A stretch of 41,640 nt of DNA, taken from contig JAGOQI010000001.1 in the NCBI GenBank assembly GCA_017991515.1, positions 1 through 41,640 of the forward strand, written 5' to 3'. Position 1 is the first letter of the stretch. Each line of letters begins with the position of its first letter. Below, one piece after another: positions 1 to 41,640 of the stretch. This stretch comes from Minisyncoccota bacterium (GTDB lineage Bacteria; Patescibacteriota; Minisyncoccia; Phycocordibacterales; UBA9973). The position numbers were made by a program, and so were the translations under genes. The notes beneath the pieces were generated by a model. That model saw nothing but the letters and a program-made list of their open reading frames with translations, did not search any database and had not been told where the DNA came from.

Positions 1-863
1 AGCCACTTTTCCATTTGGCCGTGGTAGTAGACGATCATGATGAAGGTGTGACGCATGTCTTACGAGCTGAAGAGCATATTGCCAACACTCCAAGGCAAAT
101 ACTGATACACGAAGCACTAGGCTTTGCTATACCACACTATGGACACTTACCACTTGTTCTGGCGCCGGACAAAACAAAGATGAGTAAAAGAAAGGGAGCG
201 ATACCGGTAGTTGACTATTTGGCGATGGGATATTTACCAGCGGCACTTTTGAATGCTATTTGTTTGTGTGGCTGGAATCCAGGAACAGAACAGGAGATTT
301 TTTCAAGAGAAGAGCTAGAAAATATTTTTGATTTGGACAAAGTTCAAAAGTCAGGAGCAGTTTTCGGTGAGGACAAACTCAATTGGTTTAACAGAGAATA
401 CATCAAGAAAATACCTAGTGATGACTTTTTAACACTAGCTTGGCCATATATGAAAGACTTTGTAGCAGATACTATGGAGAATTTTGCTATCTTACAAAAA
501 ATAGAATCAATACTTCGTGATCGCATCGAAAAGTTTTCAGATATCAAAACTTTGTTTGAAATAGGGGAGTTTGGATATTTTTTTGAAAAACCAAAAGTAG
601 ATGAAAAGATACTTGCTTGGAAAGATTCAACACTTGAAAAATCTCGTGAATATCTAAAAGAGATAATAACTCGTCTTGAAAAACTAGAAGAGTGGGATTA
701 TGAAAGTATTAAAGGTGCTATTTGGGACTATGCAGAGCAAGAAGGTAGAGGGCATGTCCTATGGCCTATGCGTGTCGCACTTTCTGGTCGCGAGAAATCT
801 CCAGACCCTTTTGAAATAGCGTCTATTTTAGGAAAAGAAGAGACATTAAAAAGATTAAAATAA
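1..863 (+). CDS. gltX: Glutamyl-tRNA synthetase, 3' part (5' end outside window)
   Basis: Class I aminoacyl-tRNA synthetase that charges tRNA with glutamate in the cytoplasm. The reading frame is open from the left edge (in frame from base 3) and upstream residues PLFHLAVVVDDHDEG already match the family, so the gene starts outside the window. Visible are the region that binds the tRNA acceptor end (VTHVLRAEEHIANTPRQ), the ATP-binding KMSKR signature (KTKMSKRKG, near base 180) and the C-terminal helical anticodon-binding domain (GYLPAALLNAICLCGWNPG onward). A TTG at base 15 could be mistaken for a start but lies inside conserved sequence. In organisms without GlnRS this enzyme can also charge tRNA-Gln; that cannot be decided from this fragment. 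Confidence 0.95.
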   Translation, partial: PLFHLAVVVDDHDEGVTHVLRAEEHIANTPRQILIHEALGFAIPHYGHLPLVLAPDKTKMSKRKGAIPVVDYLAMGYLPAALLNAICLCGWNPGTEQEIFSREELENIFDLDKVQKSGAVFGEDKLNWFNREYIKKIPSDDFLTLAWPYMKDFVADTMENFAILQKIESILRDRIEKFSDIKTLFEIGEFGYFFEKPKVDEKILAWKDSTLEKSREYLKEIITRLEKLEEWDYESIKGAIWDYAEQEGRGHVLWPMRVALSGREKSPDPFEIASILGKEETLKRLK

Positions 864-878
864 ATGTTATCATAAATT

Positions 879-1139
879 ATGAGCTTATTTTCAAACAATT
901 TAGAATCGCCATCAGAATCACAAGAAAATTCTGAAAATAAAGATGTAGAAATTACCATAGAAACTGCCGATGCTGAAATTAGTTTAATCATGCAAGAAGT
1001 TTATTCTATGGGTGCAAATGACCATGAGCTTGGTACCCTTAAAAAAATACAAGAAGATCTCAGGAGTGGAAAAATTTCTCCTAAAGAATCTGTAGAAAAA
1101 GCTGCTTCTGTAAGAGAAAATAAACAAGATTACCACTAA
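879..1139 (+). CDS. Small acidic hypothetical protein (86 aa)
   Basis: Not recognised. The protein is soluble and hydrophilic, with a Ser/Glu-rich N-terminus followed by a predicted helical part (residues 30-80, about EISLIMQEVYSMG and LKKIQEDLRSGKISPKES). It starts 15 nt after the gltX stop and its stop is followed one base later by the next ATG, so it is probably co-transcribed with its neighbours. There is no good Shine-Dalgarno sequence; a TATCAT box just upstream could give a nearly leaderless mRNA. Gene reality is supported by the tight packing rather than by homology. Confidence 0.65.
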   Translation: MSLFSNNLESPSESQENSENKDVEITIETADAEISLIMQEVYSMGANDHELGTLKKIQEDLRSGKISPKESVEKAASVRENKQDYH

Positions 1140-1140
1140 C

Positions 1141-1701
1141 ATGGACGTACTCGCACATACACTTTGGACGAATGCTGGAGCTAGAGCAGGGAATAAACTC
1201 GCTCAGAAAAAAGGTAGTAAGTTTCGCTTACATATAGGTTGGACGGCTTTCTGGGGAGTATTCCCAGACTTTTTTGCTTTTACTATTCCTTTTATTTTAG
1301 TTTTTTATAAAGTTATATTTGGTGGTGAGTCTTTCCTTACAATGAGACCAACTGGTAATGCTGTAGGTTTTGATTTAGCTTCATATTTATATCAGTTTAG
1401 TCACTCACTTGTAGTCTGGGCTTTTGTCTTTGCTGTTGTTTGGTATTTCTCGAAGCGTCCTCGTTATGAACTCCTCGGCTGGGCACTTCATATACTCATT
1501 GATATCCCGTCTCATGCTATTGGTTTTTATGCGACACCTTTTCTTTTCCCAATCTCAGAATACCGATTTCCATATGGAGTTTCTTGGGCAAATAAATACT
1601 ATATGATCATCAACTACAGTGCCTTGGCCTTTGTCTGGTCTCGCATTGCTATAAAGAAAATGAGAAGAAGCAAATTTACTGATGAAAAAACGAGAGTATA
1701 A
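1141..1701 (+). CDS. Integral membrane protein, YdjM/DUF457-like (putative membrane metal-dependent hydrolase)
   Basis: A 186-residue protein with about four membrane segments. It opens with MDVLAHTLWTNAGAR and contains a His-rich core motif LHILIDIPSH near residue 120, plus an earlier FPDFFAF motif after a tryptophan-rich helix. Membrane-embedded His/Asp motifs of this kind (H-x3-D, PDxF) are typical of the YdjM/DUF457 group of inner-membrane proteins annotated as metal-dependent hydrolases; the actual substrate is unknown. Its last 20 nt overlap the start of the DUF1905 gene, which suggests translational coupling. Function is inferred from motifs only. Confidence 0.7.
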   Translation: MDVLAHTLWTNAGARAGNKLAQKKGSKFRLHIGWTAFWGVFPDFFAFTIPFILVFYKVIFGGESFLTMRPTGNAVGFDLASYLYQFSHSLVVWAFVFAVVWYFSKRPRYELLGWALHILIDIPSHAIGFYATPFLFPISEYRFPYGVSWANKYYMIINYSALAFVWSRIAIKKMRRSKFTDEKTRV

Positions 1702-1984
1702 AATCAAATCAAAGGTTATGTTGTACCCAGGTATGTCTGGTTGGCACTTTGCTTATGTTCCAAAGAAGGAGTCGGCGGAAATAAAGAAAAATTTTGGTGA
1801 TATTGCTCGGGGTTGGGGATCATTTCCTGTAGAGGTGACAGTAGGGGGCAGTAAATGGAAAACATCTATCTTTCCAGATAAACAGTCCGGTACATATCTT
1901 TTGCCACTGAAAGCTTCTGTCCGTAAAGCCGAAGGTATACTCTCTGATGATGAAATAAAGATAGAGCTTAAGATCAAAATATAA
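1682..1984 (+). CDS. DUF1905 domain protein (100 aa)
   Basis: The sequence pattern SGWHFAYVPKKES, then GWGSFPVEVTVGGSKWKTSIFPD, then GTYLLPLKASVRKAEGI is that of the DUF1905 family, small beta-rich proteins of about 100 residues with unknown function, so the gene is full length. The ATG lies inside the 3' end of the upstream membrane-protein gene (20-nt overlap). The stop is followed one base later by the ATG of the glycosylase gene. The three genes therefore probably form one transcript. No catalytic residues are assigned for the family. Confidence 0.85.
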   Translation: MKKREYKIKSKVMLYPGMSGWHFAYVPKKESAEIKKNFGDIARGWGSFPVEVTVGGSKWKTSIFPDKQSGTYLLPLKASVRKAEGILSDDEIKIELKIKI

Positions 1985-1985
1985 T

Positions 1986-2522
1986 ATGGCAGAAAAATCA
2001 AAAATCAAGTCTTATTGTGAATATGTTAAAGATTTAGAAAGTGACAATGTTCACCGCATTTATCACGACACACAATACGGCTTTACTATAGACAATGACG
2101 ATGAACTTTTTGAAAGATTAATACTTGAGATCAATCAAGCAGGGCTCAGCTGGAACACTATCCTAAACAAACAGAAAAATTTCCAAAAAGCCTATCACAA
2201 GTTCAATATCAAAAAAGTCGCTTCCTATAAAACTCCTGACAAAAATAGATTACTAAAAGACGCAGGGATTATCAGGAATAGACTCAAAATAGAAGCTGCT
2301 ATTTACAATGCAGGTGTAATACTAAAACTGCAAAAAGAACACGGCTCGTTTAAAAAATGGCTAGACTCGCACAAAGGCAAAACTCGCGAAGAATGGACCA
2401 AGCTTTTCAAAACTACCTTTCACTTCACCGGCGGGGAAATAGTAAATGAATTCCTCATGAGTACTGGTTATTTGCCAGGAGCGCATGTTAAAGGGTGTAA
2501 GATAGGGAAGAAATTGAAATAA
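1986..2522 (+). CDS. tag: DNA-3-methyladenine glycosylase I
   Basis: Base-excision repair enzyme that removes 3-methyladenine from alkylated DNA. At 178 aa it is close to the usual family length (about 185). Family landmarks are visible: an N-terminal Cys (residue 11) and YHDTQYG, the LILEINQAGLSW helix carrying the conserved Glu of the base pocket, the helix-hairpin-helix region around LLKDAGIIRNRLKIEAAI, and the C-terminal GAHVKGC supplying the His and Cys that complete the Tag zinc site. It is the last gene of the gltX-side cluster and is followed by a hairpin. Confidence 0.93.
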   Translation: MAEKSKIKSYCEYVKDLESDNVHRIYHDTQYGFTIDNDDELFERLILEINQAGLSWNTILNKQKNFQKAYHKFNIKKVASYKTPDKNRLLKDAGIIRNRLKIEAAIYNAGVILKLQKEHGSFKKWLDSHKGKTREEWTKLFKTTFHFTGGEIVNEFLMSTGYLPGAHVKGCKIGKKLK

Positions 2523-2550
2523 AAATAGCGCCATTACTGACGCTATTGAG
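2516..2550 (-). terminator. Hairpin terminator for the minus-strand gene 2555-3004
   Basis: A 7-bp stem (AATAGCG 2524-2530 with CGCTATT 2541-2547, loop 10 nt) is followed on the minus strand by a T-rich run (TTTTTATTT). On the plus strand no T-run follows, so it mainly serves the minus-strand gene but may also slow transcripts leaving tag. Confidence 0.6.
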
Positions 2551-2554
2551 TACT

Positions 2555-3004
2555 TTAGTTCATTTGAGGATTGAAATCTTTTTCTGCTTCATCTTCTTTT
2601 TTGAAAGAATAAGTTCCAAAATTAAATTGGACATAAAAACAAATAATTATTTGAACAGGTTTTTCTCCTTGTACAACACCAATTAAAACCCAAGAATTTG
2701 GAATTAGTATGTTGTCAAAAAAATAATGATTAGACCTTGCAAGTCCATTTACTGTCTTTATATCTAGTCCACCTTCTGCAGCATGATTTTTTCCAAAAGA
2801 TTTTACACACAAGGAACCTGGACTGTGAACCTCTTTTATAATTAACTGCAATCTCTTTTTTCCGAGTAAAGGTTGTTCAGGGTAAGATACGGTGACATCC
2901 AGTGGAAGTTTATTTATTAGTCCTTTCTCTAGCATACTCAGTTGAGCTGTATCAAGAATAAAATCTATTTTACCAGAATTAGGTAATGGGCCAATTTTTG
3001 ACAT
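2555..3004 (-). CDS. Hypothetical protein (149 aa)
   Basis: Not recognised. The composition is of a soluble beta-rich protein with no membrane segment and no clear motif. Residues 30-75 (LPLDVTVSYPEQPLLGKKR onward) look like alternating strands, and the last 20 residues are charged. It stands alone on the minus strand between tag and the MazG-like gene, with its own consensus promoter (TTGACA/TACTAT) and terminator, which supports it as an expressed gene. Confidence 0.6.
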   Translation of the reverse strand: MSKIGPLPNSGKIDFILDTAQLSMLEKGLINKLPLDVTVSYPEQPLLGKKRLQLIIKEVHSPGSLCVKSFGKNHAAEGGLDIKTVNGLARSNHYFFDNILIPNSWVLIGVVQGEKPVQIIICFYVQFNFGTYSFKKEDEAEKDFNPQMN

Positions 3005-3034
3005 ATTAATTTATTTTAAGGTGAATTTAAATAT

Positions 3035-3062
3035 ATAGTACACTAAATATATAAAATGTCAA
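3035..3062 (-). promoter_or_regulatory. Sigma-70 type promoter for gene 2555-3004
   Basis: Read on the minus strand: perfect -35 TTGACA (3057-3062), 16-bp spacer, -10 TACTAT (3035-3040), about 30 nt before the ATG. Confidence 0.65.
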
Positions 3063-3063
3063 A

Positions 3064-3088
3064 CCTCCCCACCAACTTGGCGGAGAGG
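3064..3088. repeat. Near-perfect 25-nt inverted repeat (hairpin)
   Basis: Two CCTC...GAGG arms with an inner CCAA-C-TTGG pair symmetrically around base 3076 with only two mismatches. No T-run follows, so it is not a standard terminator. It is followed by TCAAATAGT, the same octamer that is tandemly repeated next to a hairpin in the retroelement at 28901-28940. Confidence 0.5.
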
Positions 3089-3139
3089 TCAAATAGTTGT
3101 TTAGGACTTGTCACGTACTAAACCTCGTTTTGTATGTGA

Positions 3140-3168
3140 TTGAAAAAACACCTAAAATGTGGGATAGT
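3140..3168 (+). promoter_or_regulatory. Promoter of the MazG/helicase island
   Basis: -35 TTGAAA (3140-3145), exactly 17-bp spacer, -10 GATAGT (3163-3168), then 8 nt to the ATG of the MazG-like gene. The mRNA would have almost no leader. Confidence 0.55.
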
Positions 3169-3176
3169 TCTTTCAT

Positions 3177-3524
3177 ATGAAGGATTCTGAGAAGTTTGAA
3201 GCACTAGTTGCTCGTATAAAGAAATTTTCTGAAGATCGAGATTGGTCTCAGTTTCATGATCCTAAAAATCTGGCTATTTCACTTAATCTTGAATCTGCCG
3301 AAGTGTTGGAACTTTATCAATGGACAAAAGATAATCAGCTTAAACCAGAGAGAGCAAATAAAATAAATGAAGAACTTGCTGATGTGTTTTATTGGTTAGT
3401 TTTACTTTCAAATTATTACAATATAGATCTCGTTGATTCTCTTGATAAAAAAATGGACCAAAATGAACAAAAGTATCCTATAGAAAAAGCAAAAGGAAAA
3501 TCAGATAAGTATAATGAACTTTAA
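3177..3524 (+). CDS. MazG-like nucleotide pyrophosphohydrolase
   Basis: All-alpha NTP pyrophosphohydrolase of the MazG-like/dCTPase group (RS21-C6 type, about 110 residues, so full length). It hydrolyses non-canonical or surplus (d)NTPs to NMP and pyrophosphate. Mg-binding acidic residues are visible in the two diagnostic helices: LNLESAEVLELYQW (E-x2-E pattern) and NEELADVFYWLVLLS (E-E-x2-D pattern). The C-terminal KYPIEKAKGKSDKYNEL is also family-typical. The stop is immediately followed by the ATG of the helicase gene (TAA-ATG), implying co-expression. MazG-like enzymes are often found in defence or nucleotide-pool-cleaning contexts; here that role is inferred from context. Confidence 0.88.
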   Translation: MKDSEKFEALVARIKKFSEDRDWSQFHDPKNLAISLNLESAEVLELYQWTKDNQLKPERANKINEELADVFYWLVLLSNYYNIDLVDSLDKKMDQNEQKYPIEKAKGKSDKYNEL

Positions 3525-5543
3525 ATGTCTGATATAAAAACCTTTCCTTTTAATAAAGAAGATTTTGATCAAATTAAAAATTATAATTTTGGTTTAAATT
3601 GGCCTGTAGTTTATCTTATTGAAGACGGAAAAGAAATTTATATTGGAGAAACAACCCGTCTACACGGAAGAAGTAGAGAACACTATGAAAACCCAGAAAG
3701 AGCAAAGTTGAAGAATATCCATATTATAACTGACGAGCAATATAATGTTTCAGCGACATTAGATATTGAATCTTGGCTAATACAGTATATTTCTGCAGAC
3801 GGTCAATTTATTATCCAAAATGGAAATGGTGGATTAAAAAATCATAAATATTATGATAAAGATAAATATAAAACCAAATTTGAGATTGCATGGAATTCTC
3901 TTATAGAAAAAAGATTGGTCAAAAATACCCTAGTAGACTTAAGAAATAGCGATCTATTTAAATATTCACCATATAAGTCTTTAACAGAGGATCAATTATT
4001 TGTCGCTATAAAAATATATGAGGATATAAAGAAAAACGAAATAAATACTTTTATAGTAAATGGTAAGCCCGGTACAGGTAAAACAATTCTTGCTACATAT
4101 TTGTTTAAATTTTTAAAAGAGCAAGAAGAAACAAAAAATATGAATATTGGCTTAGTTGTACCAATGGCGTCACTTCGAAAAACAATAGCTAAAGTTTTCT
4201 CAAAAATTAAAGGGTTAAAATCAAGTATGGTTATTGGACCAAATGATGTTGTAAAAGATCATTATGACTTACTAATCATTGACGAATCTCATAGATTACA
4301 AAGGCGGAAAGGTATTATGGGTTACGGTGCATATGATAATGTAAATCGCGGGCTTGGTTTAGGCAATGAAGGCACACAACTCGATTGGATAATGAAATCA
4401 TCTAAACACCAAATATTTTTCTATGATCAAAATCAAAGTGTAAAACCTGCCGACATTAGACCCGAGGATTTTAAGAAACTTAATTCTAAAAAATACGAAT
4501 TAGTTTCACAAATGCGAGTTGAAGCTGGTGAAGAATATATTAAATTCATCGAAGATTTTTTTGATTTAAAAACTCCACAAAATACTAATTTTGCAAATTA
4601 TGATTTTAAAATATTTGATAATGTTGAAAAAATGGTAACTGAGATCAAAGAAAAAGATAAAAAGCACAAACTTGCTCGTGTAGTTGCTGGTTATGCTTGG
4701 CCTTGGCATACAGCAAAGGGAACTCGTAATTACGATATAGAAATAGGTGGTCTAAAGCTTGTCTGGAATTCGACAGCCCAAGACTGGGTAAACTCACCAA
4801 ATGCTATAAATGAAGTTGGCTGTATTCATACTGTACAAGGTTATGATTTAAATTATGTTGGTGTAATTATTGGTCCCGAATTTTCATATGATATAGAAAA
4901 TAAAAAATTCAAAGTCGATCGTGAAAAGTACTTTGATACCAATGGCCGTAATGGTATTACTGACCCAAATGAATTAGAAAGATACATAATCAATATCTAT
5001 AAAACATTATTAACTCGTGGAATAAAGGGGACCTATATTTATATTGTCGATGAAAATTTAAGAAATTATTTAAATCAAATTGTAAACAAAAATTTGATCT
5101 CGATTCAAAAAGAAATCACCCAAAAATTTATAAAATCCCCATACATTGGCGAAATGATAGGTATTCCACTGGTTGGCTCAGCTCCATGCGGAGAGCCTTT
5201 GTTAGGAGAAAGTAACGTTGAAGACACAATAATGGTAGAAAAGAATAAAATTAAACCAGGCACAAATTATTTTATAGTACGAGCAAGTGGAGACTCGATG
5301 AATCTCGCCGGAATAAATGATGGAGACCTAGTTTTATGTAGATATTCAGAAAAAGGAGAAACAGGAGATAGGGTAGTTGCATTATTAGACGGTGAAAATG
5401 TAACAATTAAATATTATGATAAAAAAGATGGTCGTAGAATTTTATTACCTAAGAGTACGAATGCATCTCATCAACCAATAATTCCTCAAGAAGGGGATAT
5501 TGTTCAAGGTATTGTTCAGGAGGTTATCGAAATATTGGATTAA
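3525..5543 (+). CDS. GIY-YIG nuclease / DUF2075 helicase / S24 (LexA-UmuD-like) peptidase fusion
   Basis: A three-part 672-residue protein. Residues about 27-95 form a GIY-YIG-type nuclease domain (VVYLI, IYIGE, an Arg-rich helix, and a Glu in DIESWLIQYI). Residues about 150-515 are a DUF2075/superfamily 1-like helicase core: Walker A GKPGTGKT (180-187), Walker B LLIIDESH (249-256), the late motif CIHTVQGYDLNYVGVIIG, and TLLTRGIKGTYIYI. Residues about 545-672 are an S24 peptidase domain like LexA/UmuD C-termini: Cys-Gly cleavage site at 555-556 (APCGEP), nucleophile Ser591 (ASGDSM) and general-base Lys629 (NVTIKYY). The spacing (about 35 and 38 residues) matches LexA/UmuD. The likely job is a DNA-acting effector controlled by self-cleavage; that last point is inference. 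It is coupled to the MazG-like gene. Confidence 0.88.
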   Translation: MSDIKTFPFNKEDFDQIKNYNFGLNWPVVYLIEDGKEIYIGETTRLHGRSREHYENPERAKLKNIHIITDEQYNVSATLDIESWLIQYISADGQFIIQNGNGGLKNHKYYDKDKYKTKFEIAWNSLIEKRLVKNTLVDLRNSDLFKYSPYKSLTEDQLFVAIKIYEDIKKNEINTFIVNGKPGTGKTILATYLFKFLKEQEETKNMNIGLVVPMASLRKTIAKVFSKIKGLKSSMVIGPNDVVKDHYDLLIIDESHRLQRRKGIMGYGAYDNVNRGLGLGNEGTQLDWIMKSSKHQIFFYDQNQSVKPADIRPEDFKKLNSKKYELVSQMRVEAGEEYIKFIEDFFDLKTPQNTNFANYDFKIFDNVEKMVTEIKEKDKKHKLARVVAGYAWPWHTAKGTRNYDIEIGGLKLVWNSTAQDWVNSPNAINEVGCIHTVQGYDLNYVGVIIGPEFSYDIENKKFKVDREKYFDTNGRNGITDPNELERYIINIYKTLLTRGIKGTYIYIVDENLRNYLNQIVNKNLISIQKEITQKFIKSPYIGEMIGIPLVGSAPCGEPLLGESNVEDTIMVEKNKIKPGTNYFIVRASGDSMNLAGINDGDLVLCRYSEKGETGDRVVALLDGENVTIKYYDKKDGRRILLPKSTNASHQPIIPQEGDIVQGIVQEVIEILD

Positions 5544-5547
5544 TTAG

Positions 5548-5553
5548 TATAAT
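5548..5553 (+). promoter_or_regulatory. -10 box of the NYN gene
   Basis: TATAAT 8 nt before the ATG at 5562, lying just after the stop of the fusion protein. It gives the NYN gene a possible own transcript with a very short leader. No convincing -35. Confidence 0.45.
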
Positions 5554-5561
5554 TATTTTAT

Positions 5562-6134
5562 ATGGAAAATATCTCAAAAAATAATTTTGTATCAGTTTTC
5601 ATTGATGCTTCCAATCTTTGGCAGGCGCAGAAGACGAAAGGAAAAATGTTTGATTTTGAAAAATTAAAATTTTTCTTAAAAACAAAATTTTATGCTAAAG
5701 AATTAAATATTTTTTATTATACAGCATATCCTAAAGAAGGTACTCGAGAGCAAAGCCAAGATGGGAAGCATAAGTTTTTTACATATCTTAAAAAAGGTCT
5801 CGGTTTTATAGTAAGAAAAAAGGAACTTAAAAGGATTGTTGAACATACTGAAGCAGGCGATCTGGTGCAAGAAAAAGGAAATATGGATGTAGAGATGACG
5901 ATAGACGCAATCCATTTTTGTAAAAAGTATGATATTGCTGTTTTGTTTACAGGTGATTCTGACTTTCTTGCGTTAGTAAATTATCTCAGAAATGGAGGCA
6001 AAAAGGTGTTTATATTTTCTTCTAAAAATAATATTTCACAAGAGTTACGAACTGGAGGAGACGGCTATATCGATGTGTTAGCAATTGAAGAAGATATTTG
6101 GGGTAGGGATTTGAAATATAAGGATGAAAAGTAA
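5562..6134 (+). CDS. NYN domain protein (LabA/DUF88-like, PIN-fold putative RNase)
   Basis: PIN-fold nuclease family protein of 190 aa. The acidic residues forming the metal site of NYN domains are visible: FIDASNLW near the N-terminus, GNMDVEMTIDA in the middle and LFTGDSDFLALVNYLRNGG before the last strand. NYN proteins are proposed RNA-cleaving enzymes; the substrate here is unknown. It starts 18 nt after the helicase fusion, on the same strand, and is followed by a strong GC hairpin, so it could be the third gene of the accessory island, though it also has its own -10 box. A catalytic role is probable because all the aspartates are kept. Confidence 0.85.
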   Translation: MENISKNNFVSVFIDASNLWQAQKTKGKMFDFEKLKFFLKTKFYAKELNIFYYTAYPKEGTREQSQDGKHKFFTYLKKGLGFIVRKKELKRIVEHTEAGDLVQEKGNMDVEMTIDAIHFCKKYDIAVLFTGDSDFLALVNYLRNGGKKVFIFSSKNNISQELRTGGDGYIDVLAIEEDIWGRDLKYKDEK

Positions 6135-6141
6135 AAACAAA

Positions 6142-6165
6142 GCTGCCCTCCTTGCGGAGGGCAGC
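6142..6165. terminator. GC-rich hairpin closing the MazG-helicase-NYN island
   Basis: Perfect 10-bp stem GCTGCCCTCC (6142-6151) with GGAGGGCAGC (6156-6165) and a TTGC loop. It is not followed by a T-run, so it may act as an mRNA 3' stabiliser rather than a true intrinsic terminator. Confidence 0.45.
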
Positions 6166-6224
6166 CCTTGGATGTAATACCCTTAAAGTTTTATGGATAA
6201 AACCCTAAGACAAATAAAGTATAT

Positions 6225-6344
6225 ACATATTATTTAAAAAGTCAAATTATAATAAGCAAGGACAATCCTTGGTTAAATGAGGGGAGGAGGGCAGTAATTG
6301 ATAAGGGAGAAATTAAGCGGCTTGTATTAGAAAAATTGAAATAA
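6225..6344 (+). pseudogene. Possible remnant of a small gene (C-terminal tail only)
   Basis: An open stretch ends in a protein-like tail (KDNPWLNEGRRAVIDKG, then EIKRLVLEKLK and a stop). It has no usable start codon in frame. A short ATG-begun peptide (from 6193, MDKTLRQIKYIHII) runs into it in another frame and stops, as expected if one frameshift had broken a small gene. Nothing in it identifies a family. The rest of 6135-6460 holds only the hairpin, a palindrome and a repeat listed separately. Confidence 0.3.
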
Positions 6345-6374
6345 CTCAACCCTACCTTTCTCTATACTAGCATT

Positions 6375-6392
6375 CCTGCCTGCGCAGGCAGG
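6375..6392. repeat. 18-nt perfect palindrome
   Basis: CCTGCCTGCGCAGGCAGG is its own reverse complement. It lies between a gene remnant and the ArsR gene. It could be a dispersed palindromic element or a protein site; no T-run follows. Confidence 0.5.
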
Positions 6393-6412
6393 TTGCAAAA
6401 CACTGCAATAAG

Positions 6413-6449
6413 AAATATATCTCTAATTCGCGCGAATAGGCGAATAGTT
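6413..6449. repeat. 37-nt direct repeat, copy 1, upstream of the ArsR gene
   Basis: Identical at 35 of 37 positions to 6715-6751, which covers the end of the ArsR gene. It contains a 12-nt palindrome ATTCGCGCGAAT. Read in the frame of copy 2 it spells KYISNSRE-stop against KYISNSLE-stop. It could therefore be the tail of a lost tandem ArsR copy, or an operator that happens to be duplicated. Confidence 0.7.
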
Positions 6450-6465
6450 GTAAAATAAGGTGTAT

Positions 6466-6741
6466 ATGGTTATGAAAGAAAAAGAAATGGAGCGACTTTT
6501 GAAAGCCTTGGCCAATAAACGCAGGCTTGAAATTGTAAAATATTTAAAGAATAAAAAAGAGGCAACAGTGACGGATATCGCTTCCGGAATAAAACTTTCG
6601 TTCAAGGCCACATCAAAACACTTGGGTCTTCTTTATAACGCTGATATTGTAGAGAAGGAACAACGAAGCCTGCAAATGCATTATCACCTCCATTCAAACC
6701 TTCATCCGATCGTAAAATATATCTCTAATTCGCTCGAATAA
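6466..6741 (+). CDS. ArsR-family winged-helix transcriptional regulator
   Basis: A 91-residue winged-helix DNA-binding protein that probably acts as a dimeric repressor. The fold is visible as ERLLKALANKRRLEIVKYL, then TVTDIASGIKLSFKATSKHLGLLYNADIVEKE (recognition helix SFKATSKHLGLL) and the wing RSLQMHYHL. No Cys pair typical of metal sensors is present, so the signal is unknown. Three starts are possible: GTG 6460, ATG 6466 and ATG 6472; 6466 is preferred because AAGG (6457-6460) sits 5 nt before it. The gene is bracketed by the 37-nt direct repeat, whose second copy also precedes tspO, suggesting control of itself and of tspO. Confidence 0.85.
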   Translation: MVMKEKEMERLLKALANKRRLEIVKYLKNKKEATVTDIASGIKLSFKATSKHLGLLYNADIVEKEQRSLQMHYHLHSNLHPIVKYISNSLE

Positions 6742-6751
6742 GCGAATAGTT
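6715..6751. repeat. 37-nt direct repeat, copy 2, overlapping the ArsR 3' end and upstream of tspO
   Basis: Partner of 6413-6449 with two differences. It spans the last codons and stop of the ArsR gene and ends 21 nt before the tspO -10 box, a position suited to an operator. Confidence 0.7.
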
Positions 6752-6771
6752 AGTTTGTAAGTACAAACTGG

Positions 6772-6777
6772 TATAAT
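6772..6777 (+). promoter_or_regulatory. tspO -10 box (leaderless-type)
   Basis: TATAAT, preceded by G, lies 6 nt before the ATG, so transcription would begin at or next to the start codon. Confidence 0.6.
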
Positions 6778-6783
6778 TGTTTT

Positions 6784-7179
6784 ATGAAAAACTACATAAA
6801 CTATAGTGAGCTTGTAAAACCTACTTGGGCGCCGCCGAGCTGGGTGTTTGGACCAGTGTGGAGTGTGTTGTATGTGATGATTGCTATTTCATTTGGCAAA
6901 GTATTTTTGATGTTTTCTCAAAAGACAATACCTTTTGTAGTAGCACTACCATTTATATTAAATCTAATTTTTAATTTCTCTTTTACTTATTTCCAATTTG
7001 GCTTGAAAAATAATCTTTTAGCTTCTATAGACATCTTGCTTGTCCTAGGTACACTCATCTGGGCTATGATCGCGATATGGCCATATGCCAAGTGGATCAC
7101 ATATATTCAAATCCCGTACTTACTTTGGGTCTCTTTCGCTACTGTGCTTCAACTAACTATCACATATCTGAATAGGTAA
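6784..7179 (+). CDS. tspO: TspO/MBR family membrane protein
   Basis: Tryptophan-rich sensory protein of the translocator/benzodiazepine-receptor family, a five-helix membrane protein that binds porphyrins or related tetrapyrroles. The first family motif is clear (KPTWAPPSWVFGPVWSVLY), as is the last helix (YLLWVSFATVLQLTITYLN). At 131 aa it is slightly short but complete. There is no Shine-Dalgarno site; the -10 box 6 nt upstream points to a leaderless mRNA. Its physiological ligand in a CPR bacterium, which normally lacks haem synthesis, is unclear. Confidence 0.93.
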   Translation: MKNYINYSELVKPTWAPPSWVFGPVWSVLYVMIAISFGKVFLMFSQKTIPFVVALPFILNLIFNFSFTYFQFGLKNNLLASIDILLVLGTLIWAMIAIWPYAKWITYIQIPYLLWVSFATVLQLTITYLNR

Positions 7180-7237
7180 AGTGGTATAATTAGGATACAG
7201 GTTTTTGAGTGGATTATTAGTCTAAATTTTAAAATAT

Positions 7238-7576
7238 ATGATATTTATTATTGGAATTGTTATTGGCGGGGCGGTAGTTATATTTGCTTTACAAAACTTA
7301 GCTCCTGTTAGCGTGACATTTTTGAACTGGAGTTTTGAAGGATCAATCGCTGTTATTGTTTTGATTTCGTTGCTCGCTGGTATTGTTATTACTTTGCTTT
7401 TCTCATTATCAACATATATAAGTGGTATGATGGCCGAGTCCAAACTTCGTCGTCATAACAAAGCTCTTCAAGGTGAACTAGAAGAACACAAAGAGATGTT
7501 GAATCAATCACAACAAAAAAACATGGATATTGAGAAAGTTGTTATTGTTGAAGAAGAAAATATTCAAAATCAATAA
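7238..7576 (+). CDS. LapA/DUF1049-like membrane protein
   Basis: A 112-aa protein with two membrane helices (residues 1-18 and about 37-62) joined by the motif FALQNLAPVSVTFLNWSF, which is the DUF1049/LapA signature (N-x-x-V-x-x-x-F). It ends in a cytoplasmic coiled coil (about 70-110, SKLRRHNKALQGELEEHKEM). LapA-type proteins help assemble lipopolysaccharide in Gram-negatives, but in CPR bacteria the role is unknown. A TATAAT at about 7190 would give a leader of roughly 40 nt. It is followed after 4 nt by the PspC gene. Confidence 0.82.
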   Translation: MIFIIGIVIGGAVVIFALQNLAPVSVTFLNWSFEGSIAVIVLISLLAGIVITLLFSLSTYISGMMAESKLRRHNKALQGELEEHKEMLNQSQQKNMDIEKVVIVEEENIQNQ

Positions 7577-7580
7577 AATT

Positions 7581-7805
7581 ATGAAAAATCTATATAGGAG
7601 CGAAGATAATAAAGTATTTTACGGAATCATGGGTGGACTAGGGGAATATTATAGTGTTGATCCGGTATTATTGCGCGCGGGTTATGTAGCTGTGACTGTT
7701 ATTACAGGTCTTGTCCCAGGAGCTTTGGCCTATTTTATCTGTAAATTTATCATTCCAAAAAAACCTAAATACACAGCATCAGAAGCAAAGACTGAAACTA
7801 AATAA
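7581..7805 (+). CDS. PspC domain protein
   Basis: A 74-residue single-domain PspC protein: KNLYRSEDNKVFYGIMGGLGEYY is the conserved cytoplasmic amphipathic start and RAGYVAVTVITGLVPG to FIIPKKP the membrane helices. In enterobacteria PspC is part of the phage-shock membrane-stress response; isolated PspC domains are common in CPR and Gram-positives with unclear function. The ATG at 7581 is chosen over an earlier in-frame codon inside the LapA-like gene because conservation begins here. Confidence 0.9.
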   Translation: MKNLYRSEDNKVFYGIMGGLGEYYSVDPVLLRAGYVAVTVITGLVPGALAYFICKFIIPKKPKYTASEAKTETK

Positions 7806-7807
7806 AT

Positions 7808-8329
7808 TTGAATTACATAATAAAGAAAAATAAACGCTCTAAAGGTATTCGTATATCTGTAAGAGGAGGTGGAGAAGTCTTGGTCACGATGCCGTGGAGG
7901 TTACCAAAGTATTTGGTAGAGAAATTTGTCGAGAGTAAAAAGGAATGGATACAAGATAGACTTAGTGAACAAAAACTTCGCCCGCAAAAACTTTTGGCAC
8001 ATTACTCGGCAAAAGACTTTAAGGAATATAAAGAAAAGGCTCGGATTTTTGTTTTGGAAAGAATCACACATTTTAATACTTTTTATAATTATAAAATAGG
8101 GAAAGTTTTTATACGAAACCAAAAGACGCGTTGGGGTAGCTGTTCGAGTAAAGGCAATCTGAATTTTAATTACAAAATAGTTCTTCTGCCTATAGAGCTC
8201 GCGGACTATATCGTAGTACATGAGTTGTGTCATTTGTCAGAAATGAATCATGGGAAACATTTTTGGGAATTAGTAGCACAACAAAGTCCAAACTATAAAA
8301 ACCTCAGGAAACAAATTTCTTTGTATTAG
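7808..8329 (+). CDS. YgjP/DUF45-type zinc metallopeptidase
   Basis: A 173-residue protein of the YgjP-like (DUF45, related to SprT/M48) metallopeptidase group. The zinc motif HELCH is in IVVHELCHLSEMNHGKHFW near residue 138, with the extra downstream His and Trp typical of the group, and the family hallmark NQKTRWGSCSSKGNLNFN precedes it. The N-terminal RSKGIRISVRGGGEVLVTMP is the usual first beta hairpin, which forces use of the TTG start at 7808, only 2 nt after the PspC stop. It probably acts on cytoplasmic proteins; substrates are unknown. Confidence 0.87.
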   Translation: MNYIIKKNKRSKGIRISVRGGGEVLVTMPWRLPKYLVEKFVESKKEWIQDRLSEQKLRPQKLLAHYSAKDFKEYKEKARIFVLERITHFNTFYNYKIGKVFIRNQKTRWGSCSSKGNLNFNYKIVLLPIELADYIVVHELCHLSEMNHGKHFWELVAQQSPNYKNLRKQISLY

Positions 8330-8330
8330 G

Positions 8331-8336
8331 TATAAT
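8331..8336 (+). promoter_or_regulatory. -10 box of the DUF167 gene (leaderless-type)
   Basis: TATAAT lies 6 nt before the ATG at 8343 and just after the stop of the peptidase gene. Confidence 0.5.
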
Positions 8337-8342
8337 CAGAGA

Positions 8343-8549
8343 ATGCACATCAAAGTCAAAGTATTCCCAGGGAGTGGGGAAGATAGGATTGAGGAAGTTA
8401 GTAAGGACACATTTGAAGTCTATGTCAGAGCAGGGGCGCAAAATGGTCATGCCAATAAGGTTGTGACACATTTACTTTCCAAACATTTCGGCAAAAGCGT
8501 CAAAATGGTCTCAGGTGGTACAAGGCAAAATAAAATATTTTCTGTATAA
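8343..8549 (+). CDS. DUF167/YggU family protein
   Basis: A 68-aa protein matching the YggU fold: IKVKVFPGSGEDRIEE, then TFEVYVRAGAQNGHANKVVTHLLSKHFG and a C-terminal strand with GGTRQNKIF in place of the usual G-x-x-S-R-x-K. The DUF167 family has unknown function and usually 75-100 residues, so this is a compact version. Expressed from its own -10 box. Confidence 0.85.
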   Translation: MHIKVKVFPGSGEDRIEEVSKDTFEVYVRAGAQNGHANKVVTHLLSKHFGKSVKMVSGGTRQNKIFSV

Positions 8550-8557
8550 TCAAAAAC

Positions 8558-8905
8558 ATGAACCCATTTAAAATATTACAAATCAGAAAAAATATAAAAG
8601 ATGCTAGAGAAAATCCGAGTATTTTTGCTGGTGGGCAGGTTAAAGACTTCCTTTGGGGAGTATTTGTGTTGCCGATGATTGTTTGTATTTTAATACTTGG
8701 ATTTTTCTTTATTATTGGTTTTACAGATTTGTTTGGTTTCCAAATAGGTTTTTTCAAGTTTCTATTTTGGGTAGCATTATTTATGAGTTTTATATTCTTT
8801 TCAGTACTTCGTAGGGTTATCGGCTCTATTTCCAAAACTACTACAAAACAAACTACTAAAATCATCGAGGCGGTAATTGTAGAAGAAAAAGATAATTCTT
8901 TATGA
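8558..8905 (+). CDS. Small two-helix membrane protein, hypothetical (115 aa)
   Basis: Not recognised. There is a hydrophilic N-terminus with a basic helix (KILQIRKNIKDARENP), two membrane helices (about residues 27-56 and 62-85) and a Lys/Thr/Glu-rich cytoplasmic tail. A TATAAT box (8545-8550) lies 7 nt before the ATG. The stop is TGA, one of the few in the window, which shows that TGA is not reassigned. Confidence 0.65.
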   Translation: MNPFKILQIRKNIKDARENPSIFAGGQVKDFLWGVFVLPMIVCILILGFFFIIGFTDLFGFQIGFFKFLFWVALFMSFIFFSVLRRVIGSISKTTTKQTTKIIEAVIVEEKDNSL

Positions 8906-8917
8906 TAAAATAGAATT

Positions 8918-9415
8918 ATGAAAAATTCAAAATATATATTGATCGCGTTGATGGTTATTGTAGTTATTCTTTTAGGTCTAACAAAAGATAAAAAGGATAT
9001 TGTAAAAGATACTCCTGAAAAAATAGCAGATATTTGTTATATCTGGAACACAGAAGCAGGTGATAGTGCCAACTTGAAAATGGCTTTCTTTGGTGAAGGC
9101 GGAAGTATTGTCTCTGGTAGTTTTGATTTTACTCCAGCAGAAAAGGATTCTAAGACTGGAACATTTGAAGGTACTGCTGGCCCAGTAGACAAAGAAGCGA
9201 TGTCTAGAACTGCGCAAGTTCTTTGGACGGCTTCTGGTGAAGGTATTACAAATACAGAAGAGCTTTATATAAAGTTTGGTGAAGGTAATGCTTACCCTGC
9301 TTTTGGAGAAATGAAAGATAATGGAAGTGGTTTATATGTTTATGCTGATCCAGCAAACCTCTCTTACCCTATAGCTCTTCAGCAGACAAACTGTGATGAC
9401 TCTACATTAGACTAG
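8918..9415 (+). CDS. Membrane-anchored extracellular protein, hypothetical (165 aa)
   Basis: One N-terminal membrane helix (residues 5-22, without a lipobox Cys) anchors a Gly/Ser-rich extracytoplasmic domain. Two cysteines (in DICYIW and QQTNCDD) sit at the two ends of that domain and could form a disulphide. The overall design (membrane anchor, about 130-residue beta-rich domain, terminal Cys pair) resembles the protein at 14288-14818, so the two may be distant paralogues; this is an impression, not an alignment. A TAAAAT box lies 6 nt before the ATG. Confidence 0.65.
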   Translation: MKNSKYILIALMVIVVILLGLTKDKKDIVKDTPEKIADICYIWNTEAGDSANLKMAFFGEGGSIVSGSFDFTPAEKDSKTGTFEGTAGPVDKEAMSRTAQVLWTASGEGITNTEELYIKFGEGNAYPAFGEMKDNGSGLYVYADPANLSYPIALQQTNCDDSTLD

Positions 9416-9453
9416 TCTGTGGAAAGATAAAACTTTGACTTTTCAAACTGTAG

Positions 9454-9459
9454 TATAAT
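9454..9459 (+). promoter_or_regulatory. -10 box of the coiled-coil protein gene
   Basis: TATAAT lies 9 nt before the ATG at 9469. A TTGACT occurs upstream but only 13 nt away, too close for a normal -35. Confidence 0.4.
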
Positions 9460-9468
9460 AGTAATGTT

Positions 9469-10473
9469 ATGAAAAAACACAATAAATATGCAGTTTTATT
9501 TTTATTAGTAGCTTTTGGTGTATCTTTTGTTGCTCAGGCACAAGAGAGTGCACAAACAACTTCAGCTGAAGTAAACACTAAGACGACTATTGGTGTTAGG
9601 GCTGATTTTGAAAAAATTAGACAAGAACAAGAAGCTCTTCGAAAAGAAAGACTTCAAAAAGAAGAAGAATTACGAAAACAGAGAAATGATGAAATTTTAA
9701 AACTTAGAATGGAAACTAAGGCTAAAGTTGATTCCGGTGAAATAAAGCCAGCTGAAGCTTTGAAAATGTTAAATTCTCAATCTAAAGATGATAGAGAAAA
9801 AACAAGAGAAGAAGTTCAGGTTGTGAGAGAGGAATTTAAAACTTCTATTGAAGAAGGTAGAGGAGATATCATCGATTTACTTCAAGGGAAAAGAGATTCT
9901 ATTATAAAAGCTATTCAAGACAAAAGAGAGCTTTTCAAAATAGAGTTTGAAGCTAAAAAGGAAGAAATGCAAACTAAGCGTGAAGAAATGAAGACTAAGT
10001 TTCAAGCAGATTTACTAAAAATTAAAGATGAGAATAAAAGAGATAGAGTAGAGAAAATCTCAGATAATTTTGCTGAACTAAATATTACTCTTACGACCAG
10101 AGCTTCTGCTAATGTTGATAAAATAGAGACAGTTTTGGTTGCTATCGAATCAAGAGCAGATAAAGCTGCTGCAAACGGTGCTGATGTTACGAAAGTTAGA
10201 TCTGCAATAGTAAATGCGGAAACTTCTATAGTTGATGCTCGTGCCGCTATAGCATTACAGGTGTCGAAAGTTTACACAGCTTCAATTAGTAGTGAGGCAA
10301 CAGTTAAGACTTCTTTAGAGTCTACTCGCAATCAATTTAAGAAAGATATAGAAGTTATGAAATCTAAAGTAAAGGCTGCACACGACGCTACCAAAAGAGC
10401 CGCAGAAGTATTGAAACAAATACCAAATGTTGATGCAGAAGTAGAAGTAAGCGTCGAAGCTAGTACTAATTAA
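9469..10473 (+). CDS. Secreted long coiled-coil protein (334 aa)
   Basis: A signal peptide (KKHNKYAVLFLLVAFGVSF, with likely cleavage after AQA near residue 24) is followed by a highly charged region of about 170 residues rich in Lys/Glu/Arg. This part has coiled-coil periodicity (EALRKERLQKEEELRKQRN; KEEMQTKREEMKTKF). The C-terminal third is Ala/Val/Ser/Thr-rich and helical. No enzyme motif is seen. Such proteins are common in Parcubacteria and are probably periplasmic or surface structural proteins. It is followed after 23 nt by a small anchored acidic protein that may belong with it. Confidence 0.75.
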   Translation: MKKHNKYAVLFLLVAFGVSFVAQAQESAQTTSAEVNTKTTIGVRADFEKIRQEQEALRKERLQKEEELRKQRNDEILKLRMETKAKVDSGEIKPAEALKMLNSQSKDDREKTREEVQVVREEFKTSIEEGRGDIIDLLQGKRDSIIKAIQDKRELFKIEFEAKKEEMQTKREEMKTKFQADLLKIKDENKRDRVEKISDNFAELNITLTTRASANVDKIETVLVAIESRADKAAANGADVTKVRSAIVNAETSIVDARAAIALQVSKVYTASISSEATVKTSLESTRNQFKKDIEVMKSKVKAAHDATKRAAEVLKQIPNVDAEVEVSVEASTN

Positions 10474-10496
10474 TTTAATAAATAAATAAAACAAAT

Positions 10497-10727
10497 ATGA
10501 ATACAAAAACAGTCATCGTTATTTTAGTTATCATCGCTATAGGTTTCTTTGTTTGGAAAGGTTCTATGAAGAAAGAAGAAGTTATAGTTACTCCAGCAGA
10601 ACAGTTAGACAAGGACACTCAAGATGATACAACTTCTTCTATAGAAGCAGATCTAAATGCTATAGATGTAGACACAAATTCAGATTCTGATTTTATGGAA
10701 ACTGATTCTGAAATAAAGAGTTTGTAA
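10497..10727 (+). CDS. Single-pass acidic small protein (76 aa)
   Basis: Not recognised. An N-terminal membrane helix (residues 5-21, KTVIVILVIIAIGFFVWKG) is followed by a very acidic extracytoplasmic tail (repeated Asp/Glu with Ser/Thr). It lies directly behind the secreted coiled-coil protein, whose basic stretches could be a partner for the acidic tail; that is speculation from charge alone. Confidence 0.6.
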   Translation: MNTKTVIVILVIIAIGFFVWKGSMKKEEVIVTPAEQLDKDTQDDTTSSIEADLNAIDVDTNSDSDFMETDSEIKSL

Positions 10728-10737
10728 GAACACAAAA

Positions 10738-11358
10738 GTGTTAGCTTTTACCAAAAAAGAAGTCTCTATTTTCAAGAAATTAAATACTCCAGCGAAAATT
10801 CAGGACTTTCTAAATACTATTCCTATAAACCATGAATTAGATGGGTTAGATACTATTAAGTCTCCAGTTAGAGTTTTAAGAGAAAATAATGCTCACTGTA
10901 TAGAAGCAGCTATTTTAGGGGCATATATTTTGTCTATTCATGGCTATAAGCCACTAGTCATGCACCTAGAGACAACTAAAGAGGATTTTGAGCATGTTAT
11001 AGCTCCTTTTAAAGACGCTAAAAGTGGTTTGTGGGGCGCATTATCAAAAACAAATCACTATATACTTCGCTATCGCGATCCAGTTTATAAAAGTATTAGA
11101 GAGCTTGTAATGTCTTACTTTCATGAGTATACACTTGAAAATGGTACGAAAACTTTGCGTAAATACTCTAGACCATTAAATTTAGAGATTTTTGGGAAAG
11201 ATTGGTCTACTTCAGAAGAAGATTTATGGGATATAGACGAAGAGTTGGGTAAAATAAAGCATTATGATATAGCTCCAAAAGATACTTTAAAGAAATTAAG
11301 ACCAACAGACGATATAGAAAGAAAATCTTTAGGTAGGGTTGAATGGGAGGCTAACTAA
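10738..11358 (+). CDS. Putative transglutaminase-like cysteine protein (206 aa)
   Basis: A possible Cys-His-Asp arrangement is visible in the order expected for the transglutaminase-like/papain fold: Cys in NNAHCIEAAILGAYIL (residue about 53), His in DFEHVIAPF (about 84) and Asp in LRYRDPVY (about 111). The local patterns (a helix after the Cys, a strand with His followed by a hydrophobic position) also fit. No signal peptide. The start is a GTG at 10738; no better start exists upstream. Function is unknown, and the assignment is from motif spacing only. Confidence 0.6.
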   Translation: MLAFTKKEVSIFKKLNTPAKIQDFLNTIPINHELDGLDTIKSPVRVLRENNAHCIEAAILGAYILSIHGYKPLVMHLETTKEDFEHVIAPFKDAKSGLWGALSKTNHYILRYRDPVYKSIRELVMSYFHEYTLENGTKTLRKYSRPLNLEIFGKDWSTSEEDLWDIDEELGKIKHYDIAPKDTLKKLRPTDDIERKSLGRVEWEAN

Positions 11359-11387
11359 TATTTACTCAGTAAAAGCTTTAATTGGTA

Positions 11388-11416
11388 TTGTTCAAAATAC
11401 CAATATGTGCTATAAT
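11388..11416 (+). promoter_or_regulatory. Sigma-70 type promoter of the DUF5679 gene
   Basis: -35 TTGTTC (11388-11393), 17-bp spacer, perfect -10 TATAAT (11411-11416), about 33 nt of leader before the ATG at 11456. Confidence 0.65.
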
Positions 11417-11455
11417 CATACTTGTACAAATATAAATTAAGAACTCAACAAATAT

Positions 11456-11641
11456 ATGGTAGAAATCAAAGGATTATGTATGAAGTGTAGAGATGCTAAT
11501 AACAAACCTACAATGCAAGTAATGAAAGACATAGTAGTATCAGAAAAGAACAATAGATACTCAGGAAAAGGTCAATGTTCTGTATGTGGAGGAAATATGT
11601 TCAAATTTATGAACAAGGAGACTGCAGATAGTCTTAAATAA
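11456..11641 (+). CDS. DUF5679 zinc-ribbon-like protein (61 aa)
   Basis: Two CxxC knuckles (GLCMKCRD near residue 8 and GQCSVCGGNMFKF near residue 40) make this a small zinc ribbon matching the DUF5679 family that is frequent in CPR bacteria. No function is known; a nucleic-acid or protein-binding role is typical of zinc ribbons. It has its own promoter and intrinsic terminator, so it is a monocistronic unit. Confidence 0.85.
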   Translation: MVEIKGLCMKCRDANNKPTMQVMKDIVVSEKNNRYSGKGQCSVCGGNMFKFMNKETADSLK

Positions 11642-11650
11642 TCTAAACAA

Positions 11651-11676
11651 AAAAATGGTCTCAGGACCATTTTTTT
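11651..11676 (+). terminator. Intrinsic terminator after the DUF5679 gene
   Basis: AAAAATGGTC (11651-11660), TCAG loop, GACCATTTTT and a continuing T-run: a 10-bp stem with a classical U-tract. Confidence 0.85.
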
Positions 11677-11690
11677 GTTAGTATCAAGCT

Positions 11691-12260
11691 ATGGAAATCA
11701 AAAATGCTGTTTTTGTAAAAGGGAGCCCTTCTGTAGACGGGGTTTTTGAAGATGGGTTATCGCAAATAGCTTTTATCGGTAGATCAAATGTCGGTAAGTC
11801 TAGTACTATAAATGCTCTAACAAAAACAAAGGGTTTAGCTAAAACTAGTGGTGCACCAGGTGCAACTAAGCATATAAATATGTTTTTGGTAAATAATAAA
11901 TTTTATATTGTTGATTTGCCTGGGTATGGATATGTTAAAGGTTCAGTAAGTCGTCGGGATACACTTCATAATCTTATAGAAGATTATCTAACTTATCCTT
12001 TCGAAGGTAGGCAAACAATAGTTTTGATTATTGATGGTAAGGTTGGTCCGACTACAGACGATCTTGATATTTTACAAATGCTTGAAGAGTATGGTAAGAG
12101 CGTTGTAGTGGCAGTGAATAAAATAGACAGATTAAAAAGTGCAGAGCTGAAAAATCAACTTATAAAAATTCAAAAGCTTATTGGTGGACACAAAGTTTTG
12201 CCATATTCTGCAGAGAAAAAAAATGGCATAGGGGAGCTTTGGGCAGAAATAACTAAATAA
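11691..12260 (+). CDS. engB: Ribosome-biogenesis GTPase EngB (YsxC/YihA)
   Basis: TRAFAC-class GTPase needed for assembly of the large ribosomal subunit. The G motifs are in order: G1 GRSNVGKSS, G2 Thr in GAPGATKHINMF, G3 DLPGYGYV and G4 NKIDRL. At 189 aa it is the normal length for EngB. A TAGTAT box lies 6 nt before the ATG, right after the upstream terminator, so this mRNA may also be leaderless. Confidence 0.95.
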   Translation: MEIKNAVFVKGSPSVDGVFEDGLSQIAFIGRSNVGKSSTINALTKTKGLAKTSGAPGATKHINMFLVNNKFYIVDLPGYGYVKGSVSRRDTLHNLIEDYLTYPFEGRQTIVLIIDGKVGPTTDDLDILQMLEEYGKSVVVAVNKIDRLKSAELKNQLIKIQKLIGGHKVLPYSAEKKNGIGELWAEITK

Positions 12261-12337
12261 GTTTTACACAGTAGAGTCTTGTTTAAAGAGTTATAATATA
12301 AAAGTAGGTATTATTAATCATAAATATATAAAATTTC

Positions 12338-12568
12338 ATGAAATTACACAAAATTACTTTTATACTCCTTATAATCGGAGGTCTTAACTGGTTATTAATA
12401 GGTGTGTTTAACTGGGGTGTCGGCGATGTGCTTGGTACAGGTCTTTCAAGAATAGTTTATATTTTAGTTGGTCTCTCTGCTCTTGTAGAACTTTTCTCTC
12501 ACGGTAAAACTTGCAAGGCTTGCTCTACAAAAGGCCCTGGAATGTCAAACAATAATCCAAGTATGTAA
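12338..12568 (+). CDS. DUF378 family membrane protein (76 aa)
   Basis: Two membrane helices with the family motif IIGGLNWLLIGVFNW and a second helix ending LVELFSHGK match DUF378. The tail contains CKAC, which might bind metal. A TATAAT at 12292-12297 predicts a leader of about 35 nt. Function is unknown. Confidence 0.85.
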   Translation: MKLHKITFILLIIGGLNWLLIGVFNWGVGDVLGTGLSRIVYILVGLSALVELFSHGKTCKACSTKGPGMSNNNPSM

Positions 12569-12570
12569 TT

Positions 12571-12610
12571 AAAACAAAAAGACTCGCCGTACGGCGAGTC
12601 TTTTTGTTTT
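12571..12610. terminator. Bidirectional terminator, 40-nt perfect palindrome
   Basis: An A-rich arm followed by GACTCGCC-GTAC-GGCGAGTC and a T-rich arm gives a fully symmetric hairpin. It works for the plus-strand DUF378 gene and the convergent minus-strand pseudouridine synthase, whose stop codon overlaps its edge. Confidence 0.9.
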
Positions 12611-13391
12611 ATAAGGACTTAAGCATCTCTACATCTTTGGTTGGTATTCTTTTTACAAATCCGGGCTTCATAGAACCTATTTTAAGGTGTCCGATACGAA
12701 TTCGAGTTAATGACTCAATTGTCATCTGACAAGCATCACACATTCTTCTGATTTGATGTTTCCGCCCCTCTGTCAATACAATAGTAAAAGATGACTTAGA
12801 AACTTTTTTAACTTTTGCAGGTTTAGTTTTTATTTTATCAAGTACAATGCCATCAGAGAGCTTTCGAACAGCGTCTGGTGTTACTACTTCTCTGACAAAA
12901 ACTAAATACTCTTTTTCTACTGTTGAATTTTCTTTGGTTAAGGCTTTAGTCAGAGTCCCGTCATTTGAAAGAATAATAAGCCCTTCGGAGTCTTTGTCTA
13001 ATCTACCTACGGGAGAGAGGTGTTTGAGGGTAGGGAGGCGGTCATGAATATCAGTATTATCTCCCGAAGTTTTACTGGTCTCTATTCCTCTTGGTTTATA
13101 AACCAACATAGCTTCTTTTGAAGTTGCTGTAGAAGAATTTATTTTTATAATGTCTTTTTCTGAATTAATACCAAAACCAGTTTCTTTTATAATTTTTCCA
13201 TTTACTGTCACTTTTCCAGACTTAATCATTTCTTTTGCTTCGCGGCGAGAAGCAAGTCCCATATATGCTATAGATCTTTCTAGGCGCTCTTGTCCTGGTA
13301 GTAATGTTGAAGCGTCTTTTGGCCTTTGTTTATCTAAAGGTTTTGGACCTTTTGGGGTACGATAAAATATTTTCTTCTTGGGCTTAGCCAT
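12609..13391 (-). CDS. RsuA/RluB-type pseudouridine synthase
   Basis: Converts a uridine of ribosomal RNA to pseudouridine. After a basic N-terminal extension of about 35 residues, an S4 RNA-binding domain (RLERSIAYMGLASRREAKE, then GKVTVNGK) precedes the catalytic domain. The catalytic Asp is in PVGRLDKDSEGLIILSNDG. A second conserved block, TEGRKHQIRRMCDACQ, and the typical TRIRIGHLKIGSMKPG near the end confirm the RsuA/RluB/E/F family. Which subfamily, and so whether it acts on 16S or 23S rRNA, is not decided, though RluB is most likely. A TATACT box lies 9 nt before the ATG, divergent from the phosphatase promoter. Confidence 0.92.
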   Translation of the reverse strand: MAKPKKKIFYRTPKGPKPLDKQRPKDASTLLPGQERLERSIAYMGLASRREAKEMIKSGKVTVNGKIIKETGFGINSEKDIIKINSSTATSKEAMLVYKPRGIETSKTSGDNTDIHDRLPTLKHLSPVGRLDKDSEGLIILSNDGTLTKALTKENSTVEKEYLVFVREVVTPDAVRKLSDGIVLDKIKTKPAKVKKVSKSSFTIVLTEGRKHQIRRMCDACQMTIESLTRIRIGHLKIGSMKPGFVKRIPTKDVEMLKSL

Positions 13392-13400
13392 AATGGTGCG

Positions 13401-13427
13401 AGTATAGCATAAAGATTAATGTATAAT
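13401..13427. promoter_or_regulatory. Divergent -10 boxes
   Basis: Minus strand TATACT (13401-13406) is 9 nt before the pseudouridine synthase ATG. Plus strand TATAAT (13422-13427) is 10 nt before the histidine-phosphatase ATG. The two promoters are back to back within 46 nt. Confidence 0.5.
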
Positions 13428-13437
13428 AATAAACAAT

Positions 13438-14100
13438 ATGAGAAAACAGGTTATCTATTTTGTACGCCATGGAGAGACAGAACTCAATGCAAAAGGTATT
13501 AGACAAGGACCAGATGGCCCGCTTAGTCCAAAAGGGATAGGACAGGTTAAAGAGACTTCAAAAATGTTTCCTAAAAAACGAGGTAAACCGAAGGTTATTA
13601 TCTCTAGTCCTTTTCAAAGGACACGAGAAACAGCTGATATTATAGCTAAGGAGCTTAATATGAAAGTGGAATATTGCGATTTATTAATAGAAAGAAGAAA
13701 TCCATCAGAGATAGTAGGACACTCAGGTGAGGAAAGAGGAACTCGTTCTATAGTAGATCTTATTGACAAGAGTTATCATGTTGATGATTTGAGGTATTCT
13801 GATGAAGAGAATTTTGCTGATTTGAAAGCTCGAGCAAAAGCCTTACTTAAATATATATCTAAGAGGCGGGAAAAACAGATCATTATGGTGACTCACGGTA
13901 TTTTTCTTAAGATGGTTGCTTCTTATATTTTGGAAGGAGATAAATTAAGTGCCTCTGAATATAATAAACTTAGCTATTTAAATAATATGGATAATGCAGG
14001 ATTAACTATTTGCACTAGGGAACCAAGGCTTTTTCGCAGGTCTAAATGGGAGATTTTGGTTTGGAATAATACTCCTAAAAATATGGATCAAAATATTTAG
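13438..14100 (+). CDS. Histidine phosphatase (phosphoglycerate mutase-like) family protein
   Basis: The catalytic RHG motif is at the N-terminus (IYFVRHGETELNAKG). The second conserved block with Arg is SSPFQRTRETADIIA, and the second catalytic His is in IIMVTHGIFLKM. At 220 aa it is normal for a branch-1 histidine phosphatase. The usual mid-protein region carries ERRNPSEIVGHSGEERG. The substrate cannot be inferred: it could be a phosphatase for a sugar phosphate or nucleotide rather than glycolytic mutase. Confidence 0.9.
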   Translation: MRKQVIYFVRHGETELNAKGIRQGPDGPLSPKGIGQVKETSKMFPKKRGKPKVIISSPFQRTRETADIIAKELNMKVEYCDLLIERRNPSEIVGHSGEERGTRSIVDLIDKSYHVDDLRYSDEENFADLKARAKALLKYISKRREKQIIMVTHGIFLKMVASYILEGDKLSASEYNKLSYLNNMDNAGLTICTREPRLFRRSKWEILVWNNTPKNMDQNI

Positions 14101-14161
14101 CACTTTAAAGTTTTGTTGATATAATACTGATATAAAAGAATAATAAGAATCAAAGAGGTAT

Positions 14162-14233
14162 ATGGCCAAAGGTAATGATAGTCGCAAAAAGGAAGCAAAG
14201 AAACCAAAGAAAGTTGTTGTCAAGTTAAAATAA
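14162..14233 (+). CDS. Tiny basic protein (23 aa)
   Basis: A short gene with sequence MAKGNDSRKKEAKKPKK then VVVKLK. It has one of the best ribosome-binding sites in the window (AAAGAGG ending 4 nt before the ATG) and lies directly before a strong terminator, so it looks like a genuine expressed mini-gene. Very short MAKG-N-type Lys-rich proteins occur widely in bacteria with no known function. The high Lys content suggests nucleic-acid or ribosome binding, which is inference. Confidence 0.65.
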   Translation: MAKGNDSRKKEAKKPKKVVVKLK

Positions 14234-14234
14234 T

Positions 14235-14275
14235 CAACATAAAAACATCCTATTTTTTAGGATGTTTTTATGTTG
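14235..14275. terminator. Intrinsic terminator, 18-bp stem
   Basis: An 18-bp perfect stem (14235-14252 with 14258-14275) around a T5 loop, containing ACATCCTA/TAGGATGT, with A- and T-rich outer arms. It ends the 23-aa gene; the TATAAT of the next gene begins one base after it. Confidence 0.85.
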
Positions 14276-14281
14276 TATAAT
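14276..14281 (+). promoter_or_regulatory. -10 box (leaderless-type) directly after a terminator
   Basis: TATAAT lies 6 nt before the ATG at 14288. This position argues that 14288, and not the ATGs at 14270 or 14282, is the true start. Confidence 0.55.
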
Positions 14282-14287
14282 ATGTAT

Positions 14288-14818
14288 ATGATAAAAATTA
14301 TTAAACTTATTTTGATTTTAGGCGTAGTAGCTTCGGGTATTTATTATTTTACAAGCAACAATGAATATATAAGAGATAGTAATCAAGAGATTAAAGAAGA
14401 AAGCGTAGTTACTCAAGATCAGCCAGAGTCCAAGAAAATGGCCTTTTCAGAGTTTATAAAACAAGATGGTTCTTATGAGTGTACAGTCAGTTCTCCAGAC
14501 GACTTTGGTTCTAATGGTAAAGCTTTCATAAGTGGAGGCGAGATCCGAGGAGATTTCACTACTATAGCTGAAGGTATTTCTGTAAACAGCTCTGTTCTTG
14601 TAAAAAACGATTTTACATATGTATGGAGTGATATGTTTCCCCAGGCAGCTATCAAAGTTGCAAATGTTAAAACAACAGAGGGTTCTGGAAGCTCTGAAAT
14701 GTCAGGAACTTATGTTTGGGATACTGATAAGGTAGGAGATTATGACTGTTCGCCTTGGACACTCGATACATCAAAGTTTGTTATTCCAGCCAAAATTACT
14801 TTTAAGTTAATTAAGTAA
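14288..14818 (+). CDS. Membrane-anchored extracellular protein, hypothetical (176 aa)
   Basis: An N-terminal membrane helix (IKIIKLILILGVVASGIYYF) is followed by a Glu/Gln/Ser linker and a domain of about 120 residues. It has two Cys (SYECTVSSPDD and YDCSPWTLD) at the domain ends, probably a disulphide. The residue pattern is beta-rich (GEIRGDF, SSVLVKNDFTYVWSD). Similar in plan to the product of 8918-9415. Not recognised as a named family. An in-frame ATG at 14270 lies within the preceding terminator and is unlikely to be used. Confidence 0.65.
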   Translation: MIKIIKLILILGVVASGIYYFTSNNEYIRDSNQEIKEESVVTQDQPESKKMAFSEFIKQDGSYECTVSSPDDFGSNGKAFISGGEIRGDFTTIAEGISVNSSVLVKNDFTYVWSDMFPQAAIKVANVKTTEGSGSSEMSGTYVWDTDKVGDYDCSPWTLDTSKFVIPAKITFKLIK

Positions 14819-14839
14819 AATAAATATTCTTTCATATAT

Positions 14840-14870
14840 AAAAAGACCTTTGACACAAAGGTCTTTTTAT
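14840..14870 (+). terminator. Intrinsic terminator
   Basis: A 13-bp stem AAAAAGACCTTTG (14840-14852), ACA loop, CAAAGGTCTTTTT, with the T-run built into the stem. Confidence 0.85.
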
Positions 14871-14913
14871 AGTATAAGTAAGAAAAATATTTTTGAACCT
14901 TAAATTAACAATT

Positions 14914-15567
14914 ATGAGAAAAAAGAACAGAAGTGCTAGATTTTTTTTAACAAAAATTCTAAAAGCTTTTCAAAGAATTGGCTTATCAAAAATAACAGAT
15001 AACCGAGAAAAAGAAATTGGTGCAAAGCCACCAAAAATAAGGAAAATTTTTCAAAGAATTCTTCAACTTTCCTTTAGAAAACAAATTAACTTTTATACGA
15101 TAAAAGTAAGAACATCCGTTGATGAAGAAAGAAAAAGGTTTAACGATATAGGTAAGATAAAAATTTTAGTTGTTTCTGCAAAACCAGGAGTAGGAGAAGA
15201 AATAGTCTTCTATCGATCCTTTCAAAGAAGAAAAGGTGCTGAGGACAAGGTTATTAAACTAGTTGAAGCTTTGGATATAGAACTTTCTAACCGTCCTTCT
15301 GATTCAAAAGGTAGATTTATGAATCTTGTGCAAATCTCACCCAGAGTAAGTGTTTGGAGGTCTCCTCAATATAAAAGAAATAAAGAGGAGAAAAAAATGT
15401 TTCTCAATCTACCAGTAAAACTATCTGCTTTTATAGAAAAAGAGCAGTATAAATGGAATTACTACCAAGAAGTCCTTAGAAAAAGACTTGGTATTAAAAG
15501 GTATGAATCTGAAATTATTAAAAAGTGGGATATAAAAAACCCTGAAAATGCTGTTCCTGTAAATTAG
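14914..15567 (+). CDS. Hypothetical basic protein (217 aa)
   Basis: Not recognised. The first 60 residues are very basic (RKKNRSARFFLTKILKAFQ) and may bind RNA or membrane. The rest is a soluble mixed domain, with strands near residues 65-95 (INFYTIKVRTSVDEERKRF; IKILVVSAKPGVGEE) and a helical end (KEQYKWNYYQEVLRKRLGI). The ATG at 14914 is preferred to a TTG at 14893 because it begins the basic helix. It is bracketed by terminators on both sides, so it is a single-gene transcript. Confidence 0.6.
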   Translation: MRKKNRSARFFLTKILKAFQRIGLSKITDNREKEIGAKPPKIRKIFQRILQLSFRKQINFYTIKVRTSVDEERKRFNDIGKIKILVVSAKPGVGEEIVFYRSFQRRKGAEDKVIKLVEALDIELSNRPSDSKGRFMNLVQISPRVSVWRSPQYKRNKEEKKMFLNLPVKLSAFIEKEQYKWNYYQEVLRKRLGIKRYESEIIKKWDIKNPENAVPVN

Positions 15568-15578
15568 TTCTCTTATGT

Positions 15579-15606
15579 AAAACCCGGCTAAATGGCGGGT
15601 TTTTTT
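15579..15606 (+). terminator. Intrinsic terminator
   Basis: AAAACCCG and CGGGTTTTTT arms around a small loop (15579-15606), with a T-run. Confidence 0.75.
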
Positions 15607-15624
15607 ATTGTCTTTTAAGAATGT

Positions 15625-15630
15625 TATAAT
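15625..15630 (+). promoter_or_regulatory. -10 box (leaderless-type) of the 50-aa gene
   Basis: TATAAT lies 6 nt before the ATG at 15637. Confidence 0.55.
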
Positions 15631-15636
15631 GTAAAT

Positions 15637-15789
15637 ATGGAAAAAGAACCAATAATAAATTCTGAAAATGTTGAAATCTCTAAATTTGAAGAAAATAAAA
15701 AGGCTTTAACAGATAAAGAAATGGAAGATCTTTATAATGATAAAGACGATGACTATGATAAGCCTTGGCAGAAGGTTCATAATAAATAA
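15637..15789 (+). CDS. Small acidic protein (50 aa)
   Basis: Not recognised. A 50-residue charged protein (start MEKEPIINSENVEIS, end YDKPWQKVHNK) with an acidic run DLYNDKDDDYDKP. Its TATAAT box 6 nt upstream and the 2-nt spacing to msrA (stop 15787-15789, ATG 15792) argue that it is a real gene forming a two-gene operon with msrA. It carries no membrane segment or cysteine. Confidence 0.55.
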   Translation: MEKEPIINSENVEISKFEENKKALTDKEMEDLYNDKDDDYDKPWQKVHNK

Positions 15790-15791
15790 TT

Positions 15792-16313
15792 ATGCAAACT
15801 ATTTACTTAGCAGGAGGGTGTTTTTGGTGTACTGAAGCTGTCTTTAAGAGTATTAAAGGAGTTTCTGAGGTTACCTCTGGTTATACTGGTGGGGAAGTCC
15901 TAAATCCAAGTTATGAACAAATATGTACAGGAAAAACAGGTCATGCCGAAGCTGTGAAAGTTGTTTATGATGAAAGTGTTTTAAAGCTCTCAGATTTACT
16001 TGAAATATTTTTTGCTACCCATGTACCGACAACTTTAAATAGACAAGGGGCTGATGTCGGTACTCAATACCGCAGTGCTATTTTCTTTACAACACCAAGC
16101 CAAGAAGAAGTAGCAAAAGAGTCTATAAAAGAAGCTCAAAAAAACCTCAATGACTCTATTGTTACAGAGATTGTTGCTGCGACAGAATTTTTCCCAGCAG
16201 AGGAATATCATAAGGAGTACTATTTCCGTAACTCAAGACAATCTTATTGCACACTAGTTATAAGTCCAAAACTCGATAAGCTCAGAAAAGACTTTAGTGA
16301 TAAACTATCTTAA
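15792..16313 (+). CDS. msrA: Peptide-methionine (S)-S-oxide reductase
   Basis: Repairs oxidised methionine (S-epimer of the sulfoxide) in proteins. The GCFWC active site is at residues 9-13 (AGGCFWCTEAVF), with the catalytic first Cys. Further family motifs are VTSGYTGG, TGHAEAVKVVYDE, GTQYRSAIFF and AEEYHKEYYFR. At 173 aa it is typical. Only the A domain is present, with no fused MsrB. Reducing power could come from the thioredoxin reductase encoded at 35255-36184. Confidence 0.96.
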   Translation: MQTIYLAGGCFWCTEAVFKSIKGVSEVTSGYTGGEVLNPSYEQICTGKTGHAEAVKVVYDESVLKLSDLLEIFFATHVPTTLNRQGADVGTQYRSAIFFTTPSQEEVAKESIKEAQKNLNDSIVTEIVAATEFFPAEEYHKEYYFRNSRQSYCTLVISPKLDKLRKDFSDKLS

Positions 16314-16317
16314 TTTT

Positions 16318-16929
16318 ATGAATTACGACAAAGAACTAGTTTTATACCAAATATTTTTTATCTTTATTTTACCAATTGCACTTTTGACTTTGGGTATTAT
16401 TCCTATTGCTTGGAGACTAGTAGTCTTATGCGTTTCTATGATTTTTATGTATGGAGTCATACAGCACGAAAAAATATCAGATGAAGTAATGGGTTTATCA
16501 AAAAAAACTTTTCGTAGATCACTTATTCCTTACACAGTATTTACATTAGTAGGAGCTTTTGTTTTTGTTAGGCTCTCTGATGTACTAGCTATAAATCCAA
16601 ATATTCTTTGGTGGCAATATTCTCATTTTCTTTTCTTATTTTTACCAGTCTCACTTCTACAAGAAATAGCTTACCGAGGTTTTCTATTTCCAAAACTTAG
16701 ACAACTAACCCATAAGTGGTGGGTAGTTATAGGTGCAAATACTGTACTTTTCACCTTACTACACATCATTTATCCAACCCCTGGCATAATGCTCCCCGTA
16801 GCATTTTTCTCGGGGTTAGCATTAGCTATAATGTATAGATACTATCCAAACCTTATTTTAATATCTTTATCTCACGCTATCTTGAACTTTATAGCAGTTT
16901 TACACGGTTTCTTTTTTCTAGGTAAATAG
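16318..16929 (+). CDS. CPBP-family intramembrane metalloprotease (Abi/CAAX-like)
   Basis: Rce1-like membrane protease with about six helices. The three signature blocks are present: EIAYRGFLFP (E-x3-R), LHIIYPTPG with the second-motif His, and SHAILNF with the third His. Bacterial CPBP proteins act in peptide processing or bacteriocin self-immunity; the partner here is unknown. The first motif has QE in place of EE before the Arg, so the first Glu is lost and activity is less certain. The ATG at 16318 follows the msrA stop by 4 nt; an in-frame GTG at 16297 lies inside msrA. Confidence 0.87.
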   Translation: MNYDKELVLYQIFFIFILPIALLTLGIIPIAWRLVVLCVSMIFMYGVIQHEKISDEVMGLSKKTFRRSLIPYTVFTLVGAFVFVRLSDVLAINPNILWWQYSHFLFLFLPVSLLQEIAYRGFLFPKLRQLTHKWWVVIGANTVLFTLLHIIYPTPGIMLPVAFFSGLALAIMYRYYPNLILISLSHAILNFIAVLHGFFFLGK

Positions 16930-16972
16930 TCTTGTAGTCTAACTATTGATATAGGGGTATACTTTAAACAGT

Positions 16973-17755
16973 ATGATCAAATTTTTCACAATTTTCTCTC
17001 TTTCTTTAATGCTTTCTTTTCAAAATAGTTTTGCTGTTAGTCAGTTACCAGCGAACACTGTTTCTATAGATCCAACTGACGCTACTATAGGTTCGCCTAT
17101 AAAGATAAATGCACTTGTTTATAATAATCAAAAGAATTCAGTAACTTTTACTATAGAGTTTAAAACAGGGGATTTAATAATAGGGAAGCCAGTAGTCAGT
17201 GCTATACCAGCTCTTAGTGCTAAAACTGTTTCTGTGGACTGGAAACAACCAGAGACTCAAATTCAGGTAAATGTGTCTATAACTTCTGCGATAAATAACC
17301 AAAGAAAAGATTTAGTTGAGCTTCATGGATTAGTAGGTTCGATACTCGTTGGGCAAGGAGTTACTTCTAAATCTATCACTATACCGGAAGGCAAGATACA
17401 AGAGATTTATTTTTCAACAAGAGAAAAAATTGAAACATTTCGCAAGAAGCAAGCCGTGTACTTTGCAGAACTTAGAGACAAAACTAAGGCAAAATTAGGA
17501 ATAGAAATAAAAGATAAAATTATTGAAAATATAACTCCTGATTTTGCTGATATGGCTCCTCAAGTAGGGACAGAAAAAAATCCTGAAAATCTTAGTGATT
17601 TGAATAAGGCAGAACTAGATAATCCTATGGATTATGGGACATTGATATATTCCACAGCATTAGCATCTCTTTTTGGTATTATTTGGATGTTTTACACAGC
17701 ATTTGCCTTATTGATTATTCTTATTCTAAGATCTTTATTCAGGATGTTTATATAA
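16973..17755 (+). CDS. Secreted Ig-like (CARDB-type) protein with C-terminal membrane anchor
   Basis: A signal peptide (FFTIFSLSLMLSFQNSFA, residues 4-21) leads into a beta-sandwich-like domain of about 90 residues (GSPIKINALVYNNQKNSV, then FTIEFKTGDLIIGKPVV and LSAKTVSVDWKQPE). This has the pattern of CARDB/Ig-like cell-adhesion domains. A helical charged region follows, and a membrane helix near the C-terminus (about 225-255). A TATACT box is 8 nt before the ATG. It precedes the MreD-like/PBP2 pair by 34 nt, so it may serve the cell envelope. The fold call is inferred from sequence pattern. Confidence 0.6.
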   Translation: MIKFFTIFSLSLMLSFQNSFAVSQLPANTVSIDPTDATIGSPIKINALVYNNQKNSVTFTIEFKTGDLIIGKPVVSAIPALSAKTVSVDWKQPETQIQVNVSITSAINNQRKDLVELHGLVGSILVGQGVTSKSITIPEGKIQEIYFSTREKIETFRKKQAVYFAELRDKTKAKLGIEIKDKIIENITPDFADMAPQVGTEKNPENLSDLNKAELDNPMDYGTLIYSTALASLFGIIWMFYTAFALLIILILRSLFRMFI

Positions 17756-17777
17756 AAAATCCTGTCTCTTTTTGTGC

Positions 17778-17783
17778 TAAAAT
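17778..17783 (+). promoter_or_regulatory. -10 box (leaderless-type) of the MreD-like/PBP2 pair
   Basis: TAAAAT lies 6 nt before the ATG at 17790. Confidence 0.45.
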
Positions 17784-17789
17784 AGCCCT

Positions 17790-18071
17790 ATGATTCGGAC
17801 TATTTTTTATCTAGTTATTTTATTTGGGGCGACACTATTTCTGCCTTTTTGGATTCAAATAACTCTTTATTTGATAGGATTTTTTATCATTAAACATAAA
17901 GTATCTATGTTGGCTCCAGCTCTATTTGCTGACATTTGGTATGCGCCAAGCGACACGATATCTTTGGGTAACTATAAGACCTTTTTAATTATCTTAGGAT
18001 TTTTAATAATTTATTTTTTGATTAGTAAGACAACTAGAGTTAGAGAAAAATATGATTTTGAGAAGAAATAA
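17790..18071 (+). CDS. Small membrane protein in the mreD position (93 aa)
   Basis: Three closely spaced hydrophobic helices (about 3-22, 25-48, 64-82) with a charged C-terminus. By position directly upstream of PBP2, and overlapping it by 20 nt, it sits where mreD sits in many rod-system operons. At 93 aa it is much shorter than MreD (about 160) and shows no diagnostic motif, so it is either a strongly reduced MreD-like protein or unrelated. Confidence 0.6.
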   Translation: MIRTIFYLVILFGATLFLPFWIQITLYLIGFFIIKHKVSMLAPALFADIWYAPSDTISLGNYKTFLIILGFLIIYFLISKTTRVREKYDFEKK

Positions 18072-19728
18072 AAAAAGAAAAATACATGAAATTTATCCAG
18101 ATGAAATACTCTTGGATGTTCACAATCTGCCATCTTTTGATCGGCAGCAATTTGAGGGTCAACTTGAAAGACCTATTAGTAAATCAACAATATCATCATT
18201 GTTCATATTTATTCTTATAATTGCTTTTATTTTTACTATTAGATTAACAACTGTTCAGGTTGTTAGAGGCGAGAGCTATGCTACAAAAAGTGAAAATAAT
18301 AGTTTGGATAGCATCCCTATTTTTGCTGACAGAGGCGTTATTTATGATAGAAATGGTGTTGAATTGGTTTGGAATATTGTGGATGAAGTAGCATCTCTAA
18401 CGAAGCGCTCTTATACACCTGATCATGGCTTCTCTAATGTTTTAGGTTATGTTTCTTATCCGACCAAAGACTCAAGTGGTAATCTATGGCAACAAAAAAC
18501 TATAGGTAAAGATGGTGTAGAAAAAGAGTTTGATGAAGAACTCTCAGGTGTTAATGGTAAAAAGCTGGTAGAGACTAATGTTGCAGGAGAATTTGTTTCT
18601 GAGGGAGGAATAGAAGCTTCCATACAAGGTCAAAATGTTTATCTTTCTTTGGATAGTAGAATTCAAAAAGCTCTTTATCAAGGGATTGCTGACTTAGCAG
18701 CTGCATCGGGGTATGTTGGAGGAACAGGGTTAGTTATGGATATAAAAACTGGAGAGTTATATGCGATGACAAGTTACCCAGAGTATAATTCAAACATTAT
18801 TTCTGAAGGTAAAGATACTGCAATCATAAAGAGTTATTTGCAAAGTTCATCAAAACCACTTCTCAACCGTGCTATTGACGGAGTTTATACACCTGGATCT
18901 ATAGTCAAACCGTTTTTTGCTGTCGGCGCACTTGAAGAAGGTGTGATAACTTCTAACAAGGTTATTTATACAAATGGTAAATTAGAAATACCAAATCCGT
19001 ATAACCCTAAACTTACTACAATATTTAAAGACAATGCAGATCACGGGCCTGTTGATATGAAAAAAGCTCTCGCTGTATCTTCCAATGTTTATTTCTATCA
19101 AATAGGTGGTGGTTTCGGTAGTCAAAAAGGTTTGGGTATTAACTTGCTAGAAAAATATGCAAAGGCATTTGGTATAGGAGAAAAAACAGGGGTAGATATA
19201 GGAGGAGAGAGAGAGGGAAATATTCCAAGTATAGAGTGGAAAGCAAAAAAATTTCCAGGAGACGCCTGGAGAGTCGGAGACACTTACAACACTTCTATTG
19301 GTCAATATGGTTTTCAAGTAACGCCTCTTCAAATGGCTAGAGCTATAGCAGGGATTGCTTCTAAAGGCACACTTCAAACCCCAACAATCCGTAAAGTTGA
19401 TACTATTCCAAAAGGTACAAATGTAGGTATCAGTGATAGTTCTTACGGGGCTGTACACGAAGGGATGCGACTAGGTGTGCTAGAGGGGACAAACAGGGCA
19501 CTAAACGACGAGGTTGTTCATATAGCCGCTAAGTCTGGTACTGCTCAGATTAAAAATAATACTAGAGTAAACTCTTGGGCAATCGGATTTTTTCCTTATG
19601 AAAATCCTAGATTTTCTTTTGCTGTTTTGATGGAAGATGGACCCAAGGTTTCCTCAGGCGCAGTCCATGCCTTCAAGCCAGTTTTACAGGTCCTGAAAGA
19701 CAATCCGGAAATTTTGACGAAGTATTAA
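18052..19728 (+). CDS. mrdA: Penicillin-binding protein 2 (class B transpeptidase)
   Basis: Cross-links peptidoglycan during cell elongation. After a cytoplasmic basic start and one membrane helix (about 46-68), a dimerisation region follows (FADRGVIYDRNGVELVWN), then the transpeptidase domain. Active-site motifs are SIVK (Ser about 283), SSN (about 343) and KSGT (about 494). At 558 aa it is in the normal range. The position behind a possible MreD and the motif GVEKEFDEELSGVNGK favour PBP2 over FtsI, which is encoded separately at 22290-24005. It overlaps the upstream gene by 20 nt. Confidence 0.9.
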   Translation: MILRRNKKRKIHEIYPDEILLDVHNLPSFDRQQFEGQLERPISKSTISSLFIFILIIAFIFTIRLTTVQVVRGESYATKSENNSLDSIPIFADRGVIYDRNGVELVWNIVDEVASLTKRSYTPDHGFSNVLGYVSYPTKDSSGNLWQQKTIGKDGVEKEFDEELSGVNGKKLVETNVAGEFVSEGGIEASIQGQNVYLSLDSRIQKALYQGIADLAAASGYVGGTGLVMDIKTGELYAMTSYPEYNSNIISEGKDTAIIKSYLQSSSKPLLNRAIDGVYTPGSIVKPFFAVGALEEGVITSNKVIYTNGKLEIPNPYNPKLTTIFKDNADHGPVDMKKALAVSSNVYFYQIGGGFGSQKGLGINLLEKYAKAFGIGEKTGVDIGGEREGNIPSIEWKAKKFPGDAWRVGDTYNTSIGQYGFQVTPLQMARAIAGIASKGTLQTPTIRKVDTIPKGTNVGISDSSYGAVHEGMRLGVLEGTNRALNDEVVHIAAKSGTAQIKNNTRVNSWAIGFFPYENPRFSFAVLMEDGPKVSSGAVHAFKPVLQVLKDNPEILTKY

Positions 19729-19754
19729 AAAAGAGCTATATTTATCTCTTAATT

Positions 19755-20213
19755 ATGAAAGAATATATTACTAAAGAAAATAAAATAGCACTTGAAAAAG
19801 AACTAGCAGAACTCTCTGGTCCAAAACGCAAAGAAACTATTGCGGCTGTTGAATATGCCAAGAGTCTTGGTGACTTATCAGAAAATGCTGAATACCATGC
19901 CGCTCGTGAAGCGCAAGGTAAACTCGAAGACCGCATCCAACAAATAGAGTACACACTCAAGTATGGTGAAGTAGTAGAAAAACCAACTGATGGAAGTATT
20001 GCTGTAGGATGTACTGTAGTTATCCAAAAAGAAAATGAGAGCAACACTAGAACATTTTTGATAGTTGGATCAGACGAAACAGATATGTTCTCTGGCAAAA
20101 TCTCTTACAAAAGTCCAATAGGGCAAGCATTGATGGGTAATAAAAAAGGTGACAACATAACCGTCGCAACCCCAAAAGGCGATACTGTTTATAAGATAGT
20201 TTCGGTTAGTTAG
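19755..20213 (+). CDS. greA: Transcription elongation factor GreA
   Basis: Rescues backtracked RNA polymerase by stimulating transcript cleavage. The N-terminal coiled coil carries the acidic tip residues in LGDLSENAEYHAAREAQGK, and the C-terminal FKBP-like domain ends SPIGQALMGNKKGDNITV. At 152 aa it is slightly shorter than E. coli GreA (158) and complete. Confidence 0.96.
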   Translation: MKEYITKENKIALEKELAELSGPKRKETIAAVEYAKSLGDLSENAEYHAAREAQGKLEDRIQQIEYTLKYGEVVEKPTDGSIAVGCTVVIQKENESNTRTFLIVGSDETDMFSGKISYKSPIGQALMGNKKGDNITVATPKGDTVYKIVSVS

Positions 20214-20215
20214 GT

Positions 20216-20494
20216 TTAGTAATTTGTTTCTTGGACGCTCTTCTTACTTAAAAGACGAATTGATGTAATACTAGGATGTAATATTAATAATATTAATCCT
20301 AGTATTAATATACCTAAACCAAAATAAAGAGAGGTGTCTGGACTAAATGTATCTGTAAGGCATGGTGTGCCATTTGGGGTTCCTCTACAGCCACCAACTT
20401 CAAATATGTTATTAAAAATTTTACCAGAAGCAATGAACCATCCAACTATCGAAATACCTAAAAATAGTAATTGTTTCAAAATAAATTTTTTCAT
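20216..20494 (-). CDS. Small two-helix membrane protein, hypothetical (92 aa)
   Basis: Not recognised. An N-terminal membrane helix (FILKQLLFLGISIVGWFIA) is followed by an extracytoplasmic loop with two Cys (GGCRGTPNGTPCLTD) likely forming a disulphide. A second helix (YFGLGILILGLILLILH) and a short cytoplasmic tail follow. It is convergent with greA, with stops 2 nt apart. Similar two-helix proteins with a Cys-containing loop are common in Parcubacteria. Confidence 0.6.
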   Translation of the reverse strand: MKKFILKQLLFLGISIVGWFIASGKIFNNIFEVGGCRGTPNGTPCLTDTFSPDTSLYFGLGILILGLILLILHPSITSIRLLSKKSVQETNY

Positions 20495-20540
20495 GTTTTT
20501 ATTATAACACCTAGAGTTATTTGTAATAAATTCACTATAA

Positions 20541-20566
20541 GCCGCCCTTAAAGGGTGGCTTTTTTG
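20541..20566 (+). terminator. Intrinsic terminator upstream of the dcw cluster
   Basis: GCCGCCCTT (20541-20549) pairs with AAGGGTGGC (20551-20559), one G-U pair, followed by a run of T. It isolates the mraZ operon from plus-strand transcripts coming from greA. Confidence 0.75.
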
Positions 20567-20594
20567 TTATCCACAGCCTATAAATTTGCTAATA

Positions 20595-20640
20595 GGGAGG
20601 GAAGTGGAGTAAAATGGTATCAAGTGGTAAGGAGTGGTAA
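20595..20640 (+). promoter_or_regulatory. MraZ operator: TGG repeats at 10-bp period
   Basis: TGGAG (20605), TGGTA (20615), TGGTA (20625) and TGGTA (20635) start exactly 10 bp apart, with a fifth weaker GGGAG at 20595. MraZ proteins are known to bind TGG-type boxes repeated once per helical turn upstream of their own gene, so this is a self-regulatory site of the division cluster. Confidence 0.85.
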
Positions 20641-20660
20641 ATCGTAATTTAAGGTTCAAC

Positions 20661-21095
20661 ATGTTAATCGGAGAATACAAACATACAATAGATGACAAGA
20701 ACAGAATGTCTTTTCCTATCAAGTTCCGAAAGGAAATGGGGAAGAGCGTTGTTATAACACCTGGACTTGATAAATGTTTGTTTATATTCACACAGAAAGA
20801 GTGGTCAAAAATTGCAAGTAAGCTAGCTGATAGTTCTATGTTGCAAGCTGACAATCGAAGTTTCAATAGATATCTTTTAGGTGGTGCTACAGAAGTAGGT
20901 GTAGATCCACAAGGGCGGATCCTTATCCCGGACTTTCTCAAAGACAGGGCGGGGCTCGTGGGTAAGGTCGCCATTGTGGGTGTGCACACACGAGTAGAGC
21001 TCTGGGATCAAACACTTTGGGATACCTATAAAAAGTCGGTTGAAAAGCAAGCAGACCAACTCGCTGAAAAACTCGGTGGTGTTGGCGTACTTTAA
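20661..21095 (+). CDS. mraZ: Transcriptional regulator MraZ
   Basis: DNA-binding regulator of the dcw cluster with two AbrB-like repeats. The first is MLIGEYKHTIDDKNRMSFP and the second RYLLGGATEVGVDPQGRILIP. The start at 20661 is chosen because MLIGEY is the conserved N-terminus; an in-frame GTG at 20634 lies in the operator. At 145 aa it is normal. The stop abuts the rsmH ATG (TAA-ATG), and its binding boxes lie just upstream, so it controls the mraZ-rsmH-ftsL-ftsI unit. Confidence 0.96.
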   Translation: MLIGEYKHTIDDKNRMSFPIKFRKEMGKSVVITPGLDKCLFIFTQKEWSKIASKLADSSMLQADNRSFNRYLLGGATEVGVDPQGRILIPDFLKDRAGLVGKVAIVGVHTRVELWDQTLWDTYKKSVEKQADQLAEKLGGVGVL

Positions 21096-21965
21096 ATGCA
21101 TACACCTGTACTTTTACATGAATCAATAACTGCTCTCGAAATAAAAAAGGGAGATGTCGTCGTCGATGGTACTTTTGGTGGTGGTGGGCATAGCAAATCT
21201 ATCTATGATTCTTTTGGTAAAGATATAAAACTTATTTGTGTTGACCTAGATGAAGATGCGCAAACTCGTTTTGAAAATTTATTCAAAGGCACTAAGGCGA
21301 TCTTTGTTCATAACAACTATAAAAATACCAAAGAAATATTAGCGGAAGCTAAAGAGACAAAGGCTGATAAAGTCCTACTAGATATTGGTACTAGTTCATT
21401 CCAACTAGACTCTGATACTAGGGGATTTTCATTCAACAGTGACTCACCTTTGCAGATGACTCTTTCTAAACAAGGTTCTCATACAGGTTTTAATGCTTAT
21501 GACATTGTTAATACTTGGGGAGAATCTTCTATTGCTGACATTATCTTTTATTATGGCGAAGAAACTTTTGCTAGAAAAATAGCTAAAATGATAGTTAAGA
21601 CTAGAGAAACCACTCCAATCAAAACCTCAAAGGATTTGGCAGATTTGATAGCTAACACTATCAAAAGAAAAGGCCGTCTTCATCCAGCAACCAAAACATT
21701 TCAAGCTCTTCGAATAGCAGTTAATGATGAACTTAGTGTACTTAAAGAGTCATTGAACTCTTGGTGGGAACATCTTTCCCCAAATGGCAGATTAGCAGTT
21801 ATAACTTTTCACAGCTTAGAAGACAGAATTGTGAAGCAGTGGATGGTAAATCAAACAGAAGAAAAACGCGTTATCACAAAAAAACCTATTACTCCTAGTG
21901 ACGAAGAATTAAAATCAAACCCTCGTTCTCGTAGTGCAAAATTAAGAATTATAGAAAAAATATAA
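21096..21965 (+). CDS. rsmH: 16S rRNA (cytosine(1402)-N4)-methyltransferase
   Basis: S-adenosylmethionine-dependent N4-methylation of C1402 in the decoding site of 16S rRNA. Motifs: HTPVLLHESITAL start, SAM-binding VVDGTFGGGGHSKS, the catalytic block LLDIGTSSFQLD, RGFSFNSDSPLQM, and near the end RLAVITFHSLEDRIVKQW. At 289 aa it is slightly shorter than typical (about 310). It is the second gene of the dcw cluster, translationally adjacent to mraZ. Confidence 0.96.
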   Translation: MHTPVLLHESITALEIKKGDVVVDGTFGGGGHSKSIYDSFGKDIKLICVDLDEDAQTRFENLFKGTKAIFVHNNYKNTKEILAEAKETKADKVLLDIGTSSFQLDSDTRGFSFNSDSPLQMTLSKQGSHTGFNAYDIVNTWGESSIADIIFYYGEETFARKIAKMIVKTRETTPIKTSKDLADLIANTIKRKGRLHPATKTFQALRIAVNDELSVLKESLNSWWEHLSPNGRLAVITFHSLEDRIVKQWMVNQTEEKRVITKKPITPSDEELKSNPRSRSAKLRIIEKI

Positions 21966-21970
21966 AAAAT

Positions 21971-22303
21971 ATGATGACCAAAATAAAAAACAATATAAAA
22001 GCTTTTCCAGGATACGCAGTTTTCCTTAAGAAAATGAGTACTTATTGTTTTGTTGGTACTGGTATTTTATTTGCTTTATATATGTATGTTGTAGGTTCTA
22101 TTACTTTCTCTGTAGTAGAGAGAAAAGGCCTTGAAGAGACAAATAGAAATCTACTATCTGATATAGGTATGCAAGAACTCCGATATTTAGCTCAAGAGAA
22201 GAGGCTCACAAAGGAAGTCGCATATAGTACTGGTCTTATTGATGCAAAATCTTTGGTTTTCACTACCAAACAGAGTGCATTTGCTTGGAATGCAGGACGC
22301 TAA
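21971..22303 (+). CDS. ftsL: FtsL-like single-pass division protein (110 aa)
   Basis: A basic cytoplasmic N-terminus, one membrane helix (about 26-50, CFVGTGILFALYMYVVGSI) and a short extracytoplasmic coiled-coil part (VERKGLEETNRNLLSDIGM). This is the architecture of FtsL, and the gene lies in the usual ftsL position between rsmH and ftsI. FtsL sequences are poorly conserved, so the name rests mainly on position and topology. Its 3' end overlaps the ftsI start by 14 nt. Confidence 0.7.
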   Translation: MMTKIKNNIKAFPGYAVFLKKMSTYCFVGTGILFALYMYVVGSITFSVVERKGLEETNRNLLSDIGMQELRYLAQEKRLTKEVAYSTGLIDAKSLVFTTKQSAFAWNAGR

Positions 22304-24005
22304 ATTACACAGAAGAAGGATTAGGATTTTAATAGGCTTTATTGTTATTTTTAGCCTAGGTATTATTGTTAGACTTTTTTCATTACAGGTTGTAAATCAA
22401 AATTTTTATAAAGAAAAAGCCCAAAGACAATATTTAACATCAACCAATGATACTTTTGATAGAGGTAGTATTTATTTTACAAAAAAAGATGGGTTAACAG
22501 TAGCTGCTGCTACAATAGCAACTGGTTTTAAACTAGCTATAAATCCAGGTAAAATTGAAAATATAGCAGGTACTTATGAAGCACTAAACAATATCGTTCC
22601 TATAGATAAAGAATTATTTTTAAATAAAGCAAAAAAGAAAACCGATCCTTATGAAGAAGTAGCTTTCAAGATGACCCAAGAGAGTTCTGATGCTATTTTG
22701 GCTTTGAATTTACCAGGAGTTAATATTTATAGACAAAAATGGCGTTTTTACCCAGGGTCAGAGATGGCATCTAAAGCATTAGGGTTTGTTTCTTTTAATG
22801 AAAATACTTTGATGGGTAGGTACGGTCTTGAAAGATATTATAACGATGTACTCTCAAGAGGGGAAAACAGCTTTTATATAAATTTCTTTGCAGAGATTTT
22901 TACCAATGTTCAGTCAACACTTTTCAAAAACAAAAATACTACAGGTGATGTTATCACTACTATCGAACCAACTGTTCAGTCTCAACTTGAAACTATTGTC
23001 ACTCGTATTGAAGAGAGATGGGGAAGTGACGAAGTAGGCGGTGTCGTAATGGATCCACAAACAGGAGAAATAATCGCTATGGCTCATGTACCAACATTTG
23101 ACCTCAACGAATTTGGAAAAGAAAAAGATGTCTCCATATATAGCAACCCTTTTTCTCAAGATGTTTACGAAATGGGATCTATTGTAAAACCCTTAGTAAT
23201 GGCTGCCGCTATCGATGTAGGAGCTGTAACACCAGAGACTACTTACAACGATGCAGGTACAGTAAAGATTCAAGACAGAATATTTTCTAACTTTGATAAA
23301 AGAGGAAGAGGAAATAATATTTCAATGCAACAAGTTTTAAGTCAGTCGTTGAACACAGGAATGGTATTTGTAGGACAAAAGATGGGTAAAGAAAAGTTTA
23401 AAGATTATTTGATAAATAGGTATAAAATAGGGGAGAAAACAGGCATAGACCTACCAGGAGAGATAAATGGACTCGTGAGTGGTCTAAAAGGCACAAATGA
23501 TGTTAACTATGCCGCCGCTTCTTTTGGACAAGGTATCGCTACAACCCCTATTAATATAGTTCGCTCTTATGCTTCTTTAGCAAATGGTGGATATTTGGTA
23601 ACTCCTCACTTGGCAAAACAAATCAAACAAGAAAGCGGTTTAGTAAAAACTCTTGATTATCCTAAAAGCACTGTTGCTGTACTATCTCCAAGTACTATTT
23701 CTACTATTACTGATATGTTGGTTAGTGTTGTAGATGATGGTTATAAAAGGGGGCTTCCTCACTATAGTGTTGCTGCTAAAACTGGTACTGCTCAAATGGC
23801 TCGCCCAGACGGCACAGGATACTACACAGACAGAAACTTCCACTCTTTGATAGGGTATTTCCCAGCTTCAGACCCAAAATATGTGTTGTATTTATTCAAC
23901 AACTTCCCAAAAGGAGTATCTTTCTCCTCCCAAACCCTTGCTGACCCCTTTTTCGAAATGGTACAATTCATGACAAGCTATTATGAATTAACACCGGACC
24001 GATAA
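22290..24005 (+). CDS. ftsI: Septal penicillin-binding protein FtsI/PBP3-type
   Basis: Class B transpeptidase for septal peptidoglycan. A basic start and one membrane helix (RILIGFIVIFSLGIIVRLF) precede a dimerisation domain with DRGSIYFTKKDGL. Active-site motifs are SIVK in EMGSIVKPL (Ser about 297), SLN in SQSLNTG (about 353) and KTGT in AAKTGTAQM (about 497). The ATG at 22290 lies inside the end of ftsL (overlap 14 nt), indicating coupling. At 571 aa it is normal. The dcw context identifies it as the division enzyme, against the elongation enzyme at 18052-19728. Confidence 0.93.
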   Translation: MQDAKLHRRRIRILIGFIVIFSLGIIVRLFSLQVVNQNFYKEKAQRQYLTSTNDTFDRGSIYFTKKDGLTVAAATIATGFKLAINPGKIENIAGTYEALNNIVPIDKELFLNKAKKKTDPYEEVAFKMTQESSDAILALNLPGVNIYRQKWRFYPGSEMASKALGFVSFNENTLMGRYGLERYYNDVLSRGENSFYINFFAEIFTNVQSTLFKNKNTTGDVITTIEPTVQSQLETIVTRIEERWGSDEVGGVVMDPQTGEIIAMAHVPTFDLNEFGKEKDVSIYSNPFSQDVYEMGSIVKPLVMAAAIDVGAVTPETTYNDAGTVKIQDRIFSNFDKRGRGNNISMQQVLSQSLNTGMVFVGQKMGKEKFKDYLINRYKIGEKTGIDLPGEINGLVSGLKGTNDVNYAAASFGQGIATTPINIVRSYASLANGGYLVTPHLAKQIKQESGLVKTLDYPKSTVAVLSPSTISTITDMLVSVVDDGYKRGLPHYSVAAKTGTAQMARPDGTGYYTDRNFHSLIGYFPASDPKYVLYLFNNFPKGVSFSSQTLADPFFEMVQFMTSYYELTPDR

Positions 24006-24025
24006 ATCTGGAAAAATCACAACAT

Positions 24026-24760
24026 ATGGAATTTACTTTTTCAATACGAGGAACACTTAGAGAAGCTTGGGTTTTATTTAAAAAACACTTTTGGTTTTTC
24101 ATCGCTCTCTCTGGTGTGTCTGTCGTTATAAATCTTATTGGTGCAATTAAGCATATACCAAGAGGACTTTCTCTCATCTTAACAATAGCTTCTTTTATTT
24201 GGTCTATTGTTGTTATCAAATTTGTCTTGGCAGCAGCTGATAAAAAAGAAGATAAATTTTCTCTCAATCACATAAAAGAAATGCTTCCAACTTGGCAACA
24301 AGCTCTCGGGATGATCGGTGTAGGACTTTTAAGTCTTCTTCTTGTGGTTGCTGGCCTTGTACTTCTTATTATCCCAGGTATTTGGGTAGCTTTCAGACTA
24401 AGTCTTGCAAACTTTGCTTTTATCGATAAAGGTGGAGATGTTCGAAAAGCAGTTCGCACTTCTTGGGATATGACCAAGGGGAATATTTTCTGGACAACTG
24501 TTTTAGTAGCACTAGTTGCTGGAGGACTTTATATAGTTGGTTTTATATTCTTTGGTGTTGGTATTTTGATAACATATCCACTGGCTATGATATTGATGGC
24601 CAAGTTCTACCGTGCTTTGACTGTACACCACGGATTGCACTCTCATACTGAAGTAGTAGTTCAACCAGCTGAAATCCTAGCTCCAGAACCAGAAGCTCCG
24701 AAAGAAGAGCCTGCTCAGGCAGAAGAATCTCACCACGAAAGCGATACTCAAAATCAATAA
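24026..24760 (+). CDS. Multi-pass membrane protein, DUF975/YciC-like (244 aa)
   Basis: An amphipathic start (IRGTLREAWVLFKKHFWFF) precedes about six helices. The central motif LIIPGIWVAFRLSLANFAFIDKG and the later ALVAGGLYIVGF are reminiscent of the DUF975/YciC and glycerophosphodiesterase membrane-domain group, whose role is unknown. A Glu/Pro/His-rich cytoplasmic tail (about 210-244) follows. It lies 20 nt after ftsI, before a terminator, and so is probably the last gene of the dcw transcript. Confidence 0.65.
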   Translation: MEFTFSIRGTLREAWVLFKKHFWFFIALSGVSVVINLIGAIKHIPRGLSLILTIASFIWSIVVIKFVLAAADKKEDKFSLNHIKEMLPTWQQALGMIGVGLLSLLLVVAGLVLLIIPGIWVAFRLSLANFAFIDKGGDVRKAVRTSWDMTKGNIFWTTVLVALVAGGLYIVGFIFFGVGILITYPLAMILMAKFYRALTVHHGLHSHTEVVVQPAEILAPEPEAPKEEPAQAEESHHESDTQNQ

Positions 24761-24764
24761 AAAT

Positions 24765-24796
24765 AAAAAGCCTTTCAATAATGAAAGGCTTTTTTT
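24765..24796. terminator. Bidirectional terminator
   Basis: AAAAAGCCTTTCA (24765-24777) with TGAAAGGCTTTTT (24782-24794), loop 4 nt, with T-runs on both strands. It ends the dcw transcript and, overlapping its stop region, the minus-strand cmk gene. Confidence 0.85.
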
Positions 24797-25479
24797 AATT
24801 GGCATGCACAAAGAATAATTTTAGCGGTCTCCTTTATTTTTAGATTTGAATTATCAATAATAAAGGCTCTAGGATGAGGTTTTAATGGGTTTGCTGGATT
24901 ATTTACATCTGAATGATCTCTTCTGAGAATTTCTTCCAGAATATCATTATAGTTAGCGGGAAGACCCATTCTTTCAAACTGTTTAACTCTCCTCTGAGCC
25001 CTTATCTCAGGTCGTGTTTTTAGAAAGAATCTATAAGGAGTGTCAAAAACAAACCCTTGATCTCTACCATCGCTGACTAAGCCAGGGTACTTTCTTTTTG
25101 AGAGTTGTAACTTATTAAGAGCAGCTCTTACCTCAGGGATTTTTGCTACCATAGAAGAATATTTACCTCCAACTTCATCAGATCGAACAATTTTTGTTCG
25201 ATCAAAACCATCGATTATCACATTTTCACCTTTTGTTTCAATGTTTAGATTAAGAGCTATTGACTCAATAGTTTCAATATCTTCAATAGGAATATTTTCT
25301 GAGTGAACTTTATACCCAACAGCTCTGTATAAAACACCGCTGTCTAATCCATGAAAACCTAAAAACCTAGAAATTAGAGATCTTTGTGTGCCCTTGCCGG
25401 TTCCTGCTCCACCATCTATGGTGACAACAGTAATTGATAAATTTTGTTTCAATGTATTTAGTTTTTCAATTTTTATCAT
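24775..25479 (-). CDS. cmk: Cytidylate kinase
   Basis: Phosphorylates CMP/dCMP with ATP. P-loop TIDGGAGTGKGTQRSLI, then LGFHGLDSGVLYRAVGY, the CMP-binding region VRSDEVGGKYSSMVAKIPEVRAAL, the catalytic loop LVSDGRDQGFVFDTPYRFFLK and the LID EILRRDHSDVNNPANPLKP match the family in order. The usual GPAGSGKGT is changed to GGAGTGKGT, which still fits Walker A. A 17-residue extension precedes the conserved start. The stop lies inside the shared terminator. Confidence 0.92.
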   Translation of the reverse strand: MIKIEKLNTLKQNLSITVVTIDGGAGTGKGTQRSLISRFLGFHGLDSGVLYRAVGYKVHSENIPIEDIETIESIALNLNIETKGENVIIDGFDRTKIVRSDEVGGKYSSMVAKIPEVRAALNKLQLSKRKYPGLVSDGRDQGFVFDTPYRFFLKTRPEIRAQRRVKQFERMGLPANYNDILEEILRRDHSDVNNPANPLKPHPRAFIIDNSNLKIKETAKIILCACQLKKAFHY

Positions 25480-25486
25480 TAAAGCA

Positions 25487-25514
25487 TTGACTTGTCAAAT
25501 TTGTGTGATAGAGT
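25487..25514 (+). promoter_or_regulatory. Promoter of gene 25541-25930
   Basis: -35 TTGACT (25487-25492), 16-bp spacer, -10 TAGAGT (25509-25514), about 20 nt before the ATG; divergent from cmk. Confidence 0.45.
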
Positions 25515-25540
25515 ACCCAAAACCCTTTAAATTAAAATTT

Positions 25541-25930
25541 ATGAATAAAGAAGAAATCCAAATGCTTGAAGTCGAAGGACTCAACGCTAGAGTTCGTAAT
25601 AAACTATCTTCGATCACAACACTTTTTTGCATTATTGGTTCATATCATAAGAGTGAAGACCCAAAAAAACTTTTAGCGATTCTAGATGTAGCTAAAAAGA
25701 CATTTATTGTCGCTAATGAATCTTTGAAGGCAATTCAGGATTTAGCGACACATACTGGAAATTGGGTGCTTCAGAAAAAGCTTAAAGAGTTAGATTTATA
25801 TTTTGTACAAACCAAAGAGTTTATGGAAGAAAAAGGAGAAACCTTTCGTAAGCATAAATCTTTCTCGTTTAATACAAAAGCACAAGAACATGAGGACTTA
25901 ATAGAAGAAATAATAAAGACAACAGTCTAA
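25541..25930 (+). CDS. Hypothetical helical protein (129 aa)
   Basis: Not recognised. A soluble, all-helical protein (LEVEGLNARVRNKLSSITT, then PKKLLAILDVAKKTFIVANES, and LKELDLYFVQTKEFMEEKG). The first helix loosely resembles a histidine-kinase dimerisation helix, but there is no phospho-acceptor His, so that idea is not supported. The ATG at 25541 is preferred because the longer frame upstream lies across the cmk gene on the other strand. Confidence 0.6.
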   Translation: MNKEEIQMLEVEGLNARVRNKLSSITTLFCIIGSYHKSEDPKKLLAILDVAKKTFIVANESLKAIQDLATHTGNWVLQKKLKELDLYFVQTKEFMEEKGETFRKHKSFSFNTKAQEHEDLIEEIIKTTV

Positions 25931-25953
25931 CCAGGAAAGCAGTTAATATTTCA

Positions 25954-26493
25954 TTAATTGCTTTTTTTAATTGGTGACCCTTCTCGAGCGTCAATAGTTT
26001 TGTTGTCTAGATTTTCATACACATAACTGATTTCAGATATAATTAATGTAAATACGTTATACAAAAAAGCTTCGAAATAAGCTGGGTCGTCATCATTTTT
26101 ACGGTCTCTACCTAAGTATGTTTTTGCAAATTCTATATAATTATTACCATAACACCTACCGATACTATCAACATCTCTCTCTGTAATTATGTAATCCATG
26201 TCGTGGGCAGCCTTATTTCTTACTGAATTGAGTTTTTTTATACTTAAAATAATGTTTTCAGGCACTAAATCGAATGAATCTACTATAGATAATTTTTGTG
26301 AAAAAGAGAGATTGTTATCAAGTAAAGACACTCCTTTTTTGAGATAAACACTGATAATTAAATCCAAATAATATTCAATTAATAAATGAAACCTCAAGAG
26401 AACAGCTAAATACCTGGAATCATCATTTTCTTTAAGTGTTTTCATCAACCTCTTAAAGGCTTCGCTATTTACATGTAATGATTTTCTATTCAT
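25954..26493 (-). CDS. HEPN-like protein (RNKAAH motif), putative RNase/toxin or accessory
   Basis: A helical protein of about 180 residues with the R-x4-H signature of HEPN domains in KLNSVRNKAAHDMDYI, preceded by the typical helices LLRFHLLIEYYLDLIIS and SFSQKLSIVDSFDLVPENI. Many HEPN proteins are metal-independent RNases in toxin-antitoxin or defence systems; others are inactive RNA-binding or housekeeping relatives of the MltR/DUF4145 type. The start is placed at ATG 26493, outside the 180-bp repeat. The frame is also open upstream to ATG 26601, which would add 36 residues, the first 26 encoded inside the repeat. No antitoxin gene is adjacent on the same strand. Confidence 0.7.
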   Translation of the reverse strand: MNRKSLHVNSEAFKRLMKTLKENDDSRYLAVLLRFHLLIEYYLDLIISVYLKKGVSLLDNNLSFSQKLSIVDSFDLVPENIILSIKKLNSVRNKAAHDMDYIITERDVDSIGRCYGNNYIEFAKTYLGRDRKNDDDPAYFEAFLYNVFTLIISEISYVYENLDNKTIDAREGSPIKKSN

Positions 26494-26523
26494 AAAATAA
26501 TTTACTCGTGCTAGCTGTTGAAG

Positions 26524-26703
26524 GTGAACTAATTCTAACATTTGCGCGAACTTTTTTCCAACAGCAAATGTACTAATGCGGACTCGGTTTTGCGAAAGCA
26601 TCTTTCTGGGGGCAGGGATTTCGCAAAACCTCGGCTACTGATTTTTGAAATTCGGCGTGGTTTGGGGTTCGCCCGCAGGAGGGGTCTGGGGAGGAATGCG
26701 GGC
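26524..26703. repeat. Left arm of a 180-bp perfect inverted repeat flanking the retroelement
   Basis: Exactly the reverse complement of 30782-30961; every base was compared by eye and no mismatch was found. It is much richer in GC than its surroundings. It contains an internal 12-bp inverted repeat (GGTTTTGCGAAA/TTTCGCAAAACC) and an outward-facing start of a reading frame (ATG at 26601 on the minus strand). The two arms enclose 4078 bp holding the whole DGR. Confidence 0.95.
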
Positions 26704-27099
26704 TTCTAAGAAAAAACAGAACAAAACATTGTCTCTGTCATTTCTCTACTCTGTTATTATCCAAGTCTAAAGAGTAGCACCCTCGGCATCCGCCTCGGGC
26801 ATTTCCGCTATGGCTACTCGCGCCTAGGTGCCTATGTGTTCGCTTTGCTCACGCTTCTTGGGGAGAGGAAGTTTCCTCTCCCCGGGTCGGGCGATATACT
26901 CCGAGAGTACTCGGAGTACGCCCTCGCCATCTCCACTCTACGCTTTGCATATTGGAGTATGTGGTGTCGCTTTCGCTACTAAACTTTTGTGAGTTATATA
27001 ACTTCGGCGCTCATCCTTTAGCCATGGACGCTCATAGCGGAAATGCCCGAGGCGGAATACAAATGCGCTTGACCCACCCTCCCATTCGCACGCAAATAA
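26704..27099. other. Structured gene-free stretch behind the reverse transcriptase
   Basis: No credible gene. It contains a 23-bp perfect long-range inverted repeat (26790-26812 with 27033-27055). Inside are strong hairpins: GGGGAGAGGAA/TTCCTCTCCCC (26860-26870/26873-26883) and TACTCCGAG/CTCGGAGTA (26897-26905/26910-26918). Together this could fold as a closed RNA domain of about 266 nt. Whether it is an RNA gene, the 3' end of the RT transcript or debris of the mobile element is open. Confidence 0.5.
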
Positions 27100-28179
27100 T
27101 CACTCTTCCCATGAATTAATTTTTCTCAACCTGTAACTATTCGCATGTCCAAAGTGACCGAGATAAGATTGAATCATTGAGATATCATCCACCGACACAA
27201 ATCCATCACTATCTAAGCGACGATATAACTTGTCCTTAAATCTACGGACAACTTTCTGTCGAACCAAGACATGTGTTGGTTTAATAAAATATCCTAGAAA
27301 ATCAACACCTTTTGAGACATGTTGTAAAACAATTTTTTCTGGGTGAAGCTCGAGCGCAAGGTGTTGTTTGAGAAAATTTCTAATACAAGGTATGTATGCT
27401 AGAAGTATATCTTTATCAGGGTTTATCATGATAAAATCATCGACATATCTCGCATAGTTACGACAGCCGAGAGTTTTAGTTACAAACTGGTCTAGCTCAT
27501 TGAGATACACGTTAGCGAAAAATTGCGAGGTCAGATTACCAATAGGTAACCCTTTATTATGCCCAGAGTAAAAAAGAGATTTATTTTTTGGAATAAGTTT
27601 AATAAGTTCTGGGTCGCCTTTGTAAATAAAATTATCCGTCGGGTTGTGAAATATAATTGCACGAGAAAGCCATAGCATATCTTCTTGCCACAGAGTACTT
27701 TTAGCACTACTTTTTGTTTGTAAACATATATATCTTTCAATAAACTTGGCTAAAATTACCCTATCTATTGAAGGAAAGAAACTACGAATATCAAGTTTTA
27801 GATAATACCCACTCGCATTGTGGTAGACAAATTCTTTGACTGCTCGCATGGCGCGATGCGTACCTTTGCCCTCGCGGTTGGCATACGAATGCCTGATAAA
27901 ACTTTTGTCACAGAATTCATAGATTTCGTTATAAAAAAGATGGTGGACGACCCTGTCACGAAAGTCAGCAGCGAAAATCTCTCGAGGTACAGGCACAGTG
28001 GCGATGAAACAAATATGACGAGACGGGATATATTTGTGTGATAATAATTCATCTCGCAAATCAATAAGATTTTTCTCACGACTAAACTCAAAAACAAGGG
28101 CGTTGACTGTGCGACCCTTGCCACGCTTGCAGTCATTGTAAGCTTTGAAAATCTTTTCTAAAGTAAATATTTCGGACAT
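27100..28179 (-). CDS. DGR-type reverse transcriptase
   Basis: Reverse transcriptase of a diversity-generating retroelement (359 aa). It copies the TR RNA into cDNA with errors at adenines, and the cDNA then replaces the VR. RT blocks are in order: RDRVVHHLFYNEIYEF (about 75-90), motif A LKLDIRSFFPSID (Asp130), motif B GLPIGNLTSQFFANVYL (210-226, with the I/V/L-G-x3-S-Q form typical of DGR enzymes), catalytic YVDD in NYARYVDDFIMI (245-248) and GVDFLGYFI. No maturase or endonuclease domain is present, which argues against a group II intron. The ATG at 28179 starts the conserved protein, 30 nt downstream of the TR; a GTG at 28218 would begin inside the TR. Confidence 0.95.
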   Translation of the reverse strand: MSEIFTLEKIFKAYNDCKRGKGRTVNALVFEFSREKNLIDLRDELLSHKYIPSRHICFIATVPVPREIFAADFRDRVVHHLFYNEIYEFCDKSFIRHSYANREGKGTHRAMRAVKEFVYHNASGYYLKLDIRSFFPSIDRVILAKFIERYICLQTKSSAKSTLWQEDMLWLSRAIIFHNPTDNFIYKGDPELIKLIPKNKSLFYSGHNKGLPIGNLTSQFFANVYLNELDQFVTKTLGCRNYARYVDDFIMINPDKDILLAYIPCIRNFLKQHLALELHPEKIVLQHVSKGVDFLGYFIKPTHVLVRQKVVRRFKDKLYRRLDSDGFVSVDDISMIQSYLGHFGHANSYRLRKINSWEE

Positions 28180-28209
28180 AAAATAAGCTCGGGGTTGGAG
28201 GCGGGAGTG

Positions 28210-28350
28210 CTCGGACACAACGGACGAAGTTGTTATTGTTCATATTGTCATTGTTGACATTGCCATCGTTGAAGTTGACGATCCAAGCATTGTTCGTGTT
28301 GTTCTCATAGGCAGTAGATGACCAGTAATTGTCCGACTGAGTAGCATTGT
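28210..28350 (-). repeat. DGR template repeat (TR)
   Basis: A 141-nt copy of the end of the target gene, between avd and the RT gene, on the same strand. Aligned with 28942-29082 (constant offset 732) it differs at about 20 positions; at every one the coding-strand TR has A and the VR has C, G or T. Read as protein it is extremely Asn-rich (ENNTNNAW, NVNNDNMNNNN) because AAC/AAT codons are the favoured template for adenine mutagenesis. It ends in the same GC-rich GTCCGTTGTGTCCGAG as the VR, the likely initiation-of-homing region. A frame from ATG 28384 with GGAGG upstream reads through it but is not considered a protein gene. Confidence 0.95.
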
Positions 28351-28433
28351 GAAGTTTCCGACTAACCGTGTCTTTCGTATACATAATCCTCCATCAAAAT
28401 GAAGGGCGGAAACTGAATTCCCAAACCCACACT

Positions 28434-28454
28434 AATGTATCCAGCGGATACATT
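28434..28454. repeat. Hairpin between avd and TR
   Basis: AATGTATCC (28434-28442), AGC loop, GGATACATT (28446-28454): a 9-bp perfect stem without a T-run. In the DGR transcript it would lie just 5' of the TR, where RNA structure is known to matter for cDNA priming in the Bordetella phage DGR; a role here is inferred. Confidence 0.5.
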
Positions 28455-28478
28455 ATTCCGGGGAACGAACAAAAAATA

Positions 28479-28838
28479 TCACTTTTTTGAAACGCTTTTC
28501 CTCCAACCCTCAGCCTGTTTTGTGAGCGCTACTGCTTTTTCTAATAGATAAAGATAACTTTTTTCTCCACCGAGTTGTTTGAGTTCGTTGGCGATACGGA
28601 GGTGAATAATAATTGACTCGGAGCACCAAACGAGCTTGCCGAGTAATTCCCTCCTTTCTTCCGTGCTTCTCGTATTATTGATTTCAAGAATCAATCGTAT
28701 GGCTTCAATATTTGCCTTAATAATTTCAGCCCCTAGTAGATACTTGTATTGTTTATTGAATTTTGGAGTTCGCTCATATAGTTCTCGAAGTAGGGTAAAA
28801 GCATCGGTATATATTGGTAGATGAGAATATTGAGCCAT
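28479..28838 (-). CDS. avd: DGR accessory variability determinant (Avd-like four-helix bundle)
   Basis: A 119-aa all-helical basic protein located between target and TR, the standard avd position. Helices: TDAFTLLRELYERTPKF, KYLLGAEIIKANIEAIRLILE, STEERRELLGKLVWCSESIII and KSYLYLLEKAVALTKQAEGWR. This is the pattern of the Avd/23S-intervening-sequence four-helix-bundle family. Avd forms a pentameric ring that binds the RT and the TR RNA and is required for retrohoming. Spacing to the VR is about 100 nt. Confidence 0.88.
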   Translation of the reverse strand: MAQYSHLPIYTDAFTLLRELYERTPKFNKQYKYLLGAEIIKANIEAIRLILEINNTRSTEERRELLGKLVWCSESIIIHLRIANELKQLGGEKSYLYLLEKAVALTKQAEGWRKSVSKK

Positions 28839-28869
28839 ATTTATTTTTTGAAATTATTTTTTATCGCGA

Positions 28870-28893
28870 GCTCCGCCTTAAAAAAGGCGGAGC
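28870..28893. repeat. GC-rich hairpin downstream of the VR (DGR cruciform-type)
   Basis: GCTCCGCCTT (28870-28879), AAAA loop, AAGGCGGAGC (28884-28893): a 10-bp perfect stem with a 4-nt loop. It is about 48 nt past the VR end and lacks a T-run. Bordetella-type DGRs have an inverted repeat of similar size with a 4-nt loop just downstream of the homing site that raises retrohoming efficiency. Confidence 0.65.
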
Positions 28894-28900
28894 AAATGAC

Positions 28901-28940
28901 CAAATAGTCAAATAGTCAAATAGTCAAATAGTCAAATTAT
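28901..28940. repeat. Tandem octamer repeat CAAATAGT between VR and hairpin
   Basis: Four exact copies of CAAATAGT (28901-28932) and a degenerate fifth (CAAATTAT, 28933-28940), which includes the target gene stop codon region. It separates the VR end from the hairpin. Slippage would change that distance. Confidence 0.85.
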
Positions 28941-29815
28941 CCTCGGACACAACGGACGAAGTAGTTAGAGTTCATAGTGACACTGTAGACACTGCCATCG
29001 CTGAAGTGGACGAGCCAAGCATTGTTCGCGGAGTTCTCATAGGCAGTAGAAGACCAGTAAAAGCCCGACTGAGTAGCAGGGAAATATGTAGGGTCTATTG
29101 CAGGATTAACTCGACCATAATCCACAATAGACATGAGCTCTTTGACATTCGGCAAACGCCAGTCGCTGTGAGTGGCGAGACTTAAGCTATCGCAATAGTT
29201 GATAGCTGGTTGATGGGTTATACCGAGATCACCATCACCATCATCAAAAAGTACTCCGATGGCACTTCCACCAGAACAGTCTAATCCAGTCTGCCCATCA
29301 CTACACTTCTGCCACATCAGACCTGTGGCACTGTCTGTTATAGTAGCATCTCCATTATCAACATAGCCGTGAGCCAGACCTTTTTGTGTTTCTCCATCTT
29401 GGGCTGTAGCAGTACATGGGATTTGTGAAGAACTTCCGTACCCACCGCTGAATGCATTACAATGAGTTTGCCCCGTCTTTGGTAGTCCAGCCTGTCCTGC
29501 CGAAGCACTGCCAGCTACGCCCATATACGTTGTGCCTGTTAATATTTTAGTGGCATCTAAAGTCGGAATGCTTTCATAAATCTGCTTGAGGGTGTGAAAT
29601 GTCGCAGATACTGAACCAGGCGTAGTAAACGAAGCTGAGCTTTCGGCTTGGCTTGTCGTATTGTCGATGAGCCTATTGTAAATGCCATCGAGTGTGTACA
29701 TCGTGCTTGCCGGAACTCCAGGCGGAGTAAGCGAACCAGCAAATGTCGTGCGGACAAATGCCCCGATGATAAATGCGATGAGAACGTAGGAACTGATTTG
29801 TAAGAATTTTTTCAT
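28937..29815 (-). CDS. DGR target: secreted DUF1566 (C-type-lectin-like) variable protein
   Basis: A surface or secreted binding protein whose C-terminal ligand loop is diversified by the DGR. An N-terminal signal/anchor helix (FLQISSYVLIAFIIGAFV) and a Ser/Thr/Gly-rich stalk (about 25-130) precede a DUF1566/FGE-like lectin domain (about 150-292) with DNGDATITDSATGLMWQKC and HSDWRLPNVKELMSIVDYG. The VR forms the last 47 residues. Cys pairs (C120 region, QKCSDG, LDCSGG, NYCDS, RCVRG) suggest disulphides outside the cell. It starts 13 nt after the wall-binding protein gene, in the same operon. The base composition is visibly richer in GC than that of the RT and avd genes, a sign of separate origin. 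Confidence 0.93.
   Translation of the reverse strand: MKKFLQISSYVLIAFIIGAFVRTTFAGSLTPPGVPASTMYTLDGIYNRLIDNTTSQAESSASFTTPGSVSATFHTLKQIYESIPTLDATKILTGTTYMGVAGSASAGQAGLPKTGQTHCNAFSGGYGSSSQIPCTATAQDGETQKGLAHGYVDNGDATITDSATGLMWQKCSDGQTGLDCSGGSAIGVLFDDGDGDLGITHQPAINYCDSLSLATHSDWRLPNVKELMSIVDYGRVNPAIDPTYFPATQSGFYWSSTAYENSANNAWLVHFSDGSVYSVTMNSNYFVRCVRG
28942..29082 (-). repeat. DGR variable repeat (VR)
   Basis: Last 141 nt before the target stop, coding residues about 245-291. About 15 codons differ from the TR reading, nearly all Asn in the TR frame (for example N to Y, S, H, T, P or F). Invariant blocks such as YWSSTAYEN and FVRCVR are kept as scaffold. Confidence 0.95.
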
Positions 29816-29828
29816 AATAATAATGTTG

Positions 29829-30707
29829 TTATTTTAATAATGCACCCCTAGTGATGGGACCGACGATACCATCTATTTTTAAGCTATTGGCTTTTTGAAA
29901 TATGATGACGGCTTGATATGTCTTTGGGCCGAATATGCCGTCGGGGACTAATTGAGGAACTAAGGTTGGAATTTTTGTGTTCAGGCAGGTTTGTAGAGCT
30001 TTGACATTTACATTGTTCATGCGAGGGACTGTCAGCTTGAGTAGTTGGGTAAAGTTGAGGGTACAGGACACAGGAGTTGGTGGAGTTGTCGGAAGTGTTG
30101 CAATCACGATAGTCCCTTCGCTTCCAGTCAGGTACGATCCTTTGCAGTCTGGGTCAGCCAAATCAATCTTTCCATCGTGGTCGTCATCAATGCCATTGTT
30201 GCACTGAGTAATTATTCTTCCGCCGCCACTACTATGCCCACCACTTGAAACTACTGGTGGTCGCCATGATGTTGTGACTTTATAGTCGACAGTACCACAT
30301 GAACTTGTATTGTCACAGTTAAGTGATACCCAGCCTATATTTGGACTATATGCGTAGCCAGAAAATATTCCGGTACTGGTGTTGATAGTGACTTGGGAGA
30401 AATCAATGTAGCCGGTGTTCTCGCTCCAGGCATAGCCCGAAAGCGTGCCGGAAGAGTTCGTTACTTTGTAATCGACAGTTCCGCACGAACTAGTGTTGGA
30501 ACAGTTGAGCGATACCCAACCGATATTTGAACTGTAGGCGTAACCCGCGAGCGCGTCATTTGCCACCGTCACTTGCGAGAAGTCTATCCAGGCCGTATTC
30601 TCACTCCACGCATAACCGGAAGTAGAATCTGCAAAAGCTACTTTTACAGCAAAAAACATTATTGATAATATAAATAAACCGAAAACAAAAATGGGTTTTA
30701 GTCTCAT
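29829..30707 (-). CDS. Secreted protein with repeats, Asp-rich calcium-type loop and peptidoglycan-binding domain
   Basis: A 292-aa exported protein upstream of the DGR target in the same operon. A signal peptide (FVFGLFILSIMFFAVKVAFA) is followed by two tandem repeats of about 57 residues. Each begins GYAWSENT, continues IDFSQVT and ends GYAYS.NIGWVSLNC...SCGTVDYKVT. Then come a Gly/Ser linker, an Asp-rich loop CNNGIDDDHDGKIDLADPDC (calcium-type) and a C-terminal PGB_1 peptidoglycan-binding domain (VKALQTCLN, DGIFGPKTYQAVIIFQKANS, DGIVGPITRGALL). It may anchor or present the variable protein at the cell wall; that is inferred from operon context. The start at 30707 is supported by a TATAAT exactly 6 nt upstream. 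Confidence 0.88.
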   Translation of the reverse strand: MRLKPIFVFGLFILSIMFFAVKVAFADSTSGYAWSENTAWIDFSQVTVANDALAGYAYSSNIGWVSLNCSNTSSCGTVDYKVTNSSGTLSGYAWSENTGYIDFSQVTINTSTGIFSGYAYSPNIGWVSLNCDNTSSCGTVDYKVTTSWRPPVVSSGGHSSGGGRIITQCNNGIDDDHDGKIDLADPDCKGSYLTGSEGTIVIATLPTTPPTPVSCTLNFTQLLKLTVPRMNNVNVKALQTCLNTKIPTLVPQLVPDGIFGPKTYQAVIIFQKANSLKIDGIVGPITRGALLK

Positions 30708-30713
30708 TCCATT

Positions 30714-30742
30714 ATTATACCCCCCCCCGACTGGTTTTCCAA
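30714..30742 (-). promoter_or_regulatory. Promoter of the DGR surface operon with poly-G spacer
   Basis: Minus strand: -35 TTGGAA (30737-30742), 17-bp spacer, -10 TATAAT (30714-30719). The 9 bp of the spacer touching the -10 are all G (30720-30728). Gain or loss of one G would change the spacer from its optimal length. The -10 is 6 nt from the ATG. Confidence 0.75.
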
Positions 30743-30781
30743 GCATTTAGAGTGTTTATAACTAGTCTCATTTAAAACCCC

Positions 30782-30961
30782 GCCCGCATTCCTCCCCAGA
30801 CCCCTCCTGCGGGCGAACCCCAAACCACGCCGAATTTCAAAAATCAGTAGCCGAGGTTTTGCGAAATCCCTGCCCCCAGAAAGATGCTTTCGCAAAACCG
30901 AGTCCGCATTAGTACATTTGCTGTTGGAAAAAAGTTCGCGCAAATGTTAGAATTAGTTCAC
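30782..30961. repeat. Right arm of the 180-bp perfect inverted repeat
   Basis: Partner of 26524-26703. It includes the inner 12-bp inverted repeat GGTTTTGCGAAA (30855-30866) / TTTCGCAAAACC (30888-30899). From ATG 30884 an outward frame of 29 codons begins with the same 26 residues (MLSQNRVRIS...) as the left arm and then stops at 30971-30973. Confidence 0.95.
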
Positions 30962-30971
30962 AACGCAAAAT

Positions 30972-30993
30972 AAAACGCCTTGGTGGCGTTTTT
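30972..30993 (+). terminator. Intrinsic terminator facing out of the right repeat arm
   Basis: AAAACGCC, TTGGT loop, GGCGTTTTT: an 8-bp stem with T-run on the plus strand. It would end any transcript running outward from the repeat. Confidence 0.6.
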
Positions 30994-31284
30994 CGCGTTG
31001 TGACCCTAAGCAAGACAACTGCTTGTCTTGTGTCGGGAATCGAACAACGGAAGCATATTTTTTCAGCAGGAAAAATAGCTGAGTTGGTGCCCAGACTTTT
31101 CCAAGTGACTGACGAGGAAAAAGTCGAGGGCGATCCGTGCAACTTCCCCGTAGGGTCACCATCTGAGAATTTTAATTTTTTCTAAATAGACCTTATTTAT
31201 CAAGGCACCAGCTTTCAAAAAAGAGGTAAAAATATCAAAATTAGCCATGACCCTACAGGGAATCGAACCACTAGTACATCGTGG

Positions 31285-31290
31285 TAGAAT
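31285..31290 (+). promoter_or_regulatory. Extended -10 box (leaderless-type) of the TPR gene
   Basis: TAGAAT preceded by TGG, 6 nt before the ATG at 31297. Confidence 0.5.
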
Positions 31291-31296
31291 AGGTTC

Positions 31297-32298
31297 ATGA
31301 TACCGAATACATTTATAGTAGAGCTAAAAAGAATTAAGGATGCCATTTTAAGTGATAATGATGAATTGATAGCTTTTAAGAAGTATGTTAAGGATATTTC
31401 TGCTATTTCTCCAGCAATGTTTTCAAATCAAAATTGGCCTAAAACATGGCGACAGGAAGTATATAGTTTTGGAGAAGTGTTTGAAAAGAAAGATGCTGGC
31501 CCATATATCTATGAAGCTCGATTTTATACTGAGCAGTCAACAATGAATGAAATTGTATCGTTTATTTATTCTGAAATAATTTGGAACTATTTTGAAAGAG
31601 CGGGAGAATACAATCGAGAGATACTTAAAAAACTTATCGATAGCTTCCCTCACAATCCTGAATTTCACCATACCTATGGCCATTTTTTGAATGAAAATAA
31701 AAATCGTGAAAAGGCTCTTTTTGAATATCAGAGAGCAATAAATATAGATCCTGTAAATATAACTTTTATAAGTAGCTATTATGCTTGTTTAAAAGATTTT
31801 TTTGAAGACTTAATAAATAAACACAGTCTTGATCAAGCAGAACAGTTATTAGATAAAACCTTTTCATATCTTAAAGAGAAGAAAATTCTTGATATACCTA
31901 GAACAGGTAGAGATATTCAAGCTAGGTTAGCTTCGTTAAAAGATAGAATTACTGACCATAAGGCAATCGATAAGCAAGTAATTTATTTCCAAAAGGAAAT
32001 TGAAAATACAATAAGAGTTGAGCAAAGAAGACTAATAGAGACATTGGGAATTTTTTCCGCAATCCTTGCTTTTATCATCACAAATGTATCGATTGGGTTG
32101 TCTAATCTAGGAGTAAAAGAGATGATGTTTTTAATGTTTGGAATGGCCTTAGTTTTACTTATATTCGCCGTAGCAATTTCTTATTTATTCGGTCCAAAAC
32201 TTCGTCATAAGCCAAAATTTTATCATTTTAAGCGCCTTAAATTTTGGGTTTTGTTAGCTATAGTGGTTGCTTTGTTTTTATTATACAAACTAGGATAG
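31297..32298 (+). CDS. TPR-like protein with three C-terminal membrane helices (333 aa)
   Basis: A cytoplasmic helical N-terminal part (about 1-230) contains at least one TPR-like pair (NPEFHHTYGHFLNENKNREKALFEYQRAINIDPVN at about 115-150). Two or three membrane helices follow (about 250-272, 278-305 and 315-332). Helical repeat plus membrane anchor suggests a scaffolding or sensing role. The name of the family is not recognised. It is the first gene right of the retroelement and has its own extended -10. Confidence 0.7.
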   Translation: MIPNTFIVELKRIKDAILSDNDELIAFKKYVKDISAISPAMFSNQNWPKTWRQEVYSFGEVFEKKDAGPYIYEARFYTEQSTMNEIVSFIYSEIIWNYFERAGEYNREILKKLIDSFPHNPEFHHTYGHFLNENKNREKALFEYQRAINIDPVNITFISSYYACLKDFFEDLINKHSLDQAEQLLDKTFSYLKEKKILDIPRTGRDIQARLASLKDRITDHKAIDKQVIYFQKEIENTIRVEQRRLIETLGIFSAILAFIITNVSIGLSNLGVKEMMFLMFGMALVLLIFAVAISYLFGPKLRHKPKFYHFKRLKFWVLLAIVVALFLLYKLG

Positions 32299-32314
32299 TT
32301 ATTTTTTGAAATTT

Positions 32315-32515
32315 ATGAAAACAAATCTAAATTTCAAAAATAATAGGCTCCCAGACTATCTTGATACTAGTAATCCTAATATTACTGAAGAGGAAGTACT
32401 AAAATACCTAGCATCTATTCTTAGTGATATTTACTTAAAAGAACATCATCCTGATGCTGTAATCAGTAAAGAGGTAAGGGATATATTAGATAAGCTTAAT
32501 TCAAAAAGTAAGTAA
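32315..32515 (+). CDS. Small hypothetical protein (66 aa)
   Basis: Not recognised. Soluble, charged, with one predicted helical stretch (TEEEVLKYLASILSDIYLKEHHPDAV). The ATG at 32315 is used; a TTG at 32306 adds only three residues. It lies 16 nt after the TPR gene and before a terminator, so the two are probably one transcript. Confidence 0.6.
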   Translation: MKTNLNFKNNRLPDYLDTSNPNITEEEVLKYLASILSDIYLKEHHPDAVISKEVRDILDKLNSKSK

Positions 32516-32545
32516 AAAAGCTACCAACGGTAGCTTTAATTTTGT
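32514..32545. terminator. Terminator between convergent genes
   Basis: AAAGCTACC (32517-32525), AAC loop, GGTAGCTTT with A/T-rich flanks on both sides. It can serve the plus-strand pair and the minus-strand gene ending at 32548. Confidence 0.75.
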
Positions 32546-32547
32546 AA

Positions 32548-32997
32548 TTACTCACTTTTTAAAAATCTTGGGAAATATTTAATAATCTTATTAAACTCTT
32601 CTCCTGTGTAAACCTTTTTACTAATTGAGTACAGTTTTTTATTTTTCTCTATTAATTCGTCATCGTTTTGGTAGTCACGATGTCCTAGTAGTGAAGCTCT
32701 TAGATATATAAATCTGTGTATAGAAAAATATATCTTACCACTGCTATAAATACTCAAACAAATAAAAGGTTTTTCTTTGGCTTCTTGCAACATTATTGTT
32801 AGATCATAACTAGGATTAATATGGCTGTTTACATCTTTATCAAAATGGTATATTTCTAGCTTCAGACCATATTTTTTTTGTAAAATGTTATAGAGCTTAT
32901 TTTTAAAAATAGTTGCAGATTTGTCAAAGCGTTTATTTAAATTATTCTCTGCGCTAGTGTAGTTGAATACATTTGATAGGACTATTTCTTTTTTCAT
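32548..32997 (-). CDS. Hypothetical protein (149 aa)
   Basis: Not recognised. A soluble alpha/beta protein, Lys-rich at the N-terminus (FDKSATIFKNKLYNILQKKYG), with central strands (DLTIMLQEAKEKPFICLSIYS; KIYFSIHRFIYLRA) and a helical end. No catalytic motif is seen. The ATG is followed by MKKEIVLSNVFNYTS; no Shine-Dalgarno site. Confidence 0.55.
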   Translation of the reverse strand: MKKEIVLSNVFNYTSAENNLNKRFDKSATIFKNKLYNILQKKYGLKLEIYHFDKDVNSHINPSYDLTIMLQEAKEKPFICLSIYSSGKIYFSIHRFIYLRASLLGHRDYQNDDELIEKNKKLYSISKKVYTGEEFNKIIKYFPRFLKSE

Positions 32998-33024
32998 ATT
33001 GCTTGTTTTTTGTTTAAATCTACA

Positions 33025-33207
33025 TTACAAGCATTGCTTAACTTTGTCAATAAATACAGTTTTTGCTTCAAGTGCAAATTTTTCTATCGTCTCTCTAATA
33101 ACTTTTCTTTCTAAAATCTCAGAACATCTTTTTATATAAAGACCATTGGGCACAGTCAGGGGAATTTGCTTAAAATCTGTGTTCGATTTTGAATTACGGT
33201 GGGTCAC
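33025..33207 (-). CDS. Doubtful small gene (60 aa or shorter)
   Basis: An open frame from a GTG at 33207 with no clear ribosome-binding site. The C-terminal half (ILERKVIRETIEKFALEAK) has good amphipathic helix character, while the N-terminal part is low in structure. It may be a short real gene, perhaps using an internal GTG, or the remains of one. Confidence 0.25.
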   Translation of the reverse strand: MTHRNSKSNTDFKQIPLTVPNGLYIKRCSEILERKVIRETIEKFALEAKTVFIDKVKQCL

Positions 33208-33254
33208 AGATTCAGATAATAAAAAACGTTTGAATAAATCAAACGTTCAAAAAT

Positions 33255-33470
33255 TTATTTTTGTTCTACCCAGTGCCCAAGAAAAACATTTTGTGCTTCG
33301 GCATGGTGATAGTCTCCATCCCAGGCTGTCATTAAATCTAAACCATCTTCGTGATTTTTCTTAGTTAGAACAACATGTTCATAGTTTGAAGGAGTGAGAG
33401 TTGTATCCTTGAACACATTCTCTTCCATTAGTACTTTCAAGAATTGAGTAGATTGAGCTGTTTTTACCAT
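33255..33470 (-). CDS. Small hypothetical protein (71 aa)
   Basis: Not recognised. A soluble protein with an ATG start, an N-terminal helix (TAQSTQFLKVLMEENVF) and an acidic, Trp/His-containing second half (GLDLMTAWDGDYHHAEAQN). There is no ribosome-binding site. It is separated by about 140 nt with a terminator from the gene upstream, so it would need its own promoter. Confidence 0.45.
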   Translation of the reverse strand: MVKTAQSTQFLKVLMEENVFKDTTLTPSNYEHVVLTKKNHEDGLDLMTAWDGDYHHAEAQNVFLGHWVEQK

Positions 33471-33562
33471 TACTTAAATTTTTTATAACATTACCATTTG
33501 GTCAATATTCGTCAACATCAGGTTCCAAAACTCACTACAAAGTGGTCACTTAGTAGGAATCA

Positions 33563-33594
33563 AAAAACCCTCAATCTTTTTTGATTAAGGGTTC
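33563..33594 (-). terminator. Terminator of gene 33609-34028
   Basis: AACCCT-AATC and GATT-AGGGTT arms around a T6 loop with one mismatch; on the minus strand it is followed by TTTTTT. Confidence 0.65.
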
Positions 33595-33608
33595 AGTAGT
33601 GTTTAACA

Positions 33609-34028
33609 TCAGAATGGCTCGTTCTCATCTTTGTCAGTGAAAAGTCCTTGTTGTTTGCATTTATCTACTAAGTAGTTATAAGAAAGGCTACTTATAATTT
33701 TACGAAGAACGGGCTTATCTTTTAGGCGATATAAGAAACAATCTTCGAATGTCCTTATATCCTCAGGAAGTTTTTTAAACATTACAGTTAAGCTTTCTGC
33801 CATCGTTTTGCTTTCTTTAGAAAGATCAATAGAACGTATTTCTGAGCTTAAAAAGGCCTGCTGGCTTTCGGTTATTTCCAAATAAGGCTGAAAAACTATT
33901 ATACCTCCATTTTTGCTCAGGCAACTTTCTTCTGATTGAAGTTTACAAGGCCCAAAAATAAGTTTTTTTTCACGTAAATAAATTTCAATATCTAAGATCG
34001 AAATGTCATTTGCTATGTATTTTTGCAT
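33609..34028 (-). CDS. Hypothetical protein (139 aa)
   Basis: Not recognised. A soluble protein with an N-terminal mixed region containing two Cys (FGPCKLQSEESCLSKNGG) and a helical second half (SIDLSKESKTMAESLTVMF; LPEDIRTFEDCFLYRL). It has a consensus promoter on the minus strand and a terminator, so it is a free-standing transcription unit. Confidence 0.55.
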   Translation of the reverse strand: MQKYIANDISILDIEIYLREKKLIFGPCKLQSEESCLSKNGGIIVFQPYLEITESQQAFLSSEIRSIDLSKESKTMAESLTVMFKKLPEDIRTFEDCFLYRLKDKPVLRKIISSLSYNYLVDKCKQQGLFTDKDENEPF

Positions 34029-34044
34029 AAAATGTATTTTTATT

Positions 34045-34072
34045 ATAATATCACATATAAATATTATGTCAA
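34045..34072 (-). promoter_or_regulatory. Sigma-70 type promoter of gene 33609-34028
   Basis: Minus strand: perfect -35 TTGACA (34067-34072), 16-bp spacer, -10 TATTAT (34045-34050), overlapping an alternative TATAAT. Confidence 0.6.
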
Positions 34073-34179
34073 ATTATACAATTCAAAGTTCTAATTATAA
34101 AGCTCTAATTTCACTACAAAGGGTCACAAAGTATTTATGCTAAAATAGGTAAATAAAACTAATACTCAAGAGTTAAAAA

Positions 34180-34443
34180 ATGATAGACCCAAAGAAAATA
34201 GATATAAATCAATTGCCAAAAAAGTTTTGTGATGGAGCGCTTGGTGCCTATGGAAAAGAATTTTTCTCTGTAGTTCTTACCTCAGGAAATAATCTAGAGT
34301 CTTTTGCTACTACTCCACAAGTTATGAAAAGTATAGCTACTTGGATGAACGAACAAGTTAAAAGTTATGAAAAACAATTCGGTGAGATAGACATGACTCG
34401 AGTTCAAACTCAAAACACTATTAAAATAGCTGATTTAGAATAA
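34180..34443 (+). CDS. DUF3467-like protein (87 aa)
   Basis: The second half follows the DUF3467 pattern: a strand (FFSVVLTSGNN), then a helix before the tail TTPQVMKSIATWMNEQVKSYEKQFGEID, close to the family ending with helix, YE-x-x-FGEI. The first half includes FCDGALGAYGKEF. DUF3467 proteins have about 90-110 residues and unknown function. A monocistronic unit followed by a hairpin terminator. Confidence 0.6.
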   Translation: MIDPKKIDINQLPKKFCDGALGAYGKEFFSVVLTSGNNLESFATTPQVMKSIATWMNEQVKSYEKQFGEIDMTRVQTQNTIKIADLE

Positions 34444-34451
34444 GTAAATAA

Positions 34452-34485
34452 AAACCCCTCTGAAAATCAAAGGGGTTTATGTTAT
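34452..34485. terminator. Terminator between convergent genes
   Basis: AAACCCCT (34452-34459) pairs with AGGGGTTT (34471-34478) around an 11-nt loop; A/T-rich flanks on both sides. Confidence 0.6.
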
Positions 34486-34501
34486 TTTTAACGGTGCTAT
34501 T

Positions 34502-35197
34502 TTAAGCTACTATTTTCAAGCCCAATTGCTCAGGTGCTTCGTGTTGTAGTGTGTCTCTACAAGTTTTTGCAATAGTTTGTAAATCTTCATCTACAACAGA
34601 TTCATAATCTTGTAAGACTTTTTCTACTTTCTTTTTATCAAGCAAATAGAGCCATGCAAAAAACTTTCCTACAGCTTTAGGGTAGGCAAGTCTGTTGCCG
34701 CGGTATCTTTCGTCTATGATATTTAGAATTTCATCGATTCCATGACTAAATAAGCTCATTTTCCTAATATCTTCTATAGGAAATTTAAAAGCAAGAAATT
34801 CTTTTCTATAACCTCGCTCAAACATTTCTAATGCTTTTTCTAAAGCAATAGGGAAATGTTCTTGCATATAGATAAAGAACAACTTATTTGGTTGTACACC
34901 ATAGATATGATAAAACCAATAACCTTTTTCATCGGGATCGTCCATTAGAAATGATTTTCTAATAGCAGTTCTCCATAAACCGCTCGAGTGGTAGGTTTTG
35001 TATAAGCCATCAAAATCATATTTATATGATCTTACTAATGAATAAAATAGTTCTAAAATAGGTTTTTCAATGTCTTGAGTTGGTAACTTGGCGTCTTTAT
35101 TGTCTATATTCATAGAACAATCTACGCCGAGCATAAGCAATTCATTTAAGCATTTTGTTATATCTTCAATAATAGCCTTTTGTTTTTGAGGAACCAT
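34502..35197 (-). CDS. Hypothetical helical protein (231 aa)
   Basis: Not recognised. A soluble, mainly helical protein, rich in aromatic residues in the middle (GYWFYHIYGVQPNKLFFIYMQ), with later helices (ALEKALEMFERGYRKEF; KVEKVLQDYESVVDEDLQTI). No signal peptide, membrane helix or clear active-site motif. It is convergent with the DUF3467-like gene and stands alone upstream of trxB. Confidence 0.6.
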   Translation of the reverse strand: MVPQKQKAIIEDITKCLNELLMLGVDCSMNIDNKDAKLPTQDIEKPILELFYSLVRSYKYDFDGLYKTYHSSGLWRTAIRKSFLMDDPDEKGYWFYHIYGVQPNKLFFIYMQEHFPIALEKALEMFERGYRKEFLAFKFPIEDIRKMSLFSHGIDEILNIIDERYRGNRLAYPKAVGKFFAWLYLLDKKKVEKVLQDYESVVDEDLQTIAKTCRDTLQHEAPEQLGLKIVA

Positions 35198-35254
35198 AGT
35201 TTTAAGTTTTGTTTACCAAAACTATACTCCTAAGGTACTCTAAAAATCAAGTTT

Positions 35255-36184
35255 TTATTTACTATGTTTTATCCAAAGATATGCGTCTTCGATGGCTTTA
35301 ACAGCGTCGCCAGCAGCAATATTGTTCTGGTGGTAACGGACATTTGTAATGTCTCCAGCAGCCCAAATACCCTCCACAGAGGCCTTTTGTGTCCAAGGGT
35401 CGACAACTATCTTACCGAACTGGTCTACTTCTACTATATCCTTCAAAAAGCCACCATTTGATATTTGTCCTATTTCTACAAAGATACCAGAGACTCCGAG
35501 TGTTTCTTCCTCATTTGTATCTGTGTGAAGTATTTTTATTCCAGAAACAAATTTTTCTCCCAGCACTTCTTTTGTTTCGGCGTTGGTTATAATACGAACT
35601 TTTGGATCAGCTTTAATTTTTGCAACAGTTATTTCGTCAGCGCGAAAGTTCTCACTTCTGTTTATCAAAGTTACAGTTTTACAATATGCAGAGAGTTGAG
35701 CGACAGTCTCAAAAGCAGCATTTCCACCACCTATAACCACTACATCCATATCAGAGAAAAGAGGGCCATCACAAGAAGCACAATAAGTCAGACCTTTGTG
35801 TTCAAGTCTATCTGCACCTTCAGCCTCAAGTTTTCTACGACTTGAACCTGCTGTTACTAAAAGAGATTTTGTTGTAACAACTTCACTAGACTCGAGAGTT
35901 ATAGAGAATCCATTTTCTAACTTTTCAACATGGTTAACTAAATCATTGTCTTTAACCTCAAGAAACTCTCCTTTGTAAGAGAGTACATGACCCTTTAAAG
36001 AATTTGCTAAGTCAGAACCGCTTATATGTGGTGTACCAATCCAGTTTTGTATATCGTCAGAGACAGTAGATTGCCCACCCCATTCTTTTGTTACTAGAAG
36101 TGTTTTTAGTTGTTTTCTAGCAGCATAAACTGCGGCAGCAGAGCCTGCTGGACCTCCTCCTATAATGATTAATTCGTATTGCAT
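35255..36184 (-). CDS. trxB: Thioredoxin reductase
   Basis: A flavoprotein transferring electrons from NADPH to thioredoxin. FAD-binding GGGPAGSAAAVYAARK at the N-terminus, redox-active CASC disulphide in TYCASCDGPLF (about residue 135), NADPH-binding VVIGGGNAAFETVAQL and the C-terminal FAD block EGIWAAGDITN. At 309 aa it has the usual length. The ATG at 36184 is chosen because MQYELIIIGGGPAG is the conserved start; a longer frame would cross the ftsZ terminator. A TATAAT (36192-36197) lies 7 nt before this ATG. It probably supports MsrA and other reductive repair. Confidence 0.95.
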   Translation of the reverse strand: MQYELIIIGGGPAGSAAAVYAARKQLKTLLVTKEWGGQSTVSDDIQNWIGTPHISGSDLANSLKGHVLSYKGEFLEVKDNDLVNHVEKLENGFSITLESSEVVTTKSLLVTAGSSRRKLEAEGADRLEHKGLTYCASCDGPLFSDMDVVVIGGGNAAFETVAQLSAYCKTVTLINRSENFRADEITVAKIKADPKVRIITNAETKEVLGEKFVSGIKILHTDTNEEETLGVSGIFVEIGQISNGGFLKDIVEVDQFGKIVVDPWTQKASVEGIWAAGDITNVRYHQNNIAAGDAVKAIEDAYLWIKHSK

Positions 36185-36191
36185 GGTGTTG

Positions 36192-36197
36192 ATTATA
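36192..36197 (-). promoter_or_regulatory. trxB -10 box (leaderless-type)
   Basis: TATAAT on the minus strand, 7 nt before the ATG at 36184, directly downstream of the ftsZ terminator. Confidence 0.55.
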
Positions 36198-36204
36198 TCA
36201 CACA

Positions 36205-36235
36205 CAAAAATAACCCCTTTCGAGGTTATTTTCTT
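36205..36235 (-). terminator. ftsZ terminator
   Basis: Minus strand AAATAACC and GGTTATTT arms around a TCGAAAGG loop, followed by a T-run; it starts a few bases after the ftsZ stop. Confidence 0.75.
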
Positions 36236-36237
36236 TT

Positions 36238-37392
36238 TTATTTTTTTCCTCTTCGTAGAAATGCAGGTATTGCTCCCCAATCTTCTTCAGAATTTTCTCC
36301 GTCTACAACTTCTTCATCTTCTGAACGGATTTCGGCTTTTTGAACCATAGGGTTTTCTTTCTTTTCTGTAGGTTCTGACTTATTAAATATTTGTTGAGGA
36401 GTTTGTGAACCAAATAGGTTATTCTTTTTACCACCTTCGGTAGGGAAGCCAGTTGCAATAACTGTTATTTTCATTTCACCTTTTTTAATACGCTCATCAA
36501 AGATAGTTCCGATGATAACTCGAGCATCTTTGTCGATACTTTCAGTAATAACCTTAGCTGCTTCTTGGAATTCAGCCATAGTTAAGTCGTCATTTGTAGA
36601 GATGGCAAATAGAACTCCTTTTGCTCCATTGATAGAAATATCAAGAAGTGGGGAATTGATAGCTTGAACAGCTGCTTTTTCAGCTCTGTCGTCTCCTGAA
36701 GCAAATCCTACTCCCATAAGAGCGGTTCCTGCGTCTGTAAGAACACTCTTCATATCAGCGAAGTCTACATTGATAATACCTGGAGAAGAGATAAGCTCAG
36801 AAATACCTTCAACAGCTTGTCGTAGTACTTCATCACATTTTGCAAAAGCATCTTTAAAGGTTGTATCTTTGCCGGCTATAGCTAGGAGACGATCGTTTGG
36901 AATAACGATAATAGCATCTACTTCTGCTTCAAGTTCCTCAATACCTTTGTCAGCAATACGCATTCGTTGATTACCTTCAAAGAAGAAAGGTTTTGTAACA
37001 ACAGCAACAGTTAGGATACCTTGTTCTTTTGCAGCTCGTGCAACAACTGGAGCACCACCTGTACCTGTTCCGCCTCCCATTCCACAAGCAATAAAAACCA
37101 TATCAGCACCTTTAACAGCATCCTGAACTTCAGTTTTTGTTTCTTCAGCTGCTCTCATACCAACTTCTGGATTCATTCCAGCTCCCAAACCTTTAGTTAA
37201 GTTCTTTCCAAGGTGAATCTTTTTGTCAGCAGCGCTCTTGTGTAAATCTTGCACATCAGTGTTCATCACTATGAATTCAACGCTTTTTACCTTCGCATTT
37301 ATCATGTGATTTACAGCATTACAACCAGAACCACCCACACCAATGACTTTGATGCGTGCAGCTGTTTCAATTTCAGAGTTTATTTTAGCCAT
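36238..37392 (-). CDS. ftsZ: Cell division protein FtsZ
   Basis: Tubulin-like GTPase that forms the division ring. N-terminal [18 protein letters not shown], the tubulin signature [15 protein letters not shown], the T7 synergy loop residues in [14 protein letters not shown], and a C-terminal linker with an acidic tail ending [11 protein letters not shown], the conserved peptide that binds FtsA. At 384 aa it is full length. ATG 37392 is preferred over an in-frame GTG at 37413 because GAGAG lies about 10 nt upstream of it and conservation begins after it. It lies 99 nt after ftsA on the same strand. Confidence 0.97.
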
Positions 37393-37491
37393 ATAATTTG
37401 CTCTCTTTTCCACTTACTACTATAAAAGATATAGTATCAGACATCACAAAAAGGGCAATGGTCTATTGACAACAAAGTATTTGAATGTTCT

Positions 37492-38655
37492 TTATGGCAT
37501 CAATTGCTTGAAGAAGTTTTTTATAACAGAAATAAAACCTTCGTTATCAGAAAAACTACTTTGTTTATTTTGTTTTGAATCTGAATCAGCATCTATAGTG
37601 GCAGCACCGTAAGCAACTAGTAGTCTTTGATCTTTTATTTTTCCTTTTGTACTAGGTATATCAAAATAACCAATCTTTACCGGTACCTTTAGCATAGTCT
37701 TTGCTACTGATTCTATAGTATTTGAATGTGAGCCACCTCCAAGGATTATGACTCCAGCAGGCAATAGACCACTTCGTCCTATTTTTTTAAAATATTTATC
37801 TATAAGTTCAAAAATATCTGAAAGTCTTGCTTCTATAATCTCTTCTATCTTCTTTTTAGGTACTGATTGAAAATTTAAAGCCCCAAGTTTGATACTTTCT
37901 GCTTCTTCGGGGGTAATACGAAGCCCTAAGGCTAAGTCTTTTGTAATATTAAGAGAACCGATATCAAAAACATGTATTGAAATAAGTGTATTGTTTTCAA
38001 AAACAGAAACAGAAACAGTTTCAGCTCCTACATCTATAAGTGCGCAACCAAAGTTTTTTTGTAAATCACTAAGAAGGAGTTTGTGTGTAGCAATAGGATT
38101 AGCTACTACATTTGAAACTCGTACTCCAGCGTCATTCATAATACCTAGTAGATCGTCTAAGTGTTGTTTGAAACAAGTGATGAACAAAGTTCTGACTTCT
38201 ATTTTTAATCCTTCGATACCTTCAGGTCTAACAGGATACTCTTTGCCATCTATTTTAAAAGATACAGGATAAGCATGAAGCATAGATTTATTTTTTAAAT
38301 CTAGTTGAGATTCACCGTTACTTATAGCTTTCTCAATATCAACTTTTCCAATAATTCCATCGGCTCTTGAAACAGCAGAATTACCAACTGAATATTGTGC
38401 ATCTAGCCCAACACCACCGATAGCAATACTAGCTTGTTTTATTTTTATTCCACTAGTTGCTTCTGCTTCTCTTAATGCATTTTTTAAACTAGATAATACT
38501 GAATCTCTATTTACTACATAACCATGCTTCATACCTGATGTTTGAGCAATACCAAAACCTAAGACAACATTATTTTGTCCTTCGCGATCTCCACAGACCA
38601 ATACTTTTGTTGTGGAAGTTCCAATATCAATACCAACTGTAATGTTTTGTTTCAT
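37492..38655 (-). CDS. ftsA: Cell division protein FtsA
   Basis: Actin-like ATPase linking FtsZ to the membrane. Phosphate-1 motif TVGIDIGTSTTKVLV, the SHS2/1C domain region (KASIAIGGVGLDAQYSV, then EVRTLFITCFKQHLDDLL), phosphate-2 GCALIDVGAETVSVSVF, the adenosine motif GVIILGGGSHSNTIE and a C-terminal amphipathic tail (FISVIKNFFKQLM) that should be the membrane-targeting helix. At 387 aa it is slightly shorter than typical. It lies upstream of ftsZ, the usual order. Confidence 0.95.
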   Translation of the reverse strand: MKQNITVGIDIGTSTTKVLVCGDREGQNNVVLGFGIAQTSGMKHGYVVNRDSVLSSLKNALREAEATSGIKIKQASIAIGGVGLDAQYSVGNSAVSRADGIIGKVDIEKAISNGESQLDLKNKSMLHAYPVSFKIDGKEYPVRPEGIEGLKIEVRTLFITCFKQHLDDLLGIMNDAGVRVSNVVANPIATHKLLLSDLQKNFGCALIDVGAETVSVSVFENNTLISIHVFDIGSLNITKDLALGLRITPEEAESIKLGALNFQSVPKKKIEEIIEARLSDIFELIDKYFKKIGRSGLLPAGVIILGGGSHSNTIESVAKTMLKVPVKIGYFDIPSTKGKIKDQRLLVAYGAATIDADSDSKQNKQSSFSDNEGFISVIKNFFKQLMP

Positions 38656-38660
38656 TCGTA

Positions 38661-39047
38661 TTAGCTAAAAAAAGCAAGGTAGTGTTGCTCCTTATCTTCC
38701 ATTGTACTCCCATGTTCGTATCCTTTCAAATGCAACATACTGTGGAGAATTAAAAATATCAAATATTTTTTGTAAGTCATATCAAAATTTTTATATTCTT
38801 TTTTAATTGCAGGGATGCACATAACTATTTCTCCGCTTTTTTTTGTTAAAGAAAAAGAAAGTGTATTTGGAATATATTTTTTATTTCTATGCTTAATATT
38901 TAGAGACCTTGCTGCTGCTTCAGTAACAAAAGATATAGACAAATCGTAGCTCTTACCTAAAACTTTTTCTTTTATATCCAAAAATGGTACGCGGGGTAGC
39001 GTACCATAAGAGGTGATAGATAGATTTTTTGTATCAAATGTTGCCAT
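38661..39047 (-). CDS. ybeY: Endoribonuclease YbeY
   Basis: Metal-dependent RNase involved in 16S rRNA 3' maturation and ribosome quality control. The zinc motif H-x3-H-x5-H is present as ILHSMLHLKGYEHGS, and the early block YDLSISFVTEAAARSLN also matches (usual form L-x-x-L-N). At 128 aa it is a short version. It overlaps the S21 gene by one base (ATGA type) and lies 5 nt before ftsA. Confidence 0.9.
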   Translation of the reverse strand: MATFDTKNLSITSYGTLPRVPFLDIKEKVLGKSYDLSISFVTEAAARSLNIKHRNKKYIPNTLSFSLTKKSGEIVMCIPAIKKEYKNFDMTYKKYLIFLILHSMLHLKGYEHGSTMEDKEQHYLAFFS

Positions 39048-39292
39048 TATCTTCTAGGTTTTCGAACTTCCATTTTTCCAAGCTTTATAAGCTTTGCAAC
39101 TTCAGCTCTACGAGCGATACGACGAATAGCCACAACTTTTTCAGAAAGCTTTGACATAGGTCTTTCGTTATATCTTTTTCCTTTAACCTTGATAATAATC
39201 CCAGACTCTTGGATTTTACGAGTAAAACGGCGGATCAGATTTGTCGCGTTTTCGTGCTCGTTTTTCTTTAGTTCAACATTGATCATTGGCAT
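39047..39292 (-). CDS. rpsU: Ribosomal protein bS21
   Basis: Small-subunit protein near the anti-Shine-Dalgarno region. VELKKNEHENATNLIRRF, then KRYNERPMSKLSEKVVAIRR matches S21 with its basic tail ending VRKPRR. At 81 aa it is a little longer than E. coli S21 (71). Two ATGs six bases apart (39292 and 39286) are equally possible starts. The stop is fused to the ybeY start. Confidence 0.9.
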   Translation of the reverse strand: MPMINVELKKNEHENATNLIRRFTRKIQESGIIIKVKGKRYNERPMSKLSEKVVAIRRIARRAEVAKLIKLGKMEVRKPRR

Positions 39293-39330
39293 GGGCGTTA
39301 TAGTACCACGGTACCCTTAACTGTGCAATC

Positions 39331-41184
39331 CTAAAGACGGTTTGGATTTATTTTTAAACTATAAGGAAACCTGATATCTTGCATAAACAGTTGTAAATCT
39401 TCACCGTAATCTCTAAGGTAGTCATTGTTTCCTTGGATTATCCAAACACACAGTAGTTTCATAGACCCTGGACTTATTCGTCTTATAGGCATCATAGTTA
39501 TATCGATATCTTTAAAGAAATTTGTGACTTTCTGTATAACCAATTCGCTATGAGCACTTGGAACTGTTACTGAAAGTTTTATAAGCGTGCCAAAAGGTGG
39601 ATATTTCAAAACTTCTCTCGCTTCTAAATCAGAATCAATAATTTCTTGAATCTTTTTTGTTGCTAATTGTTTGGTAATAATAAAATCTGGTTTCTTGGTA
39701 CAAACAACAAGTGTATCTTTAGTCTTTTCATTACAGAGCATTATCAATCTCAAAACTTCTTCTAAAACAACAGGGGAAGGGACTGATAACAATCTGTCAA
39801 AAAATGGTATAGCAATAAAGTCTACTGGTTTTATATAAGGCAACATCTTTTGTGTTCCGATCATGATAAACCATTTACTTTTTTGCATATCAGAGAGTAG
39901 ACCTTCTACTGTTTTACTATCAGGAGTTAAATCGTCATCAATAGTAAATATATTTTCTGGGTCTATGATACTAGAGACTGCATCATAAATACTTTCTGTT
40001 CCAACAGAAACGGGTGTAATATTCCAACTGCCACAATAACTACACAAATGAGTGGTAGGCAAGGTGTCCCCACAATAGTTACAAATAAAATGTCTTTGTC
40101 TTTCGCCATTAACTATTTTATAACGAAGAACAACAGGTAATCCGCAAGTATTACAATCAACACTAGTTCCACAGTCTGCACACCTAGAAATTGGAGCCAA
40201 ACCTTTGCGGTTAGTGTAGATAAACATACTTTTTTTATTTTTTTTACAGTAGCGTATCAACTCTATCGTTTCAGTAGGTAATATAGTTCTATATGGTTCA
40301 GTTGGAACTACAGAAAGTTTCTCTGGAGTGAAAGATCTCGCCAAATGCGTATTTTCTGTTTTGTGTAATGTTTCAAACCTAGGTAAAACATCTCCATAAA
40401 CTACTTGTATCTTTGAGAAAAAAGCTATTGATTCTAAGACTATGCGCATATCTGATTCATAGCGATCATTTGTTTTGTAAAGATTGCTCGATTCATCTTC
40501 TATAATAATAGTTGAGACATCATTTCTAGGAATATTTGCAAAAGATGGTGTTGCACAAACAAAAAGTGGTCTATCCGAAGATAATATAGTTGTTAAAATC
40601 TTTTTCTGTTCTCTTTTTGTTATTTTGCTATGGAGTAAAACACTATGAGTATTTATCCCTTTTTGTAATATTTGATGCCAATACTCCAAACTACGGATTG
40701 AAGGGGAGACAAAAACTACACTTCTCTTTTCTGCAAAGGAGCTACGGATTATTCTTTTGTATTCATCTAATCTGTCTTGTTCTGTTCCATATATAGACAG
40801 AGATTTCTCCACCTCTTTTTCTTCAGAAGATTTATTTGGTATTTTAGCTAAAACATCTAAGAATAGTTCGTTTAAAATATTTCCTGCAAGCGAGCCGATA
40901 GGTGTCAGTGTTTTAATACTAGCTTCTTGTAAACCTTCTATTAACGAAGTTGCGTATATATTTTCTCCAACAACCTTTTTTATCTTCTTTAAAGAGAAGG
41001 TTGCTTGTTTAATATTAATCTTTGCTTCAATGAGTGAGTTGCACTGACAGACAAGTCCGCGTATGATTTGTTTACCCAGTGGTACTTCTACAAGTGTACC
41101 GACAGAAAGAGCATCAGTGTTGTAATAACTGAGAGTGTTAAACGGTATACCTCGAGAAATAGGAATAATAGAAAGGATAAACAT
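39331..41184 (-). CDS. priA: PriA-like primosomal protein with degenerate ATPase motifs
   Basis: Replication-restart protein. The N-terminal 3'-end-binding domain (GTLVEVPLGKQIIRGLV) and the zinc cluster are clear: eight Cys in CADCGTSVDCNTCG and CNYCGDTLPTTHLCSYCG, so the family call is firm. The helicase core is altered. Where PriA has a G-x-x-G-x-G-K-T Walker A, this protein has YGTEQDRLDEY; the DEEH box is IIEDESSN; and the Q-x-x-G-R-A-G-R motif is not visible near LRLIMLCNEKTK. It is 617 aa against about 730 in E. coli. It probably keeps DNA and protein binding but not ATP-driven unwinding. Confidence 0.85.
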   Translation of the reverse strand: MFILSIIPISRGIPFNTLSYYNTDALSVGTLVEVPLGKQIIRGLVCQCNSLIEAKINIKQATFSLKKIKKVVGENIYATSLIEGLQEASIKTLTPIGSLAGNILNELFLDVLAKIPNKSSEEKEVEKSLSIYGTEQDRLDEYKRIIRSSFAEKRSVVFVSPSIRSLEYWHQILQKGINTHSVLLHSKITKREQKKILTTILSSDRPLFVCATPSFANIPRNDVSTIIIEDESSNLYKTNDRYESDMRIVLESIAFFSKIQVVYGDVLPRFETLHKTENTHLARSFTPEKLSVVPTEPYRTILPTETIELIRYCKKNKKSMFIYTNRKGLAPISRCADCGTSVDCNTCGLPVVLRYKIVNGERQRHFICNYCGDTLPTTHLCSYCGSWNITPVSVGTESIYDAVSSIIDPENIFTIDDDLTPDSKTVEGLLSDMQKSKWFIMIGTQKMLPYIKPVDFIAIPFFDRLLSVPSPVVLEEVLRLIMLCNEKTKDTLVVCTKKPDFIITKQLATKKIQEIIDSDLEAREVLKYPPFGTLIKLSVTVPSAHSELVIQKVTNFFKDIDITMMPIRRISPGSMKLLCVWIIQGNNDYLRDYGEDLQLFMQDIRFPYSLKINPNRL

Positions 41185-41226
41185 CTTTACGCAGATTAAT
41201 TGTTATACTACATATTGTACAGTAGC

Positions 41227-41640
41227 ATGTGGAAATTTCCCCTTACAAAAAAAATAGGTATTGACCTAGGTACTACAAATACCCTGGTTTTTGTCTCTGG
41301 GCGAGGAATAGTCTTAAATGAGCCAACAGTTGTAGCAGTAAATCAAGCCACAAAAAAAGTGGAAGCGATAGGAACAGCCGCAAAAGAAATGCTTGGTAAA
41401 ACACCTGATTCAATAGTTGTTTATAGACCAATGCAAGATGGAGCTATTGCCGACTATCATGTTACTTTAGCAATGCTTAAGTACTTTATAAGCAAAGCTT
41501 TAGGAAAAAATTCTTTTTTAAAACCAGATGTTCTAGTCTCTGTACCTGTAGGTATCAGTGGTACAGAACGGAGAGCAGTGATTGAAGCTACTATCAAAGC
41601 CGGTGCACGAAGTGCTGTTATAGTTAAAGAAGCAATCTTG
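41227..41640 (+). CDS. mreB: Rod-shape protein MreB, 5' part (3' end outside window)
   Basis: Actin-like protein that organises lateral wall synthesis. The start WKFPLTKKIGIDLGTTNTLVF contains the phosphate-1 motif, followed by LNEPTVVAVNQATKKVEAIG, RPMQDGAIADYH and PDVLVSVPVGISGTERRAV, all MreB-typical. It is divergent from priA with 42 nt between starts; no classical Shine-Dalgarno sequence is seen. With PBP2 (18052-19728) it indicates a rod-type elongation system. Confidence 0.96.
   Translation, partial: MWKFPLTKKIGIDLGTTNTLVFVSGRGIVLNEPTVVAVNQATKKVEAIGTAAKEMLGKTPDSIVVYRPMQDGAIADYHVTLAMLKYFISKALGKNSFLKPDVLVSVPVGISGTERRAVIEATIKAGARSAVIVKEAIL

What the first reader, a model, noticed from the sequence alone, without database searches (positions are those of the whole stretch)
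28210..29082. TR/VR differences are confined to template adenines
TR 28210-28350 and VR 28942-29082 align without gaps at a constant offset of 732. About 20 positions differ, and at each the plus strand has T in the TR (A on the coding strand) and A, C or G in the VR. Outside those positions the 141 nt are identical. About 15 codons change, mostly Asn in the TR reading. Random divergence would not be confined to one base. The clean pattern implies recent activity.
Basis: seen in the sequence. Interest (0 to 1): 0.8.

Follow-up and report, generated by a model that had tools for sequence, protein, structure and literature searches.

The report
Self-mutating gene cassette between inverted repeats
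A tiny bacterium carries a complete diversity-generating retroelement, a machine that rewrites one surface-protein gene only at template adenines, and here the whole machine sits between two perfect 180-base inverted repeats next to a conserved, apparently undescribed structured RNA, which suggests how such machines are carried between genomes.

Summary
TR 28210-28350 and VR 28942-29082 differ at 21 positions, all 21 at template adenines (47 of 141 bases; p = 2e-12). It is a diversity-generating retroelement (DGR) in a 570-kb Patescibacteria-type genome. An Avd protein, a DGR-type reverse transcriptase and a secreted Lcl_C-domain target are all intact. Against its nearest relative (RT 70% identical), the TR differs at 15 non-adenine positions and both VRs follow their own TR at all 15, while VRs differ at half of the shared adenines. 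So copying from TR to VR continued after the lineages split. Current activity was not tested. This part is a new member of a known kind. The unexpected part is the carrier. The DGR lies inside a perfect 180-nt inverted repeat (26524-26703/30782-30961) with a conserved structured RNA (26792-27053, minus; 17 compensating pairs, no Rfam family). Homologous arm pairs bound other cargos in related genomes. Intact copies abut a large serine recombinase at a tRNA or tmRNA 3' end. The window has only the cargo half, with no cognate recombinase in its assembly. I read it as a stranded cargo module of a serine-recombinase cassette family; mobility is inferred, not shown.

The parts
28210..28350 (-). Template repeat (TR); core 28210-28346
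   Evidence: Ungapped alignment to the VR, all 21 mismatches at coding-strand A
28942..29082 (-). Variable repeat (VR), 3' end of the target gene
   Evidence: only VR found in the own genome
27100..28179 (-). DGR-type reverse transcriptase (359 aa from ATG 28179; upstream GTG at 28218 overlaps the TR end)
   Evidence: RVT_1 3e-18; phrog_1423 Reverse transcriptase 5e-96; best PDB match 8ub7 at 1e-41; IGNLTSQ and YVDD motifs
28479..28838 (-). Avd-type accessory protein, 119 aa
   Evidence: phrog_3206 'Avd protein of DGR' 1e-14; bAvd 3e-7, below the curated cut-off
28937..29815 (-). Target gene, 292 aa, N-terminal hydrophobic segment and C-terminal Lcl_C domain holding the VR
   Evidence: Lcl_C 1e-36 at residues 158-291
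29829..30746 (-). Secreted-type protein with C-terminal peptidoglycan-binding domain, companion of the target in L053 and L054 too
   Evidence: PG_binding_1 3e-11; 80% identical in L053
26524..26703 (+). Left arm (B) of perfect 180-nt inverted repeat; outer end GTGAACTAATTCTAACATTTGCGCGAACTT
   Evidence: the repeat finder I1; homologs in 109 of 395 related genomes
30782..30961 (-). Right arm (rcB) of the inverted repeat
   Evidence: 100% complementary to the left arm over 180 nt
26792..27053 (-). Conserved structured RNA, about 262 nt, 89 nt inside the left arm, 3' end towards the arm
   Evidence: z = -9.0; 68 pairs, 17 with compensating changes, 0/500 shuffles; 14 loci; no Rfam family
28868..28891 (-). 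10-bp GC-rich stem with TTTT loop, 48 nt after the VR; candidate target hairpin or terminator
   Evidence: loop is not the GRNA of phage DGRs (PMC3240598)
28901..28937 (.). 8-nt tandem repeat (CAAATAGT x4.6) between VR end and hairpin
   Evidence: TRF

Best explanation
This is a diversity-generating retroelement. The RT copies TR-containing RNA into cDNA, misincorporates opposite template adenines, and the cDNA replaces the VR at the 3' end of the Lcl_C target gene while the TR is kept, so the protein's C-terminal binding face is re-drawn. Shown here: adenine-only differences, intact RT, Avd and target frames, and VRs that follow their own TR between lineages. Inferred: the biochemical steps, taken from studied DGRs, and the target's role as a surface binder. 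The DGR is the cargo of a module bounded by long inverted repeats that also carries a conserved structured RNA. In related genomes such modules abut a large serine recombinase set at a tRNA 3' end (tRNA | rcA - recombinase - A | B - cargo - rcB | flank). The three junctions share a short core, so A|B looks like a retained attP. The window holds only B - DGR - rcB, most simply a cargo half separated from its recombinase. Mobilisation is inferred, not shown. The confidence given is for the DGR; for the carrier reading it is about 0.65.
For: Alignment and test. Protein families. 481 of 515 mismatches at A over 30 relatives' TR/VR pairs. 15 of 15 non-A TR differences mirrored by the own VR, window against L046. 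Perfect 180-nt IR; arm homologs in 109 of 395 genomes; 21 arm pairs in the fetched loci, 14 of them at least 99% identical internally, while arms of different genomes are only about 75-87% identical to the window's. Eight loci where an A-IR abuts a B-IR with 3-10 nt shared. 17 of 22 recombinase matches have a convergent tRNA/tmRNA 3' end. Junction cores. Recombinase domains Resolvase + Recombinase + Zn_ribbon_recom. DGR cargo with the same companion genes in L053 (same genus) and L054 (same order).
Against: Activity now is not tested (no reads). The hairpin after the VR has a TTTT loop at +48 and is not conserved in relatives. No cognate recombinase in the window's assembly: its only resolvase match is a different one on C6, and no L053-type match. 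Most related DGRs show no long IR around them, some because contigs are short. The window's flanks are not tRNA ends, and no empty site was found.
Confidence: 0.93

Rival explanations
1. Ordinary duplicated gene fragment that has diverged by point mutation.
For: TR and VR are a direct repeat in one locus.
Against: 21 of 21 mismatches at A (p = 2e-12); 15 of 15 concerted non-A changes against L046; an adjacent RT and Avd.
Confidence: 0.01
2. A DGR that worked once but is now dead in this lineage.
For: No read data; the DGR clade restricted to Patescibacteria shows lower-than-average population diversity in a metagenome survey (PMC8144416).
Against: RT, Avd and target frames are intact with catalytic motifs. 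No mismatch at any of 94 non-A sites, so little time has passed since the last homing.
Confidence: 0.15
3. The 180-nt inverted repeat is a metagenome assembly artefact or a chance intergenic repeat unrelated to the DGR.
For: The genome is a draft in 18 contigs; arms lie at contig ends in several genomes.
Against: Homologous arms bound cargo in many independent assemblies, with the same spacing to the structured RNA (81-201 nt) and to tRNA-sited recombinases.
Confidence: 0.06
4. The inverted repeat is an invertible switch that flips the DGR within its site rather than the border of a mobile cassette.
For: Arms are 100% identical within the window, as recombination between arms would keep them.
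Against: Cargo differs between sites and genomes (restriction, wall, DGR genes). Arms sit next to tRNA-targeted recombinases, the layout of integrating elements.
Confidence: 0.2

Closest known systems
Diversity-generating retroelements of Patescibacteria/CPR (DGR clade 2 of Roux et al. 2021, PMC8144416)
   Same: Cell-encoded DGR in a Patescibacteria-type genome, adenine-biased TR/VR, Avd, VR at the 3' end of the target
   Different: Enclosed in a perfect 180-nt inverted repeat with a structured RNA; the target has a recognisable Lcl_C domain and a peptidoglycan-binding companion. Clade membership itself was not tested
Bordetella phage BPP-1 DGR (Mtd/Avd/bRT)
   Same: Target, Avd, TR, RT order; RT best match is PDB 8ub7 (that this entry is the BPP-1 DGR complex is from memory)
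   Different: Chromosomal; no GRNA-loop hairpin 4-34 bp after the VR (PMC3240598)
Large serine recombinase integrative elements
   Same: Related loci have the Resolvase/Recombinase/Zn_ribbon architecture and att-like junctions with a short shared core
   Different: Insertion at tRNA/tmRNA 3' ends; element ends and an internal site form two abutting long inverted repeats that separate the recombinase from the cargo; the window copy has no recombinase
Tycheposons (tRNA-targeting cargo elements of Prochlorococcus; from memory)
   Same: Small accessory-gene cargo next to tRNA genes
   Different: As recalled, those use tyrosine recombinases; here serine recombinases and long inverted repeats

Membership tests
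Diversity-generating retroelement | TR/VR pair with mismatches at template adenines | tested here: met
   21/21 at A, p = 2e-12
Diversity-generating retroelement | Adjacent DGR-type RT (IGxxxSQ and YxDD motifs) | tested here: met
   IGNLTSQ, YVDD; phrog_1423 5e-96; PDB 8ub7 1e-41
Diversity-generating retroelement | Accessory protein (Avd or equivalent) | tested here: met
   phrog_3206 Avd 1e-14; Pfam and NCBIfam models below cut-off
Diversity-generating retroelement | VR at the 3' end of a target gene with a C-type-lectin-like domain | tested here: inconclusive
   VR is the last 47 codons of the target, inside Lcl_C; fold not confirmed, AlphaFold model pLDDT 31
Diversity-generating retroelement | TR-to-VR transfer (VR follows its TR) | tested here: met
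   15/15 non-A differences concerted against L046
Diversity-generating retroelement | Hairpin/cruciform after the VR with a GRNA loop (phage DGRs; not defining for all DGRs) | tested here: not met
   10-bp stem with TTTT loop at +48; no conserved hairpin in relatives. Described for phage-type DGRs, so it does not exclude membership
Diversity-generating retroelement | Active mutagenic homing | not testable with these tools
   Needs reads or an assay
Large serine recombinase integrative element | Recombinase encoded in cis | tested here: not met
   None in the window; the only assembly resolvase is on C6. Met in relatives L053 and L054. The window copy is therefore not filed as such an element
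Large serine recombinase integrative element | att junctions sharing a short core | tested here: inconclusive
   Both window ends have the same outer arm sequence, but flanks are not recognisable attB. Clear in relatives
Large serine recombinase integrative element | Empty site in a close relative | tested here: inconclusive
   No syntenic empty site in the genus

The most novel reading that the evidence does not exclude
Patescibacteria host an undescribed family of mobile cassettes in which a tRNA-targeting large serine recombinase and a cargo module are each bounded by long, near-perfect inverted repeats around a retained attP, with a conserved structured RNA of about 260 nt just inside a cargo arm. 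Excised, such an element would be a circle with two inverted att copies separating a recombinase arc from a cargo arc. DGRs have entered it more than once (two RT clades in L053), giving a route by which DGRs move between genomes.
Probability: 0.55. Interest if true: 0.8.

Novelty: new variant of a known kind. Interest (0 to 1): 0.58.

Why it matters
The DGR itself adds a clean Patescibacteria example with between-lineage evidence of homing. The carrier matters more. DGRs have been supposed to spread on mobile elements (PMC8144416), and this gives a concrete candidate vehicle with defined ends, a recombinase in relatives and a structured RNA, all testable. If real, the cassette family would also be a general gene-exchange system of bacteria with very small genomes, moving restriction systems, cell-wall enzymes and DGRs between tRNA sites.

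Tried and rejected
Target fold: AlphaFold with a two-sequence alignment gave pLDDT 31, unusable. Phage-type VR hairpin: not conserved. Rfam: no family for the RNA, only a chance miRNA match at E 9. tRNA in the window: none. Empty site: the right-flank gene 31297-32298 is absent from the genus, and the trxB-ftsZ neighbourhood in nine relatives gave no clean empty site. RNA core in viral contigs, phages and plasmids: no match. Viral contigs with RT relatives: two, 33-34% identical, also with adenine-biased TR/VR, no long IR. Seven literature searches found no description of the inverted-repeat cassette or of a DGR in it; subscription papers are mostly not held.

Full report
1. Check of the observation. 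The two intervals align without gaps at offset 732, with 21 mismatches. On the coding (minus) strand every one is a template A replaced by another base: A>T 9, A>C 7, A>G 5. The TR has 47 A in 141 bases, so 21 of 21 has probability 2e-12. The repeat's 3' boundary (coding sense) is sharp at 28210. Its 5' edge is ragged, and the conservative core 28210-28346 gives 18 of 18. Sixteen codons and fifteen residues change; eleven of the changed codons are Asn in the TR reading. The own genome (570 kb, 18 contigs, 98% complete) has one RVT_1 match and one VR.

2. What it is. On the minus strand the order is: peptidoglycan-binding protein, target with the VR, Avd, TR, RT. The RT matches the PHROG reverse transcriptase family at 5e-96 and PDB 8ub7 at 1e-41, and reads IGNLTSQ and YVDD. 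The 119-aa protein matches the PHROG 'Avd protein of DGR' at 1e-14. The target's C-terminus is Lcl_C at 1e-36, and the VR is its end. This is a diversity-generating retroelement.

3. Does the VR follow its TR? In L046 (a Patescibacteria MAG contig; RT 70% identical) the TR differs from the window's at 15 positions where neither has A, and at all 15 each VR carries its own TR's base. At the 36 adenines the two TRs share, the VRs differ at 18. That is the pattern expected if cDNA from the TR has kept replacing the VR after the lineages separated. Across 30 TR/VR pairs in relatives, 481 of 515 mismatches are at A, while A makes up 28% of TR bases. That set was filtered for at least 70% A-mismatches, so it describes the pattern rather than testing it. 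Activity today is untested.

4. The surroundings. The whole DGR lies between arms of a perfect 180-nt inverted repeat, 26524-26703 and 30782-30961. The arm has homologs in 109 of 395 related genomes. In L053 (same genus) a 186-nt perfect pair encloses two DGRs whose RTs belong to different clades. In L054 (same order) a 91% pair of about 210 nt encloses one. Both stand beside a large serine recombinase whose gene end overlaps a tRNA-Thr 3' end. Forty further loci chosen for arm homology show the same plan: 21 arm pairs in all, 14 at least 99% identical internally. In eight loci a second inverted repeat around the recombinase abuts the cargo repeat with 3-10 shared bases. For 17 of 22 recombinase matches a tRNA or tmRNA faces the gene end. 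The three junctions read tRNA|rcA, A|B and rcB|flank. Since the outer two are what integration of A|B into a tRNA end would give, A|B is most simply a retained attP. Cargo includes Mrr, Eco57I-type and N6/N4 methylase genes, a helicase-nuclease, D-Ala-D-Ala ligase, LD-carboxypeptidase, HIT and DHH proteins.

5. The window copy. It has B ends on both sides and no A arm or recombinase. Its outer 38 nt match the arms of L185 (92%), which has a different recombinase subgroup (45% identical to L053's). The right flank, 31009-31134, resembles a repeat that lies 22-39 nt downstream of tRNA-Pro, tRNA-Leu and tRNA-His genes in the same genome, as expected of a tRNA-downstream flank. A cargo half split off by recombination between the retained attP and a second tRNA end would look like this. 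That step is inference.

6. A structured RNA. Between the left arm and the RT, 26792-27053 (minus) folds at -133 kcal/mol for the stretch tested (z = -9.0). In ten aligned loci 96.7% of cells pair, 17 of 68 pairs show compensating changes (0 of 500 shuffles), and sliding the partners drops pairing to 40-49%. It occurs in 14 independent loci, each 81-201 nt inside an arm (in L054 the arm is not homologous to the window's), with its 3' end towards the arm. No Rfam family matches. The loci were found through arm or RT homology, so copies elsewhere are not excluded.

7. Origin of the association. In an RT tree the DGRs seen inside such arms (window, both RTs of L053, L054) do not form one clade: the nearest relatives of the window and of L054 (L046, L055) show no arm homologous to the window's in the contigs held, though both contigs are short on one side. 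DGRs therefore seem to have entered or left the carrier more than once; this is inference from few loci.

8. Verdict. The finding is right, and the DGR is a new member of a known kind. The carrier is the reason for interest: an apparently undescribed inverted-repeat cassette family linked to serine recombinases and to a new structured RNA. Its mobility and the role of the RNA are unproven.

Noticed in passing
window 26792-27053 (-): Strongly conserved, covarying structured RNA without an Rfam family, just inside one arm of the cassette; function unknown.
   Followed up: yes
L075 (own genome C1) 1-127: Contig C1 begins with 127 nt identical to the A|B junction and B arm of L053, followed by a tRNA-Thr-like remnant and the same downstream gene family, so this genome probably holds a second, unassembled cassette of the L053 type.
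   Followed up: partly
L053 5031-12232: One cassette holds two DGRs with RTs of different clades (about 37% identical), each with its own adenine-only or adenine-biased TR/VR pair.
   Followed up: partly
L218 (G006:C12) 117-4311: Next to the g34502-trxB-ftsZ genes, G006 carries methylase and DUF5655 genes ending in a 42-nt piece 88% identical to the window's outer arm: other cargo in the same neighbourhood.
   Followed up: partly
window 31009-31134: tRNA-downstream repeat with a T-arm-like complement (GGGAATCGAAC), also 22-39 nt after tRNA-Pro, tRNA-Leu and tRNA-His on C13 and C6; nature unknown.
   Followed up: partly
window 26704-27076 vs L053 11671-12045: The RNA-bearing spacer lies on the RT side of the DGR in the window but on the far side in L053, so cargo and spacer have been rearranged relative to each other.
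   Followed up: no
L195 17435-17985: A cassette recombinase set at the 3' end of a tmRNA gene instead of a tRNA.
   Followed up: no

What the first reader, a model, noticed from the sequence alone, without database searches (positions are those of the whole stretch)
30714..30742. Poly-G tract inside the promoter spacer of the variable-protein operon
On the minus strand: TTGGAA, 17 bp, TATAAT. Nine consecutive G fill the half of the spacer that touches the -10. Homopolymer slippage in a spacer is a known way to phase-vary surface genes (for example porA of Neisseria). If real, this DGR target has two independent variability layers: on/off or graded expression, and sequence diversification.
Basis: partly seen in the sequence, partly recalled or inferred. 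Interest (0 to 1): 0.75.

Follow-up and report, generated by a model that had tools for sequence, protein, structure and literature searches.

The report
Poly-G slippage switch on hypermutation cassette
In a tiny uncultured (Paceibacterota-type) bacterium, the promoter of a gene set that includes a deliberately hypermutated surface protein carries a run of nine Gs, the only such run in its genome; comparison with relatives indicates that runs like this are slippage-prone switches placed again and again on these hypermutation cassettes.

Summary
G9 is the only run of seven or more G/C in the 570,666-base genome. It drives a signal-peptide gene, then the DGR target (TR/VR: 18 of 18 mismatches at TR adenines), avd, TR and RT. 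The organism uses leaderless genes: TATAAT-like boxes peak 6-11 nt before ATG and Shine-Dalgarno motifs are rare. The TATAAT here, 6 nt before ATG, is therefore in canonical position and the tract is untranscribed spacer. A sister species keeps G9-TATAAT-N6-ATG and a TTG 17 nt away, although the gene is only 74% identical and the upstream DNA unrelated. Across the family, G7+TATAAT occurs 11 times against 0 for the reversed control. Homologous promoters differ in length (G7/G9/G10). MutL is absent. The tract lies inside the avd 5' coding end and leaves avd in frame with an ATG in 20 of 60. DGRs here look like simple-repeat contingency loci. Length variation or an expression effect at this exact tract is not shown.

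The parts
30737..30742 (-). putative -35 element TTGGAA
   Evidence: sequence; TTG kept at the same 17-nt distance in sister species G007 as TTGCCA; 4/6 match only
30720..30728 (-). G9 homopolymer tract, -10-proximal half of the spacer; proposed slippage switch
   Evidence: only G/C run of 7 or more in the genome; G9 conserved in G007
30714..30719 (-). -10 element TATAAT, 6 nt before the start codon
   Evidence: matches the genome-wide -10 position 6-11 nt before ATG
29829..30707 (-). gene 1: signal-peptide protein with two ~50-aa repeats and C-terminal peptidoglycan-binding domain; first gene of the operon, probably leaderless
   Evidence: PG_binding_1 E 2.6e-11; 82% aa ortholog in G007
28937..29815 (-). 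DGR target: signal peptide plus Lcl_C (C-type-lectin-like) domain; VR at its 3' end
   Evidence: PF07603 E 1.2e-36; 13-nt gap to gene 1
28942..29078 (-). variable repeat (VR)
   Evidence: 137 nt, 87% identical to TR, all 18 mismatches at TR adenines
28901..28937 (-). 8-bp tandem repeat, 4.6 perfect copies, between VR gene and avd; possible second slippage site
   Evidence: TRF score 74, the highest in the window
28479..28838 (-). Avd-like accessory protein
   Evidence: bAvd E 3.4e-7, below Pfam cut-off; DivGenRetAVD E 1.4e-4
28210..28346 (-). template repeat (TR)
27100..28179 (-). DGR reverse transcriptase
   Evidence: RVT_1 E 2.9e-18; RT relatives in 29 of 60 related genomes
30782..30961 (+). 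right arm of a perfect 180-bp inverted repeat that brackets the cassette
   Evidence: 100% complementary to 26524-26703
26524..26703 (-). left arm of the same inverted repeat
   Evidence: a third, 89% identical 72-nt piece at G000:C1:7-78

Best explanation
The G9 tract is a transcriptional contingency element. It forms the 3' half of the spacer of a sigma-70-type promoter that drives a leaderless mRNA for gene 1, the DGR target, avd, TR and RT. Slipped-strand mispairing during replication, uncorrected because MutL-type mismatch repair is absent, adds or removes Gs. This changes the -35/-10 distance (17 nt at G9, the optimum) and so raises or lowers expression of the diversified surface protein and its mutagenesis machinery. 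It belongs to a family-wide habit of putting simple repeats on surface-protein promoters and on DGR cassettes; in related DGRs the tract lies inside the avd 5' end at the divergent avd/RT junction, where it switches the Avd reading frame. Shown: the architecture, its conservation, the family-wide association, length differences between homologous tracts, frame consequences in avd, lack of MutL. Inferred: slippage at this very tract, its effect on transcription, the benefit.
For: Unique run in the genome. Core conserved in G007 as TTGCCA-N8-G9-TATAAT-AATAGA-ATG, with gene 1 at 74% nt identity and DNA further upstream at 42%. Leaderless grammar: TANVAT peak 6-11 nt before ATG, SD-like in 5 of 76 genes; 19 of 41 such promoters have TGN before the -10, which G9 replaces, so this promoter may depend on -35 spacing. 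GGGGGGGTATAAT: 11 hits against 0 reversed in 147 family genomes; 13 against 4 in 397 genomes of the order, mostly before signal-peptide genes, seven with ATG 6-8 nt after the -10. Length variation: G10/G7/G9 with near-identical flanks in three species; G11 and G8 in one genome. DGR link: 57 of 77 RT loci against 0 of 535 windows; tract inside avd; lengths differ in 42 of 77 species pairs with at least 80% flank identity. MutL absent in 25 of 26 genomes, found in 11 of 14 controls. Known precedent porA.
Against: The two species sharing this promoter both have G9, so no change is seen at this tract. The -35 is weak, and -35 boxes are not detectable in the genome's other leaderless promoters, so spacing may matter little. 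No reads, transcription start or expression data. The avd/RT tracts would act mainly on translation, so they support slippage on DGRs in general, not this promoter mechanism.
Confidence: 0.68

Rival explanations
1. The G-run is a fixed promoter part (for instance it sets spacer stiffness or binds a regulator) kept at 9 by selection, and does not phase-vary.
For: G9 and the 17-nt spacing are identical in two species at 74% gene identity; exact DnaA-box 9-mers lie 29-41 nt upstream of 7 of 26 related tracts, against 0.12 expected, so these promoters carry other regulation.
Against: Homologous poly-G promoters have 7, 9 and 10 Gs; paralogous ones 8 and 11; lengths run from 7 to 14 at avd/RT, where (GA)n, (GT)n or (TGGC)n stand in for G.
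Confidence: 0.17
2. The tract acts at translation: as a Shine-Dalgarno-like G stretch, or as codons of an N-terminal extension starting at ATG 30746 (MLGKPVGGGYNNG-MRLK...), with slippage causing frameshifts.
For: The frame is open from 30746 through G9 into gene 1; in related DGRs the tract truly lies within the coding start of avd.
Against: SD-like motifs in only 5 of 76 genes; TATAAT between tract and ATG is in the canonical -10 place; the extension would spoil the signal peptide, and ATG 30707 would remain usable at any tract length. In G007 no in-frame start codon was listed before the tract.
Confidence: 0.09
3. Chance or an assembly artefact.
For: It is a draft assembly in 18 contigs; homopolymer lengths can be miscalled by a base.
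Against: An independent assembly of another species has the same element; 57 of 77 DGR loci carry such tracts.
Confidence: 0.04

Closest known systems
Neisseria meningitidis porA promoter
   Same: poly-G (9-11 reported) between -35 and -10 of a surface-protein promoter, graded expression with length (PMC3639595)
   Different: here the promoter is leaderless, the organism is a Paceibacterota-type ultra-small bacterium, and the operon is a DGR
Campylobacter poly-G/C contingency genes (phasome)
   Same: G7+ tracts near or in the 5' end of genes; frame-dependent ON/OFF, as seen in avd of relatives (PMC6321876 and PMC4965091 abstracts)
   Different: the switched gene there is usually a surface-modifying enzyme, here the accessory protein of a mutagenic retroelement
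Diversity-generating retroelements (BPP-1 type; CPR clade 2 of Roux et al. 2021, PMC8144416)
   Same: RT, Avd, TR/VR with adenine-specific differences, lectin-like target
   Different: no report found of homopolymer control of DGR genes; the text of PMC8144416 has no 'homopolymer' or 'promoter'

Membership tests
Phase-variable promoter by homopolymeric spacer tract | homopolymer of about 7 or more between -35 and -10 | tested here: met
   G9, spacer 17 nt; -35 weak
Phase-variable promoter by homopolymeric spacer tract | tract length varies between close relatives or within a population | tested here: inconclusive
   G9 in both species with this promoter; G7/G9/G10 in a homologous set of another genus; no reads
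Phase-variable promoter by homopolymeric spacer tract | expression changes with tract length | not testable with these tools
   needs reporter or RNA data
Phase-variable promoter by homopolymeric spacer tract | tract over-represented against background | tested here: met
   only run of 7 or more in the genome; 11 against 0 reversed in family
Diversity-generating retroelement | TR/VR pair with differences confined to TR adenines | tested here: met
   18 of 18
Diversity-generating retroelement | RT and Avd genes nearby, lectin-like target | tested here: met
   RVT_1, Lcl_C over cut-off; bAvd below cut-off for the window's own copy
Diversity-generating retroelement | active mutagenic retrohoming | not testable with these tools
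   no population reads

The most novel reading that the evidence does not exclude
Targeted hypermutation itself is phase-variable in these bacteria: DGR cassettes across several families carry simple-repeat contingency tracts, most often inside the avd start at the avd/RT junction, sometimes in the target-operon promoter as in this window, so a clone splits at random into lineages that do and do not diversify or display the target.
Probability: 0.65. Interest if true: 0.9.

Novelty: new variant of a known kind. Interest (0 to 1): 0.8.

Why it matters
DGRs are expected to need regulation, because constant mutagenesis would destroy useful target variants, yet how they are switched is largely unknown (own knowledge). 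A stochastic, heritable and reversible repeat switch on Avd, RT or the target promoter would let a population keep both locked and diversifying lineages. It would also be a large set of simple-repeat contingency loci in the candidate phyla radiation, where the searched library has no such report, and it can be tested directly in existing metagenome reads.

Tried and rejected
Shine-Dalgarno reading of the tract: rejected, because SD motifs are rare here and TATAAT is canonically placed. Promoter reading of the RT-proximal tracts: first assumed, then set aside, because avd was found on the opposite strand so the tract lies in the avd 5' coding end; a promoter role for RT there remains open. IMH or TR part: rejected, since TR ends about 400 nt away. 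Same promoter in viral contigs: none. Genome-collection scan for G8+TATAAT-N6-ATG: 32 hits, about the chance number, 6 of them Patescibacteria by title; many hits elsewhere show TTGACA plus poly-G spacers, so the device is widespread. First script for avd stop positions failed.

Full report
What is there. On the minus strand the sequence reads TTGGAA-AACCAGTC-GGGGGGGGG-TATAAT-AATGGA-ATG, ending at the start codon of a signal-peptide gene at 30707. Downstream lie, in one direction, gene 1 (peptidoglycan-binding domain), the Lcl_C target gene 13 nt further, an Avd-like gene, TR and RT. TR and VR differ at 18 positions, all adenines in TR, so this is a real DGR operon.

Is the tract special? The genome (570,666 bases, 18 contigs) has 12 runs of exactly six G or C, none of seven or eight, and one of nine: this one.

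Is the promoter real? In 131 kb of this genome, TATAAT-like boxes pile up 6-11 nt before ATG and only 5 of 76 genes have an SD-like motif. 42 of 133 ORFs have such a box; of 41 analysed, 19 have TGN just before it, and no -35 peak is seen. The genome therefore looks leaderless with extended -10 promoters. The finding's TATAAT is 6 nt before ATG, the commonest distance for TANVAT boxes. G9 occupies the place of TGN, which may make this promoter more dependent on its -35 (inference).

Conservation. In G007, the only genome with a close ortholog of gene 1 among the 60 searched (82% aa), the same element occurs: TTGCCA-AAACGCTC-G9-TATAAT-AATAGA-ATG. Gene 1 is 74% identical in DNA and the DNA further upstream 42%, while the core is nearly unchanged. 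In G007 a further G10 lies just before avd and a G9 before a second RT.

Family-wide. GGGGGGGTATAAT occurs 11 times in 147 family genomes, the reversed control 0 times; 13 against 4 in 397 genomes of the order. Most hits precede signal-peptide or membrane-protein genes, and in seven cases the ATG is 6-8 nt after the -10. Three species of another genus share one promoter with almost identical flanks and 10, 7 and 9 Gs. Two paralogous promoters in one genome have 11 and 8. MutL was not found in this genome nor in 24 of 25 relatives, while 11 of 14 control genomes have it.

The DGR link. RT relatives were found in 75 of 147 family genomes. Of 77 RT loci with usable upstream sequence, 57 have a G7-G14 run within -110 to +15 of the RT start. 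None of 535 equal-sized windows further upstream has a run above 5, and C-runs in the same windows do not exceed 4. Several loci without poly-G have (GA)n, (GT)n or (TGGC)n in the same place. Similar tracts occur at RT starts in four other families of the order (G036, G039, G051, G053). At least 32 of these loci have TR/VR pairs with most or all mismatches at adenines. Between TR and RT lies an ORF on the opposite strand; five tested examples match Pfam bAvd (E 4e-9 to 1e-16, one just below the cut-off). Read from avd, the tract is a C-run or TC-run inside the first codons (...GPPPAAPSALL......SLSLSLSLSL...). In 20 of 60 tract-bearing loci the avd body is in frame with an ATG upstream of the tract; in most of the other 40 a change of one base would bring an ATG into frame. 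One third in frame is what random length gives; non-ATG starts were not excluded. Among species pairs with at least 80% flank identity, tract lengths differ in 42 of 77. These pairs are not independent, but flanks conserved while the tract changes are the mark of slippage.

Interpretation. The finding's tract most likely is a slippage-driven expression switch of the porA kind, here on a DGR operon in a Paceibacterota-type bacterium. The wider pattern suggests that simple-repeat contingency is a standard part of DGRs in these lineages. Literature searches in the held library gave nothing that links DGR genes with homopolymer phase variation, or SSR phase variation with Patescibacteria; that is absence in one library only, judged mostly from titles and abstracts.

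Limits. Taxonomy is inferred from named contigs of relatives. No reads, transcripts or same-species strains were available. The promoter effect, slippage at this tract and the biological benefit are inferred.

Noticed in passing
window 26524-26703 and 30782-30961: Perfect 180-bp inverted repeat (with internal hairpins) brackets the whole DGR cassette, so homologous recombination could invert it; a third, 89% identical piece sits at a contig end (G000:C1:7-78).
   Followed up: partly
window 28901-28937: 8-bp tandem repeat (4.6 perfect copies) starts at the stop of the target gene, followed by a CTCCGCC/GGCGGAG hairpin; may alter VR-to-hairpin distance or avd expression.
   Followed up: partly
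L069 (G007:C32) 8906-9961 and 3237-4829: G007 has a second DGR-type RT directly upstream of the gene-1 promoter and a site-specific-recombinase-like ORF (530 aa) near the cassette end, suggesting mobility.
   Followed up: no
L086, L089, L090, L096, L099-L101, upstream of poly-G promoters: Exact DnaA-box 9-mers (TTATNCACA) 29-41 nt upstream of the G tract in 7 of 26 promoters against 0.12 expected; the window has the near match TTATAAACA.
   Followed up: partly
window and G000 stretches L075-L079: Genome appears to use leaderless mRNAs with extended -10 (TGN-TATAAT) and few SD motifs.
   Followed up: partly
L106, L108, L109, L112, L118-L120, L122, L128, L130, L131 (other phyla): TTGACA or TTGACT, poly-G and TATAAT promoters in Lachnospiraceae, Bacilli, Streptococcus azizii and others: likely further poly-G spacer promoters.
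   Followed up: no
window 31000-31290: Fragments resembling tRNA T-arms (GTTCGATTCC) next to the right repeat; possible integration scars. ARAGORN finds no tRNA in the window.
   Followed up: no
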